DNA from: Antedon bifida
Lineage: Eukaryota > Echinodermata > Crinoidea > Comatulida > Antedonidae
Direction of reading: 5' to 3'
DNA length: 64,000 bases
Assembly (NCBI GenBank): GCA_963402885.1
Contig: OY727094.1
Location: 17,982,501-18,046,500 of the forward strand
The notes beneath the pieces are model-generated. The model worked only from the letters and a program-made list of their open reading frames with translations, did no database searches and was not told where the DNA came from. Made by a program: the position numbers and the translations under genes. Positions 1-64,000 of the stretch are shown here, piece after piece; position 1 is the stretch's first letter, and every line of letters begins with the position of its first letter.

Positions 1-660
1 GCAAGATGGGTGTGTGTAAGGGTATAGCATAAAATGATCAATGTTTCATTGAATTGACTCATTGCAGTAGTGAGAAACAAGTTTCTCATCCTATTGGTTT
101 TCCATCTTGGGTAAACACTAAACGCCCTGACTAAAGACAAGGTAATGATGAGGAAGGGTGATACTCATCCGACATAATTACTTTTTACTTATGGCACTGT
201 TATATCTCAATATCTTTATTGTTGTTACTATCTTTAGTTCCTATTATTCTTTAAGCTGCTTTACTGATTTCATTAAAATACTTGATTGTGTAGTATTAAA
301 AGAGGAAGAAAAATCTAGAAATAAAACCCTAGCATAAGTATTTAGCACAATCAAGATGAGCAAGCAAGTTATGTATTAATGTAGTAATAGATGTTCATAG
401 ACACCAAGCTGATTGAATTCAGCTATCAAAACTAATTTTTTGTAATTGAATAATAATTACTCATTTCAATAATAAATATTCAATTCATTTTATCTTAATT
501 TGTTTTAACTTTAAAGCTAGAATACCACGATACAGATAGCAGCACAAGACAGAAAAACCAACAAAGTGATATATCACTGTGTGTGTATCATCCTTGTGAT
601 ACCAACATAGTTTCTGTTTTTAAATTATCCACTATCAAAAAATCAATAATCAGTATTTTG
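1..660. other. AT-rich non-coding sequence, no gene seen
   Basis: I see no coding exon, RNA gene or clear repeat here. If the minus-strand ankyrin-repeat gene continues leftward, this could be one of its introns, but nothing here shows that. Confidence 0.5.
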
Positions 661-960
661 TTTCACAAATGCTTAGAATTATTTACAGGGGCGGTAGCAG
701 GACTATCTTAAGGGGATTGCCCAAATGTCCAGGGCCTTAGCCAAGATCTGAAAATGGAACGGGATTTAAAGCAAATTTTATTAAATGACACATCTAGATG
801 GCACCACTAGTACGCTGAAAAAGACACTCCAAAGCATGCTATGAAACAGAAATATGATCATAGCCTATTTTTTCCACCGGTACAACACATGCAAATAACA
901 TTGAAACAATAGGATAACATTTTTTTCAGGGGGAAGTTCCAATGAAGGTACTTCCGTTAC
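661..960. repeat. Diverged copy of a GGGGCGG-starting interspersed repeat
   Basis: The segment opens with AGGGGCGGTAGCAGG. It shares blocks in the same order with 45776-46310: a TTAAATGAC block, then an AGATGG block, then AAAGACACTC, then GCATGCTA. A third, inverted relative lies at 54395-54770. The family looks like a non-autonomous DNA element of about 0.5 kb. This is the most decayed copy and its ends are not sharp. Confidence 0.5.
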
Positions 961-1790
961 GGTAATAAATTCTAATCATTATAATCAATTAATGCAAATC
1001 AATTAATATTATCAATTAATTAATTAATAAATAGTTTTTTAAAAATAGGAAGCTGCTGCTATAAATATTGAGCAAAATATTAAATTTTATATAAAAACCA
1101 CAATTTCCAAAATTCAATTGATGTAATGCAGCTGACACTATTACCCCTGTCTAACTACATAATTTGCTTTAATTCAAATTATATACTTGTCTGCAACATT
1201 TACATCTGATCCTGCCTCAATCAGGCACATACATGTGCTGCTATGTACAACAATTTGTATATTCTTTTTTTTTTTCATTTAATTTTCTTGTTCATTGGAT
1301 CTATATGTTCATGAAAACATCTATTTGCATAAGATCTATATTGTATTTGTTTTGTCAAAAGTTAATATTAGACAAAACTTCAATTTTTATTAAAGTTTGA
1401 TGACCTTCTGTAGTGTTGTCAATAATTGTTGGATTTGCAAAATTACACTTACTAAAATTTTGTGTTGCATATTTTCTGTAGGCGGTGTTATATAATCATA
1501 AATTATTAAGCTGTACAATTGTCATTGCTATCATGGATTTCTAAAATTAGACATACTAAGCTTTCCAAAATGTATGGTAGCATTTGCCACCAATTTAATA
1601 CCAAACAATTTCCAATTGTCAAAAATGATATCTTTGCAATGCTACAACCGTATTTCATCTATGATATCCAAACAGAATTCCAGTCTTTTCATTGATTTTA
1701 AATTTAATACCTTTCAAATTGGTAGCACTATGCACAATTTAACGATTTAAAAGACAAAATCAATAACCAATTTTAAATAACTCAAAAATA
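961..1790. other. AT-rich non-coding sequence, no gene seen
   Basis: No exon-like stretch with splice sites and no recognisable repeat was found, apart from short A/T runs and TAAT-rich sequence near 990-1030. Confidence 0.5.
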
Positions 1791-2420
1791 GGTTTTTTAT
1801 AAGACAAAAATAGGAAAATATTAACCAACAATGACTATTATGAGTAGCAAGCCAATCTATATTATACAACTTAAAATTTGTTACTCCGAATCTTCCTCAA
1901 TCAGAAGACTGATACTAGCGCCTTTTGAGCTGGGGCACCGTTTGATTCCCCATTATCTATTAAGCTATGGTCGAAGAGCAAATTTGTACAAAAAATGTGT
2001 TTTTGACCAACTTCTTTGCAAGCTGCCGAATGCTGCATTTGATAATTTGTGGCCATTTTCTTGCATCACAATTCAGGTCATCGCTAGCAGCACATGCACC
2101 ATTTAAAACTTTAAATCTCAAACGGGCGGTAAGTATGGTATTTTTGTTCATGTTTCTCTCATGCATGCTCTGACAAATAAAAGCTTGAGCACCATTTTAC
2201 CATTTTTTCCAAACACCAAATGCATGTAATAACACTAGTAAGTAATTTTACCTATGATTTGCTTGTCATTGGTTAATTTAGGACATTTTCAAAACTTTGC
2301 TGTACAAAGCACAACAACCACCAAAAATATGAAATTGTTCATAATATTATCATATTAATAATATATGGACTCATGTTTTGATATATTTGCTCTAATTTTA
2401 GGTTATAAAACCCATTTTGT
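1791..2420. repeat. Old diverged relative of the tandemly duplicated block
   Basis: The flanks of this stretch (ATGAGTAGCAA near 1838, ACCACCAAAAATATGAAATT near 2316, and the TTTGCTCTAATTTTAGG end near 2400) have counterparts in the same order at about 12325-12620 and 33238-33540. Here they are separated by an extra roughly 330 bp (1875-2210). This points to an older duplication or dispersed repeat predating the near-identical copies to the right. The extra piece is open in several frames, but I recognise no domain in any of them. Confidence 0.4.
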
Positions 2421-2987
2421 CAAAAAATTGTCATTAAATCTTAATATATTATTTATTCATTTTATAGAGTACTGTATGCATATGTTTTGCTCGTGTACAC
2501 TCTAGTATAAATTAACTTAAAATAAGAGTTTTTTTATAATTTAATAATTTTGAAATTGGCCTGTTTTATGCTATTCTGTTTTGTTTTATATTTTTAAAAA
2601 TAAAAAAAAAATAATTTAAAGTTGGCTTGAGATACTGTACTGTCAGCATATATATTCTTTAGCTAAACATACTAGGCCTACTGTAATTTGTAAAATAAGA
2701 TTTTGGATCTGATGAAATGTAAAAATAAATCTAATGATTATCCTTCTGTAATGTATCATAAAATGGTTTCAATTCTACTGTTTATGACAAGGCTTCATCA
2801 TTTAATGAACTTTTTCACTCTTTAACGTTCGTGATTCACAAGCAAGGGTCGCTTGAATGTCGCATCTGCCGGTATAAACTTAGATAGTCTTCAATTATAA
2901 TATCTATCCATTAATTGTTTTAAATTTACTTGAAAGCATCAATGTTTAAAAAAGTTATAGGATACGATGAAATAAGTTTGTACTCTT
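2421..2987. other. AT-rich non-coding sequence, no gene seen
   Basis: Nothing recognisable; mainly A/T-rich sequence with short homopolymer runs. Confidence 0.5.
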
Positions 2988-3055
2988 AAAAACGCGCAAC
3001 ACAGGACCCTTAGATTGGTATCCGAGCGTCTTAATAACCAAGCTACAACTTCATT
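2988..3055 (-). repeat. Degenerate tRNA-like sequence (possible SINE head)
   Basis: Read on the minus strand, this has TAGCTTGGTTATTAAGACGC like an A box, then CTCGGATACCAATCTAAGG like an anticodon arm, then GGTCCTGTGTTGCG where a B box (GGTTCGANTCC) would be. The order and spacing are tRNA-like but the B box is broken. It is more likely a decayed tRNA-derived SINE head or tRNA pseudogene than a working tRNA. Confidence 0.35.
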
Positions 3056-3699
3056 CTTAATTGTCTCAATGTTGAGAAATGCCAATTCATGTCTATTGCT
3101 CTTTAACCCTTTAGCACCTAAAGTGATGAAACCGCCCTGCGTATTACTACATAAACCTCCCCCAACTCCCTGGATTTTAAACACGATGTAGCTCTCGTTC
3201 TGCGAAGCCTAGCAACAAACGAAAAACAGTGACGTAAAGTTTGGAAAATCCCCTTTTAGATATGATAGTAGGAAGATGTTACACTTCGCTCAAAAATTAG
3301 AGAACCGCTCGAGATAGGGCGCCTCTCATGATGAGTAGGGATAGACGAATCTGAAACATGAGGAGCGCAATGGCAAAGCCCAACGAAAATGGTGTTTTCG
3401 GCAATAAATTGTTTAAATAAGCCACAAAAAACATCAAACTTCTTTTTTGTCTTTATTATACAAATAAAAAATAAATTAATAAAAAATTAATATGATGTTT
3501 TCATACTGTTTTTGGATCTTTTTAATTGTTAATACATTTATTTTGAGTGAGTTTTGGCATGACATGACTGTAAACACTGAGCTAGGATCAGGAGGAGGCT
3601 TACGAGGGCGCCTGTAGACGCATTCATGAATGGATGCTGGTCATCTCGTACCCAAACCCATAAAAACTCTTACCCATCTTGGTAAACCCAGTGAGCTGT

Positions 3700-4168
3700 A
3701 AGCCGAAGGCTAGAGGGCATACTCCAGACTGAAAAGTGATTCCAACAAGAGGGGGAACCAACAAGATGGCGGCCGTAAATGTGTTCAAAAACATTATTTA
3801 ATATAAAAAATAATAATCTAATATAATACATAAGACCACATAAATTACAACACATATTCTTGCCAAAGCACAGTGAAGTTTTTATAAAATTAAATATATT
3901 GTTAATAGCAATGGAATGAATAATTTCTTGGTAATCTAGCATTTTTTGTATAACGAGGATCATATAGAATGCGTTTGCGTTTATATGCTTAACACGCTGC
4001 ATTGCCTATCGTTCTCACGCAGATAGGCTCAACACAGGCGTGGCAGTGCGTACAGTGTAGGGCATATCTGATTGGTCGATTGCAGCCGCCCTCTTGTTGG
4101 TTCCCTCTCCATGGAGAATCACTTTTGAACTGCGATAACATTAAAAGATTGCCATCCAGCCTTCGGCT
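3700..4168. repeat. Imperfect inverted repeat (foldback) with roughly 80-bp arms
   Basis: The left arm (3700-3774) runs AGCCGAAGGCTAGAGGGCA ... AAAAGTGATT ... GGAACCAACAAG. It recurs inverted at 4084-4168 with small indels. The loop is about 310 bp of A/T-rich sequence. It looks like a MITE or foldback element nested in the larger TIR candidate. Confidence 0.6.
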
Positions 4169-4734
4169 ATTACAAATCAAGTCAAGTCTGAAGTCATAAT
4201 GCAAATTTTACAGTATACAGTATTGTTGTTGGCAAACAATATATGATTTATGAATAAATGATATCAATTCTTCTGCAATTTCAATATTTTTTATAAAGCA
4301 ATTTCTATAAAACTTCAGGGGTAGAATCTGTAAATTCATTTCTATAGAAATTCAATAAAACTAAAACCTTTTATATATAGATTCTATAGAACATTTTTTG
4401 TAAGGGTAGTATAATAAAAGGGGGTAAAGTAGGCCTCCTCACGGTTAATTTTTCCTTACCAATAATGAACTCATCAGCTTATAATTAATATTATCATCAA
4501 TGTTAGGCATTACATAAATCATGGCATATAAAATTACAATGAATGCACGAAAGTTCGGAGTGTTACAAGTTATTATTAAATTATTAAAATTAACAATAAT
4601 TGGGTTTTTTTTCAGTAAAAAAACATACTCATAGTCCTAAATTCCTATAATGTTAGTCCTACTGGTACCGTATTCATTGTATATGTTTCCCCTAATAGAC
4701 AGATCGACTATTTGTATAATATTATTGATTACAA

Positions 4735-4764
4735 TAAATATTGATTGATTGATTGATTGATTAC
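4735..4764. repeat. (GATT)n microsatellite
   Basis: A short run of GATT/TGAT tetranucleotides within A/T-rich non-coding DNA. Confidence 0.8.
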
Positions 4765-5532
4765 ACATGCCATACTACCTATTCTCTTTTATTACCCATT
4801 TAGAAATAAACCATACATAATCAATTATTATATAGGCATACACATTGTAGGCCTATTATTACCACTAATAGGCCCCTAATATATTTATTCACTCTGATGA
4901 AGAAGTGTTTCTAAAGCTAGGTATTAAATTCTCTATCTCTGTCCAATGATAAACAATTAAATGTAAATAATTGTTAAAAAGTTCAGTTGATTTGCAAATA
5001 AAAACATTAAAATAAAAGAAATAAAATATGGTAGATATTTCAGGTACCTAAACAATTCCAGGTAATTGAAACACAAATTTGTATTCCAAAACATAAAAAT
5101 ATGATTCATTTGCACTTTCTATAAAGATAACAGTACATTTTATATGTTAATTCGTATTAAATCTTAATTTTACAGTCATATTATTCTTCTGTTATATAGC
5201 ATATTTCCTATACAATAACCTTCCGTACCCTTGAAATAGGCGCCCATAGTGTCTCGCGTTTATTTGCATTGATCGAATAGGAAGTGTAACATCTTCCTAC
5301 TAGTACTACACTATCTTGGCTTTTGTGCCTTCTATTTGACTAAGTGACATAATTTCCGTTCAAAGTTTAGAGGTTGGATCTATTGTTTTCGTTTGGAAAA
5401 AAGCACAGGCCGGAACCGCATGAATGCGCAGCAACCTCTCGATTTCTTAGAGAAAGAAGACAGGTTTTTAGTCAAAATAACGATTTAGATTTATCTGCTA
5501 ATAGTGATATCGATGTTTCACAAATAAGTAGT

Positions 5533-5845
5533 ATAATAATAATAATAATTCATTCTTATATAGTGCATATAAGCAAGCTCTCAATGCGCTGAACATTATT
5601 ACCCCAGTCATTTCCTGATCAAACACCTATGGAAACAATACTCCCATATATGCAGCTAGTAATCAGCGCAAAGTTGTGTCTTGATCTAACCCAATTATAC
5701 ACCTGGGTGGAGAGAGGCAAACGTAAGTAAAGTATCTTGCCTAAGGATACAAGCAATGCGGCGAAAGTTCGATTTGAACCTCGGTCTAACGATCAGTAGT
5801 CGAACGTCCAACACACAGCGCCACACGCCTTCACTACAGCTGCCT
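5533..5845 (-). mobile_element. tRNA-derived SINE with ATT tail
   Basis: On the minus strand the head (about 5845-5760) reads GGCGTGTGGCGC..., GTTCGACTACTGATCG and GGTTCAAATC, which fit a tRNA-like A-box region, anticodon arm and B box. The body includes TAGGCAAGATACTTTACTT and GCGCATTGAGAGC. The 3' end has TGCACTATATAAGAAT followed by an (ATT)n run at 5533-5550, the LINE-like tail common in marine-invertebrate SINEs. It resembles the 3' tail fragment at 40256-40490. Confidence 0.7.
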
Positions 5846-6033
5846 CACTATATTATGCTATTGAAATTAGTAAATTTTAGGTCAGGTATTTTTATTTATG
5901 TCATTTGTTAGAAAATATAATGGTAATCTGTTGATCAGTTGTATTTGTAGCCTAGTTATTAAGATTTAAAATTAAGAATTAAAATAAAAATGTTAGAGCC
6001 ATTACTTCAATAAGTGAGGAAAAACCAAATCGA

Positions 6034-6697
6034 AATGTCTCAGAAGTAACAATTATGAATTTTTAAATGCAAGTATGAAATTAATAAATTTTAATAAAAT
6101 ACTTGATTATGAACAATTGGAGCTTACTGTGAAATAAAAACTACAGTATATTTATGTGAAAAAATGGTGCATGGTTTTATGAAATAAAAAGGATTTAAAT
6201 GTCCCATCCGTAACAAAAATTTCTGTCTCGTTCCTATGACTATGTCATCAATACCTTTTTTGAAATATGATATTTTTACCAAAAGTTTCAAAATATTTGT
6301 TTATAATGTATTGCATACAGTTCTTAATAGTAGAAAACAAAATATTAAATTGAGGCATCATACTTTTAACTGATATGTGAAAAACATCCCAAAACTCCTA
6401 TTAAAATGTCGCGGACTGGACAATTATGAATTTTGAAATGCATATATTAAATTTAATAAACAAAATTATGTGTTATAAAAAGCTTGACTATATACAATAT
6501 ATTTTTGAAATATGATATTTTCATCAAAATATAAAATTTTTTAAAAATGTGTTCATAATATAATGAGATATAGTCCTCAGGAGGAAAAAATAAAATATCA
6601 AGATTTTTGCATAATTACTTTTAAAATAAATGTAAAAAAAACAACCTAAAATGTCGCGGACGGGACATTTATGAATTTGAAATGCATGTATGAAATT
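6034..6697. repeat. Tandem units with ATGTCNCGGA...ATGAATTT motif
   Basis: Related units start near 6034, 6407 and 6651. Each has a sequence like AATGTCGCGGAC, then a short ACAATTATGAATTT block, then AAATGCATGTATGAAATT and an A/T-rich spacer of roughly 240-370 bp. The third unit is split at 6697 by a LINE and resumes at 9008-9180. No coding potential was seen. Confidence 0.6.
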
Positions 6698-6899
6698 TTT
6701 TTTTAAATCTTTTGTGGTTAACTACCACCTTTATTCATTCAATTTTACATAAACAACAATTACAGAATCTCATTCTATTTACATTATTTTCTGCATATTT
6801 TTTATGTTATCTATTACAAAATATATTGCATATTAAAAAAAAATTGTTTACTTATGAAACGTTTGTTAAATTATTTATCATAATTTGTGTGTCTTTTCA

Positions 6900-7030
6900 G
6901 TTTATATATATTTGTATATATATATATAATATCAATACATTCACATGTATATACATATAGAAATACATACTATATATCAAATATATATATACATACACAC
7001 ATATATACCCATACAATACATACACATATG
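6900..7030. repeat. TA/CA-rich low-complexity run
   Basis: Alternating TATATATA, ATACATACACACA and related dinucleotides in the 3' untranslated part of the LINE. Open frames here are by-products of this composition. Confidence 0.7.
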
Positions 7031-7215
7031 CATAAAATTAACATTAAAACCAAGAACGATAAAAAAAATAAACACAAATATAATACATTAGACCTATATA
7101 CACTGGCATAAAAAACCCTATAAAAACTGTCAAGTAATAAAATGGAAATGTATACACAAATTAAAAGTATAATATACGTATACATACAGACAATATACTT
7201 TTTTTCCATTAAAGC

Positions 7216-7489
7216 TTACTGAAAAAAGAAGAAAAAGTTTTTCTTTGATGTAGCCCATTTTTTCCTAGCATTGATAATGTTACATGCGTATTCATTCTTA
7301 ATTAAATTAAAAAGTTCTATTCTGTATAGGTTCCATATTGTTTTTTGTACATTTTCATTTTTCAACATTATTTTATATGTTATACATGATTTATATATTG
7401 AAAAACAAAAAACAGAAATTAATTCATTGATGAGTTTGCTATTTGTATTTCCAGTAACTATATTAGTCCAACTTGAGAAATTGTGTTGT
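7216..7489 (-). pseudogene. LINE protein, extreme C-terminal fragment
   Basis: The minus strand reads on without a stop from about 7489 to a TAA at 7216-7218. It contains SSWTNIVTGNTNSKLINELI, a CITYKIMLKNENV stretch and NEYACNIINARKKWAT. A basic helix with a KNEY...KKW pattern is typical of the end of L1/Tx1-type RT proteins. It is the continuation of the fragment at 8336-9004, cut off from it by the foldback at 7553-8149 and a frameshift. It has no independent function. Confidence 0.55.
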
Positions 7490-7552
7490 GTTTAGTTAAC
7501 AGGAAAACACTTAAAAATTAGTCGGGTCAAAATATGAAAATATAGGGCCTAA

Positions 7553-8149
7553 CCCCAAAAAAATTGCAAGAAAATGTTTTTTGATGTATTACAATAAAAT
7601 ATGGTCTCAAAAAACATATATCAAAAGTTTACTCAAATCAGACTACCGCAAAGGTTCAAAATTTGACGTTAAAAAAGATGGCCGCCATTTTTTAAAAATC
7701 TGTAACCGTTTGTAGTAGATTATTCAAAATATATATGTTTATATTTACACTTTTTGAACATTTTGTTCAAACATGACCGGAAATTCCAGTTTGTGACCTT
7801 TGACATATATGGCATGACGTTTATATATCTACGTAACTGCAAATCACAGAGTCTTGATATTGGTGTCAAAATGTTCAGAACATACATATTTATATTTACC
7901 CTTTTTAAACATTTTGTTGAAACATGACCGGAAATTCCATTTTGTGACCTTTGACCCATATATGGCATAAAAAAATGTTCATATCTATGTAACTAAAATC
8001 ATAGAGTCTAAGTGCGTAAAAGCTGATTACAGGCTCTTTTGAACCTTTGCGGTAGTCCGATTTCAGTAAACTTTTGATATAATTATATTTTTTGAGACCA
8101 TATTTTATTGTAATTCATCAAAAAACATTTTCTTACAATTTTTTTGGGG
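7553..8149. mobile_element. 597-bp foldback element with ~110-bp TIRs
   Basis: The ends CCCCAAAAAAATTGCAAG (7553) and its inverse at 8149 begin inverted repeats of about 110 bp, including GGTCTCAAAAAA and ACTACCGCAAAGGTTC. TAA flanks both ends (7550-7552 and 8150-8152), a likely 3-bp target duplication as in PIF/Harbinger-type MITEs. The middle holds two diverged direct repeats carrying TGACCGGAAATTCCA and TTTGTGACCTTTGAC, a motif also found in the foldback at 39241-41980. No transposase is encoded. Confidence 0.75.
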
Positions 8150-8335
8150 TAATGAAACAGTTTGACTCGACTAAATCATTGAATCAAACTTTCTCCAGGC
8201 TGGCTGAATTGTATTACATGTATAAAGCATATGTTTTTCGTTTTCTACTTCTATTTTACATTTTTGGCATTATAACTATCAGCTAATTTCCATAGTTTCA
8301 ATTTTTTTCTACATGCTATAATTCTGTGTAACAAT

Positions 8336-9004
8336 TTAAAGTTGAATTGGGCAACTTTTACAATATGTTTTGGTGTTTAAAACTTTATTACACCATATTG
8401 TGTGCCAATTTAAATCGACACCAAATTCTTGTTCCCATTTCACTTGTGATCTTGGGATAGAAACTTTACTATTAATAAGATATCTATAAAACGTAGATGA
8501 TTTATTTTGTTTATAAAATGTAAGCATGTCTAAGGCTTTATCTATTTTATTTTCAACATTTGGTATTTTAACAATTGTTTTCCATTGATGCGGTATGGCA
8601 TCGATAACAGCAAAGTATTCAATTAACCCGTTTTTTTTATTACATAATATTGGAATCAACCTTTGATATGTTATTAGTTCATTATCAACAATTATATCAT
8701 TGATTGTTTTGATACCAGAATTTAACCAGGAGCAGAAGTACATTGATTTGCCATCCAATGTTACATACTTGTTTTCCCATAATTGTTGAGATTTAATTTC
8801 GTTTACAGTGTGTGGTTCTGTACTTAACATGTTATTTAGAATCACAACAGCTTTTAATAATAGTTGATAGAACACTGGCATATCTTTTAAAATTGTATGA
8901 TTTTCAGTATTAATTTTACTAATCTTAAGTGTACATTCTATTGGGTACATACAGTATAATGTCTCGGGATAAATTTCCATTTCCCAGGATCTGGGCTTAG
9001 CAAA
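8336..9004 (-). pseudogene. L1/Tx1-like RT protein, C-terminal region fragment
   Basis: About 220 residues are open on the minus strand, but no RT catalytic motifs remain; this is the region downstream of the RT domain. Diagnostic stretches are LPAFY-like MPVFYQLLLKAVVIL, then QQLWENKYVTLDGKSM, then CSWLNSGIKTINDII, and a closing KWEQEFGVDLNW block. These match the L1/Tx1 pattern W.N..I...GK..F...W...GI.TI.D. The frame stops at CPIQL and continues in another frame (KLLHRIIACRKKLKLWK) at about 8287-8335, so there is a frameshift. It starts directly at the LINE 5' truncation point. Confidence 0.65.
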
Positions 9005-9023
9005 CGTATGCATGTATGAAATT

Positions 9024-9180
9024 AATAAACAACAAAATTTTAATTAATCACTTGATTATGTATTATTGAGACATAAAGTAAATATATCTGTTGATAAAAC
9101 AGTAATAAAATGCATAGTTTATGAATTAAATAAGATTTTCAAATTTCCCGTCCGTAATGTCAAATTTTAATATTTAATAT
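9024..9180. repeat. Remainder of the tandem unit interrupted by the LINE
   Basis: The sequence continues the third unit of the 6034-6697 array after the second copy of the 16-bp TSD. It contains CACTTGATTATG and a TCCCGTCCGTAATGTC block like those at about 6100-6210. Confidence 0.6.
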
Positions 9181-10702
9181 TCAATAACTTAAAAAATAAA
9201 TATCAGAACAATAAAAAAAATGTTATTTAATAAACTTCAACATGTCTACATTGAGAAATGGCCAAGAGTTACATCAAAATCAGTAAATGAAATTTTTCAA
9301 CCTACGGACCAAATACTGTGGAATGCCCGTAATAGTAGTGAACGTTTGTGGTTGTTAAAACTATAGATGGAATATGCTGTTACTAGATCCATGTTATTGG
9401 TTAGGAGCGTGGAGGAGATAACTCCTTGTAAATTCCGGAGTGCATGTTATTAGTCATTTTATATGCATAGATAAAATATTGGTCAAAATCAATATAAGGC
9501 CAAAGAAAATAAATAAAGCAAAAATATTTTGGGGAAAAAAATAGCAGACAAAAGATTTGAAAAATCTAAAATAGCAAAGATAGAATATTCATGAGTGCAG
9601 TAGACATTCTTTTTTTCACTATTTAGTTTTAGTTATCTGTAATATGCCTTGAAATGTTTTGATAAGGTACAATATAAATGGTTTATGTATGTATATAATA
9701 TGCACCAAAAAAAAAAATTAATAATTGACAATAAAGAAGCAAATGAAACAAAACGTTAGAAAGAAAGACGTTAGATCTATTTGACATTTGAAAATAATTT
9801 ACATGAGACAACAATTTATCAGATTTACTTTAATGTGTGTGTGTGTTTATCTAATGAATTAATTGTCATCATGACATTGTTATTAAGAACAGTATGTAGA
9901 GGAATCATTATGAAACAAATAAATTCATTTTAATCAGAGATATTATGTACTGTGATCTGATCAATAGAACAGTTGTAGTAAGTGACACAAAGCTACTCCA
10001 CAGTAGTTAAATACAATGATTGCCTCTATGATCTTATGCATAGCTGTGATTCTATGATCATATAGCATTAGCTGTGATTGAATATGCAAACAAAATGAAA
10101 TTAAGACTCAACAATTTGTAACTATTGATGGTTCGGTCCTCCTAATCCTATTATTAAAAAAAGGCATACATATCATACATCACATACCTTCTACTAAATA
10201 TAAGTAAAAACATTACTTTATTGGAGATAATATCGATGAAAATGTACAGAATAATGGAATGCTATGATACTAATGAAAGTTGTCTCAAAATAAAACTTTA
10301 TAAATCGTACTGAACATTTATTTAAATTAAAAATGTCCTCATTGTTTGTATATAATCCTGTTTTACTGTTTCACTATTGTTGTAATATTCTGTAATTATC
10401 ACACTTTTAAATATTTGTCACACAAATTATTAGTTACAAAGTGACAGGTTATTTCAAAGTGATACAAACTTTTTATAAAGTCCATTGTTTATTACAAAGT
10501 GTGACAGTATACATCTTCTTGATATAATACTTCATAATTGTTTTCATCATCATTGTGTTCATTATACTATACATGCTTTTCATCTATGTTGTCAGTGAAT
10601 ATGACTAAAAAATCACCATCTTCGGTAAGGCTTTAAAGAGATGATACTTTAGACATTAAATCTGTTTCTTGTGTTGGATATTTTATGTGGGCATTTTAAT
10701 TC
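9181..10702. other. AT-rich non-coding sequence, no gene seen
   Basis: No exon, RNA or recognisable element was found. There is a short (TG)n run at about 9834-9847. Confidence 0.5.
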
Positions 10703-10705
10703 ATA

Positions 10706-11532
10706 GGGCCTGTTTCTGCTGCAACTGCTCAAAATACGGTATAAAAATACGGTATTTTTTATACCGTATTTTTTAGTACCCCGTTTCTGCTAACAATACT
10801 TCTTGGGTGGTCGTGTTAAATTTCATCCTTTTTACCCAAATTGCCATTCAAATATTTGGTCGATAATTAAATATTGGAATAAAGGAAGTTTTACTCACTT
10901 TCAACAGGCTAGCCCTAGTGATAGAGATGTTGTGAGAGCACAGAAAACATCGTAATGGGGGGCAACTAAATTCGTTCCTCCCCGAGTTATTGTCTTTTGC
11001 AATGTTGTACTGCTTTCGCAGGCTCTTAGCTTTGAGTTTACGTACTTTGGAGACAAGTCTATTCCGTACTCCTGCTTTATTTTTTTAGAAATGTCTTTAT
11101 AAATGTGGTTGTCCCTTTTATTACCTTTTAGTTGGCCAGACATTTAGCTTCCCCTCCCCCTCCTTCCCCACACCCTCCTTCCCCACACAGATTTATATAG
11201 TAAATACTGTGACGTCTTTCGTTCCACATTTTCGCCGAATATATCTATACAGCTAACAGCAACAGAAAATAAAAAGACGATGTTGACCTCATGTCGTAGG
11301 TCAAACAAAATACAGTATTTTTTATTGGCAGCAGAAAAGGGTACCAAAAAATACGGTATAAATTTGTAAATACCGTATTTTATCCACAAATTTTGTGGGG
11401 AAAATACGGTATACAAAATACGGTATTTTTTTTATGAGCGCAGTTTCTGCTGCCAACAAAATACGGTATAAATACGGTATTCAAAAAATACCGTATAAAA
11501 TACGGTATTTTCTTGGCAGCAGAAACAGGGCC
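10706..11532. mobile_element. PIF/Harbinger-like non-autonomous element
   Basis: The left end GGGCCTGTTTCTGCTGC (10706) and the right end GCAGCAGAAACAGGGCC (to 11532) are inverted matches with one mismatch. Both are flanked by ATA (10703-10705 and 11533-11535), a 3-bp target duplication. Just inside both ends are many copies of ATACGGTATTTT and its inverse, a subterminal repeat cluster. An internal minus-strand Myb/SANT-like remnant (10901-11143) supports a Harbinger origin. The right part from about 11207 recurs at 32114-32445 at about 98% identity by eye. Confidence 0.65.
10901..11143 (-). pseudogene. Myb/SANT-like DNA-binding domain remnant (Harbinger accessory protein)
   Basis: Eighty residues are open, from ATG at 11143 to TGA. 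The part GNKRDNHIYKDISKKI, then EYGIDLSPKYVNSKLRA, then a YDVF motif after a short basic loop, follows the three-helix Myb/SANT-like (MADF/Harbinger second-protein) plan: I(Y/W)..I...I......S...V..K...L, then YY/HYD. Full-length proteins of this type are several times longer and work with a DDE transposase; only the domain remains here and no transposase is present. I identify it by pattern alone and could not search a database. It may be a relic rather than an expressed protein. Confidence 0.45.
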
Positions 11533-12961
11533 ATAGAAACAATTCTGCTTTGCTATGTATCAAATTTGTTATCTATTGCTTGATAACAAATTGAATGCTT
11601 GAATTGTATGTAATTAGCATTGGTTATTGACAGAGTTGTACAATTGGAATCTTGTAGACAATCAATTGATTGTGCTAAGTGCTGCTTATTATCTAGCCTA
11701 CTATGCATATGTAGATATACTATAGATATGTAATTATTTGTTTAATAATTCATAGGATTAAAAATAAATGAATTAATGAAAACTATATAAGAAATTGTTT
11801 TCCTTTCATTTATAGACCAAACAATTTAGTATAATTCAAATTAATATTGAAGAGCGAAGTTCACAGTCGTAAATTTAGATCTAGAGAGCAATGCATTATG
11901 TAGAAATTTAAATGTGGCTGACGCAAGAATTGTAGGCTACACTTGTGTGTACCTTTATCAATGTATTGTTAAACTAATTTAATTGCCTTGTCATTTGCAA
12001 TTTCTTGATTATAACCACAATAATGTTAGTGTTAAGCTTCAATCGATTAAAGCAATTTTTTCTCATAAACTGTTTAACACAAAAAAAAATTACATCAGAA
12101 GAAAGCCAAAAATCTGGGAGGGCAGGGGACGCTAAACAAGCAAGCATTAGCAATTTACAATCAGTTTTAAATAATACAAAATTAGCTAGAATACTGTAGA
12201 TTTTGAAAATCCAAATAATAGCTAGATACTGTACTATATTATTTTAATTAGCACATAAAAAAGTATGTTGTAGATTGTTGAAAGCCCTAAAATAGCTAAA
12301 TTTAACCCAAATAGCAAAGATATATGAGTAGCAAATCAATAGAATTTAATAGGCTTGAATTGGTTCCTAAACCAAAAGATTTCAAGTTATAACAATGGTT
12401 CCAACTAAAATTTAACACAAGGCTATAGGAGCAACTCAAATAATTTTAACTATGTTATGCTGCCATTGGTTAAATTTTAACAACTTAGGATCTTCAAAAT
12501 TATACAGAAATACCACCAAAAATATGAAATTTTGTATAATATATGTGTGTGTATATGTAATATATATTTTGTCATAATATTATTATGGTGTTATGGGCTT
12601 ATGTATTTGCTTTAATTTAGGTAAGAAGAGCCTTTCTATCAAAAGTAATCCTCACAACCTTTCATTTCAGCATAGATTATTATCATAAATGATAGAAATA
12701 TCCTCAAATTATAAAGAGCAAAGTAATCAAGGTGAAAGTTGATGATAGACATGATTCATATTCACAACTAATTTTTTTTTAATGTACATTTTTTTTTTTT
12801 AACTTATATCAACAAATGTTATTCGTGTTTTCTAACCTGCCTAATACTAAAATACAGTTAAATATTCAAAAGAAGTTTATGCTATGAAAAGTGTTATGAG
12901 TATTCTATTGAATGTTATCAATTTATAAAAACATACTGACTATAATACCATTTAACTTTAC
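11533..12961. other. Intron of the ankyrin-repeat gene, part of the duplicated block
   Basis: No exon was recognised. It is almost identical to 32446-33880. Short open frames such as the one at 12005-12199 occur in both copies only because the DNA is duplicated. Confidence 0.6.
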
Positions 12962-13153
12962 TTTATTTATTTATTTTATTTGTTCTTTCTTTAAACTGAA
13001 ATACACTTTCAATACAGATGTACTGATTTCCAAAGTGGTTCAGTAAACATATTTACAACAAAAATAAAATATAAAAGAAAAACAAAAAGAAAGAAAACAG
13101 ATATAAAACTATTTACAATTGTGAAGGCAAAAAGGTTAATACATATATGATTT

Positions 13154-16150
13154 CTATAGTGAAGATTTAAAAGTTGCCAAAGACATATTATGGAGTTCTG
13201 ATTTTATGTTATTTGGTAGAGAATTCCATAATTTAGTTGATCTATAAACAAAAGTTCTTTTACCCTGAGAGTTATTCCATAACGGAATAGATAAATCATT
13301 ATTACTTTGGGAGCGAGTGCATTTATTATGGTTATCTACAGTAAATTGAAATAATATTGTTAAGTATCTTGGAGCTATTTCTTTTAAACATTTAAATAGC
13401 ATTATAAGAATATTTTCATTCCATTTTTCTGTAAGTCTACTCCATCCAAGAGTACTTAAGATATCATTAATAGGGGTATACATGTCTACTGATAACAATA
13501 TTCTACCTAATCTGTTGATTAAAACCTGAAGAGAATCTGAAAAACTTATATTACAATTGGACCAAACACAGCAACAATAATCAAATAATGGAATAATTAA
13601 AGCATTTGCTAACATTTTTAAAGTATACATAGGAAGATACATCTTAATACGACGAATCACACCGATACGTTTAGCTATTTTACAAGACATTTTGTCTATA
13701 TGTTCCTTCCAATTTAGTTGAGGATCAAAAATGACACCTAAATACTTAAAAGAATCAACTCTTTCAATAGTTTCGTTATTATGAAGTAAAGTTATATTCT
13801 TAAATGTTGCCGTTTTCTGATTTGTGCTGAAAACCATAAGCTTGGTCTTATTAAGATTTAGTGTGAGTTGATTATGGTCAAACCATTCTATAATTTTGTT
13901 TAGATTGATATTGAGTTGATTCTGAAGTATTAAAGGGTCAGATGAACTACATAAGAGTGTTGTATCATCTGCATACATCACACATTTACATGATAAAAAT
14001 TCAGGAAGTGAATTTACGTATAAAATAAATAGTAAAGGTCCCAGTATTGATCCTTGTGGGACACCAATATTAACATTCATGGTGTCAGATTTTGTTGAAT
14101 TTATACAAACAACTTGAGATCGTCCACTTAAATATGATTTAAACCAGTGAAGTGCAATATCATTTAAGCCATAATTCCTTAATTTGGTAAGTAATATTTC
14201 ATGGTTAACTGTATCAAATGCTTTCTTCAAGTCAAGAAATAAAGCAGCAGATGAAATACCTTTATCAAAGTTATCTAAAATATAATCAGTAACATCTAAA
14301 AGAGTAGTTTCTGTAGAGTGACCTTTTCTAAAGCCCGATTGGGAGGGATTTATAAGGTTGTTAGTTCTTAAATACAAGTATAATTGATCATGCACAGCAC
14401 GTTCTAAGAGTTTTGAAAGTATGGGTAAAACAGAAATTGGGCGGTAATTATAAGGGTCTGACATATCCCCATCTTTATATACAGGTGTTACCTTAGCTAG
14501 TTTCCATTCATCTGGAAATCTAGAACTGAACATAGAAAGATTACAAATATATGAGAGTGAGTCACAAATTATCGGACCAGCTAGTTTAAGAAGTTTGCAA
14601 TCAAAGTTATCAACACCCATAGCTTTATTAGTTGACAATTTACATAACTGGTTAAAAATGTAATCAGGGGTAAGAAGATCAAATTCAAATTTGTTACCCG
14701 CAAAACAATTTTCTGAAGTGTTACTAGTATAATTATTGGAGTTAGTATTATTGGAGTTAGTAAATTGATTTGCTAAAGAACTTCCAATTGAAGTAAAATG
14801 AGCATTGAAAACATTGGCTGTGTCCTTATCATTGGATGTATAGTTTTTATTATTATCTTTATATACATTATTTATACTGGGTTTAGTTTTAGGTATTAAT
14901 TTATTTATTGTATTCCATAATTTCTTAGGATTTTTAGCATTTTCGTTAATAGTATTTGTACAATATTTTCTTTTTAAATTCCTATTTAAATTATTAACTT
15001 GATTTCTCAGTTGTTTAGCTTTGTCCCAATCTTCAGGTTCATTAGTTTTGTGAGCTTTCTTATAATAGTAGTCTCTGTCTTTTGTTAATCTTATATAATC
15101 AGTGGTTATCCATTCAGGAAGTGATCCTTTCACTCTCTTTGTCTTTAAAGGGGCATGCCGATTACATAACTCACCAAATAAGTGTTTCCATAGCAACCAG
15201 ACAGTGTTAACATTAGAGTAAAGCTTGATTTGATCCCAGTCAATACATTTTAAATCTTCTATAAATTTGTTTTGGTCAAATTTTTTAAAAGAACGAGAGG
15301 TTATAAACTTTGGAGGAATATGTGTTTTTTTAGTTTTTCGAATTAGATATATTAAGGAGTGATCACTTATTCCATGGCTTGATACTCCTGCTGTTGAAAT
15401 ATTACAATTAGTGACAAAAATCAAATCTATAATTGTTTTACTAGTGTTAGTTATTCTTGTAAATTCATTAATTAGTTGGTTAAGATTACTATTTTTAGCT
15501 ATTTTATTAATTTTTCTTGCGTTAGTATTATTATTTATATCTAAGTTAAAGTCTCCCAAGATCACAACATCATTATATAATGATGTACTTTGTTGGAACA
15601 TGTTGTCAAGTTCATTTAAATATTCAACTTTAGCATTAGGTGGTCTATAAATATTACCTATAAGTAAAGGTTTAGAATATGGTAAATTTATTTCAATCCA
15701 AAGAGCTTCAACATTTTCAGATCTCAGCTCTTGGATTTCTTTAAAGGCAATACCACTTCTAATATAACATAGAACTCCACCGCCAGCTTGAGTATTTGGT
15801 CTATCAAGCCTACAAATCTTGTATCCGTCTACTAAAATCTCATTGTTATCAATATTGGTGCTTAGCCACGTTTCGGTTATACAAAATATATCATAGTTAT
15901 ATTCATGGAGAAGTGTTTTGACATTGTCTAATTTGTTTCTAAGTGATTGTATATTTAAGTGGGCAATTTTAAAGCCCTTTTTACTACTTATTTCATAATT
16001 AAAATTGTTAAAGTAATTACAAAAAGGTAGTTCCATTAAAGCGTTTTGTATAAAACAATTGTCGCACCACCAATTATTAAGTCTGATTGAAGGATTAGGA
16101 AAACAGGAAAAGTCATAAGATAATGAACAAATTTGGCAAGTAGTACACAT
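13154..16150 (-). CDS. LINE ORF2: endonuclease and reverse transcriptase
   Basis: This 998-residue open frame makes the enzyme that nicks target DNA and copies the element's RNA there. The N-terminus has a Cys-rich CTTCQICS ... WWCDNCF motif, possibly PHD-like (residues 2-33). An APE-type endonuclease follows, with HLNIQSLRNKLD (about 64), ITETWLS, GDFNLD (about 200) and SDHSL (about 268). The RT domain has YRPISVLPILSKLLER, SGFRKGHST, LFLDLKKAFDTVNH, GVPQGSILGPLLF and the catalytic MYADD. The C-terminus has FKYLGV and RSTKLWNSLPNNIK, as in CR1-group elements. All key motifs are intact with no stop. It starts just downstream of ORF1 and, lacking the element's 5' end, probably has no promoter of its own. 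Confidence 0.9.
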   Translation of the reverse strand: MCTTCQICSLSYDFSCFPNPSIRLNNWWCDNCFIQNALMELPFCNYFNNFNYEISSKKGFKIAHLNIQSLRNKLDNVKTLLHEYNYDIFCITETWLSTNIDNNEILVDGYKICRLDRPNTQAGGGVLCYIRSGIAFKEIQELRSENVEALWIEINLPYSKPLLIGNIYRPPNAKVEYLNELDNMFQQSTSLYNDVVILGDFNLDINNNTNARKINKIAKNSNLNQLINEFTRITNTSKTIIDLIFVTNCNISTAGVSSHGISDHSLIYLIRKTKKTHIPPKFITSRSFKKFDQNKFIEDLKCIDWDQIKLYSNVNTVWLLWKHLFGELCNRHAPLKTKRVKGSLPEWITTDYIRLTKDRDYYYKKAHKTNEPEDWDKAKQLRNQVNNLNRNLKRKYCTNTINENAKNPKKLWNTINKLIPKTKPSINNVYKDNNKNYTSNDKDTANVFNAHFTSIGSSLANQFTNSNNTNSNNYTSNTSENCFAGNKFEFDLLTPDYIFNQLCKLSTNKAMGVDNFDCKLLKLAGPIICDSLSYICNLSMFSSRFPDEWKLAKVTPVYKDGDMSDPYNYRPISVLPILSKLLERAVHDQLYLYLRTNNLINPSQSGFRKGHSTETTLLDVTDYILDNFDKGISSAALFLDLKKAFDTVNHEILLTKLRNYGLNDIALHWFKSYLSGRSQVVCINSTKSDTMNVNIGVPQGSILGPLLFILYVNSLPEFLSCKCVMYADDTTLLCSSSDPLILQNQLNINLNKIIEWFDHNQLTLNLNKTKLMVFSTNQKTATFKNITLLHNNETIERVDSFKYLGVIFDPQLNWKEHIDKMSCKIAKRIGVIRRIKMYLPMYTLKMLANALIIPLFDYCCCVWSNCNISFSDSLQVLINRLGRILLSVDMYTPINDILSTLGWSRLTEKWNENILIMLFKCLKEIAPRYLTILFQFTVDNHNKCTRSQSNNDLSIPLWNNSQGKRTFVYRSTKLWNSLPNNIKSELHNMSLATFKSSL

Positions 16151-16333
16151 TAAATTAAGAGTTTGCTTACATTTAGAAGAGCTATTGTTATAATTATATA
16201 TACTAGTAACAATATTTTTATCAGGTTTAACATTTGCATAATCCTTAGTTAATGGAACAGAAGTATTAAAATTGGTTATATTAGTATTTGCACTTTGTAC
16301 AGCTGTTCCGGCTTCAACTTCTTCGCCTACTTT

Positions 16334-16780
16334 TCATTGATCTTTGACATGTTTTGCTTTACAGTATTTCATTTTGTGTCCAAGTTGTTCACAGATATAA
16401 CAAAACACTGGTTGACCATGACGGCAATTACTGCTAATATGTCCGGTTTCGCTGCAAAAATGACATCTAGGGGATTTCATTCTTTGCTGTTTCTTGCTGT
16501 TCTTCTGAAGGATTTGGATACTGTTGTTTATACTCTTGATGAGAGTTGATGTGCCACGTTGGTTCAAGTGTAGGCCATGAGATGTGAAGTTAGACCTAGA
16601 ACTTTCTTTCAAACCAATGGTATATGAATGATCGATGAAGTATTTTCCGTACATTTGCTTTAATGAATCATTGAGCTTTTCCACTTGCATGTTGTAGTGG
16701 GCATTGTCAAAACGAGGGCATACTGCCGATACATACACATTTCCACCGGAAACTTTTGTCCACAACTCTGTTACAAGGTC
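16334..16780 (-). pseudogene. LINE ORF1, C-terminal half (esterase end and zinc knuckles)
   Basis: This is a 5'-truncated ORF1 ending in a stop at 16334. The visible part has SHGLHLNQRGTSTL, matching the last block (DGxHLN..G) of SGNH-type esterase domains in CR1/L2 ORF1. Two CX2CX4HX4C zinc knuckles follow, CHFCSETGHISSNC and CYICEQLGHKMKYC, which bind nucleic acid in such proteins. The frame runs back past the insertion point into host DNA to an ATG at 16810, so MLIAYTSII is flank-encoded and not part of the element. It cannot be a complete ORF1. Confidence 0.75.
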
Positions 16781-17415
16781 TTTGATGATTGAGGTGTATG
16801 CTATCAGCATTTTTTATTTTACAGTACAGTAGTTAAATTATAATAATCAATAGCAAAAATATTTAAAAACTGTGCTGTAAAATTCATTTCACACTTTATT
16901 TCTAAAAGCAGCATTCGGCAATGAATTATGGAAAATAAATGTGTATATTATTTAATACACATATTAATGTTATGGTATAACAGTGTGTAAACAAAGTATA
17001 CAAAAAATTTGATTGCAAATTTAAACAGAATAGTATGAGAATTTGTAAAAAAGAAGAAAAAAAGTTATTATGCTTGTGTTTATAACTTATTCATCATTTC
17101 TATATTGAACTATATATGCACACCAGTATTGTGTTATTCTATTCATTTTAAGAATGTACAAGATATATTTAAAATATGTTTGTTACGAGAATTGGTATTA
17201 TTATAATATAACTACAATAGTATAATAACATGGATACTACAGTAGTGTATTTTCAACTAAATTAATCTTTCCATAGAGATATTATATAATATCTATGATT
17301 TTCCTAAAGTCTTATAGTACTGGTAGTCGTCTAAATTCTAAAAACAATAGTTTCAATTTATTGATTGGTTTCACTGAAGGTTAAATTAATGTTATAAACT
17401 GTGTGTATGACTTAC

Positions 17416-17514
17416 ATTACTCTGCATATTGACATCAGCTCCACCCTCTAAGACCAGTTGGCACATGGTTGTATTACCTGCATAAGCAGCACACATTAAT
17501 GCTGAAGTGCCATA
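17416..17514 (-). CDS. Ankyrin-repeat gene, exon encoding one ankyrin repeat (3'-most seen)
   Basis: The exon is exactly 99 bp (33 codons), phase 0 at both ends, with acceptor TTTTTAATAG before it and donor AAT|GTAAGTC after it. It encodes YGTSALMCAAYAG..., a LVLEGGADVN core and MQSN. This fits the ankyrin consensus: G-T-(S/T)-(A/P)-L in the first helix, A at the helix turn, then hydrophobic-x-x-G-A-D-(V/I)-N. Ankyrin repeats form a protein-binding stack. It follows the exon at 34508-34606 in the same gene and arose with it by the tandem duplication, but only about 17 of 33 residues agree. No later exon was found between 1 and 17415; the gene may run out of the window. Confidence 0.85.
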
Positions 17515-18226
17515 CTATTAAAAATATTAAATAATAAACAAAGTTACAAAACATGTACATCATATTCCTTAATATCTAACACACAAAAAATGACTAATAT
17601 TAATAATCTTATAAATATCCTTAATTTAATAAAAGTTAATATTTTTTCAATGTTGAAAATAATTTTTCTAATAACAACAATCAATTTTAAATGATTATTT
17701 CTATAAAGCATTGTAAAATATATTGTTTTGTGTAAACTATTCTTATGATCAAGGTATACTTGAATTCTAAACTATAAAACAGATTATACTATACTATATC
17801 ATCTACAGTATAATCAATTTTATTTTGAAATAGTTGGATTGAATGCAAACTATTGTGTAAAGAAAGGCTATCTACATGTTTTAAACAATTTTATTTATAA
17901 GGTTTTTTTTACAGTGCAATTATAATATAAAACTGGACAATTTATTTTAAATTTCAAATTGTGTTGTAGCTGTTAATAACAGGTTTTCACTATTCAATTG
18001 TCACCACTCCAACTTGTAATAGCCGTACTTGTTGATAATCATTTAGGCCTACTGTTTATTAGTGTGTGTTTTGTGTGTAGGCATTTCTATTTTATACACA
18101 ATTGTTGACAGTGTAAATCATAACCTCACATTTTATTCACAATTATTTAGTATATATTTTCTATCATATTATTTTGTCGTGTATAAAATATATCTAATAA
18201 AAATTTTAAATCAATAAAATTAATCA
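17515..18226. other. Intron of the ankyrin-repeat gene
   Basis: Non-coding. It matches 34607-35355 of copy 2 until about 18119, after which about 110 bp is unique to copy 1 before the palindromic element. Confidence 0.6.
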
Positions 18227-18270
18227 ATTAAAACACCCGATTCTGTAGCTGTTAGTACACTCAGTGTGGA

Positions 18271-18286
18271 AGACTGTCGACAGTCT
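18271..18286. promoter_or_regulatory. 16-bp perfect dyad near the element end
   Basis: AGACTGTCGACAGTCT is its own reverse complement and lies 37 bp inside the left terminus. The same dyad is at 28668-28683, 37 bp inside the right terminus. It is a plausible binding site for a dimeric transposase, but that is inference. Confidence 0.45.
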
Positions 18287-18720
18287 GCCAGAGACCTGTC
18301 TGACTGTATTAAGTACTTTTAATACACGATATCGCTGTCATTAGGTTCCTATCTAGAGACAATTTGTAACGTTATAATAATGTATTCAATATAAAATCCA
18401 CTCGGCAACCAGAATAGTAGCAGGTTTATCGTATTGCCATGCAAGAATGGATAGGCGTTTTCCTCTGCTTTTTGGCCTTCTAGTCAGTTATTGTTATTGA
18501 TTATACGAATTACGTAATTAGTTTAGTAGCTCATCTACCTTTTTAGCAGGGCATACTCAATCGTAGAGGCTAGGCCTACTACACTCAAGTTAAGTATGAG
18601 TTGGCATGGTACGAGTCGACCAGGGTACAACCACTAGCCTTACTAGAAGAACATAGGCTATAGGTCTGCGGGAATGGGAAATCTGGCCTAGAAGGCATAG
18701 GCCTACAGGAATCCAGTCAA

Positions 18721-18795
18721 GTCGCCCCATCGCAAAGTCGCCCCATCGCAAAGTCGCCCCATACAAAGTCGCCCAATACAAAGTCGCCCCATCGC
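18721..18795. repeat. Short tandem repeat, unit GTCGCCCCATCGCAAA
   Basis: About five units of 14-16 bp (GTCGCCCCATCGCAAA, with ATACAAA variants) occur in the left arm only. The matching place in the right arm (about 28150-28250) has none, so the array expanded after the arms formed. Confidence 0.8.
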
Positions 18796-18894
18796 ATTGG
18801 GTACGCCCAAAAAAAAGCCATCATATGAGCATTAAAAGGTCTCGTAGAGCCAGAGCGGTGTTAACCTAACCTGTAAGTAGTATTCTAGCCCATC

Positions 18895-19055
18895 CATGAT
18901 GGGTACGCCCGGGTTGGAATTGGTACATGTTGACCCGTATCCGTATTCTTCTAGCTAGGGTGCTGGTAAACCCGTACCCATGCCATCCAACTTAGCTAAC
19001 TCGTACCCAAATAATTGGTCAACTCGTACCCTGGGCTAACCCATACCTAAACCAA
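18895..19055. repeat. Cluster of AACTCGTACCC / GGGTACGAGTT motifs, left arm
   Basis: An interspersed roughly 15-bp motif, AACYCGTACCCA, recurs many times here and at about 21475-21570, and in inverse order in the right arm at about 27590-27930 and 28255-28310. Multiple subterminal copies of one motif are typical of non-autonomous DNA elements. Confidence 0.6.
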
Positions 19056-19078
19056 CCCCCAGGTAAAAATTCCAGTTG

Positions 19079-19345
19079 AGACCAGTTGGAAATTTCAATT
19101 GGTCCAACTGGTTTTCAACTGGTCCAACTGGTTTTCAACTGGTTCAACTGGTTTTCCAACTGGTCAACTGGTTTTTTTCAACTGGTCAACTGGTTTTTCA
19201 ACTGGTCAACTGGTTTTTCCAACTGGTCAACTGGTGTTCCCAACTGGTCAACTGGTGTTTCCAACTGGCCAACTGGTTTTCCAACTGGTCAACTGGTTTT
19301 CCAACTGGTCAACTGGTTTTCCAACTGGTCAACTAGTTTTTTCAA
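19079..19345. repeat. Tandem array, unit TTTTCCAACTGGTCAACTGG
   Basis: About a dozen units of roughly 20 bp lie just inside the left terminus of the 2.2-kb element. The overlapping Trp/Asn/Gly-rich frames here are translations of this repeat, not genes. Confidence 0.85.
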
Positions 19346-21004
19346 ATGGGCAACTTTTTCAACTATTTTTTTTCAAGGAACCAAAGGAAGAAGAAGGGAG
19401 AAGGAGGATGGCCGGGTGTGGGAGAATGGGAGAGAGGACCCAGGGGAGAGGTGGTTCTGGGGTGAGGTGACTGAAAAAGAAGCATGGTCCGTCATTACAA
19501 TTAAAAATATAATAAATAAAATTTTTTTTATTTGTTATTTATAATCCTATATTATTGCAACAAACAATCAAAATTAAATCAAATAAAATACTGCATAGAA
19601 TATTTTTTAAATAATGGACCATAGACGTAACGAGCATGCGCCGTAGGCCGGCAGACCGTAAACAACCAATCAGAAACCTGCAAGCCAACGGCCAAAATAA
19701 CAGCTTCCTTTGTTGTGTGACAGCAGTAGTCTCGGCGGCAAAATTGGCGATCACACAGCACAGGAGTTGATAATGAAATCAAGCCTAGGCCTAGAAAGGG
19801 TTTTGGTTTTAGTAACACCGTATTATTGGCTAATCGCATCAACTTAAGGATGAGGCACAATCTTGCTGTTTTATAGAAGGTAGGCCTGATATATATTATC
19901 TCTTATTACTATTATGATCAATGATCAAAAAAGATCGACAACAAAATGGAGGCCTCGCTAACTGACTAGCCTAGGCTAGCCTAGGCCTAGCTTAGCTGTT
20001 GAAGCCTCAACAGCATTATTGCCTTACACCTTGCTAGGTGCTTGATTACATGGCTGTGTACGACCACAAACTATAGTAGGCTAGAAACAAAGCCTATACT
20101 ATTAGGCGGCCTGTAGCTAGCCTAGGCCTAGGCCTTATTTAATAATAATAAATTATCACACAAAAAAAGCATTATTTCTAGGCTTTGCTATTTCATGATG
20201 ATGAATACTGTTGTTGATTTAGTTAGGCCTCTAAGTCTAAGTAGAAGTACTAGTAGTAGGTCTATGCTTAAAACTAGCTAGGCCTAGTATTAACTGTTCT
20301 GCAGGTTGTATTGCCACTACTCTAGGCTAGCGTTGAATACCTCCTTAAATAGTCTAGCTTAATACAGAGTAGGCCTACTACTAATCTATGAAGCAAACTA
20401 ATCCATGCTGTTTATAGTCTGTCTTGTTATACTTAAACTAAATTCTATACTTTTTAATTTTCCTTTAATTTTTGTCATACACAGGTGTTTTCCAGTTTAC
20501 TTAAATACAGTATAACAAGGCTAGCCTAGGTTTAATAAACCAACCAAAAAAGTACAATTTGAAGGGTAAATATATTTATGTATATTAATTATACAGAAAG
20601 AGTATATATAATATTTTTGAGATTTGAATTTGATTTATTCCTTGCACTACCAGTAGATTGTTTATACGTAGAAGTAACAATTTGTTTTGGTTTTTCTCTT
20701 TTCAGGACTAATTTTTTCAACATGACTAAATAAAGAAGGTGGTGGCCATAACTTCATAGATAAATTACTGAATAAATGCTAGATCTCCATTTCCATGGAC
20801 CTGTAAAAAAAACAAGGAGGGATATGCTAACATTTGTGTAGATGTAGGGGTTATGCAGGTTGTTAAAGACTTTCGTGAGGTAATTAACTACAGTACTGCA
20901 TAATTGAAAGTAACTACTGTACTGTAATTGTAATTATTAAAGTTAATAAAATAAACAGTTAAACAATAAGTTCTGTAGTTTGTGTGATTTGTTTTTGTAC
21001 TGAA

Positions 21005-21256
21005 ATTTACCAGTTGGGAAAATTCTCAACTGGGAAAAATTTACAACTGGGATTGATCAGACCAGTTGGAGAATTCACAACTGGGATTATCAGACCAGTT
21101 GAAAATTCACAACTGGGATTATCAGACCAGTTGAAAATTCACAACTGGGATTATCAGACCAGTTGGAAATTTCACAACTGGTTTTCAACTGGAAATTGTC
21201 TCAATTCACAACAGGAAAAATTCCCAACTGGGAAAATTCCCAACTGGTCTTCAACT
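21005..21256. repeat. Tandem array, unit around CAACTGGGATTATCAGACCA
   Basis: Four to five units of about 32-35 bp, each with ACAACTGGGATTATCAGACC and AGTTGAAAATTC, lie inside the right terminus of the 2.2-kb element, mirroring the array at its left end. Confidence 0.8.
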
Positions 21257-21290
21257 GGAATTTTTACCTGGGCCCGTATGTAATATAAAT

Positions 21291-21409
21291 ATAAAATATA
21301 ATAGTTAATTATATCTCAACCGTAATAGTAATATTAGTAAATAACGATTATTTTATTTACCATTACTATTACTGTTACGGTTGAGATATAATTAACTATT
21401 ATATTTTAT
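21291..21409. repeat. Small hairpin MITE, 119 bp
   Basis: ATAAAATATAATAGTTAATT ... CTCAACCGTAA is repeated inverted at 21364-21409 around a loop of roughly 30 bp. The segment is missing from the right arm of the palindrome, so it is a separate insertion. Confidence 0.7.
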
Positions 21410-24400
21410 TTGGAATACCAACCGAATGAATCTTTTTAATGAATATAAATATACTTTTAATAGCATTAAACATAGGTACGGGCCAGCCCATGATGAGTAC
21501 GAGCCAGCCCATGAGGGTATGAGTGAGCCAAAATGTTGGGTACGAGTTGGCATGGGTACGGGTTGACCTGTATCCTTCTAGCTAATCTTACTAGGCCTAG
21601 TAGAGTAGGTCTACGCTACCAAGTCCGGCTACAATAATGGTATTCTGTGGAGATAGCTTTATTGATAGCTTGGTTCAAATCTGGGTTGGGACGGCTTTTT
21701 GTCATTCTAAAACAGATTTCCTTATCATAATAAAATAATATATGAATTTAACTGTAATATTGTATACATAATATTAGTAATTGCCATTGCATTTATTATT
21801 ATTATTATATATTATACGGTTACCCCTTAATTATACTATAGTATAAAACTATAATTTCCTTGTTATATTTTACAATATTTTCTTCACAATTCAACAATTT
21901 TGTCTTTCACAGCACAAATTATCATACTGAATCATCACACACCAAGTCTCGTAAATCTCTACTGTATTTCTCCAAACTACTCCAACTACTACATGGTATT
22001 TTCTTGAGGCTAAACTACAGTACACGGTATACTGGTACTACCATCATTCCTGGCCCGTCAACCTGGACCACATTACAGTATGGTCCAACACATAAGTACA
22101 GTCATACTACTGATTTAAAATAGTGAATTACACCCTGTGGTCAAGACTTTATTTGCTCTTATGCTTATTTCCTCCAAATACAGAGTATGTAGGGCTTTCA
22201 ATTTGCTTTTATACATGTTAATTTAAAAATCGTTTATGCCTATTGTTGTATCAAATTTAGACTTTAAATACTGGGATGATCACCCTAAATTTTCTTTTTC
22301 AATTAACAATTTTATATTTCACAGCTTTTTATTCATAACTGTTAAATTGCATCCCAATACATGGTACCTATTGGTATTATATCTAAAAATACAAAGGTGG
22401 CCAACACAGATAGTTTGATATATACAGTACTCTCTTATAAATAGATGTATCTCTCCAAACTACTCCAACTACCTAATTAGCATACTACTGTACACTTTGT
22501 AGACAAGAAATAAATTGTATCCACCTAGAGGACTTATGGTAGTACAGTCGATCGTCCTGTCACTGGCCCGGTCAACATAATCTACGCCTAGATTATTACA
22601 GTAATTAAAGTAATTATTACAGAGATTTTTTTTTTTTGCAGAAATGTTATGTGTAGAGAAAGCAGTACTCGTATTAAAAACTAAGCAGGTTGTACTCTTG
22701 AACGCAAACTGGCAGGATATTTTAAATATTTTTTATTGTTGAAATGATGGAATCCTAACTTCATTTTCCACGAATTGGAGACAAAGACATATTACGATCC
22801 TTTTATTTAAATTTATTTGGATAGACCTCCATGTAAATTCATTAAAGGCTATATGATTGTTTTATATTTTAATATGTGATAGTAGAAAATCATTGTGCAT
22901 AATGAGGACTAAGAATCTAATATTTACTTGCATTCTCATCTTTTTAAAATTGTATTTATAATGCTGGTAATGAGTTTACTATTGAAAAAGTCATGTTTCC
23001 ACTTATCTCAAATTGTGGCACACCTCTAACCTTGTTAGAACTGACTGTGTTCTACATTATTCTGCTATATAATAGTGCTTCCACCATACTTCAACCTGGT
23101 AATTGAATAAATTTCACCGGGGTAAAATTTAAACTAATTATCATCCTTTAACATAAAGTATCCTCCTGAAACATGTATTTGTACTGTACTTCATCTAATA
23201 TCCATTACTTAATACTAATTTGGGTGATTTATGTCTAACTTCAGGAATGATCTGAGGCTAGAAAAACGAATTTCTGTACATATAATTTATATAAAAAATA
23301 AACCAATGTTTTCCTAATAACTTAACCCCTAGGTTGATAACTAACAAAGAAATTATTGAAATTGTGTTCTTACAATATAGGTGTACTGTATCTACATAGT
23401 TGAAAAGAAGAATGTTTTATAGTTATTATAGGTTATTTCCAAATATTAAAGGTCTGATATCTAACAGAAACTAAATGTTACCAAACTATGTTTTTGAAAA
23501 TCTTTATGATATAATAATTATAATAATATGAACATAATATTAAATTATATTGACTATTTTTGATAATCATCATGTCCTTATAAATTCATTTATATTTATT
23601 TTGTGGTAATATAGTTCATATATTATGTATTAAATAAATTGGTAAGGCCCTATACTGTTTATATTTAAGGAAAGTTTATATACACTATTATTTTATGCCT
23701 ACCAATATTAGTATTAATTGTTTATGTAACTATTTTGTCTAATTCCATTGGATTTTTGTATCGGCCAATGGCATTAATGTTTTTCTCAAAGCAAATTAGC
23801 CTAATAATGCCATATTTAGACACATAATTCATTGATTTCTGATATTCTGTACTTGTGTATGCATTACTAAAATAGTAGTTATTTTATTACTTTTATAATG
23901 TATGTATAAACATTTATTCATTTTTTTTTTTACATTTTTTAATTTAAAAATTATTAAAATACCTATCTACCTTTCTGTTATTGTTACTATTATAATATTT
24001 TTTGAGGCAGATTGATTTCAATAAAAAAAATTTAAAACAATTAATTTGACTTATACTGTACTATGTTAGTTCAGAAGATGAAGTGTGTGTGGGCAGAATC
24101 TGGTGTGTTGGAGGTTGGTGATGTGAGGTGTATTTTTGTCACTTTAAGTCCTAAATTAGATGTTTTCTGAAGAAAAGAAGTAAGAGGATAGGCTTTCAAA
24201 CAACTTCAAGAAGATTCACACATAAATAATTACTTCCAAATAAAATAGTATGTAACAGTGTATATTACAGTACATTGAATAAACTCGAGCGGAAAAATAA
24301 CACACATAAAAAAACATTCATTTTCTTGTCGAAAAGCGCCCTCTCTAGTTTTCTATTAATTTATTAATAATTATTATTAATTAATGAGTAATATAAACAT

Positions 24401-24627
24401 ATTTTTAACATTTAATGCTTGAAGCTGATTTTACTCCTAACAAAGTTTCATACCTCCAAATTTCATCAACGTATTCAAAGCACTTCAATAAATATCACAT
24501 TGAACATTAAAAATTAGGGTTATGATAGAATTTTGCTTAAAAACATATACAAAAAACATCGATAAAAAATATTTTTCGTATTCAAAAACATTTGATACTT
24601 GGTAGAAATGTTCAATATAGGTTGCTC
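21410..24627. other. Gene-free remainder of the left arm
   Basis: Only short frames that end in A/T-rich sequence. A local duplication is visible: TCTCCAAACTACTCCAACTA occurs near 21968 and again near 22450, each followed by a GGCCCGTCAAC or GGCCCGGTCAAC block. Confidence 0.6.
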
Positions 24628-24810
24628 CATCCATATTGCAAAAAATAAATAAATATCGAGCCATATCACTGATTTTTTAAATTTACGTTTTTACAAAATG
24701 TACACTTATGAAAGATCATACAACTCCAACGCATTTTTTAAACCTAATAACGATTTTGAAAAAACAACGAAAAAAAAACGTTCATGAATGAAATTTTGTT
24801 TCTGTGAATA
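24628..24810. other. Loop (centre) of the giant palindrome
   Basis: 183 bp of unpaired sequence between the converging arms GGTTGCTC (ending 24627) and GAGCAACC (starting 24811). It is A/T-rich with no reading frame or motif that I recognise. Confidence 0.8.
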
Positions 24811-27800
24811 GAGCAACCTATATTGAACATATTAAAAAAGTTTCAAATGTTTTTAAATTCGAAAAGTATTTTTTATCGATGTTTTTTGTATATGTTTTTA
24901 AGCAAAATTCTATCATAACCCTAATTTTTAATGTTCAATGTGATATTTATTGAAGTGCTTTGAATACGTTGATGAAATTTGGAGGTATGAAACTTTGTTA
25001 GGAGTAGAATCAGCTTCAAGCATTAAATGTTAAAAATATGTTTATATTACTCATTAATTAATAATAATTATTAATAAATTAATAGAAAACTAGAGAGGGC
25101 GCTTTTCGACAAGAAAATGAATGTTTTTTTATGTGTGTTATTTTTCCGCTCGAGTTTATTCAACGTACTGTAATATACACTGTTACATACTATTTTATTT
25201 GGAAGTAATTATTTATGTGTGAATCTTCTTGAAGTTGTTTGAAAGCCTATCCTCTTACTTCTTTTCTTCAGAAAACATCTAATTTAGGACTTAAAGTGAC
25301 AAAAATACACCTCACATCACCAACCTCCAACACACCAGATTCTGCCCACACACACTTCATCTTCTGAACTAACATAGTACAGTATAAGTCAAATTAATTG
25401 TTTTAAATTTTTTTTATTGAAATCAATCTGCCTCAAAAAATATTATAATAGTAACAATAACAGAAAGGTAGATAGGTATTTTAATAATTTTTAAATTAAA
25501 AAATGTAAAAAAAAAAATGAATAAATGTTTATACATACATTATAAAAGTAATAAAATAACTACTATTTTAGTAATGCATACACAAGTACAGAATATCAGA
25601 AATCAATGAATTATGTGTCTAAATATGGCATTATTAGGCTAATTTGCTTTGAGAAAAACATTAATGCCATTGGCCGATACAAAAATCCAATGGAATTAGA
25701 CAAAATAGTTACATAAACAATTAATACTAATATTGGTAGGCATAAAATAATAGTGTATATAAACTTTCCTTAAATATAAACAGTATAGGGCCTTACCAAT
25801 TTATTTAATACATAATATATGAACTATATTACCACAAAATAAATATAAATGAATTTATAAGGACATGATGATTATCAAAAATAGTCAATATAATTTAATA
25901 TTATGTTCATATTATTATAATTATTATATCATAAAGATTTTCAAAAACATAGTTTGGTAACATTTAGTTTCTGTTAGATATCAGACCTTTAATATTTGGA
26001 AATAACCTATAATAACTATAAAACATTCTTCTTTTCAACTATGTAGATACAGTACACCTATATTGTAAGAACACAATTTCAATAATTTCTTTGTTAGTTA
26101 TCAACCTAGGGGTTAAGTTATTAGGAAAACATTGGTTTATTTTTTATATAAATTATATGTACAGAAATTCGTTTTTCTAGCCTCAGATCATTCCTGAAGT
26201 TAGACATAAATCACCCAAATTAGTATTAAGTAATGGATATTAGATGAAGTACAGTACAAATACATGTTTCAGGAGGATACTTTATGTTAAAGGATGATAA
26301 TTAGTTTAAATTTTACCCCGGTGAAATTTATTCAATTACCAGGTTGAAGTATGGTGGAAGCACTATTATATAGCAGAATAATGTAGAACACAGTCAGTTC
26401 TAACAAGGTTAGAGGTGTGCCACAATTTGAGATAAGTGAAAACATGACTTTTTCAATAGTAAACTCATTACCAGCATTATAAATACAATTTTAAAAAGAT
26501 GAGAATGCAAGTAAATATTAGATTCTTAGTCCTCATTATGCACAATGATTTTCTATCACATATTAAAATATAAAACAATCATATAGCCTTTAATGAATTT
26601 ACATGGAGGTCTATCCAAATAAATTTAAATAAAAGGATCGTAATACAGTATGTCTTTGTCTCCAATTCGTGGAAAATGAAGTTAGGATTCCATCATTTCA
26701 ACAATAAAAAATATTTAAAATATCCTGCCAGTTTGCGTTCAAGAGTACAACCTGCTTAGTTTTTAATACGAGTACTGCTTTCTCTACACATAACTTTTCT
26801 GCAAAAAAAAAAATCTCTGTAAATATGTATTTTAATTACTGTAAAAATCTAGGCGTAGATTATGTTGACCGGGCCAGTGAGAGGATGATCGACTGTACAG
26901 TACTACCATAAGTCCTCTAGGTGGATACAACTTATTTCTTGTCTACAAAGTGTACAGTAGTATGCTAATAGTACTATTATTAGATTAGGTAGTTGGAGTA
27001 GTTTGGATATCTATTTATAAGAGAGTACTTTATATTTATAGATATAATACCAATAGGTACCATGTATTGGGATGCAATTCAACAGTTATGAATAAAAAAA
27101 ACTCTGTATGCTTTTTTCTAGCTGTGAAATATAAAATTGTTAATTGAAAAAGAAAATTTAGGGTGATCATCCCAGTATTTACAGTCTAAATTTGAACGTT
27201 ATGCAACAATAGGCATAAACAATTTTTAAATTAACAGGTATAAAAGCAAATTGGAAGCCCTACGTACTCTGTACGTTGGAGGAGATAAGCATAAGAGCAA
27301 ATAAAGCCTAACCGTATAATATATAATAATAATATATGCAATGGCAATTACTATGTATACAATATTACAGTTAAATTCATATATTATTTTATTATGATAA
27401 GGAAATCGTGAAAGTACGTTGTTTGTTTTACTTTTGTATTTTTGGCGGCGATTGCCTTCCATAAATCTGTTTTAGAATGAGGAAAAGCCGTCCCAATCCA
27501 GATTTGAAAGCTATAAACAGAATAGACTATTATTGTAGCCGGACTTTAGCGTAGACCTACTCGAGGCCTAGTACGATTAGCTAGAAGGGTACAGGTCAAC
27601 CCGTACCCAAATTTTGGTTTACTCGTACCCAACACTTTGGCTCACTCGTACCCATCATGGGCTGGCTCGTACTAATCATGGGCTGGCCCGTACCTATGTT
27701 TAATGGCGAATGCTATTAAAAGTATATTTATATTACATACGAATTGGTTTGGGTACGGGTTAGCCCAAGTGGGTACGAGTTGACCAATGATTTGGGTACG

Positions 27801-28720
27801 AGTTAGCCAAGTTGGGTTGGCATGGGTACGGGTTGACCAGCACCCTAGCTAGAATACAGATACGGGTCAACCCGTACAAATGCCAACCCGTACCCATCAT
27901 GGATGGGCTAGAATACTACTTACAGGTTAGGTTAGCCTAGCTGGGCTAACCCACCTCACCTCTCACATTTCCTGAAAAATAGGCCGAAAACGCGACCGAA
28001 ATTACTGGAGCCTAGGCCTACCTACTTAATTTAAAATTAACTCTAGGCCTAGGCTAGCTAGGCCTAAATAATAGTGATCCATAGTAGGCTAACACCTCTG
28101 GCTCTACGAGGCCTTTTTATGCTCATAGGATATGATAGGATAGCTTTTTTTGGGCATACCCAATGTAGGCCTATGCCTATCTAGGCCAGATTTCCCATTC
28201 TCGCAGGACTAGCCTATGCTCTAGTAGGCGTACCCTGTCGATTCACCCCCTGGTCGACTCGTACATGCCAACTCGTACTTAACTCCCTAAACTCGTACCA
28301 CCCAAATAATTGGTTGATTTGACCAGGGATTACATCTCCCTGATTTGACGCTAGTAGGCCTAGCCTAGCTACGATATTCATTATGCCCTGCTAAAAAGGT
28401 AGATGAGCTACTAAACTAATTACGTAATTCGTATAATCAATAACAATAATTGACTAGCCTAGGCCTAGAAGACCTAAAAAAAAGCGGCGGAAAACACCTA
28501 TCCATGCATGGCAATACGATAAACCTGCTACTAATACTATTCTGGTTGCCGAGTGGATTTTATATTGAATACATTATTATAACGTTACAAATTGTCTATA
28601 GATATGAACCTAATGACAGCGATATCGTGTATTAAAAGTACTTAATACAGTCAGACAGGTCTCTGGCAGACTGTCGACAGTCTTCCACACTGAGTGTACT
28701 AACAGCTACAGAATCGGGTG
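24811..28720. repeat. Right arm of the giant palindrome
   Basis: Inverse copy of the left arm without its nested insertions, so it is closest to the original arm length (3.9 kb). It has no gene: the largest frame (27226-27462) lies over A/T-rich sequence and has no counterpart frame in the other arm. Confidence 0.85.
28668..28683. promoter_or_regulatory. 16-bp perfect dyad, right-end copy
   Basis: AGACTGTCGACAGTCT again, at the same distance from the right terminus as 18271-18286 is from the left. Confidence 0.45.
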
Positions 28721-28727
28721 ATTAAAA

Positions 28728-29750
28728 CTTAATGTCTTTTATAAAAAACATTGTATAATACTAATTTTTAGCATTGCTTTGATATACATTTAGGATCTAT
28801 GAAATAATAACAGACAGTATGTTATCATAATCATTGAAAGAATAACAATTGTTATTGCTATTATACTATGTTATACCGACTGTAGTCAGTACTAAAGAAT
28901 AATACTAATATACATACTAATTATGTGCGAGTTAAATGAACAAAAATTGTTTAAGCTTTTATTGTGATTATTTGCCATCATTTATAATAAGTTTAATTTG
29001 TTGATTCAGTTAACTATTTATTAGTGTATATAGTGATAGTATGTCTTAATTATATTATCACAATTATTATGAATTGTAATGTATACCATCTACCAGTCAT
29101 AACCCTAATCTATTTCATTCAAAAAAATTAAATAAGATTATTATAGTTATACACAATTTTTTTTCTTGTGAACTAGGTTTGTTTATTATCACTCTCACAG
29201 TGCTAAAATATTTATAAAATTATCTCATAAGATTGATTATTTAGTACATCCATCGTGAAATAAATTAATCCACAAAATCCCTCTTGATTCTCTAAAAGAA
29301 TTAGGATAAACATAGTTCTTGGTATCGATTTCTATAGTTTATTTACAATGTGCCTACTGTGTAGAGTTCACCAATAACTTTAAATATTTCAGAATCTGAA
29401 GGAGTTTCTCATACATTTCAAAACTAAATTTCAAAAACACAACATAGACACAAACATGCAGTACAATAATAAATATAGAACAAAGTGATAGTAGACTAAA
29501 ACAACATTATATTAAATATCATTTTTATACAATTTTTAAAATGTTTAGAGGATTAATGTTTAATATATTAAGATTTGAGTGTCATAAGGACTAAATATCA
29601 AACAATTTATTTGTAATTTAAATATTCTTATGTTTCCTCATCATTATTGTTTCAAATTAATTAATCAAATTTCAGCCTATCACCGGGCGGTTTAAAAATC
29701 ATGTTCTATGCCTGTTGTGGTTTATCTTTCTCTCATGTTGCTCAATCTTA
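28728..29750. other. Intron of the ankyrin-repeat gene
   Basis: No exon was seen. From about 28813 it matches 35355-36280 of copy 2 at roughly 93-95% by eye. Confidence 0.6.
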
Positions 29751-29886
29751 AGCTATGTCTACACTATCACTACATAAGTTTGACAAAAAAAGTGTGCTCT
29801 ATGCCCAAATATCATCATCACACACCATATATGTGTGCACATCACATTTATTTCTCACATAAAGTTTGATAGTGGTAGACAGAGCT
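29751..29886. mobile_element. 136-bp PIF/Harbinger-type MITE
   Basis: AGCTATGTCTACACTATC at the left and GATAGTGGTAGACAGAGCT at the right are inverted matches, flanked on both sides by TTA (29748-29750 and 29887-29889). The same insertion is present at 36281-36432, so it predates the tandem duplication. Confidence 0.7.
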
Positions 29887-29934
29887 TTATAATGATCTAC
29901 AGTAGTTCAAAATTTTGAATGTTATGTAATATTA

Positions 29935-30245
29935 TATAATGGGTGTGGCTTAAGTAATGGCATCATTATATTGTTCAAATTATATTTTATATAGTTCCGT
30001 GGTTTTGTACATGTCAGCTTTAATTTAATACCAAACATGCCATATTATTTGATTTCTTAAACTTTCCCACGAAGTTATGTAATATATAATAACGTCATTA
30101 TATTGTGAAATTATATTTTTCTCATGCTAGAGGTATTTTACATGTCATAAGCTATGATTTGATAACAAACTTGACATATTTATGTAATTTATATTTTTTA
30201 GATATTTTTACATAATACATTATGACGTCATTAAATTGTTCAAAT
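29935..30245. repeat. Three diverged tandem units of ~120-150 bp
   Basis: Each unit has a sequence like ACGTCATTATATTGT, then AAATTATATTTT, then TACATGTCATAAGCTATGAT, then TGCCATATTTAT. Equivalent units are at 36485-36845 in copy 2, where GGGTGTGGCTT is better kept. Confidence 0.65.
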
Positions 30246-32113
30246 TTGTGGGCACCCTTCTAGAATTGAGGTCTAAAATAGGTCCTAAAGAAGGTTTCTG
30301 CCAAGTTTGGTGCTTTTGTCACGAAGTGCACAAAAAAAGTGCTAAGCGCCTAAATTGTCATCGCCTTTTTAGAAAACGCATGGACAATGGAAATTAACAA
30401 TGTACTGTTCACTAATTTAATTAAAATCGCCGCCTAAAAATCCTACCTAGGCTAGGCCTAGTAGGAGACGACACATGTTAGTGGTTAGCCTAATTTAGCC
30501 GGACGAGACGACATCGTGCACCGAATAGACATCGGAGTGGAGTCTAGTTTCGGCGGCCTAGGCTTACGCTAAATTATTTACTCCTACCTTGGCTTAGCAA
30601 ATTATAAATAAGCCGACGTAAACATAAACAAATATATGCAAAATCAATATATTCCATGTTAAGATTTAACTTAGGCTAGTCCTAGGCCCAATTATTACGA
30701 CATGTCACTGTGTAAAGAAAATGGCCCTAGTATTCTGTAGCTACGTATAGGTACTGTTAATTTGGAGAGAGAGTATCGCGTTTGATGTCATGAGACACAA
30801 AATCTTCGTCGCGTTTTCCAGGCCTGCCATAATATGAAAAAAAAAAATTCTAGGTCTGTGCGCGATCGACGTTCCGATAACTATATTTAGAATGTTAACG
30901 ATCTTTTATTGTCGGCATCGTTTCTGGTTCGACTGGACGTTTTATTTTTAGAAGTTTGCCTAAGCCTATTTACTACTACTAGTTCATTGTGGTTCACCGT
31001 GTGGTGCCATAATGCCTCTACCGTGGGAAATTTCAATTTATTTATATATTCGCCATCAGTCGAGTAGATAAAAAAAACATTTAAACGATTAATAATATTT
31101 ATTAATAAATGCTTCCGAGTAATTTACAACTTGGTCCTCTGTCAGTCAAAATTGACTCATTAATTTTGCACACCTTGTTACCTCACAAAAAACATCGTAG
31201 GGTTGTCTACGAAATGCATTTTTCCGACCTTATTATGAAATGCGTGGGTTTGACGCTGACCACCACTCATGACATGCTTGAGCTGATAGGGTTTGATTCA
31301 GCCTCAAGAAGCAGTGGGTAGTGCACCAACATGTTGATAACTACTACAAGTAGTTTGTGTCAATATCTATATTAATTTGCATGATTGGTTCATGACGTAT
31401 ATTTTAAATAGGGAAAATGTTACATGTCAATCATTAACATTGATGACTGTCATTTGCCTCAGATGGACATTGATGTTCTTATTCAATGGAGTAACATGGA
31501 AAATTAATTTTCAAATTATTTCTATATCACATTCTAAACATCTCATCACATATTTTTATCAGTTGAATGGTTGTATCTTTGAGAGAACACTAACTGATCT
31601 TGGTGTCAAAATAGCATCATCAGCTTTTAATATGTTGGGATGATCATATCAACAAAATTGTTAATAAATCCCAGAGGCGGATCCAGCCTTGAAAAATAGG
31701 GAGGGGAAAAGGGGTTTGTGACAAAGTTTGAACAATCGGCCTCAGGAACTGGTGGGGGAGGGGGTAGCAAAAGGCCTCTAGTGTTCTACCATGTTTTAGG
31801 CTGTTTTATTTAAAAGTGGTTAGGTTTTGTCAATTTGTTAATGTTATGGTACATTTTATAAGTGGACAATTGAATTGTTTGTTATGGGCCCACCGTTTCA
31901 AACTGCTGTGTGAAATTCGTTCTTTCATATAACAAAAATACAAAAGCCGATGAGCTAAATTACTTGCCTTAAAAAAGTAATCTATTTTTAAAAGATAGAG
32001 AGAAAAATAGGTAATATTTGTTAATATAAGCATGAATGATAATGTAGGACTTCAATTTAGTATAGAGCTGAATAATAGTGTGTGTCGTACTATTTCACAT
32101 AAACCATCATACC
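30246..32113. other. Intron of the ankyrin-repeat gene, end of copy 1
   Basis: No exon supported. The frame at 31109-31321 is broken by an 8-bp deletion in the otherwise similar copy at 37584-37800, which argues against coding function. 31665-31780 contains an AGAGGCGGATCCAGCCTTG block resembling the end of a transposon, also in copy 2 near 39065. Confidence 0.55.
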
Positions 32114-32445
32114 TATTTACTGTGACGTCTTTCGCTCCACATTTTCGCCGAATATATCTATACAGCTAACAGCAACAGAAAATAAAAAGACGATGTTGAC
32201 CTCATGTCGTAGGTCAAACAAAATACGGTATTTTTTATTGGCAGCAGAAAAGGGTACAAAAAAATACGGTATAAATTTGTAAATACCGTATTTTATCCAC
32301 AAATTTTGTGGGGAAAATACGGTATACAAAATACGGTATTTTTTTTATGAGCGCAGTTTCTGCTGCCAACAAAATATGGTATAAATACGGTATTCAAAAA
32401 ATACCGTATAAAATACGGTATTTTCTTGGCAGCAGAAACAGGGCC

Positions 32446-34507
32446 ATAGAAACAATTCTGCTTTGCTATGTATCAAATTTGTTATCTATTGCTTGATAAC
32501 AAATTGAATGCTTGAATTGTATGTAATTAGCATTGGTTATTGACAGAGTTGTACAATTGGAATCTTGTAGACAATCAATTGATTGTGCTAAGTGCTGCTT
32601 ATTATCTAGCCTACTATGCATATGTAGATATACTATAGATATGTAATTATTTGTTTAATAATTCATGGGATTAAAAATAAATGAATTAATGAAAACTATA
32701 TAAGAAATTGTTTTCCTTTCATTTATAGACCAAACAATTTAGTATAATTCAAATTAATATTGAAGAGCGAGGTTCACAGTCGTAAATTTAGATCTAGAGA
32801 GCAATGCATTATGTAGAAATTTAAATGTGGCTGACGCAAGAATTGTAGGCTACACTTGTGTGTACCTTTATCAGTGTATTGTTGAACTAATTTAATTGCC
32901 TTGTCATTTGCAATTTCTTGATTATAACCACAATAATGTTAGTGTTAAGCTTCAATCGATTAAAGCAATTTTTTCTCATAAACTGTTTAACACCAAAAAA
33001 AATTACATCAGAAGAAAGCCAAAAATCTGGGAGGGCAGGGGACGCTAAACAAGCAAGCATTAGCAATTTACAATCAGTTTTAAATAATACAAAATTAGCT
33101 AGAATACTGTAGATTTTGAAAATCCAAATAATAGCTAGATACTGTACTATATTATTTTAATTAGCACATAAAAAAGTATGTTGTAGATTGTTGAAAGCCC
33201 TAAAATAGCTAAATTTAACCCAAATAGCAAAGATATATGAGTAGCAAATCAATAGAATTTAATAGGCTTGAATTGGTTCCTAAACCAAAAGATTTCAAGT
33301 TATAACAATGGTTCCAACTAACATTTAACACAAGGCTGTAGGAGCAACTCAAATAATTTTAACTATGATATGCTGCCATTGGTTAAATTTTAACAGCTTA
33401 GGATCTTCAAAATTATACAGAACAATATACCACCAAAAATATGAAATTTTGTATAATATATGTGTACGTGTATATGTAATATATATTTTGTCATAATATT
33501 ATTATGGTGTTATGGGCTTATGTATTTGCTTTAATTTAGGTAAGAAGAGCCCTTCTATCAAAAGTAATCCTCACAACCTTTCATTTCAGCATAGATTATT
33601 ATCATAAATGATAGAAATATCCTCAAATTATAAAGAGCAAAGTAATCAAGGTGAAGGTTGATGATAGACATGATTCATATTCACAACTTATTTTTTTTTA
33701 AATGTACATTTTTTTAAAACTTATATCAACAAATGTTATTCCTGTTTTCTAACCTGCCTAATACTAAAATACAGTTAAATATTCAAAAGAAGTTTATGCT
33801 ATGAAAAATGTTATTAGTATTCTATTGAATGTTATCAATTTATAAAAACATACTGACTATAATACCATTTAACTTTACAAACTTTGATGATTGAGGTGTA
33901 TGCTATACCAGCATTTTTTATTTTACAGAGTAGTTAAATTATAATAATCAATAGCAAAAATATTTAAAAACGGTGGTGTAAAATTCATTTCACACTTTAT
34001 TTCTAATGCAGCATTTTGCAATGAATTATGGAAAATAAATGTGTATATTATTGAAAACACATATTAATGTTATGGTATAACAGTGTGTAAACAAGTAACT
34101 TGAAGTATACATGTTCTTAATACAAAAATTTGATTACAAATTGTAAAAAAAGAAGAAAATATGCATGTGTTTATAAAACTGTATAATATTCATCATTTCT
34201 ATATTGACCTCACACACCAGTATTGTGTTATTCTATTCATTTTAAGAATGTACTACAGATATATTTAAAAGATGTTTGTTACAAGAATTGGTATTATTAT
34301 AATATAACTAAAATAGTATAACATTAACATTGATACTACAGTAGTGTATTGTCAACTAAATTGATCTTCCCATAGAGATATTATATATGATTTTCCTAAA
34401 GTCTTATAGTGGTGGTAGCATCTAAATCTAAAACAATAGTTTCAATTCATTAATTTATTTCACTGAAGGTTCAATAATTTTATTTGAAAACTGTGTGTAT
34501 TACTTAC
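32446..34507. other. Intron of the ankyrin-repeat gene, copy 2
   Basis: No exon. The sequence crosses the uninterrupted target of the copy 1 LINE at 33880-33890. Confidence 0.6.
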
Positions 34508-34606
34508 CTCATTTTGTTGGTTAATATCAGCTCCACCATCAATGAGCTGTTTGCAGATGGCTGCATTACCTGCATTACCAGCAAACATCAATGTTGTAGT
34601 GCCATA
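34508..34606 (-). CDS. Ankyrin-repeat gene, exon encoding one ankyrin repeat (5' member of the pair)
   Basis: Exactly 99 bp, phase 0-0, with acceptor TTTTTAATAG and donor GAG|GTAAGTA. It encodes YGTTTLMFAGNAGN..., a KQLIDGGADIN core and QQNE, a full 33-residue ankyrin repeat. It follows the exon at 43542-43616, whose end (AVNIQNQ) supplies the finger preceding this repeat. It is the paralogue of the exon at 17416-17514: about 74 of 99 bases agree, and roughly 16 residues differ with only three or four codons changed silently. Introns on both sides agree better than the exon does. The repeat number of the protein therefore grew by one through an intronic tandem duplication. Confidence 0.85.
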
Positions 34607-34713
34607 CTATTAAAAATATAAATAATAAACAAAGTTACAAAACATATTCCTTAATATCTAAACCAAAAAAAAACCAAAATGACTAATATTATTAGTAATA
34701 ATCTTATAAATAT

Positions 34714-34870
34714 TATTATTATTATTATTATTATTTATTGCCAAAAACCAGTTACAAACATACACATACACAGAAACTAAGGGAGTAGGCAGGAACCTAA
34801 AAGTGAACCTAATCACTATAACAAGAGTTCAGGTTCCGTACTCCCAAAGTAACAACAAAGATATAAAATA
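34714..34870 (-). mobile_element. Retroposon 3' tail insertion (TTA microsatellite end)
   Basis: About 155 bp are present here but absent at the matching site in copy 1 (ATCTTATAAATATCC, about 17610). Minus-strand reading ends in a (TAA)n run at 34714-34735. ATAAATAT-like sequence on both sides suggests a target duplication. It resembles the 3' end of a LINE or SINE inserted after the duplication. Confidence 0.6.
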
Positions 34871-36280
34871 TCCTTAATTGATAACAGTTTATTATTTTGT
34901 TTTCAACGTTGAAAGATATTTTTCCAGTAACTAACAATCAACTTAAAATTATTATTTCTATAAAGCATTGTAAAATGTATTGTTTGTGTAAACTATTTTT
35001 ATGATCATGATCAAGGTATACTTCAGAACTATAAAACAGATTATAACTATATCATCTATAATCAATTTTATTTTGTATTGAAATAGTTGGGCAGAATGTA
35101 AAAGCTACTGTAAAAACAAAAGGTATATCCTACATATTTTAAACAATTTTAAAGGATTATTTTACAGTGCAATTATAAATCTGGACAATTTATTTTAAAT
35201 TTCAAATTGTGTTGTAGCTGTTAATAAGACAGTTTTTCACTATTCAATTGCACCACTCCAACTTGTAATAGCAGTACTTGTTGATAATCATTTAGGCCTA
35301 CTGTTTATTAGTGTGTGTTTTGTGGGTAAGCATTTCTATTTTATACACAGTATGTTATCATAATCATTGAAAGAATAACAAGTATCATTGCTATTATACT
35401 ATGTTATACCGACTGTAGTCAAGTACTAAAGAAATATAGATAAATTAGGCCTGAACATAACATACTAATTATGTGCCAGTTAAATGAGCAAACATTTTTT
35501 AAGCTTTTAATGTGATTATTTGCCATCATTTATAATAAGTTTAATTTGTTGATTCAGTTTACTATTTATTAGTGTATAGTGATAGTGTGTCTTAATTATA
35601 TATCACAATTATTATGAATTGTAATGTATACCATCTACCGGCCATAACCCAAATCTAATCTTAATGATTTCATTCACAACGTTTTCTTCTTGTGAAATTG
35701 GTTTGTTTATTATAACAGTGCTAACATATTTATAAAATTAACCCATAAGGTTGATTATTTAGTACATCCATCTTGAAATAAATGAATCCACAAAATCCCT
35801 CTTGATTCTCTAAAAGAAAGAGGATAAACATAGTTCTTGGTATCAATTTCTATAGTTTATTTACAATGTGCCTACTGTGTAGAGTTCACCAATAACTTTA
35901 AATATTTCAGAATCTGAAAGGGTTTCTCATATATTTCAAAACTAAATTTCAAAAACACAACAGAGACACAAACATGCAGTACAATAATAAATATAGAACA
36001 AAGTGATAGTAGACTAAAACAACATTATTAAACATCATTTTTATAGAATTTTTTAAATGTTTAGAAGATTAATGTTTAATGTTTTAAGATTTGAGTGTCA
36101 TATGGACTAAATATCAATCAATTTATTTGTAATTTAAATATTCTTATGTTTCCTCATCTTTATTGTTTCAAATTAATTAATCAAATTTCAGTATATCACC
36201 GGGCGGTTTAAAATTCATGTTTTGTGCATGTTGTGTTTATATAGTAAAAACAGTTCTTTCTGTCATGTTGCTCAATCTTA
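34871..36280. other. Intron of the ankyrin-repeat gene, copy 2
   Basis: No exon. The site near 35355 (TTTTATACACAGTATGTTAT) is where copy 1 contains the extra ~200 bp and the giant palindrome. Confidence 0.6.
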
Positions 36281-36432
36281 AGCTATGTCTACACTATCAC
36301 TACACTAGTTTGACAAAAAAAGTGTGCTATGCCCAAATATGGTTGGTAGTGATGTGCCCAAATATCATCATCACCATATATGTGCACATCACATTTATTT
36401 CTCACATAAAGTTTGATAGTGTAGACAGAGCT
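36281..36432. mobile_element. 152-bp PIF/Harbinger-type MITE, copy 2
   Basis: The same element and site as 29751-29886, with AGCTATGTCTACACTATCA and TGATAGTGTAGACAGAGCT ends and TTA on both sides. Its right TIR is better preserved than in copy 1. Confidence 0.7.
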
Positions 36433-36484
36433 TTATAATGATCTACAGTAGTTCAAAATTTTGAAAGTTATGTAATATATTTAT

Positions 36485-36845
36485 ATAATGGGTGTGGCTT
36501 AAGTAATGGCATCATTATATTGTTCAAATTATATTTTATATAGTTCCGTGGTTCTGTACATGTCATAAGCTATAATTTGATACCAAACTTGCCATATTTA
36601 TTTATTTCTTTAATTTTTTCACGAAGTTATGTAATATATAATGGGTGTGGCTTTTATGACGTCATTATATTGTGAAATTATATTTTTTTCCTGTTAGAGG
36701 TATTGTACATGTCATAAGCTATGATTTGATACCAAACTTGACATATTTATGTAATTTATATTTTTTAAATATTTTTACATAGCTCTACATAATATATTAA
36801 AAATGGGCGTGGTCAAAATGACGTCATTAAATTGTTCAAATTTTT
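36485..36845. repeat. Tandem units with GGGTGTGGCTT, copy 2
   Basis: Three units corresponding to 29935-30245, each carrying GGGTGTGGCT or GGGCGTGGTC, ATGACGTCATTA and CATGTCATAAGCTATGAT-like sequence. Confidence 0.65.
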
Positions 36846-37890
36846 GGGCACCCCTTCTAGAATTGTTAGTTAGGTCCTAAAGAAGGTTTCTGCCAAGTTT
36901 GGTGCTTTTGGCACAAAGTGCACAAAGAAAGTGCTAAGCGACCTGACTAATTGTCATCACCTTTTTAGAAAACGCATGGACAATGCAAATTAACAATGTA
37001 CTGTTCACTAATTTAATTAAAATCGGCGCCGCCTAAAAATCCTACCTAGGCCTAGTAGGAGACGACACATTTTAGTGGTTAGCCTAATTTAGCCGGACAA
37101 GACAACATCGTGCGCCGAAATCGACATCGGAGTGGAGTCTAGTTTCTGTAGCTAACCCCGACCACAATTAATTTTGAGTGATGCTATGCTACGTATGGGT
37201 ACTGTTAATTTGGAGAGGGAGTATCGCGTTTCATGTCATGAGACACAAAATCTAGGTAAACGATCTTCGTCGCGTTTTCCAGGCCTGCCATAATATGAAA
37301 AAAAAAAAAAAATTCTAGGTCTGTGCGCGATCAACGTTGATACTGATACTATATTTAGAATGTTAATGATCGTTTGTTGTCGGCATCATTTCTGGTTCGA
37401 CTGGACGTTTTATTTTTAGAAGTTGGCCTAAGCCTATTTACTACTATTAGTTCATTGTGGTTCGTGTGGTGCCATCATACCTCTACTGTGGGAAATTTCA
37501 ATTTATTTATTTCTTCGCCGTCAGTCGAGTAGATAAAAAACACCACGAAGAAAACGATTACGATTAATAATATTTATTAACAAATGCTTCCGAGTAATTT
37601 ACAACTTGGTCCTCCGTCAGTCAAAATTAATTTTGCACACCTTGTTACCTCACAAAAAACATTGTAGGGTTGTCTACGAAATGCATTTTTTCTGACCTTA
37701 TTATGAAATGCGTGGGTTTGGCAGAGTAGCCGGACAACTCTCACCTACTACAAGTAGTTTGTGTCTAAATTAATTTGCATGATTGGTAAGAATCAGTGGG
37801 TAGTGCACCAACATGTTGATAACTACCACAAGTAGTTTGTGTTAATATCTATATTAATTTGCATGATTGGTTCATGACGTATATTTTAAA
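36846..37890. other. Intron of the ankyrin-repeat gene, copy 2
   Basis: No exon seen. A small local duplication of about 85 bp around CTACAAGTAGTTTGTGT lies at 37740-37850. Confidence 0.55.
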
Positions 37891-38856
37891 CTAGCAATTA
37901 TACCCGCCCCAGGCCGGTTTCAAAATTAGTTTAAAGCCTCCTCAGTACATAACACCCAATGCCAGTATCTCCCTATTCACCAACCTCCATGCCTTTTCAA
38001 TAAAACCACACACTCTTTTTAAAAAACAAATTTTTCCGAGTGCAGGACAAATTCAATTCAACTTTAGCTTCAAAATGAGAGGGCTATACATAGCTATGCT
38101 AGACCTATAGTTTAAGTACGTTGTCAACTGTGTAAATGAATAGGTGTCATATTGGCTGATAATTAAAATATCTAATTTTGATACTGCGGTCCCCCAGCCT
38201 TCTTTCTCCTCTTACCATCCCAGCCACAATCAACAAACCTTCACTCCTCCCCTGGACAGTTCAAATGTAGTAAATTTTTCTAGTACAATTCCAATCATAT
38301 AGGCTACTTCATTACACCAATATTACCTCCTCCTCCAAACACATCCGAAATACCGGGTGATGTGTTTTAGACAGTTCCAGTACAAATTATGTTAGCCATC
38401 ACTCCCAACCCATAATCCCTCAGTGGCAGTTTTCAAATGTAGTTTAAAACATTCCCAGTACAGTTTCGGTCATGGTGATAGGCTACATCCCCACCCCAAA
38501 CTCCCAGCCCCTTCCCAGGGATAATTAAAATAGGCCTACACAATTCTGGTCAATTTGATAGCCTACTACTCCTAGAAAATCCCCTGAACCCCAACTCCTA
38601 CACCCTATCTCCCAACCCCCCACAATTTGTATAACGAACAAACATCGAAAGTGGGGAAAAGTGGGCCATTTTGACAACATTAACTTGGATCCTAGATGGC
38701 GGATGATGTTCAAATATAGTTTAGAACATTCCCAGTACAATTGCGGTCATTTTGATACCCCATATGTAAGGTTACGTGCAGTAACAACAATTTGTATAAC
38801 GAACAAACAGACAGACAGACAGACAAACGTACAAACTCTCTCACTTATAATATAGA
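37891..38856. mobile_element. 966-bp copy-2-specific insertion of unknown class
   Basis: Copy 1 reads TATTTTAAATAGGGAAAAT without interruption (about 31404). Here CTAGCAATTATACCCGCCCC ... CTCACTTATAATATAGA is inserted between AAA and TAGGG. It contains C-rich segments with recurring CCCCAACTCCTA-like and TTCCAGTACAATT-like blocks, and a (CAGA)n run at 38803-38826 before its right end. I see no TIR, target duplication or protein. The clean A/T insertion point recalls Helitrons, but the terminal TC and CTRR hairpin are not evident. Confidence 0.55.
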
Positions 38857-39240
38857 TAGGGAAAATGTTACAAGTCAATCATTAACATTGTTGACTGTCA
38901 TTTGCCTCAGATGGACATTGATGTTCTTATTCAATGGAGTAACATGGGAAATTAATTTTCAAATTATTTCTATATCACATTCTAAACATCTCATCACATA
39001 TTTTTATCAGAAGAATGGTTGTATCTTTGAGAGAACACAAACTGATCAAAATTGTTAATAAATCCCAGAGGCGGATGCAGCCTTGAAAAATAGAGAGGGG
39101 GAAAAGGGTTTGTGACAAAGTTTGAACAATCGGCCTCAGGAACTGGTGGGGGGAGGGGGTGTTCTACCATGTTTTAGGCTGTTTTATTTAAAAGTGGTTA
39201 GGTTTTGTCAGTTATGTTATGGTACATTTTATAAGTGGAG

Positions 39241-41980
39241 GCTAGTCAATCTAGCAAAAAAAACAGCCCAAAGTGAAACAAATTGCAAACAGAGATTTTT
39301 CGTTTTTAAATGGTCAAATATGATGAGGAGATCAAAATTTGAGCATCACACCTCTGTCACTCATCCCGATGATATGCAAATTAGCTTAAATATGCAAATT
39401 AGGGTGAAATTACAGGGTTACCATATCTCAAAAACTACTAGTCCGAGAGAGTTGATTTTTTCACTGATCTATTCAAAATGTATATATTTATATTTACTCT
39501 AATGAAACATTTTACGAAAAATTGACCGGAAGTACAACATTTGACCTTCGACCCCATTTCTCAATGTTTGCATATACAATGTGACTAAAATGTCTGTAGA
39601 GACTTTATTTTGCCCTCAAATGACCCAGACATAAGTTCCTAATAGCCAGCATAGGATCACTTTGTAATTCCCAAAATCACACCTTTGTCACACACCTCGA
39701 AAGTATGCAAATTAGTAGTACAATTTAAATAAAATATGCAAATAAGGGGAAAAAATTACAGTTGTCCTATATCTCAAAAACCACTAATGCTAGAGAGCTG
39801 ATTTTTTCACAGCCGTATTCAGAATGTACATATTTCTATTTGCTCCAATGAAACATTTTACAAAAAATTGACCGGAAGTATGACATTTGACCCTCGACCC
39901 CATTTCTCAATATTGCATATATAATGAAACTAAAATGTCTGTAGAGACTTTGTTTTGCCCTCAAATGACTCCGATACAGGTTTCTAATAGCCAACATAGG
40001 ACTGTTTAGTAGATCTCAAAATCACACCTGTATCACTCACCTCCAAAGTATGCAAATTATTAGTACAAGTTACATGAAATATGCAAATTAGAGGGTGAAA
40101 TTACAGGTTCCTATATATCGAAAACCACTAAGGCTAGAGAGTTGATTTTTTCAATAACTTGTTCAGAATGTACATATTTATATTTACTCTAATGAAACAT
40201 TTTACGAAAAAATTACCGGAAATACAACAATTGACCCTCGACCCCATTTTTTTTTAATGATTTGTATCCAAACCCAAGGTATTTCATATGTTGTCGCACC
40301 CGCTTCTTTTTCATGACTGATGAGGTAATTAGGATTCGTTTCTTGTTCAGATCAGCTAGATTTCTCTTTTTATTTAGCTTTGACATGGTTAATTTGATTG
40401 CTACAAAGTATCTCTACAATAGGTTTCACAACATAAGGCGCTATATAAATCCAGGATATTATTATTATTATTATTTCTCAATAATTGCATATAATGCAAC
40501 TAAAATGTATGTACAGACTTTGTTTTGGCCTCAAATGACTCGGATACAGGTTTTATATAGCCAGTATAAGTCAAGCACCTCGAAAGTATGCAAATTAGTA
40601 GTACAAGCTATATGAAATATGCAAATTACAATGAATTGCCTTATGTATTTATGAAAATATTGAGAAATAAGGTCGAGGGTCAAATGTCATAATTCAATCA
40701 AGAAAATTTTTGCGTAAAATGTTTCATTACAGCGAATATAAATATGTACATTCTGAATCAACTCTGAATTCAAATCAACTCTCTAGCATTAATGGTTTCG
40801 AGATATGGGAAGACTGTAATTTCACCCCTAATTTGCATATTTCATGTAACTTGTACTAATAATTTGCATACTTTCAAGGTGTGTGACAAAGATGTGATTT
40901 TGGGAATTACAAAGAGGTCCTATGCTGACGATAGGAAAACTGTATCCGAGTCATTTGAGTCCAAAAAAATTATCTACAGACATTTTAGTCGCATTATGTA
41001 TGCAAACATTGATAAATAGGGTAAATTGTTGTATTTCCGGTCATTTTTTCGTAAAATGTTTCATTAGAGCAAATATAAATATGTACATTCTGAACAAGTT
41101 TTTGAAAAAATCAACTCTCTACCTTAGCGGTTTTCGATACATATAGGAACCTATAATTTCACCCCCTAATTTGCATATTTCATGTAACTTGTACTAATAA
41201 TTTGCATACTTTGAAGGTGAGTGATACAGGTGTGATTTTGAGATTTACTAAACATTCCTATGTTGGGTATTAGAAACCTGTATCCGAGTCATTTAAGGAC
41301 AAAACAAAGTCTCTACAGACATTTTAGTTTTCATTATATATGCAATATTGAGAAATGGGGTCGAGGGTCAAATGTCATACTTCCGGGCATTTTTTTGTAA
41401 AATGTCTCATTACAGCAAATATAAATATATACATTTTAAATATTTTAGTGAAAAAATCAACACTCTAGCATTAGCGGTTTTCGAGATATGGCAACGCTGT
41501 ATTTTCAATCCCTAATTTGCATATTTATTATTACTTGTGCGTGACGAAGTTGTGCTTTTGGGAATTATAATACAGTTCTATGGGGGATATTGAAAACCAA
41601 TATCCAAGTCATTGAGTCCAAAATAAAGTCTCTACAGACATTTTAATCACATATTTATGTAAATATTGAGAAATGGGGTCAAGGGTCAAAATTTGGTACT
41701 TCCGGACATTTTTATGTAAAATGTCTCATTAGAGCAAATATAAATATATATATTCTGAACCAGACTGTGCAAAAATGAACTCTCTACGATTAGTAGTTTT
41801 TAAGATATGGTAACCCTGTAATTTCACCCTAATTTGCATATTTAAGCTAATTTGCATACCTTCGGGATGAGTGTCAGAGGTGTGATGCTCAAAAAATAAT
41901 CACCTTATCATATGTAACCATTTAAAAAAAAAAAATCTCTGTTTGCAATTTGTTTCACTCAAAATGCTAGATTGACTAGC
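39241..41980. mobile_element. 2.74-kb foldback element with internal tandem units
   Basis: Copy 1 lacks it (GTGGACAATTGAATTGTTTG at about 31868). The ends GCTAGTCAATCTAGCA and TGCTAGATTGACTAGC are perfect 16-bp TIRs, extended by a matched block containing GTGAAACAAATTGCAAACAG. Each half has about three units of roughly 380 bp with AAACATTTTACGAAAAATTG, ACCGGAAGTA and TTTGACCCTCGACCCCATTT; the right half is inverted (centre near 40,650). No protein is encoded. The TIR itself can form a small hairpin (GCTAG / CTAGC). It is related in internal motif to 7553-8149. Confidence 0.8.
40256..40490 (+). mobile_element. LINE/SINE 3' tail fragment nested in the foldback
   Basis: It interrupts the third left-half unit between GACCCCATTT and TCTCAATA. 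It ends with ACATAAGGCGCTATATAAAT and an (ATT)n run, the 3' tail type also seen in the SINE at 5533-5845. Confidence 0.65.
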
Positions 41981-42240
41981 AATTGTTTGTTATGGGCCCA
42001 CCGTTTCAAACTGCTGTGTGAAATCCATTCTTTCATATAACAAAAATACAAAAGCCGATGAGTTATATTATGTGCTTTAAAAAAGTAATCTATTTTCAAA
42101 AGAGAGAGAGAAAAATAGGCATTATTTATTATTATAAGCATGTAGGACTTTTTTATATATTATATTTAAAATCAATTTAGTATAGAGCTGAATAATAGTG
42201 TGTGTCGTACTATTTCACATAAACCACCATACCTATTTTC

Positions 42241-43541
42241 ATGTTACAATCAGTGGCTGATTTTAGGGAGAAAAGCGTGCAAAGCACAGCATGTGTAATT
42301 ATGGCCATCTACGATATTCATCTTGATAATTTTGTATAATTTAACTTTTCTACTGAAGGCTACAGGGTTACCAGAACTGAATTTGTTTGTTCTTATGTCT
42401 CTTTATAAGTTTCATTCAACATTTATTTAGAAATATTTATATTCATCAAGAAAAAAAAGAAGCACACATTTACAATAACTTAAATGGTAACATTAAATAA
42501 GAAGTCTGTGAAGTGTAAAGCTAAATCCCCTAAATTAATCATATTTTTCAAAGGATTATTCCATTTGGAATCTACTAACGTTTTGTATCAGATCAGATTA
42601 AACTATATGTAAACTTTAGAGAGAAAAATTGTTAAATAACTTTGACCCTGACATTACATGCACATGGGTATTACCTTTTCCCATTGTAGGTATTATATTA
42701 TTTATTATTATTTATTCAAGCAAAAGATACATTTTACAAAATATAATACAAATCAACAAATTAAACAAACACGACGCAAGAAGAAAATATAAAATCACAG
42801 TCACTAGCTGCCAGGAAAGCACAAAAGCAGCCTAAGGCATTGTCACCAATTAGATGTGTACCTCCATTATGCTTGTTGTGGCCAGGTCTTAAATGTTGCG
42901 CTTTATATATGAAACTGAAAATAGTATAATTTCAGCTATTTTTATATCTTAAATGTTTGTGTTTTTATGTTTTGTTATTTGTACAAGGGGTCCAATGTGG
43001 ATAGAAGTGCTTGCCACCTGTTCATAACTTTTTTTCACTGTCTTGTATTTTTCTTTCAGTGATAAAGTTTAATAAATGAAAAGTATATATTTCTACTACT
43101 CTAGTATGATGTTAATAAAAGTTTGTTTAGTTATCAGATTATTATTATAATATTAACAGATGAATAATTATATCATCGTTCAGATTCTGAAATTAATTAC
43201 AATTACAAGGGATTGGGTTACCAAGCCATTATTCAAATCCGGTATTAGCCAATCAAATTGTCTAAGCAAATTGTACTGAAAGAAAGAGTACTCAATTATA
43301 TTGCCAAACCATCTAACAGACAGCTAAGATAAGATATAAACACACAATATACTTTTTAAAACTAAAAACTGGAAAAGAAAGAAGTGAAACAATTATGTTG
43401 AAAAAAAAAATGCTTTTAACAACCAGTGTGAATGTTTACTGCAAATATGCAACCAGAGAACAATTATAAAAGATCTTAAAAACAAATTAGTATTGATGTA
43501 CTTTAATTAGTGTCAAGTAAGGAAAACAAATTGATGTATAC
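42241..43541. other. Intron of the ankyrin-repeat gene, outside the duplication
   Basis: Single-copy A/T-rich sequence with no recognised element or exon. Confidence 0.55.
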
Positions 43542-43616
43542 CTGGTTCTGGATGTTGACAGCATTGTTGCTGGCCATGAAATGACAAATTTCTTCAGCAG
43601 TTTTTTCTTCTGCAAT
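43542..43616 (-). CDS. Ankyrin-repeat gene, exon 2
   Basis: 75 bp (25 codons), phase 0-0, with acceptor TTTCATAG|ATT and donor CAG|GTATAC. It encodes IAEEKTAEEICHFMASN, then NAVNIQNQ. The end AVNIQNQ is the usual close of an ankyrin repeat (D/A-V-N-x-x-N/D) before the next G-T-L, so the exon completes a half repeat begun in exon 1 and leads straight into YGTTTL of the 34508-34606 exon. It lies 7.0 kb upstream of the duplicated block's ankyrin exon boundary in RNA order, outside the duplicated unit. Confidence 0.75.
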
Positions 43617-44294
43617 CTATGAAATAAAAACATATAGATCAATATGCATTCAGTTACATTTTTCATTAAAATACATATACTATAGTAAACATAGACAACA
43701 ACATACATTCCATGTTGTATTAAATTACAGCCATTATATTATAATATTATCATTATAATAATATTAGATTGCCCAAATAAATTTGTTTTTTTCTGCTTGT
43801 CTTAAATTTTGTATTTACATTAATTTTGTAGACATATTTTTATAGAAAAATTTTGATAACATTTTTATTTTTTTTAAAATATTTATTTTTATATGAGGGG
43901 TAGCTGGCTTATTTGATTTACAGCGATGTATTTTACTTAAGCTGCCCCTGCCCAGCATTTTTCATCTTTAATATGTTGTATTGTATGTTTTGTATTGATA
44001 TCATGCTGGTCAAATAAATAAAACAAAACAATCACATCAAATGAGCCAACAGTTTTTATAAGCACTACAGTGTTTATATTGATCCATTATGACGGCACTG
44101 TAAGTTGTTGTGACCCTATTTTATACCGCCATGTTTTGGTTTTTAATTCATTTAGTTACTTGTTTTATATAATCTCTTCAGTTTCCAGCGCATTAGCTCA
44201 TAGAACAATTTATGAAGTTGCTAATGAGCTAGTATTGCTAGTTAATTGTTGCTGGTTAAATTGTATTATACTAAAGCAGTGTAAACTTGCCTAC
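43617..44294. other. Intron 1 of the ankyrin-repeat gene
   Basis: A/T-rich intron of 678 bp; nothing else recognised. Confidence 0.6.
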
Positions 44295-44348
44295 CTGAAT
44301 GCCATTGAATGCACAAAGACGAAGAAGGTTTTGTTTGAAGATATCCAT
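44295..44348 (-). CDS. Ankyrin-repeat gene, first coding exon
   Basis: It encodes MDIFKQNLLRLCAFNGIQ, ending CAG|GTAGGCAAG in phase 0, which joins in frame with exon 2 (IAEEKTAEEI...). I chose the ATG at 44346-44348 because the helix LLRLCAFNG is like the first helix of an ankyrin repeat (LL.AA..G), and an AG precedes it closely upstream (TTTAGCAGAATTGCA), so the exon may begin at a splice acceptor with a non-coding first exon further right. There is no signal peptide, which suggests a cytosolic or nuclear protein. No start earlier in this frame is supported. What else the protein contains is unknown. Confidence 0.7.
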
Positions 44349-45179
44349 TGCAATTCTGCTAAATTGAAAAAAGGGCAGAAACAATGTATAATGTTTAAAA
44401 TGGATTAAAATAAAAACAAGTTGTCAATTCAAAATTTGTAGGGTTTATATGAAAGCAACACACACATTAACAAATAGATGATTACGAGTTACTTGAATAT
44501 TAATGGTAGATACTTAGTGATAACAGCTCATGACAACAGCAAAGGTGATGAAGCAACATATCATTAGAATCATCTACAAACTGTTGTGGCTTTAAACCAC
44601 CCTTTTCCTAAATAAAAGCATCCCTCCCTCTAATTTTTAAAGTGACAAATATAAATACACTACAAGAATTGAACATGATGTTGAAATAGAGTAAATAATT
44701 ATACAATCCAATATCTCTTCTATCAACAATTTCCTCAACCAATGCCTCCTCTATCAAATAACATTATAATATTTCTAGTCATACTATGGAGTAATGCTGA
44801 AAAAAAAAATCTAAAATATATAATGCTTCTCTATCAATAGTTGAATGCAAATTGTTGTACAAAAGACCAACACTTTTATCTGATAACCAGGGCAATTCAA
44901 TATATTCTGTAAAATTTACACCATATTGTTGTCTTTGTTTTATCATATAGTTGATTAGAACTACAAACCAACGTGAATTACCATTTTAGGTAAAGCAATA
45001 AAGGTGTATCAAGGTACCTTAAGTAAAAACAATGATTGGCTAAGGTCTTGTGAAAATACAATGTATTTTTACTTGGAATTATTAAAAATACTTGAACACT
45101 GAAAAAGATGAGGTTCATACAAACTGTTAATAAAATAAAGATGTTTGATTAAAATCATGTCATTATCATACAGTACATG
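44349..45179. other. Upstream region of the ankyrin-repeat gene
   Basis: Promoter and any 5' untranslated exons should lie here or further right. I see no convincing TATA box or initiator and do not place one. Confidence 0.4.
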
Positions 45180-45365
45180 GCTTGGAAGGTATACAATCTA
45201 CAACTTAAGTCAAGAAATTGCATCATCAGTTTAACATTAGTTGAGTTTATCAGATTTGTTTTTACATTTTCAATAGATTGGTTTGAGATGATATTTTACC
45301 ATTTTGTAGTTTAATACAGAGAGGCACTGTGAGGATCAAGGGTTAGTTAGTTGAATAACGCTCTT
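45180..45365. repeat. Direct repeat, copy A
   Basis: The sequence from GGAAGGTATACAATCTACAA to CAGAGAGGCACTGTGAGGAT recurs at 46685-47240, so it is one of two same-strand copies about 1.5-1.9 kb apart. The second copy has an extra internal segment. Confidence 0.7.
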
Positions 45366-45775
45366 GAAAGAGGTTGGACTATAAAACCAAATATAATGCA
45401 ATTATAAAATAAAAAAAAGATGATAACAGTAATTTTCTTACTCTATGTAATTAGGTATTGAATAAATCCATTATCAAACAAGTCATTAGTAGTTAATAAT
45501 CAGAGACAAGACAAAATCTAACCAACTGAATGTTCACAGGCAAAATCAAAGCTAATAATCATTTGAATTATTAATACAAACAAACTATAACGAAGTTGTG
45601 TTGTATGTACCTATTCAAATAAATGATATACAGTATGTCAAAATGGTTATTATACCTGTAAACAATTAAGTTAAACTAAAACGTATACATTAGATAACTG
45701 GCTGCTGAATCAGACAATAAGCATTTCAAAAAACAACTTTGGCTTTTACTATTAATAAATAAATTAATGCATTCC
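45366..45775. other. AT-rich non-coding sequence, no gene seen
   Basis: Nothing recognised. Confidence 0.5.
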
Positions 45776-46310
45776 AGGGGGCGGATCCAGGATTTTGTGA
45801 AAGAGGGGAAGGGGGCGCAACTGTAAAGATTCACATCAACTCAGCCCAACCTTGGTTGAGGATGGGTTGAGGTACTAGCCTACTAAAATGGTAACATTTT
45901 CCCCATAGGCCTATTAAAAGCAATTAAAAGTAAAAGCGTCACAACAGGGCGCTTCAGGGTGCTTGTCCAAGGCCATCGACAGGACCTATGGCAAAGCGAA
46001 CTTTGTTAAATGACGCCCCAGATGGCTGGAAATGGTACTCTCGCACATAAAATTCATGATAAATGGCACCTCTAATTTTCAGGAAAAGACACTCTCATAT
46101 GTACAGTAGCATGCTACCAATGAGCAAAACAATCATACTTTTCCCTCCAATAAACACACATGACTAATTGCAGGACGATATAACATTTTGTTGCCGATTT
46201 CATTCACTCAGTATTTAGTTTTTATTGCGTTGCGTTCAAGTTCATTGCGAACGTACATCTAGGGGAAGCCCCGAAAAAAGCGCAAAATTTAATGCTTATT
46301 ATAGCTCAAT
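45776..46310. repeat. GGGGCGGATCCAGG-starting interspersed repeat
   Basis: It starts with AGGGGGCGGATCCAGGATTT, a typical DNA-element end, and includes AAATGGCACCTCTAATTTTC, GACACTCTCAT and a TTTAATGCTTATTATAG end. An inverted relative is at 54395-54770 and a decayed one at 661-960. Open frames are not conserved between copies. It is probably a non-autonomous DNA transposon. Confidence 0.6.
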
Positions 46311-46684
46311 ATTTATTTACATAAATTTGTTGAAGAAATTAAATATATAAATATAAATAGGTATTGACAGTTGGGTGGGTGGCCTAGAAAAAAAAATCGG
46401 TTGCTATAATGTATACTACAGTTACAGTTAGTGTACTATACTATTAAATATCCTTTATGATGACGATCTGTAGTTAACCACAGCGTTCCATTTTTGACTT
46501 ATCTACACTTTTATTTATGCTTACTGACTGTCAGCTAAACAATAGGTAGGCCTAGGGGTGGTTGTATGGCGGTGTCCTTTGTATGAATCGTTACTGCATT
46601 CTTACTTTGCTTGATAATAATAATAAATACACTAAGTCAGAAAACGACCTAACAAAAAATGATTCTGACACTTAGGAGTTTTAG

Positions 46685-47240
46685 AAGGTATACAATCTAC
46701 GACTTAATTGAAGAAATTACAACATCAGTTCTAATATTGGTTAAAGACACTAGATCTGCAATTGTTGCCGTTTTGTAAAAATAATATATAACTTTAAAAA
46801 CATTAAATGTGCATTTTATGGTTAATTATGATAAAAGAGAAAATTAATGCACTCCCTAAGTAGCTCGCTTTGAAAGTTCTAGATGTTTCTAGATCTAGCT
46901 TAGTTGGGCTTAGTTTTGTAGGCAAGACCAGGTATTTTAGCTGAAAAGTTACGGTTCTTTTATTTGTTTACCTTTTTATGTGACCGATCATCACCTCACA
47001 ATATGAAATATCAATCTGCACGCGATGCATGTTGGGATTTAAAACAGGCCGCTAAAATTATTAGAATCAATTTTTTTTGTATAGTAATAGTATTTATTTT
47101 TACAAAAAACCTAGGTCTATATATAGTGTCTTTAAGTTTATCAGATTTGTTTTTTCATTTTCAATAGACTGGTTTAAGATATTATTTTGTAGTTTAATAC
47201 AGAGAGGCACTGTGGGGATCAAGGGCTAGTTTTGGCAATG
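46685..47240. repeat. Direct repeat, copy B
   Basis: Second copy of the 45180-45365 sequence (GAAGGTATACAATCTACGAC ... CAGAGAGGCACTGTGGGGAT), with about 370 bp more between its conserved ends. Confidence 0.65.
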
Positions 47241-47724
47241 ATTTACTGGAAAATGTAAATCAGCCCACATACATGGTTCAGGCTAATGCTGGAAAATTTT
47301 AGGAATTATGGAATCTCTATGTGTCTGGAAATTGCACTATTATTCCAAACATTTTACTAGTACTGTTTTTATTCAGCTCTAGACCACCACGCCAATATCA
47401 TGTAACAAGTACAGCTGAACTCTGGGATTCCCTTTAAACTGCTTACTTACTTTATAAGTCAAGAAATTGCATTGCAAAATGAATTAAATCTCGGCATTTT
47501 TTAAATAGAATCGGTTGCCGTTCAAAAAAGCGTTTAATATGACAATTTTACATTTAACTCATACATTTTCGTTCAATTATTTAGAATTTCCTTTCAAAAT
47601 ATAATTTCTTCGTAAATCTGTATGCATGGTGACTAGATAAAAAACAATAAAGCCTAGAGATTGCACAGATTTTAGGCTCTGACATTCCTAATTAGGGGTG
47701 AAAGCAATTGCCCCTCCTATACTC
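47241..47724. other. Non-coding sequence, no gene seen
   Basis: Nothing recognised. Confidence 0.5.
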
Positions 47725-48090
47725 TTAAGGCCCATTTACACTAGGGCGATAACGATAAATAGATAAAACAGTTTTCGTTCTAGAACTATAGAATAATCAT
47801 TTATGCTGTATCTGATAAAAAAAAGTATTTTTAAAAATCTAATCAAATGACATCATGATCAATAAAAACAATAAAATCATTGTATTGTCCCGATATTAAT
47901 GGTTTAACTATTAAATCATGACGTCATTTGATTGGACGTGTGGAAATATTATTTTCATTAGAGGCAGCATAGATGATAATCCAGTTCTAGGATGAAAACT
48001 TTTTAAAATTCTTTTCTTTTTGAAAATGAAAAATGCATATTTATCTTTTTATTGTCAATCGTTATTGCCCTTGTGTAAATGGGCCTTTAA
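47725..48090. mobile_element. 366-bp MITE flanked by TTAA
   Basis: TTAAGGCCCATTTACACTAG at the left and the inverse of TTAAAGGCCCATTTACACAA at the right (ending 48090) form TIRs extending through GGGCGATAACGAT. TTAA at both ends is the target choice of piggyBac and Kolobok elements. The interior is A/T-rich and non-coding. Confidence 0.75.
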
Positions 48091-48244
48091 CCCCTTCCCA
48101 CAATTGTCATTTTTACATTTACAAAAATTGTTTGCTGCACTCAGATCCAAACAGTATTTCGGTGTTTATTTTCATTCATTTTATTTATCAGATTTGTAAA
48201 TAAATTAATCTGAAAATAGTTAGGGTAGTATTTCTTGCTTTAAT

Positions 48245-48530
48245 ATGAACTACAATGCAAACTTACAAATTACAGACTCAACTTGAAATCTTGATAACTA
48301 TACTGACTTTACCAATCAACTCAAAATTCAACCAATTTGTAGCACCAACTGCCTACCACTCCATACAGTCTATTTTCATATTTAGTGTTAATTCACATAA
48401 TATGCTTATTGACTTTAGCTATGATGTCACAACAACTTTGCACGGTCTATGCACTTCTTTCTGTTGATGTACAATTCACAATACTCTGTGGAATTTCCTT
48501 TAGAATTCCGTTATTAAATTTCTATAAAAC
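48245..48530. repeat. Diverged direct repeat, copy 1
   Basis: ACAATGCAAACTTACA, TAGCACCAACTGCCTAC and CGGTCTATGCACTT occur in the same order about 1.05 kb to the right at 49305-49590. This is an old local tandem duplication. Confidence 0.6.
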
Positions 48531-49304
48531 CCCTAAGAAGTACTAGAGGGAAACAGTTTTTATTAGTAAATAATTGCTATTTTAGGCAAAAAAAATAAAT
48601 AGTATTTTAATTTAATTATACTACACATTTTAGGAAAATTCTCGGTATGGTAACTACAGGACTGAAAGTTAAGACAGAAAAAATAATAAAACATTTAACA
48701 CATTAGATCTAGTATACCAATTGATTTCTGTAGGTCTGTTGGTATACTAGATCTAACCTGTTACCTGTTTAAAAAACTGACAAACCAACAGGAATAAATT
48801 ATATATAAATTAAATTAAATTATTATAGTATAGGCCTAACTTTACATTGACTAAGAAGTATACAATTTTATCAGGCTATCAAACATGATATGTTAAAGGA
48901 AATAGAGTTAAACTATATTAAAGTGTTCTCCTAAATCTACATACTGTTGATCATTTTCTCTTTTAGGCTTTATGTTGTTTTTTTCTATGCTGGTATTAAC
49001 AACAGTTGTTTCTATTAGCTAGCACTGTCTGAATTTAATAAAACTGTCAATCATGAGCAAAACTAACACAAAATGTAAGTTTAACGTTAAATCTTTAAAC
49101 ATAGACATATCCTGTTGTAACAACCCATTTAATTTTCTTCTCTTGTATCCAAACATTTCAATTCTCAACCAGCTTATTTCAGCTTCCTTCTTCCTTAAAA
49201 CTCTTACTCTTAATAATCAAAATTATAAAATAATAAAATAAAATTTATAAAATGTATCTATAAAACCAGCAATATACTGTATTTCTTACTGTACTTACAT
49301 AACA

Positions 49305-49590
49305 TCTACATTGCAAACTTACATATTATTGGCTAAACTGGAATAATCTGGTAATTCACAATAACTGGACTGACTTTCTAGTTGTCTGAAATCAATCAAT
49401 TCATAGCACCAACTGTCTACTCTTTAGAGTATATTTCTATTATATAGTATTCACAATGAATAGTACCTAACTTTGATATTACAAAAACGTGTCCACGGTC
49501 TATGCACTTATTAAATATAGAAGCACAATACACAAGTATTCTATTGAATTTCACTTTAGAATTCTATACAATTCATTTACAAAACTCCTA
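49305..49590. repeat. Diverged direct repeat, copy 2
   Basis: Partner of 48245-48530, with ACATTGCAAACTTACA, TAGCACCAACTGTCTAC and CGGTCTATGCACTT. Confidence 0.6.
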
Positions 49591-51803
49591 CACATGATTT
49601 CCTTTGGATTGTTCTTTGGTTCTTGTTGTATAGTGGGTTATACAATGGTTTAGCTTTTACAGCAATCTAATCAACCTGGACTGTAAGACTTTTCATGGTG
49701 TAGTGGTATTTTCAATGGAGTCATTCGTTTATTCGTTTATGAATACTGGTGCACATTTACCCCACTCAGGGAATACAATCATGGAGGAAGTCTGTTTAAA
49801 GCCCCATTCCTTATGTTTTTTAGATCTAATTTAATAAGGTCACAAATTACATTCATCTTATCCTATTGCGATAACTTGTTTTGTCTTTAAACGGTTAAAA
49901 TTGAGAAAAATAGCCGATTCAAATAAATTTAGTACTGCATTGTTTTCCTCTTTTTATCGTATTACAATAGAACGTACATTTAAGACAAGGAATGACCTGG
50001 TTTCATGTTTTTAAACTTGTTAATATCAAAACACTTAGGGAATGGGACTTTGAGGATGGGATACCTTCCATCAGTGGTTTACATCAAAACAATTGCGGCA
50101 CACACTGTATAGTAATAGACTAATGTATCACTTTTGCTACTGAGATATTTAATGGATTTATTCCTTAAGTTGTAGGTATTCAATCTTAAAATTCAAAATT
50201 AAAAGTCTTCTTGCATACCTCGCCAGTCGGAAAACTGCTGTGATATACTGCTGTTACAGTAAGAAAGACAGGTAGTAGTACCTAAATCTCAGCTAGCTAG
50301 CTAGCTAGGCCCTAGTGAGGGCGGATCGGGGGCTTAACTTTAGCCTACATACTTACTTACTACACAGCCTACTATAAGGCTAAACTCATTCTTGTCTTGC
50401 TAGCTTAATAATTATTAATAGGCTTAGGCCCCTGTATTAGAATGGCCTATTGTTATCCTGTGAACAACAGTCACTGATGCTTTACTTTACCACCATCAAA
50501 TATGTAATAAATTATTACCGGTAACTAAAGTTCAAAATATGTCAACAGTCATGGCTCCTGAAAACTTTTTTGTGCCCACACGTACACGCGTCCTACGACC
50601 TCTGCCGACGACTACCAGTACTTAAAGAGATGACCTGGAATCTTAAAAATACGTACCTGGGAAATTACTGAAATGACGTAATGTTAAAGGGGGATTCTGG
50701 GTTTGAAATTGCTTTTAAATATCGTTTATTTATTAAATAAAAAATATTATAACAATATAGACATGTCAGAATGAAGAAGTAATAACGAGAAATTAAAAAA
50801 ATTAAATTTCATATACATTTTAGGGTAAATTCATGGAAAGTCTGTTTTTCAGCAGCTTAGGGAAGCTCATTAATATTCATGAGATATTCACAAAATCACG
50901 TCATCAGTGGATTCCAAACTCGCGACGTCAAGCTTGTACGTTGTGTTTGTCAACTTGCATCCCTCTCCCCTGTCAAACGACGACCACCCGATCATTGTGA
51001 AATACATTTTTTTGTAGATTTTCTAAGCTAGGCCTAAAGTGTAATAATAACAGTAGTAGCATATATTTATTTGACATTTAATGAAATACAAAATTTAGTA
51101 CAGATTACGGAGTCATAAATTATACTATTTTTATACCTCGAATAGTAATAATAATAATAACTTTATTGAACAGACGCTTTTAAAACAGCGGCACACGTTT
51201 TATGACGGTGCGTTCATAAGTTTAAAGAAAAAAAGAAAAGGAAATGAATTATACAATAGTGAAAAAGTACAACACTTAACTTTTGATGGAGTATAGGCCT
51301 ACTGTATATAAGTATATTTCATTATTATTATTATTTATGTTCTTGTTAATACTGTATTATTATGAACGTTAATTGTAATTTATTTACAGTGGTACTATTT
51401 TTATTATTATTTATGTTTTCCTAATTATTTTTATACTTTAGTCTTATTTTTAGTATTTTATTAACATTTTTATCTTAGAAAAATCATGATTTATGTTTTG
51501 AGAGTTAAAATGAATATAAATTTTTAAGAAGAAACCTCCATGTAACAGTTAAGTGTTGTTTACAGTGATAAAATAATTAATAATATGAAAGGCCTAAAAT
51601 AAACCAAACTTAGCATTTGTAAAAATTAACAAATTAAAGTATGAAGTTAAACATAAGAAAATAAACATTTAAAATCAACGAATACAGTAAACACAAATAG
51701 TAATTTTAAAAAGATTTACAGAGATGTACACCAGTCTTTCTCTATACATTAAATACAATAATAGCGAAAATTAATAAACAAAATTATAAAGCAACAATGC
51801 AAA
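49591..51803. other. Non-coding sequence, no gene seen
   Basis: A GGGGGATTCTGGGTTTGAAA block near 50693 resembles a DNA-element end but no partner end was found. An (AAT)n-type retroposon tail in minus orientation is visible near 51145-51170 (AATAATAATAATAACTTTATT). Part of 51600-51803 may be the 3' untranslated region of the LINE to the right. Confidence 0.4.
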
Positions 51804-52949
51804 TTAGCTATTTTTTAACTCGGATCTTTTTTTCCAGGCAACTTTAAGAAAATTCTTACAGTATTTGTCAAATGCTGTCAAGACAGCTTTACTAGGATCC
51901 AAGTTAATATCCCCCCCTAAAACTATAGTAGTTTTTCCATTAACATCAGCATTTATAAAATGTTCCCATGTTGCAGACTCATCCAAATTTTCAAGGTCAT
52001 TATTTAGCTTCACTAATTGGATCTCCCTTATAGCATTAAAAGCTTGGCAATTAAATAAAAAGTGTTGTACATTTTCTATTTCACCACTCTGACATAAAGT
52101 GCAGTGGCCAGATATTTCTTTAGACCATTTACAGGTTCGTCCATCTAGAGGTAAAGTGTTGGATCTTAATTTAAATTTTAAGCTTGCACCTTTCTTTTAG
52201 TTTGGAGTAATCTTCAAGGGATGACTTTTGGTTTATATTATTTAACCAATCCAAAGTGTATGCATCTGCAACATGATCATCTATGGTTTTAACAGAGAAT
52301 GAATTAAAAGTATAATTTTCAGTATCAAAAACTTGTTCAAACATATTTAAGTCTTGGCATTTATCTAAAGTTTCTTTACATAAAGCTAAAAAATTGTATT
52401 TTAAAGAATCAAAATCACTGTTAAGTTGAAACATGCAATGGAGTGAAATATTAGGCCATCTATTTACATTCATATTTATAACACGTTTGAGGTATTTGAT
52501 TTTAGTAATTTCATGTGTTTTTGATAATGGACTCCATCCTAGATCACCATATAGTGCCTGTTGCGGTGTGCATCTCGGAGCTTTTAGCAGGAATCTGGCC
52601 ATTTGTAGCTGTAATTTTTCTAAGTTGTAAATATCGCTTTTTGAATTACAGTGCCATACACCACATGCATAGTTAATCGAGGGAAGTGCAATTGTTTTCC
52701 ATAGGATATTCCCGAAATAGACCCTATTGAAATCATCAAGATTTCCTATTATACCTTTAATATATGCGATTAAACGATTTCCTTTTTGGATAACATGTTG
52801 GTAGTGACCATGCTCTTTTTGATTTGCACAAATTATTACACCTAGATATTTATAATTGTTTACCTCAGTTATAAATTCATCTCCAATTTTCCATTTTTTA
52901 TCACGATTGACACGTTTAATAGTACAGATCGTATATCGGCTTCACGTAC
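51804..52949 (-). pseudogene. LINE protein C-terminal region, frameshifted
   Basis: On the minus strand a continuous frame from about 52949 reads KYLGVIICANQKEHGHY, then LPSINYACGVWHCNS, then ARFLLKAPRCTPQQALYGDL and GWSPLS, the post-RT (thumb/connection) region of a non-LTR retrotransposon. It stops at 52171 (CKLKI). One base later in frame it continues as LRSNTLPLDGRTCKWSKE and the zinc motif CTLCQSGEIENVQHFLFNC (CX2CX7-8HX4C), ending at 51804. So there is a one-base frameshift near 52172. The RT catalytic part is missing (5' truncation near 52950). Clade not assigned. Confidence 0.7.
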
Positions 52950-54394
52950 TAGGCTAGGCCTAGCCTAAATCATTTTATTCATGGGTGAGAGCCATTTCTG
53001 ACTAGGGATTCCATGCCACGATGGCTACGTTAAAACATTGGGGCCATCATGGGCCTAGCTAGCCTACTACTAAACGATTGGCCCATAAATAACAAAACTC
53101 AGTGGATTCCAAACCCATCCTATCAACCAAACTCCTAAACAATCTAAACCTAAAGCGTTCTACAAAATCGGCTGTAAATATTGAGGCAAAACAAGGTCCG
53201 ATCGCCGTCCGATGAAAAATTCATTTTTATTTATCCACTATAAACTTTACAAAAGTGTTGTTTTAAACCACACTCCAAATAAAACATAGAAAAGAATGAT
53301 AGGACATTTGCAGAAAGAAGCAAACTTTGCTCTGCTACCGGTATAACACGGTTCAAATTTCGGAACGTCTATAAATTACTACGGAAATTCGGCCTAATAT
53401 TTACGAACGTACGGAAATGAAGATAAATATGGTACTACACGCATCGGAAATACAGAATACGCACAATTATGATTTGGCCTAAAAATTGGCCTTAGATTAT
53501 GGAAAACCCCCGGCAAAACGCAATAATTATGGACAAATCGATTATTAGCCTTGGCAATATGCCTAATATTTAAAAGGAATGAATATAGGCTATATTTCGT
53601 TTGTCGATGAATTTTTGAATGATTGATCCATTAGAGGTAATCTGTGATGGCTCTAGTAACACTGCTATGCGTGGGTAATTTGTGAATAACGTAGTATGCT
53701 ACATACACGAGCCTAGATAGGGAAGATCTGTACTGTCGTTCATTGCGAGAGGAGGGGGAAGTCCGGTAATGTGTCATGAAAAATGTAACAAGCCAGAGAT
53801 GAAATAAAATCACTAACATTTAGCTGATTGTCGTTGTTTTAGTCGTCGTCAGAAGTTTATCGACCGACATCTATTTCTCATGTGTTGAGCGTTTCTTTAA
53901 TTGAATAATTTTGGATTTTCAGTAAATTGCCAATGGTTTATTCAAAGTCAAACTGTAACTAATCCCTCACTATTCAATCAAAATGTTATTGTTATACTAC
54001 TATATTGTTGAAAAATGGATTGCGTGACATGAAAATGGATTGATAGTAAAACGTAACAAAGATACGTTCTTGTCTGGTTATTAGGTATTCATGCTCCGAT
54101 GAAGCAGAGGATTATTTTTGTAGCGTTCCATTTAAAATGAAAAGAAATATTTTGGTTGTGAAGGTCGTTTTAACAATAAAAATATCAAAACATTCAACAA
54201 TAATAAAATGCCCTGCAACCCTGTAACTACTTTATGACTAAGCCTATCAAGTTCCGGGTCCGGATGGATATTGTATACGATGAAATGGAACTCAATTTTA
54301 ATTTAGTGGCAGAAACAACATTTAGTATGAAATTAAGGCTGTTGCCCGGGCCACAAGGGAAACACCCCTGGGTCCGCCCCTGGCTATAATAAGC
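52950..54394. other. Non-coding sequence, no gene seen
   Basis: No exon recognised. Near 54355-54382 there is an ACCCCTGGGTCCGCCCCTGG sequence like the terminus of a DNA element. Confidence 0.45.
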
Positions 54395-54770
54395 ATTGAA
54401 TTTGCCTTCTCGGCGCAAATTGTGCTTTTTTGGGGGGGCTTGTGACTTGAACGCAAAACAAAATACCGAGTGAATGATCAAGCAATCGGCGGTGGTTCCG
54501 CACACAGAGCACGCGCATCTAACATACGGCGGCAACAAATGTTATCGTGAGGAGGAGGAAAAAAGTACGATCGTTTTGTTCAATCGTAGCATGCTGCATG
54601 AGAGTGTTTTTCCGGCCAATTAGAGGTGCCATTTATCATGAATGTTATGTACGAGAGTACCATTTCCGGCCATCAAGGGGTGTCACTAAATTCGCCTCAG
54701 ACCCCACCCGCGGCGCAGTGACCCAAATACTTATTGTCCGAACCCCCCCTTGACAGATCCTGGCTACGGC
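54395..54770. repeat. Inverted copy of the 45776-46310 repeat
   Basis: TATAATAAGCATTGAATTT, GAGAGTGTTTTTCCGGCCAA and TAGAGGTGCCATTTATCATG are inverse counterparts of blocks in 45776-46310. It ends near a GATCCTGGCTACGGCCCTG terminus. It accounts for the overlapping frames in this stretch. Confidence 0.6.
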
Positions 54771-55161
54771 CCTGTTTACTCTCCAAAAAAGCGGATACTG
54801 CATCAAGCAAGTAGACCAGGTAGTAGGAAGGAGACCTAGCCGATCCGGCCCAGTTAAAAATTGAGCTAGCTAGTGTAGTAGACCCTATGCGAATTGATAC
54901 CACCAGGCCTTTTACTATTAGGCTACACTTTTTAAAATTAGCAGGATATATATTTAAAGTTTTGTTTACTATTTATTTTCATCCTCATTCTCCAACCTAA
55001 ATAAAACTACATCGGTTCTAAGTCGTACATTTTCCATCGTTTTACTAATATTCCAAATATTTCGGGTCAATCTTGTTTAAAGCCACTCGTGCTTTTTTCC
55101 GCACTTCCGTATTAAGATTTTGATAATCGTAGATTTGGCGGCATGCTCATTATTTAGTAAT
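54771..55161. other. Non-coding sequence, no gene seen
   Basis: Nothing recognised. Confidence 0.5.
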
Positions 55162-55560
55162 TTAACCATGGTTAAGGAGAATTGATTTATCTTTTATGTA
55201 GAAAATTAGGTGTTCTAATAAGAGTATTGAATCGTAATATCCTATTGGGGGAATGGTACACCGGTAGCACCTCTTTAAAAACAGCTGTTTTGCTGTACTT
55301 AAAGTAAGATCATTTCGCCTTTGTTGTAGAAAGCATAGGCAGCTTGAGCATGTTACTTCATCAGTTTTCATAACAGTATACCTAGAATTAGTATGACATA
55401 TTTTTTGTACACCTTCGTTACTCATTTGATATTATGATCAGTAAGGGCACCATTCCATAACAGGTGCTCCACACTCCAAAACTGCTCTAACATAAGCTGT
55501 GTAAACAAGATCATTCCTATCAACATTAGCACGTCTGAGGATACAAGTGCGAATAAACTT
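55162..55560 (-). pseudogene. Decayed LINE RT C-terminal fragment
   Basis: The minus strand at about 55560-55445 reads CILRRANVDRNDLVYTAYVR and then AVLECGAPVMEWC, matching the LINE pattern LKR..V...DL...Y...IRPVLEYA.PVW. After frame disruption, 55425-55162 continues with a plausible LQQRRNDLTLSTAKQLF stretch. It is short, broken and without catalytic motifs. It belongs to the CR1/Jockey-like range but is too short to classify. Confidence 0.5.
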
Positions 55561-56446
55561 TAAGAGCTCTTGAAACAATCTCCTCAGTATTCGTATCACA
55601 CTTTCATTCTGAATAACAATATCGAGTAATTATGTTCAACACCTTTAATACTGTATTATTTAGTTCAAATTTAATAACATCAGGGTATGTTCAGACTCAC
55701 GGCGTTAAGGTGGCGTTATGTAAGCGGCGTACATATTGTTGTGTCTGAACTAGGCCGCGTTAGGGAGCTGTTACGCCGCGCCAGTGGCGTTAATAACCCT
55801 AGCAGGAGAGGGCAGATTTAATAACGCTAATCCAGTGATGCGTCAGTGATTTTAACCTTAACCAATGAAAACACATGGCCACGATTAGCAGGCCAACAGC
55901 ATACCATTCAAAAGTAGTATATCACTCGCCCAAATAGAACCAAAATGCACCAATTACTTTATACCAGATAAAAAAAAAACTCTCAAACTTAGCTAAATTT
56001 ATTCATGAAATTTTGTATTTGTTCTAGTTATTTGTTACTTTTCGCTATATCAATTATGTATAAGACCAAATATTAAGTCTGGAAGTGTTTAGTTATTTGT
56101 TTTTGTACAATATTGAAAGAATGTTCTTTCATACCCTGAAAAATGGTCGATAAAGGTGTAAGTCATTGTCCTTGTACAGCAAGATAGCTAAACGTCAAAC
56201 TATCAGGTTTTCAATTGTAAAGAACTGTACAGTTGACGTCAGCGATATGATATTTTCATAAATGAAATACATTAATCAGATAATTGTTCGTGTATTAATT
56301 ATTTTTGCATCATAATAGAACAATAGTTCCATTGAAATAAATCAATTGACACGTACGGCGTAAGAATGGTGTGGCTTACGCAAGCGGTAAGGTAATCCAT
56401 GGATTAAAATGCTCATGTGTTCACACGTACGGCGTTCGTTATATTT

Positions 56447-58287
56447 ATTTATTCAGGTAAATAAAAAATATTACAAAAAGCAGAACAAGTCTAAAATTAT
56501 TGTTCATAATTATTTTTTATTATAAAAAGCTAAACATTACAGAAAAACAGATTCATGACGAAAAAAATACATAAAATAACAATATGCATAACAAATAAAT
56601 ATACTGCTTATTAATCATTAACATTTATCCAAAAAACCGTATTGCAATGTCATAAAAAATAGATAATTTCTTCATTCATTTTATCAGTACGAAGTATCAT
56701 TAATTAGGTTCACTAGTATTTTAAATATATTTATCAAAGTTTTAATTTATTTTTAGCATTATATACAGTAGTATTAATTAAAATGTATTTATTTATTTAC
56801 TTAGAAGAATCCTATATAGCATGCAGAATGTCCATCAAGAAAAAACACATAAAAGAGGTCGCTCCATTAAAAAGAAAATATTTATACTGTAAACATCAAA
56901 AAGTTATTTAAAACATAAAAAACAGTGCATCTTATTGAGAGTTAGGCAGCTCAACAATATAAGGTACAGCAGACCGTTTATATCTGTCGGCTAGAAAATA
57001 GTGTAAACACTAATCAAGTCCAGCCCCTTTTACATAAATTATACTTAACTAAATTTTACAACTATGGGCAATAATTTCTTTAACACAGGCCTAAAAATAA
57101 AAACTTAATAAGTTAAAACAATCCCATTTATATATTTTAAAATTTAAATATTACTACACTTTTTCATAAATAAGATATATAAAATAAATAATTATACAAC
57201 TAAAGTAAGAATTGCTTTAATTTCCGTTTAAATATAATTTTAGAGTCATGTTTAATATTTTCTGGTATCTCGTTCCATGAATTAGCACCAGAATATCGGA
57301 CAGAAAATTGACCAACATTACTTTTGTATTTTGGAATGGCAAGATTTCCCCTTGCTTGAAATCTCGTTGAGTGACGATGCTGGGCATGTGAAAAATATTC
57401 TGGAATTCCCACGGGAAACCTGCCATTAATACTGTCATGAACAAATAAAACTAACTGAAATGTATGTTGCTTATAAATATTTAGTATCCCCAGTTGTGTA
57501 AATAATGATGACGTATGTGCTAATCTATCAGAGTGTGTTATAGTGCGTACAATTCGTTTTTGGTTGAGGTGTATAGGTTTTAAGTTTGTTGTATATGTGT
57601 TCCCCCATGCCTCTAGAGCATATGATATATGGGGTAGGATAAAACAATTGTATAAGAGTAATAAAATTGACTGAGGTACAAAATTTCTCAGTTTATAGAG
57701 CACACCTGCCTTGGAACTAACAATTTTGTTGACCTTATTAATTTGATTTTTCCATGTGAGTTTATTGTCAAGTGTGACCCCCATATACACGGTTGATTCT
57801 ACTTCGTCAATTTCTGTTCCTTTAACATGTATTGCTCCGTTAGTTTTAATAACCGTGTGTTTACCACGGAAAATTATATACTCTGTCTTTTTTGTATTAA
57901 TGGTTAATTTATTTAAATCACACCAGTCCACAATATTTTTAAATTTGCTATCTATATACTGCATGTCAATATCATCGTGTGGATTAAAAGTATGGAACAA
58001 ACTGGTATCGTCTGCAAATAAACGAATATCAAAGTAGTCAGTCACATGTGCAATATCATTGACATATATAAGGAACAATGTAGGCCCCAATACTGACCCT
58101 TGGGGTACACCGCAACGTATGGAAAGTTCATTTGAATCAATACCATTTATACTCACATATTGTTTTCTGTTATATAGGTAATTTTTTAAAAAAGCCAATG
58201 GTAACCCCCGAATCCCGTATGAATATAATTTATTTATTAGAATGCTATGGTTCACCGTGTCGAAGGCTTTTTTCAGATCCAAGAATA
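56447..58287 (-). mobile_element. 5'-truncated CR1-like LINE
   Basis: The minus strand has the RT fragment (57200-58282), about 750 bp of 3' untranslated sequence and a TTACCTGAATAAATAAATA terminus at 56447-56465, a short repeated tail as in CR1/L2 elements. It begins abruptly at RT motif A, as usual for 5' truncation. Confidence 0.7.
57200..58282 (-). pseudogene. LINE reverse transcriptase, C-terminal two thirds
   Basis: About 360 residues are open from the truncation point to a stop at 57200. They begin at RT motif A (LDLKKAFDTVNHSIL), then GVPQGSVLGPTLFLIYVND, the catalytic LFADDTSLF, a YMGVTLDNKLTWKNQI thumb motif, ILPHISYALEAWGNTY, and a C-terminal SGANSWNEIPENIKH block typical of CR1-group proteins. 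Endonuclease and RT motifs 0-2 are missing, so it cannot act. The frame has no stops, so insertion is fairly recent. Its sequence differs clearly from the ORF2 at 13154-16150, so it is a different family. Confidence 0.8.
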
Positions 58288-58446
58288 GTCAGCACTTGAT
58301 TTCTAAATCAATTCTTTCCTGAAAAACACTCTGCTCTTGGCCATTTTTTACTTTTATTTCACCCTAAACAATTCATGTGCTTTTAGATCGAAGAGCAGAG
58401 AACAGCTAAATAGCTTGTTTTTATATCAGCAATAAAATTTACAGTA

Positions 58447-58548
58447 AACAAGGCCAACAGCCATAAGTCGCGTGCTAAAACGCATAGTGATACCGGACCG
58501 ACAGACCGACCGACATAGTGAACTATAGAGTCGCGTCCACGCGACTAA
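58447..58548. repeat. Interspersed repeat with GACAGACCGACCGACATAGTG core
   Basis: AACAAGGCCAACAGCCATAA, GTGATACCGGACCGACAGAC and CATAGTGAACTATAG recur at 60453-60540. This copy continues into AGTCGCGTCCACGCGACTAA, which can fold on itself (AGTCGCGT / ACGCGACT). A short dispersed element of unknown class. Confidence 0.7.
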
Positions 58549-58712
58549 AAACAAGAATTAAGTGGTGAATATCTTGAAATAAGATCAAAACCATGCAAGC
58601 GTCATATTTATAAGTTAAGATGGGGAATGTAGCTGTCGTTAATAACGTCACGGACGTGGCGTTGTGAGTTGCATCAATAACGCCAAGGCTTAGTCATACG
58701 TGTGAACAGGCT

Positions 58713-60452
58713 CTTAGAATACCCCATACATAACTAATTTATAGGTCCATGCTTAAACACCCTGTTTTTTGTTTGCACTAGTCATTTCCTGTTATCTCCT
58801 TTAAAAGCATTTTTCTGAAAACACTGATTGTAACAACCTAAACTTTAGAGTGATATCTTTGGAAGTAAACTTGGTATCAAGATATATATTTCAGTATTTT
58901 AAATCTTGGATTAATATCTAGTTTCAGTATTTATGTCTGATTTCTATTGAGTGTGCTACAAATTACGCATTAATATATAGATAAAATAATATAAATCGCA
59001 TTTGGGCAGGAAAGGTCGGAGCACAGGGTTAGAGATACATAACGTGTTTTTAAATTAATAGTGTTTATTGTCGTTATTTGTGGATACTACAGTATGTTTT
59101 AATAATTGAGTCAACATTGTATTTGCCGTTATATGTCAGATACTAGTTGACGCAATTCAGGCACTACTGTATTTACGCATGGGAAATTCTCTGAGATCCA
59201 TTAAATTAGTTTAACAAACATAGTCATATGTCTCTCATGACATTAGTTTTAAACTAAACTAGGCCTATTAATATTTATATATTAGCAATACTAATTTTAC
59301 AGACCAGTTTGTGATTGGTGTGCCATTTACATTTCCTCTGAGAGTTGGATTGTAGGCAGAGTATTATCAAATCAAATTTTATTGCAACCAATAGGCCTAC
59401 ATTATACAAAATGGATAAAATACAAGAGAAAAAAGGTTTAAAATTAGAGGACATGAAAGTACAAAATAAAAACAAAAATTGATTGAAAATGATGTTTAGT
59501 TTATTTTTTGTTTTAAAAATGTATATCTTTTTCTTTTGTTTTCTTACTACTATCATTATTGTAGCTCTACTTTACTTTAAATACACTCATCCGTGCTTGT
59601 TTCATTTTTCTTTTAAAAGAAACAATTAAGCTGCGCCTGTTTTTTCTGCAAATTATTTATCAAAAAGATAAAAAATAAATCGGTAAATATGATTGAACTT
59701 TGGAACTTCCTTATGTAAAGCTATAAAACAAAATTCGTATTTGAAGGATGGATTTGTTAATTTTTTTGCTTGATTATTTTACCACACTTCCGCCTTCTTT
59801 GTACCAGATTTATTTATTTCTTATTGTACTTTTTAAAACTTTCAACCACCGCTATTTAAACTTATTTTAATTTTAATTTTAACCGGTGGCCATGACTTAA
59901 ACTTATATTGGCCTCCATCCACACACCACCTTATCCTAATTTTGTTATTTCAGTTATCGAATACTATATTATATTATCATGTGATTGTATTTATTTGTGT
60001 GTGGAAAATCAATAAAACAAACAAAAACAAAACGTGTTGTATAATTATTTGCAGGTGTATTGCAAGAATCAATTACAACCTAGTGTTAATATACAAGATG
60101 AACTTATTTAAAACAAACTCATTCGTGACACAATGAAATGTCTTGATTTTACGCGAAGAAATGTCTATTAGGGTCTGATAGGTTTTCTTGGAAATCATAA
60201 GAGAGTTAGATTTCCATTTTAATTTTTTATATTATATTATAGTACCCAAATATTTATATTGGATGATTCTTCTTTCAACATCAGTTTCCATAATCGTTAC
60301 ATTATGTTACAATATTACGGGAGTCTTATCGTCTCTTTTGTTTTGGTTATATTAAGAGAATGAAGTTCATGTCTTCACACCAAATAATAAATTGATGGAC
60401 ATGAAAGAACAAAAACAAAACTAACAATTTGGTTTTTATAACTTAAAGATAG
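58713..60452. other. Intergenic sequence, no gene seen
   Basis: A/T-rich with no recognised exon. The 3' untranslated region of the death-fold gene could extend into the right end of this stretch. Confidence 0.45.
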
Positions 60453-60540
60453 AACAAGGCCAACAGCCATAAGTCGCGTGAAAACGCATAGTGATACCGG
60501 ACCGACAGACAGACCGACCGACCGACATAGTGAACTATAG
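60453..60540. repeat. Second copy of the GACAGACCGACCGACATAGTG repeat
   Basis: Same sequence as 58447-58535 with one extra GACA/GACC unit and a small deletion. It lies about 90 bp downstream of the stop codon of the death-fold gene, so it may be in that gene's 3' untranslated region. Confidence 0.7.
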
Positions 60541-60629
60541 AAAACAATGACTATTTCATTTTAGTTGTAGCAGGGAGGAGAAATTTCACATCCCTGGTTG
60601 CAGTCATCATCCAAGCAACTGGATTTATC

Positions 60630-61144
60630 TTATGATGTTAGTACCCTATGCTCCGTGAGCATTTTCTCTTTTTTAAGTGTTGCAATCAATGATTGCAATT
60701 TACCCATTCTTTCAATTCTGAAGATCAAATCCCATTTATCTGCTGAGTCAACATTGTACCAGTCATCTATTTTTTCCATTGTTTCATCGCTTATTTCAAA
60801 CCCAAAGTTAATCAAATTTTGGCGATTCTTTGAGAATTTACAAACCACGAATTTCTCAAATCCTTCAAAAGATGGTACCCTGTCCTGGATCTGTGGTTCT
60901 AAACCCACTAAAGCACACAAATAGACAGCCTCAATTAGAACAGTCACATCTGATTTACTGAGAATTCCTGGCCCAACGAGTAGATTGAACAGATTACAGG
61001 CATCTTTTGCTCTCTGTATTTTAGCCAAAGGTATTCTGTTTTGAAACTCATATAGTAGTAATTTCAGTAGATTAATATTTCCATATGTGTCCCAGAATAA
61101 ATCAACATCAACAATTAGCTTTTCCAAATGTTCTGTTGAATGTT
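60630..61144 (-). CDS. Death-fold adaptor gene, last exon: DED-like domain and stop
   Basis: Acceptor TTTCTTAAAG|AACATTC, entered in phase 1, ending at TAA (60632-60630). About 170 residues. The first part (INLLKLLLYEFQNRIPL, then IQRAKDACNLFNLLVGPG, ILSKSDVTVLIEAV) follows the death effector domain plan: LK.LL....I....I...D...LF..L...G.LS..D...L.E. DEDs pair with other DEDs, for example FADD with caspase-8. The RxDL charge motif expected in helix 6 is not visible (ALVGLEPQI), so it is atypical. The C-terminal 85 residues (SDETMEKIDDWYNVDSADKW..., RIERMGKL) are unassigned; they may be part of a second death-like fold. Confidence is good for the exon, moderate for the DED call. Confidence 0.7.
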
Positions 61145-61195
61145 CTTTAAGAAAAAAGTAATTAAAATTAATAAAGATTTTGACAAAATCAGTTT

Positions 61196-61275
61196 TTAAT
61201 TAGTATGTAGATGTATAGTTAGGTTATATGCATGATTATGCGTATAACCTAATTATACATCTACATACTAATTAA
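61196..61275. repeat. 80-bp near-perfect hairpin in the intron
   Basis: TTAATTAGTATGTAGATGTA at the left is exactly inverted at the right end, with arms of about 33 bp and a short loop around GCATGATTATGC. It is a minimal MITE-like palindrome 51 bp upstream of the last exon. Confidence 0.8.
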
Positions 61276-61317
61276 CAACTATTACAATAATACAGTACGA
61301 TACCACACGACCACGAC

Positions 61318-61434
61318 AACAATAATATTAATAATATTAATAATAATATTAATATTAATAATAATATTAATAATATTAATAATATTAATAATATTAATAA
61401 TATTAATAATATTAATAATATTAATAATAATAAT
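61318..61434. repeat. (AATAATATT)n microsatellite
   Basis: Repeated AATAATATTAAT units over nearly 120 bp, within the intron. Confidence 0.9.
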
Positions 61435-61886
61435 GTACAGTATATAAGATGAGGTAGGCCTATGTAGGTTACTCTACTCTACTTTATTTAACAAAATATT
61501 ATTGGTGTATAGAAGCGGTACTTTTTCATTTAATCAATAATAGTTATTACTTAAAGGATGTACTTAAGGAGACACTTTTCGCGAAAACACATGAGGGGCA
61601 ATATATATATTTTAAAACTACAGCCAACATCTATTCAGGAAACACCCATATTATTATAGAAAACTTTGTGGGGTCCCGAAAGCGTTCTAGTAATAGCTCT
61701 TTACTATGTAGAAGTCGTCGGTAGTTTATTTGACTGACGTCCCAAGTTTTAAATAATTTTAAATTAAAAATAAAACAGATACTGTAACAATTATTATGGT
61801 TGTATCTTCATAGTATTGACGAGATCAGAAATAACTGGTTTAATTTAAATTATATTTAATATAATAGTAGAGCTCAGTAAACTTAC
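61435..61886. other. Intron of the death-fold gene
   Basis: No other feature recognised. Confidence 0.6.
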
Positions 61887-61931
61887 CTGTTGGTAGTGTT
61901 GCGGTTGATGTTATTGGCGTTAAAAGTTCCT
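61887..61931 (-). CDS. Death-fold adaptor gene, 45-bp linker exon
   Basis: A micro-exon with acceptor CTTTTACAG|AGG and donor ACAG|GTAAGT, phase 1 at both ends. It adds the Thr/Pro-rich linker EELLTPITSTATLPT (the first residue is shared with the preceding exon) between the TRADD-N-like and DED-like domains. Its support is the two good splice sites and the fact that it keeps frame with the exons on either side. Confidence 0.65.
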
Positions 61932-62293
61932 CTGTAAAAGTAAAGAAGCGTACGTTAGTTTGTTTGAAGTTTTATCCATAGTATATATTATATTTAAGGA
62001 ATTTTCTGTTAATACTTTTGCATTTTTACTTGATTTACATTAAGCTTGTCTATATATTACGCGTGTACACGAATCTGTTGCATTTTGACATGGAAATACA
62101 AAAAGTAGGAAAATATACACACCTATGAATATTTCTAACTTTATTACTACCTGTCTGTGGGTAATTTTCTAAAAGTATTTAAACATATTTTATTAATTTA
62201 TAAAAACCTCCCGAAAGAGAAGCAGTATGGCTACATACTACATCAACATCGTTACAAAATTAGCTAGCATTAAAAAGAAAGTATTATTATCAC

Positions 62294-62680
62294 CTTCTAG
62301 TTTCATACAAACAAGTTTGTATTGGTTTCGATCAACCCGTACATTCCATTCAACAATACATTCAGACCAATGTTCTTTAGGAAATAACACTTTAACCAAA
62401 CATTTCAGAAGCCTTCCACTCTTATACAAGCTCCATATGAGGAATAGAGCCCTCAAATGTAATGTAGACAGATGTAATGTTAAAGACGTCTGTTCGAGTG
62501 CTTTAATTGTAAAACCAATTTCCCTGATTAATTCTACTAGTTCTTTAAATGTATCATTTTGTTGTGGCAGATTATTTGCATGCACGACATCTTTTCCACA
62601 AAAAATGTTTTGAAAGATATTTGCAACATACTGTGGATATGGTGGACCTTTAATGCTCTCAAGATACACTGTCAACAAAT
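62294..62680 (-). CDS. Death-fold adaptor gene, TRADD-N-like domain exon
   Basis: Acceptor TTCATTTAG|ATT; 387 bp (129 codons), phase 1-1 if it ends at GAAG|GTGATA, a weak donor. If that donor is not used, the frame reads on only 18 more codons to a stop at 62238. It begins DLLTVYLESIKGPPYP. The core, LTLHLSTLHLRALFLIW, then SLYKSGRLLKCLVKVLF, then VEWNVRVDRNQYKLVC, resembles the TRADD-like N-terminal domain of invertebrate adaptors and NLRs: a strand, an L..LW..Y.SG.L helix pair, and a final strand with a hydrophobic-x-Y pattern. In vertebrate TRADD this domain binds TRAF2. This is recognition by pattern, so the domain name is tentative. Confidence 0.6.
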
Positions 62681-62839
62681 CTAAATGAATAAGATATAAT
62701 AAAATATTATTAACCGATTATGGTGTTATTTCACTAGAAAAGAAACGCTATTTTTTTATAATTATGTTATTTATAGGAATAGATAACTCACTGGTGTCTA
62801 AGAAGAATTGTTGTTATGGTTTATTGGATTATAACTAAC

Positions 62840-63013
62840 CTATACTACCTTGTATTGTTACATTATTTAAAGAATATTTACTTGTAGCACATAGTGATTC
62901 CGACAATGTTTTTCCAGGCACTGAAGTGGCAGATATTGGTTGTGTCCATGTCGCTTCTGTAGTACATTCTCTTGTAGGCCTACGTGTAGGCCAATCACTA
63001 TTTGCCTTATTTA
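62840..63013 (-). CDS. Death-fold adaptor gene, Ser/Thr-rich linker exon
   Basis: 174 bp (58 codons), acceptor TTATTCTGTAG|TAAAT, donor ATAG|GTTAGT, phase 1-1. It encodes a low-complexity Ser/Thr/Pro-rich linker (for example TRRPTRECTTEATWTQPISA) with no predicted fold. It joins the Death domain to the TRADD-N-like domain in frame. Confidence 0.65.
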
Positions 63014-63565
63014 CTACAGAATAAATTAAGTTTTGTAAAACCAACATTGTAGTTTAAATCCAATTAAAAAAATGATCCCACAAAGAAAAAAATAAAATGA
63101 ATTTTGAATGAGATTCCTACGTTGTTACGAGAATTTAATAAGCGAATATGTGAATACGACCATCGCACGCCAAAAAATGTAAAGACAGAAAGTACCTCTT
63201 CGCCCACAAAAGGAAATTAAACTTTGCAGTTTGTAATATATTTTAAACATCCGTGTTTAGGCAGGTATATTTTGGGTTGAATCAGTGTCGTTATTTCACG
63301 AATTACGTATGCACGATATAATGTTTATGGTTGTTATGGCATTGGCTTAATATTATTGTACTGTTTTCTGCGCTCATTCACGGTTATTACAAACCATATA
63401 CTGTATCAGTACTACTTTTATTAAAGTGTATGGTCATTACAAACCTACAGTATTTCTTATTTATGTATACAAATTTTTGTACAATTTTTCTAAAGACAAA
63501 ATTGGGTATCCTGCAGAAATAAGGATAATCAATTTAAAAATGGAGCTTATAATGATGTAGCTTAC
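63014..63565. other. Intron of the death-fold gene
   Basis: No exon or element recognised. Confidence 0.6.
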
Positions 63566-63826
63566 TTTCTATTTTGTCAGCTAAGTCGTTTCTCTTGACT
63601 TTTCTTAGAGCTTCAGTAAGTTGTACATTCCAGGACTTCCCCGCACATGATATTTTCTTGCGCCAAGTGTCCAACATACTGAACATTGCTCCTTGTATGT
63701 TATCACGATTGTCATGTTTAAAACGATAAAGATTTTCACTTGTAAAGCCAAGATATACTGCGAGGGTTTCCCACTCATAGCCAATGTGTTGCACTAGATC
63801 CATCATTAATTCATAAGTTATGGTGT
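63566..63826 (-). CDS. Death-fold adaptor gene, Death domain exon (gene continues beyond the window)
   Basis: 261 bp (87 codons), phase 1-1, acceptor TTTTCTTAG|ACACC and donor GAAA|GTAAGC. A complete Death domain fills the exon. The residues MMDLVQHIGYEWETLAVYLGF carry the usual IG.(D/E)W..LA..LG helix 1-2 motif, MLDTWRKK is the helix 4 W motif, and LTEALRKVKRNDLADKIE closes helices 5-6 (L..AL....R.DLA..IE). Death domains bind other Death domains in receptor and adaptor complexes at the membrane or in the cytosol. The exon begins with a splice acceptor, so upstream exons, including the start codon, lie right of the window. It is the first of five visible exons (459 residues in all). Confidence 0.85.
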
Positions 63827-64000
63827 CTAAGAAAATAAACAAGATAGTTATTCACTTATTTCAGATATTATTACTGTCCCCCAAAAAATCTTTGTTGAAA
63901 TATTTCAAATATTAGTTATTTACTTTGACCAAAATTTAGAATTGTTTACGTAAAAAACTGTAATCAAAAAATAATTGAAATATCCTTCATTAGCATTTTC
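63827..64000. other. Intron at the window edge
   Basis: Non-coding sequence upstream of the Death domain exon. The window ends before any further exon. Confidence 0.6.

Follow-up and report, generated by a model that had tools for sequence, protein, structure and literature searches.

What kind of gene ends in the five minus-strand exons between positions 63826 and 60630 of the window, a 64,000-nucleotide stretch of the Antedon bifida genome (C7:17982501-18046500), is the question raised by this locus. The COX1 gene of this genome, on contig C27, agrees with genetic code table 9, with AAA read as Asn and ATA as Ile at positions where animal COX1 carries those residues; this suits an echinoderm, and flatworms use the code too. 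A preliminary description read the exons as one small polypeptide that combines a Death domain, a TRADD-N-like domain and a DED-like domain, and that could do in a single chain what vertebrates divide between TRADD and FADD. Searches of the genome (315.6 Mb in 27 contigs), combined with predicted structures for two of the exons, favor a different reading, to which we assign a probability of roughly 0.6: the exons encode the C-terminal part, a signalling tail, of a large GTPase of the Roco family, built in the order Roc-COR, Death, Ser/Thr linker, DEDD2-type TRADD-N, short linker and tandem DED.

Structure of the five-exon chain

The Death domain exon, E1 (63826-63566), opens at a TTAG acceptor and closes at a phase-1 GTAAGC donor. 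It is followed on the same strand by E2 (63013-62882), a Ser/Thr/Pro-rich linker exon that is open and phase 1/1; E3 (62680-62294), which encodes the putative DEDD2-like TRADD-N-type domain; E4 (61931-61887), a short linker exon; and E5 (61144-60630), the last exon, which carries the predicted tandem death effector domains and the stop. The preliminary description had these five exons splicing in one frame, and this is what the sequence gives: the introns between them are all GT-AG and all phase 1, and the joined exons encode 445 residues before the stop, with no internal stop. Because all exon boundaries share phase 1, the exon-skipped variants that were tried (4/4) stay open as well, so the open frame is weak proof of the exact chain.

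Comparison with paralogs bears on the individual exons. The splice sites of E3 and E4 are conserved in both paralogs near C7:7.16 Mb (L010 and L011), each of which has an E4-like exon (EELL...SPAT) between E3 and E5 with matching splice positions. The E3 donor is conserved in the eight C9 copies examined, and the E5 acceptor (AAG) is found at the matching position in all seven copies compared. Ratios of dN/dS between the window exons and their paralogs are 0.43-0.61 for E3 (six paralogs), 0.30-0.46 for E5 (five) and 0.37-0.49 for E1 (four), so these three exons look constrained as protein. E2 is the least certain exon of the chain, and a genome search recovered no relatives of it elsewhere in the genome.

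The Death domain and the GTPase exons upstream

The proposal of a Death domain in E1 is borne out by Pfam, which matches Death at 1.4e-12 (48 bits against a cut-off of 22.6). Since E1 starts at an acceptor, it is not a first exon; it is here assigned to the interior of a Roco gene, with the Roc-COR exons placed past the window end, and the gene probably extends beyond the window edge. The minus-strand frames in the 10 kb beyond the window include a P-loop exon with the motif GQEGVGKT (Roc 0.054). COR-A is matched over two neighboring upstream exons (7e-7 and 2.3e-3, each fragment below the curated cut-off), and a genome-wide COR-A search gives 3.8e-4 at this position. The window exons would be spliced to these Roco exons, and splicing would likewise carry the chain from Death to TRADD-N.

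A paralogous Roco locus at C7:15.04 Mb encodes, on one strand, Death (3.9e-14), Roc (a P-loop exon, Roc 0.0069), COR (COR-A 1.3e-3 and 1.7e-4), three further Death domains (4.3e-9, 1.1e-9 and 1.9e-9) and a tandem-DED exon (DED 6.2e-3). This run from Death exons into tandem DED supports a single gene in the window. The genome harbors at least 122 COR-A exons (E up to 0.001), at least 150 Death exons and at least 148 DEDs (E up to 0.01). A Death exon lies within 6 kb upstream in 5 of the 36 E5-like places compared, the window counted, a hand-made lower bound, as the 36 were drawn from 150 scored and set against 21 of 150 Death places. In the other four places, one of which is the C7:15.04 Mb paralog, the Death exons are within 1.5 kb upstream. 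Among 28 Death exons related to E1, 16 have GTAAG at the window donor position, two (L054 and L055) have a shorter match with GTAAGC at its end, five have another GT and five have none; the Death exon L048 is without such a donor. Judged from exon arrangement, Death exons with further exons after them, which in some genes encode tandem DED, recur in this genome; the window gene fits this layout, with a TRADD-N-type exon in between.

The probable TRADD-N-type domain

The AlphaFold2 model of E3 (mean pLDDT 89.5) has the element order beta-alpha-beta-beta-alpha-beta, an RRM-like order with four strands. TRADD-like_N is the commonest Pfam match in the E3 family, with 6 of 22 members matched (best 0.0012, all under cut-off). 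In the turn between beta2 and beta3, every one of the 22 members has Ser or Cys (12 Ser, 10 Cys), and the residue before it is small in nine (G in six, S in three); the window copy reads Thr-Ser. A small residue plus Ser (or Cys) in this turn is described as a conserved TRADD-N contact (PMC8195603).

A comparison within the genome is provided by L076, a TRADD-N at C13:11.629 Mb (TRADD-like_N 3.6e-9) with a DED exon upstream. The E3 family aligns with L076 in register over 52 columns (hhalign E 2.4e-4, probability 44%), and the ten close E3 copies alone align with it at E 0.011 and probability 4%; in both cases, 0 of 60 shuffles are as good. The family has no hhalign match to L077, the second strong TRADD-like_N sequence in the genome (6.0e-6), for which 17 of 60 shuffles are as good. 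L076 is referred to as DEDD-like and L077 as NCOA6-like, labels assigned in this analysis. The classic TRADD_N family, PF09034, was not found in the genome, and its controls were silent too.

On the basis of the predicted alpha/beta fold, the invariant turn Ser/Cys, the TRADD-like_N matches and the alignment with L076, E3 is probably a TRADD-N at the superfamily level, of the DEDD2 type rather than TRADD itself. The TRADD-N call, the most cautious of the preliminary domain calls, would thus survive in its broad form, with the affinity moved from TRADD toward DEDD2. Structure prediction and profile searches, proposed as its check, returned an RRM-like order of elements but no significant PDB match and only sub-cut-off Pfam scores. 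That E3 is instead some other RRM-like or ferredoxin-like alpha/beta domain seems quite improbable. Such a domain would sit well with the lack of a Pfam TRADD-like_N match for the window copy itself, with the low scores of its relatives and the low hhalign probability, with a Foldseek search of the PDB in which no match reached E 0.001 and TRADD was absent from the best 50 of 117, and with a profile sequence search of the PDB that gave no relevant match. It fits poorly with the prevalence of TRADD-like_N among the Pfam matches of the family, with an in-register alignment to L076 that no shuffle equaled, and with a turn residue shared by all members and by the published TRADD-N motif (PMC8195603), even if the small residue before it is kept in only nine.

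The predicted tandem death effector domains

Pfam matches DED in the window copy of E5 at 1.1e-3, under cut-off, and in 12 of 17 E5 relatives at E up to 1 (best 1.8e-12). The best model of E5 has a mean pLDDT of 92, and the remaining four models score 56-60. In a Foldseek comparison of the E5 model with the PDB, the best 50 of 114 matches are all tandem DED structures of caspase-8, cFLIP or vFLIP (probability 0.99-1.00, query TM 0.51-0.72, best E 1.0e-3). The model places DED1 at 60879..61142 on the minus strand, with helices up to residue 88, and DED2 at 60633..60854 on the same strand, with helices over residues 105-169. A 17-member E5 profile matches caspase-8 across both DEDs (1.1e-6 for 5h31), but the match is lost with a 13-member profile that omits the divergent L049, L026, L030 and L037, so the 17-member match is not independent proof. 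According to the model, E5 is two DEDs packed in one chain, of the caspase-8/FLIP kind. The last exon is DED-like, as first described, but it was described as a single DED; the Foldseek matches and the model add a second domain that had been missed.

Other settings of the putative TRADD-N and tandem-DED exons

The E3-E5 pair is not confined to the window. The genome contains 12 full-length E3 copies, among 49 E3 matches with E up to 0.01, and each has a same-strand E5 copy downstream, always in the order E3 then E5. The two are at most 3 kb apart in 11 of the 12 pairs and 9.4 kb apart at C9:28.547 Mb; the E5 copy at C7:7.185 Mb has an internal stop. By E3 and by E5 alike, the nearest relative of the window copy is at C7:7.157 Mb. 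There, a RING/B-box TRIM frame (RING 8e-10) precedes E3-E5, and the next frame, by eye the end of the TRIM coil, closes with a phase-1 GTAAGC donor, 0.2 kb short of E3. At that place a neighboring TRIM has a filamin repeat and, by eye, NHL repeats. Two C9 copies have ankyrin exons upstream (Ank in five of six frames tried, three above cut-off). Because these exons are about 4-7 kb from E3, with a reverse transcriptase frame between in one copy, their joins to the C9 copies are putative. The window E5 is itself followed, 2.3 kb downstream, by a reverse transcriptase frame (RVT_1 2.3e-19).

Over seven pairs, E3 distances do not significantly follow those of E5 (Mantel r 0.36; 612 of 5040 permutations reach this value), a disagreement that suggests exchange between copies. 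The order is reversed, with tandem DED followed by TRADD-N, in the weaker E3 loci (11 examined of 37 further matches); the reversal is visible within the locus in 10 of the 11, and in L028 it follows from where the E5 match lies. One weak E3 match, at C14:12.864 Mb, is 9.8 kb from a Death place.

A tentative proposal, which we hold at somewhat less than even odds, is that the TRADD-N and tandem-DED tail is a plug-in output module carried on phase-1 exons and moved among Roco-Death GTPases, TRIM ubiquitin ligases and ankyrin proteins. Whatever the sensor, a single chain would then deliver an identical caspase/TRAF output, and the window gene would be a death hub gated by a GTPase and bearing adaptor domains of three kinds.

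One gene or two

The reading of the window exons as a Roco tail is supported by the Death match, by the COR-A and P-loop exons upstream, by the paralog at C7:15.04 Mb and by an E1 donor of a type that most related Death exons retain. The same stretch might instead hold two neighboring genes, one of Roco-Death type with E1 as its last exon and a small separate one (E2-E5) with TRADD-N and tandem DED but no Death domain, an arrangement that we consider unlikely yet deserving of real weight. An AATAAA at 63422, between E1 and E3, and an ATG directly upstream of E2, within the E2 open frame, mean that one gene could stop at E1 and another begin at E2; AATAAA-type signals are, for their part, frequent in this AT-rich stretch and occur in introns too. 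On C10, seven Death exons (L040-L042, L045-L047 and L050) are without GTAAG, five having another GT and two none, and all meet an in-frame stop within five codons, so this exon may be the last one in some Roco-Death genes. Genome searches also revealed no second locus that pairs an E1-like Death exon with a full-length E3. Against a boundary after E1 stand its GTAAGC donor, matched by GTAAG in the 16 related Death exons noted above, and a gap of about 550 bases between E1 and E2. The C7:15.04 Mb Roco paralog itself ends in Death and then tandem DED, the E5-like places with Death exons close upstream repeat that succession, and the exon before E3 in TRIM-associated copies likewise ends with a phase-1 GTAAGC donor.

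That the chain is an independent adaptor combining the roles of TRADD and FADD, as the preliminary description envisaged, appears very unlikely. That description has the kinds of domain largely right. An E1 that starts at an acceptor, with Roco exons upstream, is hard to reconcile with a small self-contained chain, and neither the domain order nor the tandem DED resembles TRADD or FADD. The genome moreover has a separate FADD-like DED-DED-Death locus, along with caspase-8-like and DEDD-like loci of its own.

Candidate partners and possible action of the tail

For the Roco tail, candidate partners of each domain are encoded in the same genome. A caspase-8-like layout of two DEDs and a caspase occurs twice, at C1:8.496-8.501 Mb and C1:8.3207-8.3225 Mb, the FADD-like locus is at C11:9.3546-9.3559 Mb, and a DEDD-like combination of DED and TRADD-like_N is at C13:11.629-11.6305 Mb. 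Each set is presumed from position to be one gene; by eye, no DED exons fall within 2 kb upstream of a caspase, and the DEDs sit further out. TRAF-type MATH domains are encoded as well.

A mode of action can be sketched from these parts. The GTPase part would sense a signal and oligomerise, and the resulting clustering would bring many tandem DEDs together, which might nucleate filaments together with an initiator caspase that carries DEDs. Alternatively, the tandem DED might compete with the initiator caspase in a FLIP-like manner. No caspase domain follows DED2, so the tail could either start or block caspase filaments. The Death domain may dock other Death proteins, while TRADD-N might bind a further partner, perhaps of the TRAF-MATH type.

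Literature searches of mainly open-access main texts listed no paper in which a Roco-Death-TRADD-N-tandem-DED layout was noticed, and gave none that joins TRADD with crinoids and none that joins tandem DED with TRADD-N. This layout and the reuse of its tail appear to be new here, as known from the sequence of one genome. With this gene, the TRADD-N/DED proteins of invertebrates, which are little studied, would gain a member switched by a GTPase. If the joins hold, one two-domain tail behind three types of sensor makes a natural test of modular signalling, in which output could be compared across sensors, within one genome, for an unchanged tail.

Comparison with known systems

DAPK1 has Roc-COR followed by Death. 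The window gene would share this succession with DAPK1 and other Roco proteins, and would differ from DAPK1 in its C-terminal TRADD-N and tandem DED; no kinase was noticed in the upstream frames read. Roc-COR is also joined to immune adaptor domains in Roco-bearing TLR/MyD88-like proteins of Aplysia, one Roc-COR sitting in a MyD88-like protein (PMC9334734). Unlike the window gene, those proteins are TIR-based, and the portions of that paper that describe them do not mention TRADD-N or tandem DED (PMC9334734).

The closest parallels to the tail are the TRADD-N/DED proteins already described in marine invertebrates, TRIM-joined ones included (PMC8195603). DEDD2-clade TRADD-N expansions reach 18-23 copies in echinoderms (Kaur et al. 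2021; PMC8195603). Their constant part is TRADD-N plus a Death-like domain, usually DED, and TRIM fusions and nearby retrotransposons are reported for them (PMC8195603). The Antedon bifida copies resemble them in the pairing of TRADD-N with a Death-like superfamily domain, in lineage-specific expansion, in variable flanks, and in their putative TRIM fusions and neighboring retrotransposons. In the window, by contrast, TRADD-N would come after Roc-COR-Death and before tandem DED. DEDD2 and several of the expansions place DED before TRADD-N (PMC8195603), an order that this genome also has in its weaker E3 loci. Source-data tables aside, the word Roco appears in PMC8195603 only in a reference title.

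E5 resembles caspase-8, cFLIP and vFLIP in predicted fold and in its two-DED layout; it differs in having no caspase domain, the stop following DED2. With human TRADD and FADD, the window chain shares kinds of domain (TRADD-N and Death in the one, DED and Death in the other) and differs in order, in its putative GTPase part and in its tandem DED. Vertebrate TRADD combines TRADD_N (PF09034) with a C-terminal Death domain, whereas Death comes first in the window. FADD consists of a single DED, then Death, and nothing else, whereas the window chain has a predicted tandem DED and further domains.

The intron preceding E5 (61144-60630, the last of the five minus-strand exons, with the stop at its end) contains an inverted repeat at 61191-61280, whose 43-base arms are 93% complementary across a 4-base spacer, and after it an AT-rich tandem repeat (61306-61446). 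A repeat of ~90-105 bases with a GGTC/TCGG core has one copy directly past the E5 stop (60441-60545) and another (58447-58529) close to a reverse transcriptase frame; it also occurs at locus L071 and, in a shorter form, at L037. The reverse transcriptase frame (57200-58288, minus strand; RVT_1, 2.3e-19) lies ~2.3 kb downstream of E5 and is LINE-like by eye. Also on the minus strand, a long open frame adjoins a zinc-knuckle frame (13154-16333 and 16334-16813); inspection by eye finds endonuclease-like and reverse transcriptase motifs in the long frame, and the pair looks like a LINE.

In the copies of these exons on contig C9 (28.50-28.83 Mb; L014, L016 and L017), a PGPISPAT-type repeat, in open frame and variable in copy number, separates E5 from the probable TRADD-N-type exon, E3. 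Roco-type COR exons form large arrays on C7 (11.3-18.05 Mb) and C10 (11.2-16.2 Mb), which also hold Death and tandem-DED-like exons, mostly on a single strand.

A Death-domain match lies 9.8 kb from a weak E3-like match on the same strand (C14:12863954-12874254, minus), possibly a second Death/TRADD-N neighbourhood. At C11:9354577-9355874 (minus strand), the order is DED-DED-Death; this locus is perhaps a FADD-like gene carrying two DEDs.
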